From: Anaerolinea sp.
GTDB taxonomy: Bacteria; Chloroflexota; Anaerolineae; SpSt-313
Assembly: GCA_020725765.1 (NCBI GenBank)
Contig: DYEI01000418.1
Coordinates: 1 to 32,284 of the forward strand
Length of the DNA stretch: 32,284 bases
Reading direction: 5' to 3'
Part shown: positions 1-32,284 of the stretch, piece by piece
How the letters are laid out: each line of letters begins with the position of its first letter
How positions within the stretch are numbered: position 1 is the stretch's first letter
Notes under the pieces: generated by a model
What the model was told of the DNA's origin: nothing
The model's database searches: none
Seen by the model: only the letters and a program-made list of their open reading frames with translations
Translations under genes and position numbers: made by a program

Positions 1-9
1 ACCCCCGGC

Positions 10-55
10 GCCCCCTCCCCCGGGTCGGCCTGCAGGCCGACCCGGGGGAGGGGGC
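10..55. repeat. Perfect 46-nt palindrome (possible terminator), downstream of the SBBP gene
   Basis: gccccctcccccgggtcggcctgcaggccgacccgggggagggggc; all 23 base pairs match; followed on + by ccctttct. Confidence 0.8.
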
Positions 56-66
56 CCTTTCTGTAT

Positions 67-113
67 GGGGTGTTTGGCGGCGGCGCGCTACGCGCGCCGC
101 CGCCAAACACCCC
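67..113. repeat. 22-bp perfect-stem hairpin with 3-nt loop (hairpin A)
   Basis: ggggtgtttggcggcggcgcgc-tac-gcgcgccgccgccaaacacccc. Confidence 0.8.
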
Positions 114-288
114 GTTTACTATCCCCCCTCCCCCAGGCGGGCGCGGCATGCCCACTCGGGGGAGGGGTGCACTTCACACACGACAACCGGGCGCATCGCC
201 AACCGGGGGTGAGAGGGCTCCGGCCAGACGCCTATCGCAGAGCGAACCTCCGGGGCCAGAGGGCCTCGCGGCTGCCGCCCCCACGATG

Positions 289-3200
289 CTACCGAAGCAC
301 CAACGGCAGATAGCAGCGGTGCAGGACCCGTGTTGGCGTAGCGGTCGGGGTGGGCGATGGCGTGGCCGTGGGTGTGGGCAGTGGATCTGAGCTCGGAGCG
401 AGCATAAAGTCGCAGAATGGCCACTCTACAAGGCTGGAGACTTCGAAGAGCCATTCCACGGACTCATAGCCCACTGCGCTAGCCTCGAGGCTGATGAACT
501 CGCACGTGTCTGTGTAGACTGCAGGTATGCTGAGCGTGTAGGATCCGTCGCTTCCCGTCTGCACCTCGACCGGCGGGTCGCCTGCCACGCAGGGCACGGC
601 CCGCACCGTCGCTCCCGCAATCCCCACATACGCCCCCCCGGACTCGCTCGCGTGCTCCACGCGGCCGGCCACAATCAGCGGCAGCCGCGTCGGAGTGGGC
701 GTCAGCGTCGCCGTCGGCGTCCGTGTCTCTGTCGCTGTCGGCGTGGCCGAGGGCGTCAGCGTCGCCGTGGGCGTCTGACTCGGCGTTGGTGTCACCGACG
801 GCGTGTGCGTCTCGGTCGGCGTTGGCGAGGGTGTCGGCGTCTGGGTCGGTGTCGCGCTCGGTGTCAGCGTCGCCGTCGGCGTCTGACTCGGCGTTGGTGT
901 CGCCGAGGGCGTGAGAGTCTCGGTCGGCGTGGCCGAGGGCGTCAGCGTCGCCGTGGGCGTCTGACTCGGCGTTGGTGTCGCCGAGGGCGTGAGAGTCTCG
1001 GTCGGCGTTGGCGAGGCTGTCGGTGTCTGGGTCGGTGTCGCGCTCGGTGTCAGCGTCGCCGTCGGCGTCTGACTCGGCGTTGGTGTCGCCGAGGGCGTCA
1101 GCGTCTCGGTCGGCGTAGCCGAAGGCGTCAGGGTCTCAGTCGGAGTTGCCGAAGGTGTCGGCGTCTCAGTCGGCGTCTGGGTCGGTGTCGCGCTCGGTGT
1201 CGGCGTTACCGAGGGCGTCAGCGTCGCTGTCGGCGTTTCGCTCGGTGTCGGCGTTGCCGAGGGCGTCAGGGTCAAGGTCGGGCTCGGCGTCATCGAGGGC
1301 GTCGGCGATTCCGTCGGCGTCTGGCTCGGGGTGAGGCTCGGCGTCGCCGTCCGTGTCGCCGTCGGCGTGTACGGCGTGGCCGTAGGCCCTATTTCCAGGT
1401 CGGAAGTCACAATGGAGACCACGACGTCCTGCTGCCCGTTCGCAAACCGATCGTACGGTGTACCCGCCATCGCAAAGTCGGGTGAGTCGCTGGCGCCGGC
1501 CACACACACCACCCCGGCTGGCCCCAGCCTCAGGGCGAGTGCCGTATCCAGGCCACTTCCCCCCAGAAAGGCAGAGGCTTCGAGCGTCGACAGGGCCGGG
1601 TTGAGGCGCGAGATGACCATGTCGTCCTGGCCACAGTAGGTGCCATCGGTTACCGGATAGTCGGGCGAGCTGGAGTAGCCAGCGACGTACACGGTACCTG
1701 CGTCTCTGTGCACAGCCAGGGCCATGCCATAGTCCCACGAGGAACCACCCAGGAAAGTGCCTCCGGCCCCCGACGGCCCCAGGCTTGCGTCGAGCCGCGC
1801 CACGAAGATATCCATGGCGCCCCGATGCGTGGTGAAGGCCCCGCCCGATACCGGAAAGTTGGCCGACGCGGTGTACCCGGCCACGTAGACCCATCCTCCC
1901 CACAGCTCCAGCGCTTTTCCATAGTCAGCGCCAGACCCGCCGAGCAGGGTCGAGGCCTGCAACTGCGCCAGGCTCCCGTCCAGCCGGGATATGAACACAT
2001 CGTAGACGCCATTGTGACTCGTATCGTACGCTCCGGGAGTTGTCGGATAGTCTCCCGAGCCCGTGTCGCCCGACACAAAGACGTTGCCACTTGCGTCCAC
2101 AGCGAGCGACAGATCGTACTCGGAAGACGAGCCCCCGATGTACGTTGAGGCCACCAGAGCGCTCAGATCGCCGCTCAGTCGCGAGATGAAGACGTCTTTG
2201 CCGCCCCTTCGCGTCCGCGCGTAGGCACCCGCAGTAGTCGGAAAGTCATCCGACGATGTCTCTCCGGCGACATACGCCTCCCCACCAAACACCGCTACAG
2301 CCTGCGCTTCCTCGTTGCCGCTCCCAACCAGCAGAGCCGAACCGAGCAGCGATGAGAGGCTGCCATCGAGCTTGAGAACGAAGGCATCATCCGTACCGGT
2401 TGGTGATGCCCCGAAGGTAGCGGTCCTCGGAAAGTCGACCGAGGAGGTGCGTCCTGCCACATAGACGTATCCCTCCCCGTCGACGGCCAGCCTCTTTGCG
2501 GAATCAATGCCAGTGCCGCCGATGAAAGTTGAGGCGAGCAGAGTCTCCAGGTTGGCGTCGAGCTTGGACACGAATACGTCGTCACCGCCGGACCAGGCGT
2601 CGGAGTACACCCCGGTCGTCGTCGGGAACGTGATGGAGGACGTGGCGCCCGCGACGTAGATGTTGCCCTGTGCATCCACGTCAAGGGCATAGGCTGCCTC
2701 GGAGGAGCCACCGCCGAGGTAGGTGGAAGCGAGCAGCGGGTCGATCACCAATGGAAGTGTCGGATCGTACGAGGCGACCTCGAACCCATAGTCGCCCCCG
2801 TACACACGGTAGGCGACGTCAACGTACTCCCTGCGGCCGGCCCGCTCCTGATACGCAAGCGGCCGGCTGAAGCGGACGACCCCGAGCGCCGTCTCGATCT
2901 CCAGCTCGCCGGCGCCATTGACGAGCAGGTCCAGCGCCCCGTCCAGCGTGAGGCGAACGTCGTCTATCGATCCACCCGGCCAGATGGTGATGGTCTTCTC
3001 CACACTGCCAGCCCATGCGCGGACCGCCATCGTCACCCCGGGAAGGACCTCGCCGAGGCTGACCACCTCATACGCCGCAATGCCGGTGCGCCAGCGGGCA
3101 GGATCGTTTCCGCGCAGATAGCTGACCCTGGTCGCGACGCTGACCTCCCCCTTCGGGGAGACAGGCCCAGCGCCAACAAGGCGCTCCCGTAGCACGCAGC

Positions 3201-3546
3201 CAGCGCTCCACGCCAGCGATACCGCATCCCCGCCATCACGCCCCCTCGAATCGCGCTTTGGCAAGGCATAGACGAGCTCGCCGTCGCTTGTCACATAGAC
3301 GACGCCGGCAAAGGTCTGCGCATAGAAACGGACTGCGGGATCAGCGATCTGGCCCTCGTTGGCGATAAAGGGCAGGCGGAGGGAGGTCACGCGCTGGAGG
3401 TCAATGGTACCTCTCTGGCTCTCGATGGCCGAGGTTGTGGGCTCCTGGCCAGTGCCGGCCGCCATCAGCGCCAGGAAGGCGACCAGTGCAACACCCGCCG
3501 CAAACAGCACTGCGGCACACAGACGATGGCTCTTCCCCGTGTTCAT
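289..3546 (-). CDS. Secreted SBBP (seven-bladed beta-propeller-like) repeat protein with long Pro/Thr-rich linker and C-terminal carboxypeptidase-regulatory-like domain
   Basis: Seven repeats of the form ASTYLGGSGxDxAxALAVDxxGNVYVAGxTxSxDFPTT; N-terminal hydrophobic signal [49 protein letters not shown] tract; C-terminus [10 protein letters not shown]. Start chosen at the internal Met before the signal peptide. Confidence 0.88.
700..1390 (-). repeat. Low-complexity Pro/Thr/Ser-rich coding tandem repeat ([28 protein letters not shown])
   Basis: Recurring DNA block gtcagcgtcgccgtsggcgtctgactcggcgttggtgtc near 757, 868, 940 and 1051; translates as a PT-rich linker in the SBBP gene. Confidence 0.85.
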
Positions 3547-3836
3547 TTCCCCAGTCCCCGCGCCTCCGCTGGCGCAGTGCACTAGCCGGCCTCACCGAGA
3601 GGCGAACGCAGCACATCCGCCCGCCTGCACCGTGTGGCGCCCTACACGGATTCGTCGGGGGCCTGGGCCAGAGACCTTCGTTACTATCTTGAGACCTTAC
3701 GCTAACCTTCTTGTTACCACATTCTGCATTCTGAGTCAAGTCCGCCGGACTGGTGAGTGCATCCAGGATGCGTCGCTGCCCGGGCTGCAGCCGGGTGTCT
3801 TGCCGTGCCACAGTCCGGCCCTTCTCCGGAATGAGC

Positions 3837-3894
3837 GGCTGGCGTTTCGGCGCCTGGCCGCCCGGGGGGGCGGCCAGGCGCCGAAACGCCAGCC
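3837..3894. repeat. 27-bp perfect-stem hairpin with GGGG loop (hairpin B), downstream of trmD
   Basis: ggctggcgtttcggcgcctggccgccc-gggg-gggcggccaggcgccgaaacgccagcc. Confidence 0.8.
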
Positions 3895-4032
3895 CCAGCA
3901 AGAGCGCCGGCACCGGGTTTGCGCGAAGCGTGAGGCCCGGTTGCCGGCAGAGCGTCCCCGGCAGACTGCCTGACCGCGAATCTACTGACTGATCTTGGAT
4001 ACACCCGGACTGGTGGCAGGGCCAGGATGTAC

Positions 4033-4785
4033 CTAGACGTCGGCGCCCAGCTCCCGCAGGAACTGCCGATCTTCTTCGGTGAGGCGGGCCCTCCCCAGCA
4101 GGTCAGGGCGCCGCTCCCAGGTGCGCCGCAGCGCCTCGCGGCGCCGCCAACGCTCGACCTCAGCATGGTGCCCGGACAGAAGGATCTCCGGCACGCGCAG
4201 GCCACGAAACTCGGCCGGGCGCGTATAGTGGGGGTACTCGAGAAGCCCATCGGCGTGCGAGTCTTTCAGCGCCGCCAGCGGGTCGCCGAGGGCGCCCGGC
4301 AGAAGCCGCGTTACAGCCTCCACGATGACCATGGCCGGTATCTCCCCCCCGGATAGCACATAGTCCCCGATGGAGATCTCATCTGTCGCGAGGTGGGTCC
4401 TGATCCGCTCGTCAAAGCCCTCATACCGCCCGCAGATCAGGATCATCCGCGGCAACAGCGCCAGCTCGGCAGCCACCTCCTGCCGGAAGAGCCGGCCCTG
4501 CGGCGTCAGAAGGATCACGGGCACCTCCAGCGCCTCCTTCGAGGCCACCGGATGGCCGAGAACCGCTTCCACGGCCAGGAACACCGGCTCCGGCTTCATG
4601 ACCATGCCACCACCCCCACCGTAGGGGGCATCGTCGGTGATCCGATGCTTGCCCGGCGCATAGTCACGGATGTTGTGCACGTTGATCTCGACGAGCCCCA
4701 TGTCGAGGGCCCGTCGCACGATGCTCTCCTCGAAAACGCCGCAGAACAACCCGGGAAACAGGGTCAGGATGTCGAAGCGGAGCAT
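4033..4785 (-). CDS. trmD: tRNA (guanine-N1)-methyltransferase TrmD
   Basis: [84 protein letters not shown]: hallmark SPOUT TrmD motifs. Start trimmed to this Met. Confidence 0.96.
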
Positions 4786-4854
4786 CGCTCCTCCCCATCC
4801 GGCCCCGCTGGTCAGGCGCCATCTCCGGCGACACCCCAGCAGGCGCCTCCATGC

Positions 4855-4883
4855 TTGCCCTTGCGAACCGCTTGGCCTATAGT
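4855..4883 (+). promoter_or_regulatory. Putative sigma70-type promoter (TTGCCC-17-TATAGT), with an overlapping minus-strand TATACT
   Basis: TTGCCC 4855-4860, 17-nt spacer, TATAGT 4878-4883; AGTATA at 4881-4886 reads TATACT on the minus strand. Confidence 0.45.
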
Positions 4884-4955
4884 ATACGCAAACTCCGGGT
4901 GGCCTGCGACCCGGATTTGCCTGCCAGCGACAGTCCACGAGGGCGACCGCCAAAG

Positions 4956-5006
4956 TGGGTGTTGGGCGGCCGGGGCGCTTCTCGCGCCCCGGCCGCCCAA
5001 CACCCA
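4956..5006. repeat. 23-bp perfect-stem hairpin with 5-nt loop (hairpin C) between trmD and the adenosine-specific kinase gene
   Basis: tgggtgttgggcggccggggcgc-ttctc-gcgccccggccgcccaacaccca. Confidence 0.82.
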
Positions 5007-5131
5007 TCGAAGCCGAAGCTCAGGCCTGGACACTCGCAGCCGGATGGTCGCCCGGCTGCCTCGTTAACCTGGCTGTAACCTTGAGAAAGGGATATCCAAC
5101 GGGATCGGTAGAAGGAGGAGGTCCGCCGCTC

Positions 5132-5617
5132 ATGGAGCTCAGAATCGTTTCCATTCAGAAACCAGACGACGTCAACCTCATTCTGGGCCAGAGTCACTTC
5201 ATCAAGACGGTGGAGGACCTGCACGAGGCCCTGGTCCAGGCTGTGCCGGGGGCGAGATTCGGGATCGCTTTCTGCGAGTCCTCCGGCGCCCGCCTGGTCC
5301 GCTGGACGGGCACTGACGACACCATGATCGACCTGGCCCGCCAGAACGCGCTCGCCATCGCGGCCGGGCACTCGTTCCTCATCTTCCTGGCCCCAGGGCT
5401 CTACCCGATCAACGTCCTGAACGCCGTCAAGATGGTGCCGGAGGTCTGTCGCATCTTTTGTGCCACGGCCAATCCGGTGCAGGTTATCCTTGCCGAGACG
5501 GAGCAGGGTCGCGGCATCCTTGGGGTCGTGGACGGGCAGTCGCCCCTCGGCGTCGAGGATGAGGCCGGCAAGGAGTGGCGCCACAGCTTCCTGCGCCGCA
5601 TCGGGTACAAGCTCTAG
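5132..5617 (+). CDS. Adenosine-specific kinase family protein (COG1839-like)
   Basis: MELRIVSIQKPDDVNLILGQSHFIKTVEDLHEALVQAVPGARFGIAFCESSGARLVRWTGTD...NAVKMVPEVCRIFCATANPVQVILAETEQGRGILGVVDG; preceded by AGAAGGAGGAGG. Confidence 0.85.
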   Translation: MELRIVSIQKPDDVNLILGQSHFIKTVEDLHEALVQAVPGARFGIAFCESSGARLVRWTGTDDTMIDLARQNALAIAAGHSFLIFLAPGLYPINVLNAVKMVPEVCRIFCATANPVQVILAETEQGRGILGVVDGQSPLGVEDEAGKEWRHSFLRRIGYKL

Positions 5618-5634
5618 GAGCGACGGGCAGCCTG

Positions 5635-6499
5635 CTACTGCCCCAGGGGAGAAAGCGGCTGGCTGGCCCCATCGTCCCGGGTCCCATCCAGCCAGTGCCC
5701 GGCGAGCCGCTCCAGCCATCCTTCGCCGCGAAGGCCATCGAGCGTGCCATTGAGGGCCGCGTACAGCTCCGGGCTGTCCCGACGGACGGCGATGACGTAG
5801 GACTCGTCCGTCAGCGCTGGTCCGCGCAGGGCCAGCGCCGGCCGGGTACGCAGCGCCAGCCTCGCTGTGATGCTGTCGGCAATCGCCGCGTCGGCACCGC
5901 CAGATAGGACCAGGTCCAGCGCCCGCTCGCCGCTCTCAACAGCCGCAATCGAGAGCGGGAGCCGCTCGCGGTCTCGCAGCCGCAGGGCCTCCTGATGCGC
6001 GACCGAGCCCATCTCGACAGCCACGCGGCAGCCGCCGAGGTCACGATAGGTGCCAATCCGTGTATCCTCGCGGCGCACCACGAGGACCTGCCCGGCGTTA
6101 AAGTAGCCGCCCGTGTACAGCACGTGCGGCGTTCGCTGGCGCTCGTACGGCAGCGCAGAGATGAGAGCATCGCAGCGCCCCGCGGCGAGCGCATCGTACA
6201 GCCCGTCAAAGCTGATATCGACGAACACAGGCCGCAGACCAAGCCTGCTGCAGAGCTCGTACGCGAGGTCGACGTCGAGGCCGCGGACCTCCCCTCCCTC
6301 CACGACCTCGAAGGGCGGATAGCTGGCATCCATGCCGATGCGGAGGACGCCCTCCCTCCGACACCGCTCCCACGTCTCATCCCCCGGTCCACCGGGCAGC
6401 CACGCCCGACCTGCCAGGAGCGCCGCGGCCGCAAGGACCGCCACCGCCGCAACAGCGCTTACGAGCCGCCCCGGCCGCAGGTGACTGCGGGCTACCACG
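5635..6499 (-). CDS. Transporter substrate-binding protein, family 3 (amino-acid-binding type), membrane-anchored
   Basis: EGVLRIGMDASYPPFEVVEGGEVRGLDVDLAYELCSRLG...FDGLYDALAAGRCDALISAL; N-terminal hydrophobic segment; likely GTG start overlapping the upstream gene. Confidence 0.82.
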
Positions 6500-7634
6500 C
6501 CATCGCCTCCCCCACGAGCTCGCCCCGGGCATACTGCTGGACCGCCACATACAGCGGCTTGGGCGTAAAGTCCACCGACACAAAGGTGAAATAGTCCTGA
6601 TAGCTCCGAGCCGGCCACGGGAAGCGAAAAGCCCACAGCGCAACTGCCCGACACCACGGCCACTCCTCGCGTGCCTTCTCATAGGCCCGAATGGTGTAGC
6701 TGATCCGCTGTGCCGGAGTCACTGCCCGGGTCCAACGCGGATGATCATTCCATCCCCCCTCGGTGATCAGGCAAGGGGTCTCTCCGTCGCCATTCCGGAC
6801 CATCACCTCGTGCGTCAGCTCGGTCCGCGCAAAGTTGACCACCTCCGGGGAAGACGGCGCGTCGGGCGCAAAGGTCCAGCCATAGGCATGAACCGCCAGA
6901 GCATCAAAGCAGCCCCGGGCGCCCGCATCGTACATGCGCTGGAGAAAGACAAGATCGTCCATCCCCCACTCGTTTCCTTCCGGGGCGGTCGTCGGCGCGA
7001 GGCCAGCAGCCACGACCTGCACAGCAGGGTTGGCCTCCTTGGCCCGCCGGTAGCAGGCGCACAGGAGCCGCGTGTATGCCACGGGGTCTACCGGCCGGTA
7101 GCCCCACTCGAAGCTCAGGTTCGGCTCGTTCCAGATGATGACGTAGGGCACCCGCTCCCCATAGCGCTTCACAAAGGCGTATACAAAGTCGGCCAGGTCC
7201 CCAAAGTGCTCCTCATCCAGGTAGCGGGGAGTCGTCTCCGGAGGGCGCGCCCAGGCTGGCACAAAGTCGATGCGCCCGACGACGGTGAGCCCCTGCGCCA
7301 CTGCGTGATTCACGACCAGGTCCGGATGCGACCAGTCGTAGCGCCCCTTCTCCGGCTCATAGTAGCCCCAGGGAAAGTACTCGACGACCCACGGCGCGCC
7401 CATCTCGCGGACCATGGCCAGGGTGCGCTGAATCTTCCACTCCTCGACCTCGTCGGTCAGGCGGGTGTGCACGCCCATCTTGGGGTTCTGTGTCACCACA
7501 GTGCGGGGTCTGCCCGGGCGCACAACCGGCTCGGGCGCCCTCAGCAGGAAGGGAACAGCAAAGCTCAGGAGGATGACGCAGACGAGCACCTCGGCCAGGG
7601 TACGACTATAGAAGCGGGCGAGGGGGATGCGCAT
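6492..7634 (-). CDS. Clan GH-A-type glycoside hydrolase (cellulase/GH39-like), N-terminal membrane anchor
   Basis: Catalytic-type motif YVIIWNEPNLSFEWG; VNHAVAQGLTVVGRIDFVPAWARPP; LITEGGWNDHPRW; hydrophobic N-terminus LAEVLVCVILLSFAVPFLL. Confidence 0.75.
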   Translation of the reverse strand: MRIPLARFYSRTLAEVLVCVILLSFAVPFLLRAPEPVVRPGRPRTVVTQNPKMGVHTRLTDEVEEWKIQRTLAMVREMGAPWVVEYFPWGYYEPEKGRYDWSHPDLVVNHAVAQGLTVVGRIDFVPAWARPPETTPRYLDEEHFGDLADFVYAFVKRYGERVPYVIIWNEPNLSFEWGYRPVDPVAYTRLLCACYRRAKEANPAVQVVAAGLAPTTAPEGNEWGMDDLVFLQRMYDAGARGCFDALAVHAYGWTFAPDAPSSPEVVNFARTELTHEVMVRNGDGETPCLITEGGWNDHPRWTRAVTPAQRISYTIRAYEKAREEWPWCRAVALWAFRFPWPARSYQDYFTFVSVDFTPKPLYVAVQQYARGELVGEAMAW

Positions 7635-8563
7635 CACGACCCGTGTGTCTCCAGCCAGGACAGGACCAGCTCCCGTATGCGATCCAGGCAGGGCTGCCCC
7701 ACGTCGAACCAATGCACCCTCGGGTCATCCGGACTGAACCAGGCGTACTGATGTCGGATGAAACGCCGCGTGTGCCGCTTGATGAGGGCCGCAGCGTCCT
7801 CGAGGCTCAGCTCCCCTCGGAGGTAGGCACCGATCTCCCGGTATCCCAGCGCCGACATTGCGGGGAGATCCAGGTCGTAACCTCGGGCGACAAGGTCTCT
7901 CACCTCGTCGATCCAGCCGGCAGCGACCATCCCATCGATCCGCGCGTCAATGCGCGCGTACAGCCGGGCACGCTCCATCGTCAGCCCTATCCATAGCACG
8001 TCATAGGGCGGCGGCTCTCGCCGCTGCAGCCGCGAAGGCGGCTCCCCCGTGCCATAGTACACCTCCAGCGCCCGGATCACGCGGCGCACGTTGCGCGGAT
8101 CGATCCGCGCCGCGGCCACCGCATCTACAGCCTGGAGCTCATTGTACAGCGCCTCGGCCCCCTCGCGCGCGGCGCGCTCGAGAAGCACCTGCCTGAGAAC
8201 CGGGTTCGGCGGCACGTGCGGCACGGTCCAGCCCTCGACCACCGCCCGCACGTAGAGGCCGGTTCCACCCACAAGGAAGGGAATCCTCCCCCGGCTCAGG
8301 ATGTCCTCGATCGCCACCCGGGCAAGCTCCTGGTACTCGGCCAGGGTGAGCGTCCGATCCGGATCGACGACGTCAATGAGGTGATGCCGGACCTGTGCCT
8401 GCTCCTCGGGCGTCGGCTTCGCCGTGCCAATATCCATGCCGCGGTAGATCTGCCGCGAGTCGGCCGAGACGATCTCGCCCCCAACCTCCCGGGCGAGCGA
8501 TACGCCCGCGGCGGTCTTGCCCACGCCGGTCGGGCCCACGATGACGATCAGCGGCTTGCTCAT
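7634..8563 (-). CDS. miaA: tRNA dimethylallyltransferase MiaA
   Basis: MSKPLIVIVGPTGVGKTAAGVSLAREVGGEIVSADSRQIYRGMDIGTAKPTPEE...HHLIDVVDPD...FLVGGTGLYVRAV. Confidence 0.97.
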   Translation of the reverse strand: MSKPLIVIVGPTGVGKTAAGVSLAREVGGEIVSADSRQIYRGMDIGTAKPTPEEQAQVRHHLIDVVDPDRTLTLAEYQELARVAIEDILSRGRIPFLVGGTGLYVRAVVEGWTVPHVPPNPVLRQVLLERAAREGAEALYNELQAVDAVAAARIDPRNVRRVIRALEVYYGTGEPPSRLQRREPPPYDVLWIGLTMERARLYARIDARIDGMVAAGWIDEVRDLVARGYDLDLPAMSALGYREIGAYLRGELSLEDAAALIKRHTRRFIRHQYAWFSPDDPRVHWFDVGQPCLDRIRELVLSWLETHGS

Positions 8564-8928
8564 GGAGCCATCACGTCGCGCACGACCTCAAGGCGACGCA
8601 CCCTTCCGCGGATGTCCAGGTCTACCGCCACCAGGTCTATGCGCCAGTTGGAATCGGCGGCATTGTGCGTATCGAGATAGTGAGCGGCAACCTGCGCCAG
8701 CTTCTTCTGCTTGGGGCCGTCCACGGATTCCTCGGGCGTGCCCCAGTCGTCGCCACGGCGCGTGCGAACCTCCACGAATACCAGGCAGTCTGCATCCATT
8801 GCGACCAGGTCGACCTCGCCCACGCTGCAGCGGTAGTTGCGCTCCAGGATGCGGTAACCGCGCGCGACCAGGTAGCTTGCCGCCAAATCTTCGCCACGTC
8901 GCCCGAGCCCCTGGCGAGCCGTCCTCAT
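8560..8928 (-). CDS. YraN family (UPF0102) putative endonuclease
   Basis: RRGEDLAASYLVARGYRILERNYRCSVGEVDLVAMDADCLVFVEVRTRRGDDWGTPEESVDGPKQKKL. Confidence 0.93.
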   Translation of the reverse strand: MRTARQGLGRRGEDLAASYLVARGYRILERNYRCSVGEVDLVAMDADCLVFVEVRTRRGDDWGTPEESVDGPKQKKLAQVAAHYLDTHNAADSNWRIDLVAVDLDIRGRVRRLEVVRDVMAP

Positions 8929-9026
8929 CTCACGCGCACCCCCTCACAGGCGCACTTGCGCCGGCCGGTATCGCCCTGTCATGCCCATGGTGGCCTCTGC
9001 CAAGACCCCCGGCTGGCGACGCCCCT

Positions 9027-9055
9027 ATCCTACCGGAAACAGGGAGCGCCGTCAA
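9027..9055 (-). promoter_or_regulatory. Putative sigma70-like promoter for the yraN-miaA-GH-SBP operon (TTGACG-17-TAGGAT)
   Basis: Minus-strand TTGACG (9055-9050), 17-nt spacer, TAGGAT (9032-9027). Confidence 0.55.
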
Positions 9056-9158
9056 TACCTCCGACTGCCGTAGCTGCTCAGACTCGCGTTCAGCGCATGG
9101 AACGGAGGCAGGCTGCTCGCGGATCTCTCCGCCGGGATCGGCTTGGCGCCGGCCCGTC
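9050..9158. repeat. Dispersed intergenic element, copy 1 (39-bp core at 9079-9117)
   Basis: cagactcgcgttcagcgcatggaacggaggcaggctgct matches 21004-21042 at 36/39 positions; gtcaatac flank and gggatc...gcgccggc also shared. Confidence 0.85.
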
Positions 9159-9234
9159 GCGGCCCGCCTCTCCCTCCCAGGGTGCATTCAACAACTGGTC
9201 GAGCGAGTCGCCCTCAGGCCCGCCCCTCACCTCC

Positions 9235-9263
9235 TTGACACGCCAATCCCCTTCGCCTATCAT
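9235..9263 (+). promoter_or_regulatory. Putative sigma70 promoter for tilS (TTGACA-17-TATCAT)
   Basis: TTGACA 9235-9240, 17-nt spacer, TATCAT 9258-9263; predicted start of transcription at about 9270, next to ATG 9271. Confidence 0.65.
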
Positions 9264-9270
9264 GGCGCCC

Positions 9271-10758
9271 ATGGACGTGCTTGCTCAGGTGCGGGCCACC
9301 ATCGACGCCCACGATCTCTTGCCGCGCGCGAGTACGGTGGTCGTTGGGGTGTCGGGTGGCCCCGATTCGTTGTGCCTGCTCCATGTGCTCCTGCGCCTGC
9401 GCGCCGAGTACGACGTGCGGCTGCACGTCGCGCATCTCGACCACCGCCTGCGACCCGAATCAGCGGCCGACGCGGCCTTTGTCGCAGACCTCGCCACGCG
9501 CTGGGGCCTCCCGCATACGGTGGGCGTCGCCGAGGTCCGCCGCCTCGCAGCGGAGGAGCGACGCTCCATTGAGGAGGCTGCACGCGTGGCCCGCTATCGC
9601 TTTCTGGCGGAGGTGGCCAGCGCCGTGGGCGCTCCGACTGTGGCCGTCGGGCACAACGCCGATGACCAGGTCGAGACGGTGCTGATGCACTGCCTGCGTG
9701 GGGCCGGCCTCGAAGGCCTCCGCGGCATGCGGCGGCGTGCACCCTGGCCCGAAGCCGCCACAACGGTCTGCCCCGCACCTATTCTGATCCGCCCGCTGCT
9801 CGACGTGCCCCGGACCGCCATCGAGGACTATTGCCGCGAGCATGGCCTCCGCCCCGTGGTGGACCGCACCAACGTCGAGCTGACATACTTTCGAAACCGC
9901 ATCCGCCACGAGCTCTTGCCAACCCTCGAGACCTATAACCCCCGCATCCGCGAGCTCTTGCGGAGGACGGCCAACAGTCTCGCCGATGACTACGACTGCC
10001 TGGCCCAGCTCCTCCGCAGCCACTGGCCCGACCTGGTGCTGGCAGAGGGACCTTCGTCCATTGTGCTCCTCAGTGATGCCTTCCGCCGTCTGCCTCCCAG
10101 CCTGCAGCGCGGTGCCCTGCGCCGAAGCATTCGCGCGCTTCGCCGCTCCCTGAGGGACATCGGCTGGCCCCATGTCGAGCGGGCCCGTCGCGCCGCACTG
10201 GTCGCCCCGACCGGCACCACGATCACGCTACCGGCTGGCCTCGTCCTCGAGGTCGGCTACGACCGCCTGACGGTGCGCCCCGCCGGCCCGCCACCCCACC
10301 CGGCCGACATTCCGGCGCTCGTCGGCCCGGAACGGCGCCTCACCCTGCCCGGGCGGACGGAGCTCGCCCCTGAGGGCTGGGCCATCGAGGCGCATGTCGC
10401 CGAAAGCTGCCCGCCCATCGAGGTCGCTGCGCAGCCGGGCCAGCTGACCCTCTGCCTCGATGCGGACCTCGCCGGCACCGATCTTCGGCTGCGCACCCGC
10501 AGGCCCGGAGACCGTTTCCAGCCCCAGGGCATGGGGGGCCACTCCAAGAGCGTCAAGGACTATATGATCGACGCCAGGATTCCCCGGGCAGCCCGCGCCA
10601 ATCTTCCACTCCTGGAGTCAGAGCGCGGCATTCTGTGGATCGTCGGCTGGCGTGCCAGCGAGATTGCGCTCCCCCGCCCGGACTCCCGCCGCTTCCTGTG
10701 CCTGCGGCTGATCCCGCCAGCACGGGCAGGGCACCCTCGTGAGGAGGCCAGGCCGTGA
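9271..10758 (+). CDS. tilS: tRNA(Ile)-lysidine synthase TilS
   Basis: STVVVGVSGGPDSLCLLHVLLRL (SGGxDS PP-loop); HLDHRLRPESAADAAFV; GHNADDQVETVLMHCLRGAGLEGLRGM; NRIRHELLPTL. ATG at 9262 is an alternative start. Confidence 0.95.
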   Translation: MDVLAQVRATIDAHDLLPRASTVVVGVSGGPDSLCLLHVLLRLRAEYDVRLHVAHLDHRLRPESAADAAFVADLATRWGLPHTVGVAEVRRLAAEERRSIEEAARVARYRFLAEVASAVGAPTVAVGHNADDQVETVLMHCLRGAGLEGLRGMRRRAPWPEAATTVCPAPILIRPLLDVPRTAIEDYCREHGLRPVVDRTNVELTYFRNRIRHELLPTLETYNPRIRELLRRTANSLADDYDCLAQLLRSHWPDLVLAEGPSSIVLLSDAFRRLPPSLQRGALRRSIRALRRSLRDIGWPHVERARRAALVAPTGTTITLPAGLVLEVGYDRLTVRPAGPPPHPADIPALVGPERRLTLPGRTELAPEGWAIEAHVAESCPPIEVAAQPGQLTLCLDADLAGTDLRLRTRRPGDRFQPQGMGGHSKSVKDYMIDARIPRAARANLPLLESERGILWIVGWRASEIALPRPDSRRFLCLRLIPPARAGHPREEARP

Positions 10759-11945
10759 CGGCAGCCGTCTCGCTCAGGCCGGGTCGGGCGAGGTCCGTCC
10801 GGCAGCGGCATCCGTGGGTTTTCTCCGGCGCGCTCCAGCGAGTGCCCGCAGGGGTACCCGATGGTAGCATCGTGCGCGTGGTGGACGAGGCCGGAGAGTT
10901 TCTGGCATACGGCTACCTCAACCGGGCGTCACAGATCACCATCCGCCTGCTTTCGTGGGACGAGCACGAGTTCCCCGATGAACACCTGCTCTTCCGCCGC
11001 CTCGAGCGGGCCGTGGCCTGGCGGCGCCAGCGCCTCGGCTGGCCTCCCGCGGGCGCCTGCCGCCTCGTCTACGCCGAGTCGGACGGGCTCCCGGGCCTGA
11101 TCGTCGACCGCTATGCCGACTGGCTGGTCGTGCAGTTCCTCACCCTCGGCAGCGAGCAGTGGCGCCAGCCCCTCATCGAGTGGCTGGTACGGGAGATGAG
11201 CCCTCGGGGCATCTACGAGCGGTCCGACGTTGACGTGCGGGGAAAAGAGGGCCTCGCCGAGCGCACGGGCGTCCTGTGGGGCGACGCCCCGCCGCCCCTT
11301 GTCGAGATCGCCGAAGACGGCTGCCGCTTCCTGGTTGACCTTGTGCAGGGCCAGAAGACGGGCTTTTTCCTGGATCAGCGCACCAATCGCCAGACTGTGG
11401 CCTCGTATGGCGACGGACGGGAGGTCCTCGACGCCTTCTGCTACACCGGGGGTTTCGGCATCTGCCTGGCACGAGCGGGCGCGCTGGAGGTCTGGTACGC
11501 CGACTCCTCGGCTGATGCGCTGGCCCTGGCACGGCGGAACGCCGGGCTGAACGGCCTGCCCGCCCCTGCGGATCGCTTCATTGAGCGCGATATCTTCCAG
11601 CTCCTGCGCGAGTACTCGGACCGCGCGCGGCGCTTTGACATGATCGTGCTCGACCCGCCCAAGTTCGCCTACGCGCAGTCCCACGTTGAGCGCGCCTGCC
11701 GGGGCTACAAGGACATCAACCGCCTTGCCATGCAGCTCCTTCGGCCCGACGGCATTCTCGCCACCTTCTCCTGCTCGGGGGCCGTCGGCATTGAGCTGTT
11801 CCAGAAGGTCATCTTTGCTGCCGCCCTCGACGCGGACCGGGAGGTGCAAATCGTCCAAGTAATGTCCCAGGCGCCGGACCACCCGGTCCTCGCCTACTTC
11901 CCTGAGGGCGCCTATCTGAAGGGATTCATCTGCAGAGTGTCCTAG
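10755..11945 (+). CDS. Class I SAM-dependent rRNA methyltransferase, RlmI-like (PUA + MTase)
   Basis: RQRHPWVFSGALQRV; GLPGLIVDRYADWLVVQFLT; GQKTGFFLDQRTNRQTVASYGDGREVLDAFCYTGGFG; DMIVLDPPKFA. GTGA overlap with tilS. Confidence 0.93.
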   Translation: MTAAVSLRPGRARSVRQRHPWVFSGALQRVPAGVPDGSIVRVVDEAGEFLAYGYLNRASQITIRLLSWDEHEFPDEHLLFRRLERAVAWRRQRLGWPPAGACRLVYAESDGLPGLIVDRYADWLVVQFLTLGSEQWRQPLIEWLVREMSPRGIYERSDVDVRGKEGLAERTGVLWGDAPPPLVEIAEDGCRFLVDLVQGQKTGFFLDQRTNRQTVASYGDGREVLDAFCYTGGFGICLARAGALEVWYADSSADALALARRNAGLNGLPAPADRFIERDIFQLLREYSDRARRFDMIVLDPPKFAYAQSHVERACRGYKDINRLAMQLLRPDGILATFSCSGAVGIELFQKVIFAAALDADREVQIVQVMSQAPDHPVLAYFPEGAYLKGFICRVS

Positions 11946-11968
11946 CTCGTCACCCTGGGAGGATGTCC

Positions 11969-12535
11969 ATGACCGTACGGAATGCCGGCGACATCATCGA
12001 CACGATCCTGATCCCTGAGGACCGTCTCCGCGCACGAATCGCCGAGCTCGGGCGCGCCATCTCTGAGGACTATGAGGGGCGGGACCTGCTGCTCGTCTCC
12101 ATCCTCAAGGGCAGCGTGATCTTCCTCTCGGACCTCATGCGGTGCATCACCGTCCCGCACCAGATCGACTTTATGGCCGTCTCCAGCTATGGGGTCGGAG
12201 CGCGCATCTCCAGCGGGGTCGTGAGGATCGTGATGGACCTTGCGACGAGTATCGAGGGGCGCAATGTGCTGATTGTGGAGGACATTATCGACACGGGCGA
12301 GACGCTCGACTATATCACCCGCATACTCCGCGAGCGGGGGCCAAAGAGCCTCCGCATCTGCACACTGCTGAACAAGGTTGAGCGACGCAGGGTGGATATC
12401 CCCGTGGACTATGTCGGCTTTGACATCCCCAACGCCTACGTCTTTGGCTACGGCCTCGACGTGGACGAGTTCCACCGCAATCTGCCCTTCGTCGCCACTC
12501 TGCGGGATGGGGCGACGGTTCATGGAGCCGGCTGA
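11969..12535 (+). CDS. hpt: Hypoxanthine phosphoribosyltransferase
   Basis: LILVSILKGSVIFLSDLMRCI-type PRTase motif; NVLIVEDIIDTGETLDYI (PRPP-binding); VDYVGFDIPNAYVFGYGLD. GGGAGG SD favours ATG 11969 over 11963. Confidence 0.96.
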   Translation: MTVRNAGDIIDTILIPEDRLRARIAELGRAISEDYEGRDLLLVSILKGSVIFLSDLMRCITVPHQIDFMAVSSYGVGARISSGVVRIVMDLATSIEGRNVLIVEDIIDTGETLDYITRILRERGPKSLRICTLLNKVERRRVDIPVDYVGFDIPNAYVFGYGLDVDEFHRNLPFVATLRDGATVHGAG

Positions 12536-12603
12536 CACTTCCCCCGGCACGGCGGCGCGAGAGGCAGCTCTGCGCGCGCGGCAGGAAAAGTGACCGCCCA
12601 ACG

Positions 12604-12659
12604 TGGAGAACGGGTGGGTCCTGAGACGGTCCATACCATCTCAGAGCCCACCCGCTCCA
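12604..12659. terminator. Bidirectional stem-loop terminator between the convergent hpt (+) and glycosidase (-) genes
   Basis: tggag-aa-cgggtggg-tc-ctgaga...tctcag-ag-cccacccg-ctcca; long GC-rich stem in a convergent intergenic gap. Confidence 0.65.
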
Positions 12660-12672
12660 GCCACCAGCGGCT

Positions 12673-15600
12673 TCAGAGATAGAAGGCGCACACGCGAACG
12701 GTCTCACCCCTCAGCGGCAGCGCGATTGTCTCGCTCGCCGGATCAAAGCGCGACCACTCCTCCCCATTGATCTCCACTCGCCGCAGGCGCTCCTCGCGCG
12801 GATGGCGCAGGCGCAGCAGCGCTCGTGCCGGAGGGTTTCGCTGAGGCAAGTCGATCTCGGCCTCGATTATCCCCTCGTCAGCACGCGACCGGACGGTGTA
12901 GCCCATGTAGCCAAAGTAGGTCAGGGCCCGCTCGACGCGCACACCCTTCCCGTGCTCCAGCCAGGCGCGGGGTATCGCCTTGCCCAGTATCAGGTCCTCC
13001 CCATGCTCCTCAATGAGCATCAGACGCAGGTAGTGACAGACGTTCGCCTCGTCCGAAGTCTTGAAGTGATCGCCGCGCGCATGGCCGAGCGCAGGGAGGG
13101 CGTGCTCGGCCAGCATGCACGTCTCTGGGAAGTAGGTGGAGGTGAAGCCGTTGAAGAACGCCCGCAGAAAGTGCTTCACGTCATCGCGCTTGAGGTAGAC
13201 CGCGGGATGCAGCAGCAGGTTGGACTGCATGGAGAACCCACCGCGGCTGAACCAGAACTGTTCATAGTCCGGCACGCTGTTGGCGTACCCATACCGAGGC
13301 GAGAGGTAGAGGTTGTCCTCATAGTCGTCCACAATCCACTGGGCAGCCGGGTCGGAGACGGAGATCAGCTCGCTCACCAGCAGGCCCATCGAGCCCTCCA
13401 GCACCTCTCGCAGCCACCCAAAGTCCCGGCCGCGCCTCTCCAGGCGCGCGGGATAGTAGGGTACATAGCGTCCATCGCCAAGCCTGACTACCGGTGAGCG
13501 GGCCCGCGCCTCATTGAAGCCGGCCATCAGGTCCCTGCGGAAGGCCTCGGCATCTCGCATGAGCCGCGGCGCTTCGGGATGTCCGATCTCGCTCAGCACC
13601 TCCGCGATCGCTGTGAACCCCCAGCTCGCATAGGCGTTGCTCGACAGCCAGTGCCAGTAGTCGGTCACATCCTCGAGCGAGCCTGCTGGCAGAAAGCCAT
13701 AGTCGATGGGGCGCGTGCCGTCGGGCAGAGTGACCATCGTGCGTCGTCGCTCTCGGGTCACCCAGTCACAGGCGCGTACCAGCGCCGGAGCAACGCGCTC
13801 GAGCCAGGCGCGGTCGCGGGTGTAGCGGTAGTGTTCCGCCATCCCCCACATGGCCCATCCCTGACCGCGGTTGTAGCCCCCGCACTCGTACCCGTTCGAG
13901 CCGTAGAGCACGCCATCGTGTGTGGCAAAGTCTCCTGGCAGCGGCACCGTTCCCTGATAGTGGATCAGGGTCTCAAGGCAACGCTCGGCCTCGCGCGTAT
14001 ACCCGCGCCGGTCCAGGTCGCAGGTGACCATGATACCCTCATCGGGAAAGTTGCCGTAGTGAAAGCCACCGCAGCGCGGAATGCACCGCTCAGAGCCCGG
14101 CTCCCGGTCGTTCACGATCAGCATGTGCGTGAGGTGGGCGCGGTGGAAGCGATTGAGCTCGGCGTTGGGCGTCTCGATCTGCATGCCTTCGGCCACCCGC
14201 TCTCGCCAGAACGTTGCGACCTTGCGGCGCTGCTCCTCAAAGGACACGCGCCGCAGAGCATCCATCTCGTCCTCATGACGCAGGGTGATGAATGGCACCT
14301 TGATCACGAACGCGTGTTGCTCACCGGGCGCAAGCGGCACCTCGTACACGATCCGGTTCCCATCCTTGCGCAGAGCCCCGCGCCCGCCAGACTCCACCAA
14401 CAGCCGAAGATGCTCCTCCACCCCATGCCGGGCATACACCGCCTCAGCCTGCGCATACAGGTCTTCCTCTCCGGCGCTATCGGCAGTGTAAAGCGGCAGC
14501 CTTGCCACCTCGGGTCTGTCCCCCGTGTTCGTCGCCGTGAAGCGCAGCAGAGCAACGACGGGATCATCCCCCGGCTTGCTGGTGCCATCGGAGATGTCGG
14601 CGAGCAGCCAGGTCGCGAGGGCCTCCTGTCGCCAGGCTATGGGCGCAGTGGCCCATCCGGTCTGCATGATGGGCAGATAGCCCTCCACCAGCTCCCGCAC
14701 GTCGGGCTCAGGAAGACCAAAGCGGACGTACAGGGCCTCCCCCTGCCACACCAGCCGGTCCGTGTCCCTGCCCCTGACCCTCCGGACAAAGTTCTCGAGG
14801 AGGCCCAGGTCCCCGTTGGGTTCAAGGCGGAACTTTTGCCGGCTGCCCTCGCAGCCCAGCACAAAGTACAGCCTCCCCTGGCGCGGCATCTCGGCCCAGA
14901 CCCGCTCCCACGTCTGCTCGGGAAGTGCCGCTACCCGCTCGTACACCGTCCTGCCGCGCGTCGCCTCCCAGCCGCTCCGGATGGCCGCGAGCCCGGCGAA
15001 ACCGTCGCTTCGTGCCACGGCCACGCCCAGGTGTGGCAGGTACACGGGCTCTCCTTCCGCAAGAGCATTGACGTCGACAGAGAACGACTGCTGGCCCTCA
15101 CAGCGCACCGTGAGGATCGTTCGATCGTACGAGTTACGGTCCTCGTTCCAGGCGTAACGCACACGGGCGCGGATGCCGGCTGTCGCCCCGCCCACACTGG
15201 ATCGCCACCTCCCGCCGGCGAGGACGTGACATTCCCCGCGCAGCGCCTCCACGCCCAGCACGTAGCCGTTGTACGCCTCAAGCCGGCCATCCCATCGCTG
15301 CTCAGAGGAGGTGATCCCGCCCCACTCGATGCACAGCTCCACCTCGCGCCACTCCGAATCGGTCAGAGCACGCAACCGCTCGACGGCGGGCATGGCGCCG
15401 CCCCGAAGGCACAGCTTGAGAGTGCGCCGGAACCGTACCGGGAACTCGCTGGCGCCGGGGACATCCTCGAGGTCAAGGGGCAAGAACGTATAGCACCATT
15501 CGCGGCCGCTGCCCTCTACCTCCACCGCTGCGCGCCGCCACTGCCCGGTGATCCAGTCGTCCATTGCCAGCCAACCCTGCTCGCCGGCTCCAACCACTTC

Positions 15601-15813
15601 GTTCTTGCCAACTCGGACCCTCGGCCAGCTATGCTGCCAGTAGTACAGGTCGGGCAGCGCTTCCCGACCAATCGGCTCGGCGAAGGTCACCTCCACCCGC
15701 TGCACATCGCGCGGGTCCTCCCACCACACCGAGTGCTCGCCCGGCTGCCCGGTCACGACCCTCGCGGCGAAAGGGACCACGTCAACATTAGCGTCCATCA
15801 GTCGTCCTTGCAT
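12673..15813 (-). CDS. Large glycoside hydrolase, six-hairpin ((alpha/alpha)6-type) architecture
   Basis: 1046 aa; GGYNRGQGWAMWGMAEHYRYTRDRAWLERVAPALVRACDWVTRERR; WHWLSSNAYASWGFTAIAEVLSEIGHPEAPRL; C-terminal beta domain. Met at 15798 is an alternative start. GH family number not assignable by eye. Confidence 0.72.
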   Translation of the reverse strand: MQGRLMDANVDVVPFAARVVTGQPGEHSVWWEDPRDVQRVEVTFAEPIGREALPDLYYWQHSWPRVRVGKNEVVGAGEQGWLAMDDWITGQWRRAAVEVEGSGREWCYTFLPLDLEDVPGASEFPVRFRRTLKLCLRGGAMPAVERLRALTDSEWREVELCIEWGGITSSEQRWDGRLEAYNGYVLGVEALRGECHVLAGGRWRSSVGGATAGIRARVRYAWNEDRNSYDRTILTVRCEGQQSFSVDVNALAEGEPVYLPHLGVAVARSDGFAGLAAIRSGWEATRGRTVYERVAALPEQTWERVWAEMPRQGRLYFVLGCEGSRQKFRLEPNGDLGLLENFVRRVRGRDTDRLVWQGEALYVRFGLPEPDVRELVEGYLPIMQTGWATAPIAWRQEALATWLLADISDGTSKPGDDPVVALLRFTATNTGDRPEVARLPLYTADSAGEEDLYAQAEAVYARHGVEEHLRLLVESGGRGALRKDGNRIVYEVPLAPGEQHAFVIKVPFITLRHEDEMDALRRVSFEEQRRKVATFWRERVAEGMQIETPNAELNRFHRAHLTHMLIVNDREPGSERCIPRCGGFHYGNFPDEGIMVTCDLDRRGYTREAERCLETLIHYQGTVPLPGDFATHDGVLYGSNGYECGGYNRGQGWAMWGMAEHYRYTRDRAWLERVAPALVRACDWVTRERRRTMVTLPDGTRPIDYGFLPAGSLEDVTDYWHWLSSNAYASWGFTAIAEVLSEIGHPEAPRLMRDAEAFRRDLMAGFNEARARSPVVRLGDGRYVPYYPARLERRGRDFGWLREVLEGSMGLLVSELISVSDPAAQWIVDDYEDNLYLSPRYGYANSVPDYEQFWFSRGGFSMQSNLLLHPAVYLKRDDVKHFLRAFFNGFTSTYFPETCMLAEHALPALGHARGDHFKTSDEANVCHYLRLMLIEEHGEDLILGKAIPRAWLEHGKGVRVERALTYFGYMGYTVRSRADEGIIEAEIDLPQRNPPARALLRLRHPREERLRRVEINGEEWSRFDPASETIALPLRGETVRVCAFYL

Positions 15814-15849
15814 GCTCCAGCCTCCAACAGACAGGGAGAGGCCCGACCC

Positions 15850-16995
15850 TCAGCCCAGCGGATACCGTCCGTAGCGCCGCGCAGCCCGTATCATCGCCTC
15901 GACGTTCTCAGGCGGGGTGCCGGGCGCCAGCGGGCTGCCGTTGGCCACGACGAAGGGGCCGTGTCTGGCCGCCTCCAGTTGCCGACGCACCGCCAGCTCC
16001 ACTTCCTCCGGCCGCCCCGATAGCAGCAGCTCCGTGGTGTCGACATTGCCAAACAGGCACACCCGGCCACGCAGCTCCCTGGCGATCTCGACGACGTCCA
16101 GGGTAAAGGTCTTGCGGCTGTCCTCGATGAGCAGCGCTCGCACCCCAGACTCTCTCAGCAGCGGAATAAGCGGCCGCACATCGCCGCAGAAGTACACCAT
16201 CGGCACCATGCCAAGCCGGCTCACCTGCTCAAAGAACCAGCAATCGACGGGATACAGCATCTCCTCGTACATCCGGGGCGAGATGGTATCGCTGCCCGCG
16301 ACATCCTCGGAGATGAGCCACCCGTGCACCCCTACCGCCGCAAACGCTTTGGCCCACTCCAGGGCAGCCTGATACCGGCGCCAGGCGAGACGCTTGACGC
16401 CCTCCGGATAGTCATAGAGCGCCATCAGGCTCTCCTGGTAGTGCTCGGTGCCAAAGGGAAGGATGCCCGGCGCCCCGACGTTCACACAGATAAAGACCTC
16501 GTCGCCGTGCTCGCGCACTATCTCAGCGGCGTGATCGGTGTAGCCAGCCGCGATGATGTCATCGGCCGTCGTGGTCCAATCCCGTGCCAGCTCCTCATCA
16601 ATCGCCTGCATGACTGCAGCAGGGGTCGACAGGTCACGCTGTCCGCGGCTGATCCTGTGAGAGGCGAGGTTCCCATCGGCGAGTATCTCCTCACGACTTC
16701 CATCCGGGGCCAGCAGGTACAGCCTGTCACCCTCCCGCACCCCCCGATAGTCGCGGCTCGGGTACCGACCGCGCTCGCGCGGATAGCCCCCGCTGAGGTG
16801 GAACCAGTCCGGCCGAAAGCGCTCGAAAAACGCCTCGTAGACCGGCACCATGCCCTGCCCGTCGGTCCAACAGTCCAGCTGATAGTCCTTGCCAGCAATC
16901 TCGAACTTGTAGTTCCCCCACCAGTGCGGAGCAACCGGCACCACATCAGGCTGCCGCCCCTCTAACGCAGCCAGCATACGCTCTCTTGAGCTCAA
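15850..16995 (-). CDS. Uroporphyrinogen decarboxylase-family (URO-D-like) protein
   Basis: SSRERMLAALEGRQPDVVPVAPHWWG; GWLISEDVAGSDTISPRMYEEMLYPVDCWFFEQVSRLGMVPMVYFCGDVRPLIPLLRESGVRALLIEDSRKTFTLDVVEIARELRGRVCLFGNVDTTELLL. Probable TTG start overlapping the upstream stop. Confidence 0.83.
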   Translation of the reverse strand: MSSRERMLAALEGRQPDVVPVAPHWWGNYKFEIAGKDYQLDCWTDGQGMVPVYEAFFERFRPDWFHLSGGYPRERGRYPSRDYRGVREGDRLYLLAPDGSREEILADGNLASHRISRGQRDLSTPAAVMQAIDEELARDWTTTADDIIAAGYTDHAAEIVREHGDEVFICVNVGAPGILPFGTEHYQESLMALYDYPEGVKRLAWRRYQAALEWAKAFAAVGVHGWLISEDVAGSDTISPRMYEEMLYPVDCWFFEQVSRLGMVPMVYFCGDVRPLIPLLRESGVRALLIEDSRKTFTLDVVEIARELRGRVCLFGNVDTTELLLSGRPEEVELAVRRQLEAARHGPFVVANGSPLAPGTPPENVEAMIRAARRYGRYPLG

Positions 16996-17438
16996 CCCGC
17001 ATCCTCTCCTTTCTCCGGACTGCAGCCACAGGCCCTGAGCGCCTCGTGGACGTCTCTGAGAAGCCCCTCGTAGCTCGGAAAGCCGCACTGTGCCCGCGCT
17101 GCCGGGTTGCCCGATGCATCCACAATCTGTACCGCAGGGAGGCAGCGTATGGCGTACCGCTGCCTGAGGGCGCGCCCCAGCGCCTCATCAACCGGCACAA
17201 GGGACACGCTCACCTCTCCCGTCAGCTCGGCGGCCAGCCGCTCCGCAGCCGGTTTGATGTAGCGGCACTGCACACATGATGGACTGTAGAGGACATACAC
17301 GGCCAGACAGGCTGCCGCAGGGGTCGGTTCGATGGCCGTCTCTCCCAGCCGCGCGTCGCTCGCACAGCCAGCGGCCAACAGCACCCCGAGCGCGATCAAC
17401 CAGCGCCACCCTTCGCCGCGCCGGAAGGCAGGCTCCAT
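16992..17438 (-). CDS. Thioredoxin-fold lipoprotein
   Basis: Lipobox LLAAGCAS; CLAVYVLYSPSCVQCRYIKPAAERLAAEL (CxxC); YAIRCLPAVQIVDASGNP. Confidence 0.8.
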   Translation of the reverse strand: MEPAFRRGEGWRWLIALGVLLAAGCASDARLGETAIEPTPAAACLAVYVLYSPSCVQCRYIKPAAERLAAELTGEVSVSLVPVDEALGRALRQRYAIRCLPAVQIVDASGNPAARAQCGFPSYEGLLRDVHEALRACGCSPEKGEDAG

Positions 17439-17456
17439 GACCCCGCCCCGAGGCCG

Positions 17457-18332
17457 CTAGCCCTTGAGGCCGGTTGTGACGATGCCCTGCACAAAGTACT
17501 TCTGGCCGAGGAAGAAAAGCACAATGCAGGGCAGGCTGAACATCACGGCCGCAGCCATCTGCGGAGCCAGGTCGCCGCCTCCCCGGAACGAGCGCAGGTA
17601 GTTGATGCCAAGCGCCAGTGTGTACATCCTGGCACTGCTCAGATAGATGAGCGGCCCCAAAAAGTCGTTCCAGTTGGCAGTGAAGGAAAAGATGGCAACG
17701 GTCGTCAGCGCTGGCTTGGAGAGTGGCATCAGGATCTGGAAGAGGATGCGCAGCTCGTTGCAGCCATCCACTTTGGCGGCGTCGTCCAGCTCGCGGTTCA
17801 CAGTCAAGAAGAACTGCCTCAGCAGGAAGACGGCAAAGGGCGGTGCAAAGAAGGCCGGTATGGTCAGAGGAAGATAGGTGTCGACCCAGCGCAGGATCTT
17901 GAACACGATAAATGTCGGCACCATGGTGACGGGATACGGGATCATCATCGTGGCAAGCAGCACCACGAACATGAAATCGCGCCCCGGGAAACGGAGCCTC
18001 GCAAAGGAGTAGCCCACCACCGAGGCCGACAGTACCTCTCCCACGATCACCGTCAGGGTCACAATCAGGCTGTTACGGGTATACATGAGGAAGGGAATCG
18101 TCTTGAACACCAGGGGATAGTTGGTGAAGACGATCGGGTTGGGTATGAACTGGGGCGGAAACTTGATCCCCGAGCCTATGGGCTTGAAAGACGACCCCAC
18201 CATCCACGCGAACGGCATGATGATGAAGAAGGTCAGAGGCAGCAGAAGCAGATATACCAGCACCTTGGGCGCCACATCCCGCACTATGCGGCGGGCGCTG
18301 CGTCTGCGTCGGATCGAGGCGGCTGTAGTCAT
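17457..18332 (-). CDS. Carbohydrate ABC transporter permease (MalG/CUT1 type)
   Basis: FAWMVGSSFKP; YSFARLRFPGRDFMFVVLLATMMIPYPVTMVPTF; EAA-type motif ELDDAAKVDGCNELRILFQILMPLSKPAL. Confidence 0.95.
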   Translation of the reverse strand: MTTAASIRRRRSARRIVRDVAPKVLVYLLLLPLTFFIIMPFAWMVGSSFKPIGSGIKFPPQFIPNPIVFTNYPLVFKTIPFLMYTRNSLIVTLTVIVGEVLSASVVGYSFARLRFPGRDFMFVVLLATMMIPYPVTMVPTFIVFKILRWVDTYLPLTIPAFFAPPFAVFLLRQFFLTVNRELDDAAKVDGCNELRILFQILMPLSKPALTTVAIFSFTANWNDFLGPLIYLSSARMYTLALGINYLRSFRGGGDLAPQMAAAVMFSLPCIVLFFLGQKYFVQGIVTTGLKG

Positions 18333-18336
18333 GCCT

Positions 18337-19260
18337 CTACGCTCCCTCGTAGTGCACCAGACTCTGCGAGCCGCGCAGCGTCAGGAGTGTGCACACCAGA
18401 ATGATCACAAACAGCACCCAGGCCATGGCTGAGGCATAGCCCATCTCGAACCAGCTGAAGGCGTTTCGATACAGGTACAGCAGATAGAAGAGCGTGGCAT
18501 ACGCCGGCCCGCCCCCCGTCATGATGTATGCAGAAGTGAATACCTGCCAGCTCCCGATGATGCTCATGATGGTGACCAGGAGGAGAGCCGGCGAGATCAT
18601 GGGCATGGTGATCGTCCAGAAGCGGACGAACGAGTTCGCCCCATCGATCTCGGCAGCCTCGTGCAGGCTGACCGGTACACCCTGTAGGGCCGCCAGCAGG
18701 ATGATCATGTTCCCACCGATGCCCCACAGACTCATGAGGATGAAAGCCCAGAGCGCCCACTGAGGGCGCCCGAGCCAGTCCGGCCCCCGGATGCCAAAGA
18801 GCCCAATCACATAGTTGAGTATGCCAAAGCGGTAGTTAAAGATCCAGGAGAACACCAGGGCCACGGCCACACCCGAGACGACGGAGGGCAGGTAGAAAAT
18901 CGTCCGGATCACGCGCGCCCCGGGCACATTCTGGTTCAGGAGGACCGCCACGGCCAGCGCCGCCAGGATCCCCAGAGGAACGCTTACCAACGTGTACCGT
19001 GTGGTGACGCTCAGCGACTTGTAGAACAGATCATCAGTAAACATCCGCTGATAGTTGCCGAGGCCAATCCAGCGAGGCGGCTGGATCACTTTGTACTCGC
19101 AAAAGCTGAACCACAGGGAGGCTACCATGGGACCCAGGGTGAAGATCAGGAACCCCAGCAACCACGGAGATACAAGCAGGAGACCCATCATGGCCTCACG
19201 ACGGGCCAGTCCCATGCCATTCCGCCGCCGGGGACCGGCCAGGGTTCCGCTCCGCGCCAT
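18337..19260 (-). CDS. Carbohydrate ABC transporter permease (MalF/CUT1 type)
   Basis: SPWLLGFLIFTLGPMVASLWFSF; IGLGNYQRMF; EAA motif LHEAAEIDGANSFVRFWTITMPMISPALL. Start set at MARSGTL. Confidence 0.94.
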   Translation of the reverse strand: MARSGTLAGPRRRNGMGLARREAMMGLLLVSPWLLGFLIFTLGPMVASLWFSFCEYKVIQPPRWIGLGNYQRMFTDDLFYKSLSVTTRYTLVSVPLGILAALAVAVLLNQNVPGARVIRTIFYLPSVVSGVAVALVFSWIFNYRFGILNYVIGLFGIRGPDWLGRPQWALWAFILMSLWGIGGNMIILLAALQGVPVSLHEAAEIDGANSFVRFWTITMPMISPALLLVTIMSIIGSWQVFTSAYIMTGGGPAYATLFYLLYLYRNAFSWFEMGYASAMAWVLFVIILVCTLLTLRGSQSLVHYEGA

Positions 19261-19418
19261 CGTCGCAACCCTCCTTGGGTGACTCGTGTGGGCGTACAAC
19301 TCGCGGCCGCCCAGGCTCGAGCTGGTTCACCTCGCCCCTGCAGCCCGGAATACCGGGGCCACCCGAGCCTCGTCGGCTCTCAGAGTCATCCGGGCCATCC
19401 CGCCGCAATGGGCAGAAC

Positions 19419-19462
19419 GGGCGGGACTGCGTGCAGCAGTGCCCCAGCACACAGTCCCGCCC
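19419..19462 (-). promoter_or_regulatory. Intercistronic stem-loop between SBP and permease genes
   Basis: Minus-strand gggcgggactgtgtgc-tggggcactgct-gcacgcagtcccgccc: 16-bp stem with a single G-U; 9 nt after the SBP stop codon. Confidence 0.7.
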
Positions 19463-19470
19463 CACCTCAC

Positions 19471-20874
19471 TCAGGCCCGAGCCAACTCTTCCTCCACCAC
19501 CGGGCAGACGTCCTTGGCAGCCTGCTCAGCGGTCTTGTCCCCCACGAACACCAGGTCCCACTCGGCCTGGATCATGCTGCTGATCTTGTCCCACTTGGCG
19601 CCAGAGCCTGGGTATCGCAGCTTTTTCGGGTCACCCACAATGTCCACGATGGCGGTCCAGCCCAGGGCTTCCGTCTCGGGCGTGGTGAAGGTGTGCAGCA
19701 GCGCCTTCACACCCGGGAACGCCTTCTGGAAGGTGTTGAACGCGGTGATCATCTTCTCGTCGGTGACAAAGTCGCGCACGTATTCCCAGGCCAGGTTCTG
19801 CTTCTTGCTGCCCGGCCAGATGCCCCAGCACCAGGTGTGCTGATAGAACACCCGGTTGCCGTCGTTGGCCTTCGGAGCCAGGCAGGCACCCCAGTCCAGT
19901 CCCTGAGTGCGGGCATCGTTGAGCCCTGCCAGGTCCCAACAGTTGCCCAGATAGAGCGCAGCCATGTCGCTCTTGAACATGTTCATGCTGCCCTGCATCG
20001 TGGACTGCACCGAGGCGGTTGGCGCGCACTTGTCCCGGACTACCAGGTCGGCCCAATACTGGATCGCCCCGTACGCCTTGGGGTCCGTCAGGGCGCACCT
20101 AGTGTCGTTGTCTGCAAACACATCGCCCCCGTTGGACCAGATCCAGTAGGTCCAGGGTACGAACCAGTTGTCAAACACGAGCCCGTACTGCTCGGGCTCG
20201 CCGTCGCCATTGCTATCGACCGTGAGCTTGATGGCCGCATCGCGCACCTGGTTCCAGGTCCAGTCGCTCGTTGGGTAGGACACCCCAACGGCATCGAGAA
20301 GTGGCTTGTTGTAGTAGAGGGAGACCGGCCCCGGCATGATGCAGATGAGCATGGCGTAGAGATCACCCTGCCAGCTCACGGCTTCCAGCGCACCCTCCCA
20401 CAGGTCGGACTTTTTGAGCTTGGCGTCCTTCTCCAGGTAGGGCTCCAGATTCAGGAGCGCCCCGTTCTTGGCGTAGGGCTGTACATAGCCCTCCCACATG
20501 TCGTAAACGTCGGGCGCCGTGCCTGCTGCGATGACGGTCTGCAGCTTTTCGAAATAGTTCTGGCCGGCAGGCATCGGCTCCAGCCTGACGGTGGCGCCGG
20601 GATGTGCCTCGGAAAAGCGCTGCCCGAACTCGTTCTTCGCCTCCTGCTCTTCCGGGCCAGAGCAGCACACGAGGACGTACAGCTCACCCTGCTCGTAGGC
20701 CGCTGTGGGCTGTGCCCCCACGGGCTCCTCTGCAGCTACCGTCCCTTTGGCCGGCGCGGTGGTTGCGCTCGGCGCCCCGGCGGGCGGGGCACACGCGGCC
20801 AGCACCCCTGCGGCCACGGCGCTACCTCCCAGGCGTAGGAACCGTCGGCGGCTGATACTCCTGTGGACGTTCAT
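19471..20874 (-). CDS. Carbohydrate ABC transporter substrate-binding lipoprotein (family 1)
   Basis: Twin-Arg/lipobox N-terminus MNVHRSISRRRFLRLGGSAVAAGVLAACAPP; AGTAPDVYDMWEGYVQPYAKNGALLNLEPYLEKD; typical CUT1 SBP order with two downstream permeases. Confidence 0.94.
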   Translation of the reverse strand: MNVHRSISRRRFLRLGGSAVAAGVLAACAPPAGAPSATTAPAKGTVAAEEPVGAQPTAAYEQGELYVLVCCSGPEEQEAKNEFGQRFSEAHPGATVRLEPMPAGQNYFEKLQTVIAAGTAPDVYDMWEGYVQPYAKNGALLNLEPYLEKDAKLKKSDLWEGALEAVSWQGDLYAMLICIMPGPVSLYYNKPLLDAVGVSYPTSDWTWNQVRDAAIKLTVDSNGDGEPEQYGLVFDNWFVPWTYWIWSNGGDVFADNDTRCALTDPKAYGAIQYWADLVVRDKCAPTASVQSTMQGSMNMFKSDMAALYLGNCWDLAGLNDARTQGLDWGACLAPKANDGNRVFYQHTWCWGIWPGSKKQNLAWEYVRDFVTDEKMITAFNTFQKAFPGVKALLHTFTTPETEALGWTAIVDIVGDPKKLRYPGSGAKWDKISSMIQAEWDLVFVGDKTAEQAAKDVCPVVEEELARA

Positions 20875-20951
20875 CTCTCTACCTCCCGGCTGTTAGCCAC
20901 GAGCCTGTGCCACTCGGGCGCCCCGCTACTGTCCTAGGACATCGTACGTTC

Positions 20952-20980
20952 AGTATAATGCCAGAAGAGGGCTTTGTCAA
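20952..20980 (-). promoter_or_regulatory. Strong sigma70-like promoter for the sugar ABC SBP (TTGACA-17-TATACT)
   Basis: Minus-strand TTGACA (20980-20975), 17-nt spacer, TATACT (20957-20952). Confidence 0.75.
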
Positions 20981-21083
20981 TACAGCGACATTCGGCAAGT
21001 GTACAGACTCGCGTTCAGCGCATGGCACGGTAGCAGGCTGCTGGTGGCCCTGCCTGTGGGATCCGGTCTTGCGCCGGCTCATC
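20975..21083. repeat. Dispersed intergenic element, copy 2 (39-bp core at 21004-21042)
   Basis: cagactcgcgttcagcgcatggcacggtagcaggctgct matches 9079-9117 at 36/39 positions; same 23-nt distance to the minus-strand -35 box. Confidence 0.85.
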
Positions 21084-21283
21084 GGGGAGCCCCTTCCCCG
21101 CTTGCGGGTGTATTCGCAGTCAGCCACCGGGTTCGCAGTCACACAGGCTGCCACGCAGGGCCCGCCCCCAATCCGGCTCGAAGCTTCGCACTGCCCCGGT
21201 GCGGGCCACTTGGGGGCTCTGGCGGGCTGCGGCCCAGCAGAATACGCGGCTGCTCAGCAGCGGCGCTGGGCCTGCCGCCACAG

Positions 21284-22282
21284 TCACATGCTGGCCAGGC
21301 TGGTCGGCCCCGCTCTCTCGACTCGGGCCACGAGCGTCGTGCCCATGGCCTGACCCGGCCCGAGAGTGATCGCCTCGCCGTGCTCGACGGCACGAGCCAG
21401 GTTGTAGCGCGAGCTCCAGGGCTCGACGCCAAGACCGTAGATTCCGGTGAGGGGTGGCGCATCCGCCCCGCCAAGAGGCTGCCACAGCCCCACGTAACGG
21501 AAGAGTTGCCCGTCCCACTCCAGCGCAAACCGCAGCCCAAGGCGCGGATTGGTGACCGCCGCGTACCCCCGGCGCAGGCTCCCGAGGATGACGTCGTCGT
21601 GGGCATGAGCCTCCGGGCCAGGAATCTGCCGCAGGTCGACCCGCTCCCCGTGCCGTCCCCGCGCGAATGGCCACCACTCCCGCTGCCCGGCAGCAAGGCG
21701 TGCCGTCGCTGGCTCGTACAGCTCCTCCGGCGTGAAGATGCGCTCCGCATCCACCTCCAGGTGGCATCCTCCTTCGAGGAAGCCACCACCAAGCACCAGG
21801 TGATGCCCCCACACCAGGTCGGCGGGATCGTCCGCCTCGTTGGTCACGACCTCCTCCACGTACAGGACAGCCTCGCTGCGCCGCACACGCAGCACCTTCC
21901 TCAGGCTGAGGGGCATCCGCCGACAGCGCACGGATAGCGCCAGCGCCCCTTCCTCCGGGTCATCCCGCTCAATGGCCCACTGCCACGGCAAAAGCGCCAC
22001 CTCACCATGGAAGGGCACCTCCACCCCCCGATGCCCGCAACCGTCGTTGATGTTCGGGAAAAGCTCCTGCCACCCTCCCTCATAGTTCTCCAGAAAGTCC
22101 GCGGCCGGATGCGGACCCGGCGGTCGCAGACCCGCCGGCGTCTTCAGCAGGAAGTCTGTCCCGGTCGGCCTGTACACGAACTCGTAGATGTCTGCACCTT
22201 TCTCGGGCAGGACCGCCACACGAAGCAGATCGTTCTCAAGCCACAGCGCCCGGTGACCGTTGATGGAGCCTGCCGTGATCAT
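21284..22282 (-). CDS. Aldose 1-epimerase / galactose-mutarotase-superfamily protein
   Basis: LENDLLRVAVLPEKGADIYEFVYRPTGTDFLLKTP; GGWQELFPNINDGCGHRGVEVPFHGEVALLPW; VEPWSSRYNLARAVEHGEAITLGPGQ. Confidence 0.78.
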   Translation of the reverse strand: MITAGSINGHRALWLENDLLRVAVLPEKGADIYEFVYRPTGTDFLLKTPAGLRPPGPHPAADFLENYEGGWQELFPNINDGCGHRGVEVPFHGEVALLPWQWAIERDDPEEGALALSVRCRRMPLSLRKVLRVRRSEAVLYVEEVVTNEADDPADLVWGHHLVLGGGFLEGGCHLEVDAERIFTPEELYEPATARLAAGQREWWPFARGRHGERVDLRQIPGPEAHAHDDVILGSLRRGYAAVTNPRLGLRFALEWDGQLFRYVGLWQPLGGADAPPLTGIYGLGVEPWSSRYNLARAVEHGEAITLGPGQAMGTTLVARVERAGPTSLASM

Positions 22283-22327
22283 ACCCTCTCCTTCCTCGTC
22301 GAGGACCGTCGCTCAGCCGCTCTCCGC

Positions 22328-22333
22328 ATTATA
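22328..22333 (-). promoter_or_regulatory. Putative -10 box (TATAAT) for the mutarotase/sugar operon, weak -35
   Basis: Minus-strand gcagTATAATgcgg, 46 nt upstream of the mutarotase-like start codon; no consensus -35 at 16-18 nt. Confidence 0.4.
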
Positions 22334-22363
22334 CTGCAGAACTCGCCCCGCGACCTCACTCGT

Positions 22364-22392
22364 TTGACATCCCCTGTCCCTTGACCTATAGT
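22364..22392 (+). promoter_or_regulatory. Sigma70-like promoter (TTGACA-17-TATAGT) for the mevalonate kinase gene and possibly the downstream cluster
   Basis: TTGACA 22364-22369, 17-nt spacer, TATAGT 22387-22392; CDS starts 22430. Confidence 0.75.
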
Positions 22393-22429
22393 GTCGCGAG
22401 GTTACTGTAATGCATACCAGGAGCCATCC

Positions 22430-23371
22430 ATGGCGGTCGGTACAGCGCCCGGCAAGGTGATCCTCCTCGGTGAGCACGCCGTCGTCTACGGGCAGCCGGC
22501 CATCGCCGTGCCGGTAACCCACGTCCAGGCCACGGCAGTCGTCGAGGATGCGCCTGCAGGCACGGGCATCACTATTGTGGCCAGGGACCTCGGGCGCCGG
22601 TTCCGGATATCCAACCGCGAGCCCCGCGGGCGGGCAGCCGCGGCGCTCGCTCGCACGGTACACAATACGCTGCGGCGCCTCGGGCGCTCCATCGACCTTG
22701 ACCTTGAGATCACTCTGTCGTCGACCGTACCCATCGGCCGCGGCCTCGGCAGCGGCGCCGCTGTAGCCACGGCCATCGTACGAGCGCTCGCGCAGCACCT
22801 CGGCGGCTACCTCACGTCCCGCGATGTGTCAGACCTCGTCTACCAGACCGAGCTGCTGCACCACGGCACGCCCAGCGGCATCGACAACACCGTCATCGCC
22901 TTCGGCAAACCCGTCTACTTCATCAGGGACCGCTGCGACGAGGTGTTTTGGCCCGGGCGACCCTTCTGGCTCGCTATCGGCGACACTGGCATCCCCAGCT
23001 CCACCCGCCGGGTCGTCGCTGATGTGCGGGACCGGTGGCAGCGAGACCGACCCACCTACGACGCACACTTTGCCGCCATCGGTGCGCTGGTAGCGCAGGC
23101 ACGTGAGGCACTGATCAAAGGCGACCTCCACGAGCTCGGCCGACTGATGATTGCGAACCAGGACGAGCTTCGGGCTATTGGCACGTCGTCAGACGCCCTC
23201 GAGAGGCTGATCGCAGCCGCTATGGCGGCCGGGGCTCTCGGCGCCAAGCTCTCCGGAAGTGGCCGCGGGGGCAACATGATTGCCCTCGTCGACGAGACGA
23301 CCAGCGATGCGGTTGCCGCGGCACTCCGATGCGCCGGCGCCCAAGGCGTGATCATCACGCGCGTCTCTTGA
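22430..23371 (+). CDS. Mevalonate kinase-like GHMP kinase
   Basis: GTAPGKVILLGEHAVVYGQPAIAVPVTHVQATAVV; SSTVPIGRGLGSGAAVATAIVRAL; HGTPSGIDNTVIAFGKPVYF; GALGAKLSGSGRGGNMIALV. Confidence 0.87.
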   Translation: MAVGTAPGKVILLGEHAVVYGQPAIAVPVTHVQATAVVEDAPAGTGITIVARDLGRRFRISNREPRGRAAAALARTVHNTLRRLGRSIDLDLEITLSSTVPIGRGLGSGAAVATAIVRALAQHLGGYLTSRDVSDLVYQTELLHHGTPSGIDNTVIAFGKPVYFIRDRCDEVFWPGRPFWLAIGDTGIPSSTRRVVADVRDRWQRDRPTYDAHFAAIGALVAQAREALIKGDLHELGRLMIANQDELRAIGTSSDALERLIAAAMAAGALGAKLSGSGRGGNMIALVDETTSDAVAAALRCAGAQGVIITRVS

Positions 23372-23437
23372 TCAGGCTGCTCCGCCGGGTGACTCACAAC
23401 CGACCGAACCCGCTCTTGTGGCTGAGAGGACCACTGA

Positions 23438-24550
23438 ATGCTTATCGGAATCGATGCCAGTCGCGCAGCAGTCGACCAGCGCACAGGCACCGAAAACTAT
23501 TCCGTCCAGGTGATCCGTGGGCTCGTTCAGGTGGGCCGGGATCACCGCTTCCGGCTGTATCTCCGGCCGTGGCCATCGCCCCCGCACGGGCTTCTCCCCG
23601 AGGGACCTCACGTACACTGGCGCAGGGTCGGACCACACCGGCTCTGGACACACGTTGGGCTGTCCCGCGAGATGCTGCGGAACCCTCCCGATGTGCTCTT
23701 TGTACCGGCGCACGTCGTGCCCATTTACCACCCGCGCGCCACCGTGGTGACCGTCCACGATATCGGCTACCGCTATTATCCTCAGCACCACACGCTGCTG
23801 TCACGCCTGTACCTGGATCTCTCCACCCGCCTGAGCTGTCGCGCGGCGAGGCGGGTAATCGCCGACTCCCAGTCCACAGCACGGGACCTCATGCACGAGT
23901 ATCGCGTTGCGCCCCACAAGATCACGGTGGTCTACCCCGGCGTCAACCCTGCGATGGCCCGCGCCGACGGGATGGCCCAGGAGGTCGTGCGTCGCCGCTA
24001 CGGGCTCGCGCGGCCGTTCCTGCTGTATCTGGGCACGATCCAGCCACGGAAGAACCTCTCGCGCCTCATCGAGGCGTTCGCCCGGCTGCCCCGTGACGTC
24101 GGGAACGTCGATCTCGCCCTTGTCGGAGGCACGGGATGGCTCGTCGGCGAGGTATTTCGCCGCGTGGGCGAGCTGGGGCTCGAGGACCGCGTCCACTTTC
24201 TGGGCTATGTGCCGGATGGAGACCTGCCTGCCCTACTCAGCGCTGCCGAGTGTTTCGTCATGCCCAGCCTCTACGAGGGATTTGGCCTGCCGGTGCTCGA
24301 GGCCATGGCCTGTGGCACGCCCGTCGTCTGCTCCGATGCCAGCTCGCTCCCCGAGGCTGCCGGGGACGCCGCGCTCTATTTCTCTCCCCACGACACCGAT
24401 GGGATGGCCGAAGCCATGGCGCGCATGCTGACGGATACCGGCCTGAGGCAGACCCTCGTTGAACGTGGCTACGCCCACGTCAGGCGCTTCTCGTGGGAGC
24501 GTACCTCATCTCAGGTGCTGGACGTCCTGGTCGAGGCGGCACGGGCATGA
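23438..24550 (+). CDS. Glycosyltransferase family 4 (GT-B)
   Basis: MLIGIDASRAAVDQRTGTENYSVQVIRGL; PFLLYLGTIQPRKNLSRLIEAFARL; FVMPSLYEGFGLPVLEAMACGTPVVCSDASSLPEAAGDAALYF. Confidence 0.94.
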   Translation: MLIGIDASRAAVDQRTGTENYSVQVIRGLVQVGRDHRFRLYLRPWPSPPHGLLPEGPHVHWRRVGPHRLWTHVGLSREMLRNPPDVLFVPAHVVPIYHPRATVVTVHDIGYRYYPQHHTLLSRLYLDLSTRLSCRAARRVIADSQSTARDLMHEYRVAPHKITVVYPGVNPAMARADGMAQEVVRRRYGLARPFLLYLGTIQPRKNLSRLIEAFARLPRDVGNVDLALVGGTGWLVGEVFRRVGELGLEDRVHFLGYVPDGDLPALLSAAECFVMPSLYEGFGLPVLEAMACGTPVVCSDASSLPEAAGDAALYFSPHDTDGMAEAMARMLTDTGLRQTLVERGYAHVRRFSWERTSSQVLDVLVEAARA

Positions 24551-25308
24551 GTGGTCCAGGGTCCGAGCAGGTGCCATACGTCCGCATACTCGGCGTGCGT
24601 ATCGACAACGTGGACCTCGCGGCGGCGGTACCCCGGCTGCTGTCCATGGCGGCCTCCGGGCGCCCGCATCATGTCGTGACCGTCAACCCCGAGTTCATCA
24701 TGATCGCCCAGCGCGACGCGGTTTTCCGCGAGGTCCTCGAGCGTGCCGATCTCGCCCTGCCCGACGGCGTCGGAATCCTGCACGCCGCGCGCGTGCTCGG
24801 CCGACCGCTCCGCGGCCGTGCCACGGGCGTCGACACCGTCCTTGCCCTCGCCGACGCCTCTGAAAAGCATCCCGTCAGCTTCTTCCTCCTCGGCGGGCAG
24901 CCTGGCGTGGCCGAGGAAGCCGCGGCACGGCTGGTCACGAGGGCACCGAGTCTGAGGATTGCCGGCACCTATGCCGGCTCCCCGCGGCCCGAGGAGGAAG
25001 ACACAATCGTGGCGCTCGTGCGCCGGGCGGCGCCCGACTTTCTCTTTGTGGCGTATGGCGCTCCACAGCAGGATCTGTGGATCGCACGCAACCTCCAGCG
25101 GCTCGGCGTGCCCGTCGCTATGGGGGTTGGGGGCGTGTTCGACTATGTCTCTGGGCGCGTCCCCTGGGCACCGGCAACCTGGCGGCGGCTCGGGTTCGAG
25201 TGGCTCTACCGCCTGATCCACCAGCCCTGGCGCTGGCGGCGGATGTTGGCGCTCCCGCGCTTCGCCCTGGCCGTCCTGCTCGCTCGACTCCGAGGCGGAG
25301 AACCATGA
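24547..25308 (+). CDS. WecG/TagA/CpsF family glycosyltransferase (GT26)
   Basis: VRILGVRIDNVDLAAAVPRLLSMAASGRPHHVVTVNPEFIMIAQRD; LADLALPDGVGILHAAR-type motif; FLFVAYGAPQQDLWIARNLQRLGVPVAMGVGGVFDYVSGRVPWAPATWRRLGFEWLYRLIHQPWR. ATGA overlaps on both sides. Confidence 0.94.
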   Translation: MSGPGSEQVPYVRILGVRIDNVDLAAAVPRLLSMAASGRPHHVVTVNPEFIMIAQRDAVFREVLERADLALPDGVGILHAARVLGRPLRGRATGVDTVLALADASEKHPVSFFLLGGQPGVAEEAAARLVTRAPSLRIAGTYAGSPRPEEEDTIVALVRRAAPDFLFVAYGAPQQDLWIARNLQRLGVPVAMGVGGVFDYVSGRVPWAPATWRRLGFEWLYRLIHQPWRWRRMLALPRFALAVLLARLRGGEP

Positions 25309-27062
25309 AAAAAGGTTGGCTGTTGCTCGTCCTGCTGGCTCTGTGCGTCGCCTTGCCCCTCACAGCGCGCGCTCAGGCTCCGGTCACCATCAACCGTTCC
25401 GAGTTCTATGTCGTGGTCCTCGAGGATGGTCGGCTCGATGTCCGCTACTCCCTCACCTTTACGGAGCACGAAGGGCGGGACCGGATCCGGGAAATCGGCC
25501 CCTTCGGGCCAGGGCACAGAATCATCTCGGCAGCAGGTCAGGGGCCCGACGGCGTCTTCACGGTCGACCTCGAGCCCGCGGGCAGCCAGACCTATGCGGC
25601 GCTCTTTGAGCATCCGACCTGGGCAGGGGGCCAGTACACCGTCACCATCCGCTATGCCATCGATCGCCCCGCCTTTGATGCCACCTTTGTCAACGGAAGC
25701 GAGTACCGCGCCCTGACCTGGGCCCCGTTCCAGTGGAGCCTGCCCATAGAGGAGGCGGTGCTCCAGTTCGTGCTCCCCATCGAGTTGCCGCCCGGTGTCG
25801 ATCGGCCCGAAGAGGTCACCGACGCCCTCGTCGATGAGAGTGGCCTGCTCGTCGGAGATACCTCAGCTTTCGACCGCTGGGTATACTTTCCGACGCCCGA
25901 CCAGGCGAGTGGCAAGCGCTGGCTCTCCCTGTACCTCCTCCGCCGAGACCTCCCGGCCAACGAGCCGCTCAGGCCAGCCTTCTACCTCCCGGCATCGGCA
26001 GTGCCGGGGACCGCCGAGACCTCAATCCCTCTCGGACCCACTGGTGCGCCGACCGCGGTGCCGCAGCCAACGACGACGGTCGTCCGTCTCACCGAAAAGG
26101 AGATCTGCCCTGCTGTAGGGGTCCTATGTGGCGCCGTCGGAGCAGTCGCCGCAGCCGTGATCGGCCTGGTCGTGGTGCTGGTGCGCCGTCGCCGCCCGCA
26201 CGTCTACGAGCCCCCGGAGATCGAGATCGAGACCTTTGAAACGCCCGGCGTCGTGCCCGACCTGGAGGCAGTCGAGGCTGCCTTCTATCTCGGAAACTCG
26301 GCCAAGACCATCGCCCTCATCGTGCTCGGCCTCGAGCAGCGCGGAGTAGTGACGATCCTCAATCGTCACCCCCTGCAGCTTGAGGTCACCCAGCCGCGGG
26401 CAGAGCTCAAACCGTACGAGAAGGCCCTGATCGATGCGATCCTCCCGGATGGCACGCTCGATCAGGCCCAGGTGAGCAAGATCATGGCGGCCGTGGCCGC
26501 GGCCGTCCGGCCCAAGGTATGGAACGCCGACCCGGCGGCGACCCGTGAGAGCTATGAGCGCCGCATTCGCGAGGCCGAGGCCGAGTACGAGCGTGAGTGG
26601 CGTGAGCGCCGCCGGCCGATGTCCTGGCCGGAGGTGGCCCGGCGGCCCTATGCCCCCTGGGTGATCATTGGCCACGCGCCAACGGCGGCAGCAGGCCGCC
26701 CCGGAGCCGGGCGGCCTGCGGAGCCTCCGGCCCTTGCCCGCGCCGCGGAGGAGGCGGTACGACCGCTGGAATCCTTCGCCAGCGAGGTGACGCAGGGCAT
26801 CGAGCGCTCGCTTTCCCGGATCGCGGAGCAGGCCGAGGCGGCCGACGCCCGCCTCTTCGGCCGCGAGAGAGCCGGGAGTGAGCAGGCGGGCTACGATGCA
26901 TGCCACTCCGCCTGCCATTCGGCCTGCCACTCGGCGTGCGTACACTCGGCCTGTCACTCGGCATGTGTGCACGACGCCTGCCATTCGGCGTGCCACTCGG
27001 CCTGCGTGTGCCACTCCGCCTGCCATTCGGCCTGTCACTCGGCCTGTGTCAGCCGGTTCTAG
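25305..27062 (+). CDS. DUF2207-like membrane protein with C-terminal Cys-His-Ser-Ala repeat tail
   Basis: Signal peptide MKKGWLLLVLLALCVALPLTARAQA; predicted beta-rich extracytoplasmic domain; TM VGVLCGAVGAVAAAVIGLVVVLVRRRR; cytoplasmic region YLGNSAKTIALIVLGLEQRGVVTIL; C-terminus YDACHSACHSACHSACVHSACHSACVHDACHSACHSACVCHSACHSACHSACVSRF. Confidence 0.85.
   Translation: MKKGWLLLVLLALCVALPLTARAQAPVTINRSEFYVVVLEDGRLDVRYSLTFTEHEGRDRIREIGPFGPGHRIISAAGQGPDGVFTVDLEPAGSQTYAALFEHPTWAGGQYTVTIRYAIDRPAFDATFVNGSEYRALTWAPFQWSLPIEEAVLQFVLPIELPPGVDRPEEVTDALVDESGLLVGDTSAFDRWVYFPTPDQASGKRWLSLYLLRRDLPANEPLRPAFYLPASAVPGTAETSIPLGPTGAPTAVPQPTTTVVRLTEKEICPAVGVLCGAVGAVAAAVIGLVVVLVRRRRPHVYEPPEIEIETFETPGVVPDLEAVEAAFYLGNSAKTIALIVLGLEQRGVVTILNRHPLQLEVTQPRAELKPYEKALIDAILPDGTLDQAQVSKIMAAVAAAVRPKVWNADPAATRESYERRIREAEAEYEREWRERRRPMSWPEVARRPYAPWVIIGHAPTAAAGRPGAGRPAEPPALARAAEEAVRPLESFASEVTQGIERSLSRIAEQAEAADARLFGRERAGSEQAGYDACHSACHSACHSACVHSACHSACVHDACHSACHSACVCHSACHSACHSACVSRF
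26901..27047 (+). repeat. Coding repeat: Cys/His-rich CHSA tetrapeptide array (49 aa, 13 Cys, 11 His)
   Basis: 10 HSAC units plus one HDAC, broken by single Val residues; synonymous codons vary between units (cac/cat, tcc/tcg, gcc/gcg/gca, tgc/tgt). Confidence 0.95.
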
Positions 27063-27074
27063 AGGATAGAGCCC

Positions 27075-28610
27075 ATGCAAGTGCGGTCACAACCCCCTGC
27101 AGCGCCCGAGAGCCTGCCTCCCACTGACAACGGCGCCTCTGCGCCTCCGCCGTGCCCGCCCACGCCCGATGCCTCCCTCGCGCGCCTGCAGCAGCTCGCC
27201 GAGAGCCTCGTCGCCCAGACGAGGGAGTGCGTCTACATCCGACCGGAGGATCGGCTCCTCATCCTGCGCCCCAACCGCGTGCACCACCTCAATCGGACCG
27301 CCGCAGGCATGCTCACCCGTCTCTATGCTCCGGGCAATCCCGATGTGCCGACAGTCCTGAGGGAAATGGCGAAGGAGTACAAGGTCCCAGAGGAGCGGAT
27401 TGCCCGGGACCTCGAGCGCCTGCTCATCACCGTGGCCGCCCTGCTCAACGATGACGTGTGCGGCGCACCTGCAGTGCGCCGTACCCCCTTTGCGAGCCAT
27501 CGGCGCGAGTTGCCGGTGCTCTCCGAGATCGCACTCACCTACCGATGCCAGAACCGCTGCCACTTTTGCTACGCCTCGTCACCTGAGCGGGGCCGCTCTG
27601 TGGCCGAGATGACCACGGCTGAGGTCTGCAGGGTGATCGACCGCATCGCGCTGGAGGCGCGCTGCCCCACTGTCTCCTTCACCGGCGGAGAGCCGACGCT
27701 CAGGGAGGACCTGCCCGAGTTGATTGCCCATGCCAAGCGCCGGCAGATGCGCGTCAACCTGATCACCAACGGCCTGCGCTGCGCCGACGAGGCCTACGTG
27801 GCCCGCCTGGTCGCAACGGGCCTGGATTCGGCTCAGGTGAGCCTGGAGGGCGGCACGGCAGCCGTGCACGATGCCATCGTCGGCCACCCCGGCGCTTTCG
27901 CCGCGACAACGCGGGCCGTCCGAGTACTCCGGGCCGCCGGCATCCATGTACACACCAACACCACCATCTGCGCCGGCAACCGGGACCATCTGGAGCAGCT
28001 CGTGACCTTTGTGCGCCGCGAGCTGGGGTCCGACTACCTGTCCATGAACATGGTCATACGCACGGGCACGGCCCTCGACCATCCGGAGATCGGCATCAGC
28101 TATCGCGAGGTTGGCACGCTCATCACAGCGGCCCAGACCTGTGCCGAGCGCGAGGGAATTCAGCTGGTGTGGTACTCGCCTCTGCCATACTGCATGTTCA
28201 ACCCCGTGCAGGCCGGGCTCGGGTCCAAGTCCTGTGCGGCGGCCGACGGGCTCCTCTCAGTGAGCCCCTCCGGCGAGGTGCTGCCCTGCTCCAGCTTTGA
28301 GCAAGGGATCGGCAATCTGCTCACGCATAGCTTTCGCAAGGTCTGGCACAGCCGTCAGGCCCGCTACTGGCGCTCCAAGTCGTTCCTTCCGCCTGCGTGC
28401 GAGCGGTGCGCCATCAAGAGCATCTGCTGCGGGGCCTGTCCCCTCTACTGGGATGAGCGGGGAGGCTTTGCAGAGCTCGAAGGATTCGCGCCCCGGCCAT
28501 CACATCTCTCGAAGCTTCGCTGGTCGATACGCCAGTGGCGCCGGCACAGCTGGGGTACCGGGCTGCTGCAGAGGCGACGACGGACGGGAGGAGGGCCACA
28601 CGATGCCTAG
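27075..28610 (+). CDS. Radical SAM/SPASM protein with N-terminal PqqD-like (RRE) domain, putative peptide/protein maturase
   Basis: PqqD-like YIRPEDRLLILRPNRVHHLNRTAAGMLTRLY...REMAKEYKVPEERIARDLERLLITV; CX3CX2C motif CQNRCHFCYA; TGGEPTLRED; SPASM CX12GX4C plus CX2CX5CX3C (CERCAIKSICCGAC). Confidence 0.9.
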   Translation: MQVRSQPPAAPESLPPTDNGASAPPPCPPTPDASLARLQQLAESLVAQTRECVYIRPEDRLLILRPNRVHHLNRTAAGMLTRLYAPGNPDVPTVLREMAKEYKVPEERIARDLERLLITVAALLNDDVCGAPAVRRTPFASHRRELPVLSEIALTYRCQNRCHFCYASSPERGRSVAEMTTAEVCRVIDRIALEARCPTVSFTGGEPTLREDLPELIAHAKRRQMRVNLITNGLRCADEAYVARLVATGLDSAQVSLEGGTAAVHDAIVGHPGAFAATTRAVRVLRAAGIHVHTNTTICAGNRDHLEQLVTFVRRELGSDYLSMNMVIRTGTALDHPEIGISYREVGTLITAAQTCAEREGIQLVWYSPLPYCMFNPVQAGLGSKSCAAADGLLSVSPSGEVLPCSSFEQGIGNLLTHSFRKVWHSRQARYWRSKSFLPPACERCAIKSICCGACPLYWDERGGFAELEGFAPRPSHLSKLRWSIRQWRRHSWGTGLLQRRRRTGGGPHDA

Positions 28611-29751
28611 GACGATGGATCTCGCCGCCTTCTGCGCCTATGTCGGGGAGCAGTGGAAGGCCGCCCGCCAGGTCTATGCCGAGATCGAAGAGGTCCAGTA
28701 CCAGTTCAACGAGATCTACCGCCAGCGGCTTGAGACATGGCAGCGTGCCCTGGCCAGGGCGGTGCCGATGCTTGCCGCCCCGGAGGCCCTCCCGCCAGAG
28801 TTGGCACAGAGCTTGCTTGAAGAGGTAGAGAAGGAGCGCAGAAGGCTCTCAGGAGAGATCGCCTCGCTGGAGCAGCAGGTCAGCGACAAACGGGTCCAGG
28901 CCGAGGCCGCAGCTGCGCAGGCCCGGGACGAGCTTGCGGCCCTCCGCAAGATGAACCCCCGCCTCGACGCCGACGAGGAGAGGATCAAGGCGCACTCTGC
29001 GGCACTGCGAGCCGAGATAGAGCGACTCGACCGGGAGATCCAAGCCGCTGGCCTGATCAGGCGGTTGCTCGGATGCAGGCGCCTCCGACGGCAGCGTGAG
29101 GAGCGCCGCAGAGAACTGGCAGCCGCAGCCGGCCAGCTGCGCCGGGTGCGCGAGGAATGGGCCGGCGCCAAGCGACGGTACGAATCCGAGCAGACCAGGC
29201 TGCACCAGCTCTGGGAGCAGGCCAGCGTCGAGGCCGCAAACCTCCAGTCACGGCTTGACTACCTCCGTGCCAACATCGAGCAGCTCGCGTGGCAGAACGG
29301 CAGCGGGCGGTGGCTTGCCAGCCTGCATGCCGTGCCAGAGGTTGCCGAACCTCTGCGCGGTGCCCTCTCACAGGTCGTCGAGCTCAACCGCGTCAAGGCC
29401 GAGTACGAGGAGGGCCTGCGCACCGTGTCCGAAGCCCTTGGGCTCCTGAAAGGTCTCGCTGAGGGGCTGGAGCGCTTCCTCAAGAGCGCCCACAAGGTCC
29501 TTGAGGAGCAGGAGCGGTATAACCTGCGCAAGCTGCGCGTCAGGGTAGCCGACACGGTACTCGGTTTTCACGCCATATGGCCGTCCTTCAGGGCTCAGGT
29601 CAGGGATGAGAAGGTTCTTGGCGCGCATCCCGCCGAGTTCAGCAGGCGGGTCCGGGCAGTCATCGGAGATAGCCTGGAGGAGTCGGCCATCGGTGCCATG
29701 TTCGAGAGCCTCGGCAACAGCCTGACCGAGGCCACGAGAGCCTGGGGTTGA
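28603..29751 (+). CDS. Long coiled-coil protein of unknown function
   Basis: Continuous Glu/Arg/Ala/Leu-rich heptad-like sequence (EKERRRLSGEIASLEQQVSDKRVQAEAAAAQARDELAALRK...); overlaps the radical SAM stop by 8 nt. Confidence 0.75.
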   Translation: MPRTMDLAAFCAYVGEQWKAARQVYAEIEEVQYQFNEIYRQRLETWQRALARAVPMLAAPEALPPELAQSLLEEVEKERRRLSGEIASLEQQVSDKRVQAEAAAAQARDELAALRKMNPRLDADEERIKAHSAALRAEIERLDREIQAAGLIRRLLGCRRLRRQREERRRELAAAAGQLRRVREEWAGAKRRYESEQTRLHQLWEQASVEAANLQSRLDYLRANIEQLAWQNGSGRWLASLHAVPEVAEPLRGALSQVVELNRVKAEYEEGLRTVSEALGLLKGLAEGLERFLKSAHKVLEEQERYNLRKLRVRVADTVLGFHAIWPSFRAQVRDEKVLGAHPAEFSRRVRAVIGDSLEESAIGAMFESLGNSLTEATRAWG

Positions 29752-29765
29752 TCGGAGGACAAGCG

Positions 29766-30257
29766 GTGAAGAAGGCTCTGGCTGTTGCGGGCATTGCGAT
29801 CTCCATCCTGCTCCTGGCCCTGGCGCTGCTCTTCCTGATTGCTGCCATGGTTAGACCCGAGCGTCTCCTCGTCGCCATGGGCCTGCTCGTCGCGGGCACG
29901 CTCCCGCTCGTCTGGGCGATCGCCACGCTGCGCCGACAGGCGGAGCTCAGCCCAGACAACCTCTCGGCCGGGATTCTGGCGCTGGCGAGCAACTCTGGCG
30001 GGGAGGTAACCGAGGCTCAGGTGCAGGCGCGGTTCCACATCCCACAGCAGATGGCATCGAGCGCCCTCGAAAAGCTGTGTGCGACTGGCCAGGCCCGCCG
30101 AGAGGTGCGCGGCGACCGCACAGTGTATGTGGTACAGGGCCTGAAACCATCGCTGGTTGTCCGTCGGTGCCCATACTGCGGCAGTAGCTTCCCGGTCAGG
30201 GAGGCTATCCGCAAGTGCCCCAACTGTGGGGCAACTGTCGAGCTCGACAAGGCCTGA
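29766..30257 (+). CDS. Small protein: two N-terminal TM helices, winged-helix-like segment, C-terminal zinc ribbon
   Basis: KKALAVAGIAISILLLALALLFLIAAMV...LLVAMGLLVAGTLPLVWAIATL; GGEVTEAQVQARFHIPQQMASSALEKLCATGQARRE; CPYCGSSFPVREAIRKCPNCGA. GTG start preceded by GGAGG. Confidence 0.72.
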   Translation: MKKALAVAGIAISILLLALALLFLIAAMVRPERLLVAMGLLVAGTLPLVWAIATLRRQAELSPDNLSAGILALASNSGGEVTEAQVQARFHIPQQMASSALEKLCATGQARREVRGDRTVYVVQGLKPSLVVRRCPYCGSSFPVREAIRKCPNCGATVELDKA

Positions 30258-30270
30258 GTGAGGAGGCACA

Positions 30271-32247
30271 TTGCGCAGGACAATTGCGCTCGCCATAGCG
30301 GGCCTGCTGCTCAGCCTGGCGTGCCTGCTGGGGGCAGCCGTGGCCTGGATGCAGTACGTCCGCGACGTACGGGGAGGCCAGGTCGCCCAGTCCACTCCAG
30401 CCCCCACAGCCACGTTAGTCGAGCCTTCCTATGACACCATCGGCGCGATTGCGGCGGCCCTCGTACCGCCGCGCGATTCGCGGCTCCTCGCCCAGCGCCT
30501 GCGCCCCTCGGTCGGACCGATCCCGCCAGTCGTCAGCTCGGAACCGCCGGGCCACCAGGTCGGAGACAGCGCACGCTTCTGGATCTCTAACTCGGATGCC
30601 CGCGAGATGTCCCAGATAACGGCTACCTTGCGGACCATGTCCCGGCACGCCGAGATCTGGGTGCAGGAGGACCTGTCGGTCAGCCCACAGAGCCTTCAGC
30701 AGGCGGCACAGCAGTTTGATGAGCAGATCTATCCCACGGTTCACCGCTACTTTGGTGCCGAGTGGAACCCGGGCATAGACGGCAACCCCCGCATTGTGAT
30801 CCTCTGCGCGCGCTTCTCCGGCGCAGATGGGTATTTCTCCAGCATGGATGAGGTCCCTCGCCAGGCGAACCCCTACAGCAATGAGCGTGAGATCATCTAT
30901 GTGAACGCCGATGCGGCTCCACCCGGGAGCAAGCACTTTGGCGCCGTCGTCGCCCACGAGTTCCAGCACATGGTCCATTACCATCTGGACCCCAATGAGG
31001 ACGGATGGGTAAACGAGGGTTGCTCCGAGCTTGCGGCCTGGCTCTGCGGCTTCGGCCCTACGGGTGCGGCCCTGTCCCTTGCGCACCAGCCGGATACCCA
31101 GCTCAACACCTGGGTTCTGAGTCCCGATGAGAGCGCCCTGCCCCACTACGGCGCCTCATATCTCTGGGTCAGCTACTTCCTGCAGCGCCTCGGGCCAGAG
31201 GCACTGAAGGCCGTCGTTGCCGAGCAGGAGAATGGCATCGCAGGCTTTGAGAGACAGCTCAACCTGTTGCCAGATGCCCCCACGTTTGAGGACCTGTTCG
31301 CCGACTGGGTGGTCACAAACCTGCTCGATGACGCCTCTCTCGAAGGAGGGCGCTTTGGTCACCAGGCCGCAGAGCTGTACCTCCAGCCGCAGACCACGCA
31401 CCGCGACCTCCCCGCCGAGGAGACGGGTACGGTAGGCCAGTACGCCACCGACTATATCGCCATCGCCCGGCAGACGGGCCCTGTCAGGATCGAGTTCGTA
31501 GGGGACCCGCAGGTGTCGGTTGTTCCGACAAGGCCTTACGAGGGGCGGCACATGTGGTGGTCCAACCGCGGTGACATGAGCAACCCCTCCCTCACGCGAG
31601 CCTTCGACCTCTCGGGAGTGCGACGGGCGACGCTGCGCTACGCAGTGTGGTACGAGCTCGAGGATGGCTGGGACTATGCCTACGTGTCCGTCTCTACCGA
31701 TGGCGGCAGAACGTGGAAGCTCCTCAGCACGCCTCACACTACGGACTATAACCCGAACGGCAACGCCTTCGGTCCGGGCTACACAGGCTTTTCTGGTCAC
31801 GAGCCGGGCAGCAACACCCGCCTGACCAGCCGGTGGGTGCGGGAAGAGATCGACCTGAGCCCCTACGCCGGCCGCGAGGTGCTGGTGCGCTTTGAGGTGG
31901 CGACCGACGATGCCGTCAACCTCCCCGGCTTTTGCATCGACGACATCTCGGTCCCCGAAATCGGCTTTGTGGATGGCGCCGAGCAAGAGGTGCCGGGCTG
32001 GCAGGCCGAGGGGTTTGTGCGCATCGACAACGTCTTGCCCCAGCGGTTTCTCGTACAGGTCATCGAGCAGGGCGACACGGTGCGTGTGCAGCGCCTCGAG
32101 CTCGAGCCCGGGCAGCCCGCCGTGCTGACGGTGGAGGGCTTTGGCCGGGGAACGCAGCGAGCCATCCTGGCCATCTCCGGCCTCACCCGCTACACGACCG
32201 AGCCCGCGAGGTACACGTACCGCGTGAGCCTGGCGGACGAGGGATAG
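30271..32247 (+). CDS. Secreted zinc metallopeptidase (immune inhibitor A M6 / M30-like)
   Basis: HFGAVVAHEFQHMVHYHLDPNEDGWVNEGCSELAAW (HExxH + downstream NEG); N-terminal signal/anchor TIALAIAGLLLSLACLLGAAVAWMQ; beta-sandwich segment VREEIDLSPYAGREVLVRFEVATDDAVNLPGFCIDDISV. TTG start with GGAGG. Confidence 0.82.
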   Translation: MRRTIALAIAGLLLSLACLLGAAVAWMQYVRDVRGGQVAQSTPAPTATLVEPSYDTIGAIAAALVPPRDSRLLAQRLRPSVGPIPPVVSSEPPGHQVGDSARFWISNSDAREMSQITATLRTMSRHAEIWVQEDLSVSPQSLQQAAQQFDEQIYPTVHRYFGAEWNPGIDGNPRIVILCARFSGADGYFSSMDEVPRQANPYSNEREIIYVNADAAPPGSKHFGAVVAHEFQHMVHYHLDPNEDGWVNEGCSELAAWLCGFGPTGAALSLAHQPDTQLNTWVLSPDESALPHYGASYLWVSYFLQRLGPEALKAVVAEQENGIAGFERQLNLLPDAPTFEDLFADWVVTNLLDDASLEGGRFGHQAAELYLQPQTTHRDLPAEETGTVGQYATDYIAIARQTGPVRIEFVGDPQVSVVPTRPYEGRHMWWSNRGDMSNPSLTRAFDLSGVRRATLRYAVWYELEDGWDYAYVSVSTDGGRTWKLLSTPHTTDYNPNGNAFGPGYTGFSGHEPGSNTRLTSRWVREEIDLSPYAGREVLVRFEVATDDAVNLPGFCIDDISVPEIGFVDGAEQEVPGWQAEGFVRIDNVLPQRFLVQVIEQGDTVRVQRLELEPGQPAVLTVEGFGRGTQRAILAISGLTRYTTEPARYTYRVSLADEG

Positions 32248-32261
32248 GCTGGAGAGGGGAG

Positions 32262-32284
32262 ATGGCGCGAAGGGGTGTCGGGCG
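32262..32284 (+). CDS. Possible start of a further CDS, truncated by the window edge
   Basis: ggagaggggagATGGCGCGAAGGGGTGTC just after the metallopeptidase stop; only 23 nt visible. Confidence 0.35.

Follow-up and report, generated by a model that had tools for sequence, protein, structure and literature searches.

Most known radical SAM maturases that combine an RRE with a SPASM domain act on short precursor peptides, often for secretion or for cofactors, and two of them, SkfB and CteB, form Cys thioethers. The Hxs (His-Xaa-Ser) system of Haft and Basu consists of a repetitive His/Ser protein and radical SAM enzymes (PMC9062424). The TVGG repeats of TvgA are the substrate of the radical SAM enzyme TvgB (PMC9062424), and repeats of a CX3D motif are modified by the radical SAM enzyme PapB (PMC9413430). 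The window, i.e. the whole stretch of 32,284 nucleotides analysed here, encodes a radical SAM enzyme next to a membrane protein with a Cys-rich repeat tail (Table 1). The component parts of this locus belong to known kinds, and their combination was not met before in our searches. The enzyme is very probably the maturase of the cytosolic tail of its neighbour, to which it would be recruited by its RRE.

Table 1. Features of the operon, with positions in the window.
Feature	Positions	Strand	Basis or remark
Predicted substrate, DUF2207-like membrane protein, 585 aa	25305..27062	+	Hydropathy, conservation, PF09972 below cut-off, AlphaFold2 model
Conserved cytosolic segment, residues 301-410, candidate RRE docking site	26205..26534	+	61% mean pairwise identity; docking putative
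C-terminal tail YDAC(HSAC)3-V-(HSAC)2-V-HDAC(HSAC)2-V-C(HSAC)3-V-SRF	26892..27059	+	
PqqD/RRE-radical SAM-SPASM enzyme, predicted tail maturase, 511 aa	27075..28610	+	ATG start, TAG stop
PqqD-like RRE domain, residues 63-117	27261..27425	+	Pfam and AlphaFold2 model (beta3-alpha3)
Radical SAM motif CQNRCHFC	27546..27569	+	
C373 and SPASM region C387, C405, C442, C445, C451, C455	28191..28439	+	Final SPASM Cys absent
Coiled-coil protein, third operon gene	28603..29751	+	Start overlaps enzyme stop; weak SMC/MukB-like coiled-coil matches
Fourth operon gene	29748..30257	+	Hydrophobic N-terminus, winged-helix-like region, Zn-ribbon

Domains and family relationships of the enzyme

Three Pfam domains were recognised in the enzyme above their cut-offs, namely PqqD (PF05402, residues 63-117, 25.6 bits vs 23.4), Radical_SAM (PF04055, residues 154-310, 89.2 bits vs 29.5) and SPASM (PF13186, residues 387-445, 35.9 bits vs 21.5). 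The AlphaFold2 model (mean pLDDT 78) displays the RRE as a beta3-alpha3 winged helix spanning residues 54-124, with strands in 54-71 and helices in 74-124. The motif CQNRCHFC provides C158, C162 and C165, three cysteines that are invariant in 40 enzymes of the HSAC clade and nine of the sister clade described below; GGEP occupies residues 204-207, and the SPASM cysteines are arranged as C387-x12-G-x4-C405 and C442-x2-C445-x5-C451-x3-C455. Six of the seven cysteines of the SPASM motif are therein present and the last is missing, no Cys being located C-terminal to C455. A preliminary description of the window had named the PqqD region, CX3CX2C, GGEP, the SPASM cysteines, the lack of the last one and the direct adjacency of enzyme and repeat protein; Pfam and sequence analysis found all of these at the places given, and the enzyme starts 12 nt downstream of the stop codon of the membrane protein (27060-27062). 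C373, which that description did not mention, is a further Cys invariant in both the HSAC and the sister enzymes. None of the 40 HSAC-clade relatives has a conserved Cys past C455 (four carry a stray, non-aligned one), and the final SPASM Cys is present in 6/9 sister-clade enzymes, so that its absence is a trait of the whole HSAC clade. Because this Cys is absent, the second auxiliary cluster of the enzyme may be atypical.

The enzyme reached no equivalog cut-off of NCBIfam, and the Pfam and NCBIfam models identify its domains without naming the protein. Its best NCBIfam matches, AhbD heme b synthase (TIGR04545, 129.7 bits) and PqqE (TIGR02109, 118.5 bits), might suggest an enzyme of cofactor biosynthesis (heme b/d1 or PQQ) that lies beside the tail gene by chance. 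However, both scores are far under the curated values of 500 and 381.35 bits, the matches span the radical SAM/SPASM part and not the N-terminal PqqD domain, and every genome with the tail also has the enzyme (see below); cofactor biosynthesis is thus refuted as a family assignment and highly improbable as an explanation. No PQQ genes were found among the neighbours examined. HxsC (TIGR03977, 93 bits vs 267.9), the sactisynthases SkfB (61 bits vs 300) and StsB (112 bits vs 625), NirJ and MoaA were also rejected on the curated NCBIfam cut-offs. Membership in a known radical SAM family of unrelated function, which the preliminary description had set against its own proposal, therefore did not emerge, the scores being below the NCBIfam cut-off of every family of known function. 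A defence system was rejected as well, since the PADLOC matches were limited to generic models for radical SAM (viperin) and coiled-coil proteins (JetC). The best fold matches in the PDB were SkfB (E 3e-12), SuiB (E 8e-10) and CteB (E 2e-9), followed closely by PqqE and anSME; the epimerase EpeE was a structural neighbour too. A sequence profile search returned SkfB and PqqE first.

The HSAC tail and its co-inheritance with the enzyme

The upstream protein consists of a signal peptide, an extracytoplasmic beta domain, one transmembrane helix (residues ~270-294) and, on the cytosolic side, a winged-helix-like domain joined through a variable linker to the repeat tail. Its score against DUF2207 (PF09972, 21.2 bits, E=3.6e-4) is under the cut-off of 24.4 bits, and its topology agrees with that family, for which PMC10457818 gives an extracellular N-terminus, a transmembrane segment and a large intracellular C-terminus. 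Since one transmembrane helix follows the signal peptide, the tail is predicted to face the cytosol, the same compartment as the enzyme. A structure match to M1 aminopeptidase covers ~240 residues and fits the extracytoplasmic beta domain only, and it was not read as enzymatic.

The tail of the window protein contains 13 Cys, 11 His, 11 Ser and 12 Ala. Comparison of 28 equal-length tails revealed a mean amino-acid identity of 94.4% between species over 52 residues, as against 28-61% for the membrane protein outside the tail and 37% for the adjoining linker. His and Cys are invariant in every unit, whereas Ser can be replaced by Asp and, at one place, Ala by Asn, and the units form blocks of 3, 2, 3 and 3, each ended by Val, with hardly any variation in this order. 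Different codons are used at 53% of the identical tail residues, including switches between both serine codon boxes. Slippage of a low-complexity sequence was rejected as the origin of the repeat because codons differ to this extent while the amino-acid sequence and block order stay fixed; purifying selection acts on the HSAC tail. Such strict conservation of a tail that AlphaFold2 predicts at pLDDT <50 suggests a substrate for an enzyme, or else a structure that carries modifications.

To follow both genes across genomes, we used an even sample of 396 genomes from the class, counting the tail by a DNA pattern for CHSACHSAC and enzyme relatives at E <= 1e-100. The tail was found in 36 and the enzyme in 38 of these genomes, and all 36 genomes with the tail carried the enzyme (Fisher 4e-49, a value overstated by the relatedness of the genomes). 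In the two enzyme-only genomes, G026 and G224, the locus is truncated, since a contig begins with the enzyme. A reversed control pattern gave one match in the 396 genomes vs 36 genomes for the real one, which indicates that the HSAC repeat is not due to chance. The system is patchy within at least five families (f16, f25, f39, f50 and f54), whose members possess both genes or neither, except for G026 with its contig end. In the 36 loci examined the two genes are adjacent and on the same strand, separated by -1 to 177 nt; in G060 and in the Armatimonadetes MAG G396 each gene is on a contig of its own, and the enzyme is preceded by kilobases of other sequence. A lack of genomic linkage between the enzyme and Cys-rich repeat proteins among relatives, the other finding that the preliminary description had held against its proposal, did not occur, linkage being essentially complete. 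Such co-inheritance fits tail modification and another obligatory partnership alike. Enzyme and HSAC tail were also detected in MAGs that bear the names of other phyla, in L036 and L155 (Armatimonadetes MAG) and in L045 (a MAG labelled Propionibacteriaceae), reflecting either horizontal transfer or mis-binned contigs.

Wherever an HSAC locus extends far enough, the third gene of the operon and the fourth, which encodes a membrane-anchored protein, nearly always lie downstream of the enzyme. Further out, a secreted MAM protein of InhA-like type (window 30271-32247), which matches an HExxH metalloprotease weakly, is syntenic in many families, and upstream genes for mevalonate kinase and for GT4 and WecG/TagA glycosyltransferases (window 22391-25308) are syntenic in several.

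A sister system with a CACACAG tail

A second clade of enzymes, 33-37% identical to the HSAC enzyme and with PqqD above cut-off in both of the two tested, has as its direct neighbour in 7/10 loci a protein whose C-terminus reads CACACACAGCACACAGGGR or a shortened version of it. The sister membrane protein is homologous to that of the window (hhalign, 467 columns, 99.9% probability, E 1e-31). Among 399 Chloroflexota genomes, with the sister enzyme counted at E <= 1e-90 and the tail by a CACACAG pattern, enzyme and tail occurred in exactly identical sets of 26 genomes, and within genus g29 some genomes have both genes and others neither. Chance adjacency was rejected on the basis of these two phylogenetic profiles and the non-adjacent gene pairs.

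The enzyme tree splits the two tail types with support of 100/100. When other SPASM proteins of the same genomes were included, the two clades still grouped together at 94/89, a moderate support on long branches. We also surveyed 14 genomes without the HSAC enzyme, taken from mixed families, adding G029, a known sister carrier, on top as a control. No membrane-protein homolog in the 14 has an HSAC tail: 11 genomes have no homolog, and the other three (G310, G379 and G185) have a CACACA tail beside a radical SAM gene. From this survey, the tree and the profile sets, tail type therefore follows enzyme type, and, the membrane proteins being homologous, a change of tail type went with the change of enzyme clade.

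The sister tail does not contain any His, and Cys and Ala are the only residues that it shares with the HSAC tail. This bears on a reading in which the HSAC tail is a metallothionein-like Cys/His metal-binding module while the enzyme acts on a different substrate or at a different step. The 11 Cys-His pairs with their regular spacing and the Zn-ribbon protein in the same operon agree with such a module, but the His-free tail is linked to a homologous enzyme with equal strictness, the scanned loci yielded no other Cys-rich candidate for a substrate, and tail and enzyme stay together where the operon is broken, which makes this reading improbable.

Several sister loci contain further genes. A gene for a class I SAM methyltransferase is found repeatedly next to the sister enzymes (L137:6222-6968, similarly in L138, L139, L141 and L143) and was not seen in the HSAC operon, and a membrane-anchored Zn-ribbon protein is also present in several of them. 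The coiled-coil, Zn-ribbon and methyltransferase genes are candidate partners. An ORF at L139:990-4406 encodes a Ser/Thr kinase with an AAA domain at its start and a CACACAG-tailed cytosolic region at its end; it may be an assembly chimera, as the join falls in the middle of the C-terminal region of the kinase protein. Degenerate PqqD/radical SAM relatives adjoin CACACAG-tailed proteins at L203:675-5791, where two tailed proteins are in tandem and the radical SAM match is under the Pfam cut-off, and at L145:7702-8841, where the relative is without SPASM cysteines.

Proposed tail modification and comparison with known systems

In both clades the type of tail goes with the type of enzyme, which lends good support to the prediction, already made in the preliminary description, that the enzyme modifies the Cys-rich tail, and we regard it as highly probable that the cytosolic tail of the neighbour is its substrate. 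The PqqD-type RRE would dock on the conserved cytosolic part of the membrane protein (residues 301-410), and the flexible linker would feed the tail to the active site, where the radical SAM/SPASM core could work along it, repeat after repeat. The sulfurs of Cys might then be joined to carbons of nearby residues as thioethers, the weakest step of the proposal. Such crosslinking would turn the tail into a stiff cytosolic appendage of a membrane protein whose extracytoplasmic part is a beta domain. We assign a probability of about 0.65 to this reading as a whole, in which the RRE docks and the HSAC repeats are modified, most likely to thioethers, to give a crosslinked appendage.

Thioethers between Cys and carbon are a common outcome when RRE/SPASM enzymes act on Cys-rich substrates, and thioether formation, the favoured chemistry, is given even odds here. 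If the chemistry is conserved between the two clades, His and Ser are not required, because Cys and Ala alone are common to both tails; shared chemistry must then target Cys, and Ala or backbone carbons may or may not take part. Ala is a documented thioether acceptor in RumC1 (PMC6779426). The same pair of residues also fits a modification of single Cys residues. In an alternative without crosslinking, the tail would undergo epimerisation of residues, or oxidation or another one-by-one change of Cys (anSME-like). The Cys invariant at every repeat in both tails and the presence of PqqE, anSME and EpeE among the structural neighbours are compatible with this alternative; however, the best folds are those of RRE-bearing RiPP maturases, of which SkfB and CteB make the thioethers mentioned above, and we consider it rather unlikely.

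In a RiPP a dedicated linked enzyme modifies a gene-encoded substrate; here linkage and co-evolution were observed, and the modification is predicted. No dedicated cytosolic protease was seen in the conserved four-gene operon, and neither a leader-core cleavage site nor a protease was identified, so the system need not be a released RiPP. We tentatively propose a separate class of post-translational modification: radical SAM enzymes would remodel, in situ, the tails that full-size membrane proteins extend into the cytosol, following at least two co-evolved codes (HSAC and CACACAG), the product perhaps being a permanent structural, metal- or electron-handling part and not a released peptide. 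The predicted substrate tail is residue-perfect across many families despite wide codon drift, and the two homologous pairs with different tail codes (HSAC vs CACACAGCACACAGGGR) make specificity testable by tail swap. If true, the proposal would offer a first molecular handle on function for part of the DUF2207-type proteins, and it would give the Chloroflexota pair a tail chemistry and purpose without earlier description in the literature searched.

The combination of enzyme and tail was absent from the NCBIfam, Pfam and PADLOC searches and from the literature searched, which included few subscription papers and in which radical SAM and DUF2207 were not found in one paper. The excerpts of DUF2207 literature covered make no mention of a Cys-repeat tail or a dedicated radical SAM partner, and the ten best of 45 literature matches (again with few subscription papers) had CHSAC in unrelated words and none of the strings HSACHSAC or CACACAGGGR. 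Of the known systems, PqqD/PqqE shares a PqqD-type RRE and a SPASM radical SAM enzyme, the RRE being separate there and fused here. The Hxs system resembles the window in its repetitive protein, but the HSAC repeat has an obligatory Cys and the HxsC model gave 93 of 268 bits. In TvgA/TvgB and PapA/PapB (freyrasin) the maturase works repeatedly on a short motif, as proposed here, whereas the motifs are others, the precursors are small and free, and the enzymes belong to other families. SkfB, SuiB and CteB, like the window enzyme, combine an RRE, a radical SAM domain and a SPASM/twitch domain, but they act on short precursor peptides, whereas here the end of a membrane protein of ~585 aa is predicted to be the substrate. 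It is this large membrane protein as predicted substrate, together with two tail codes that co-diverged with their enzymes, that is unusual in the present system.
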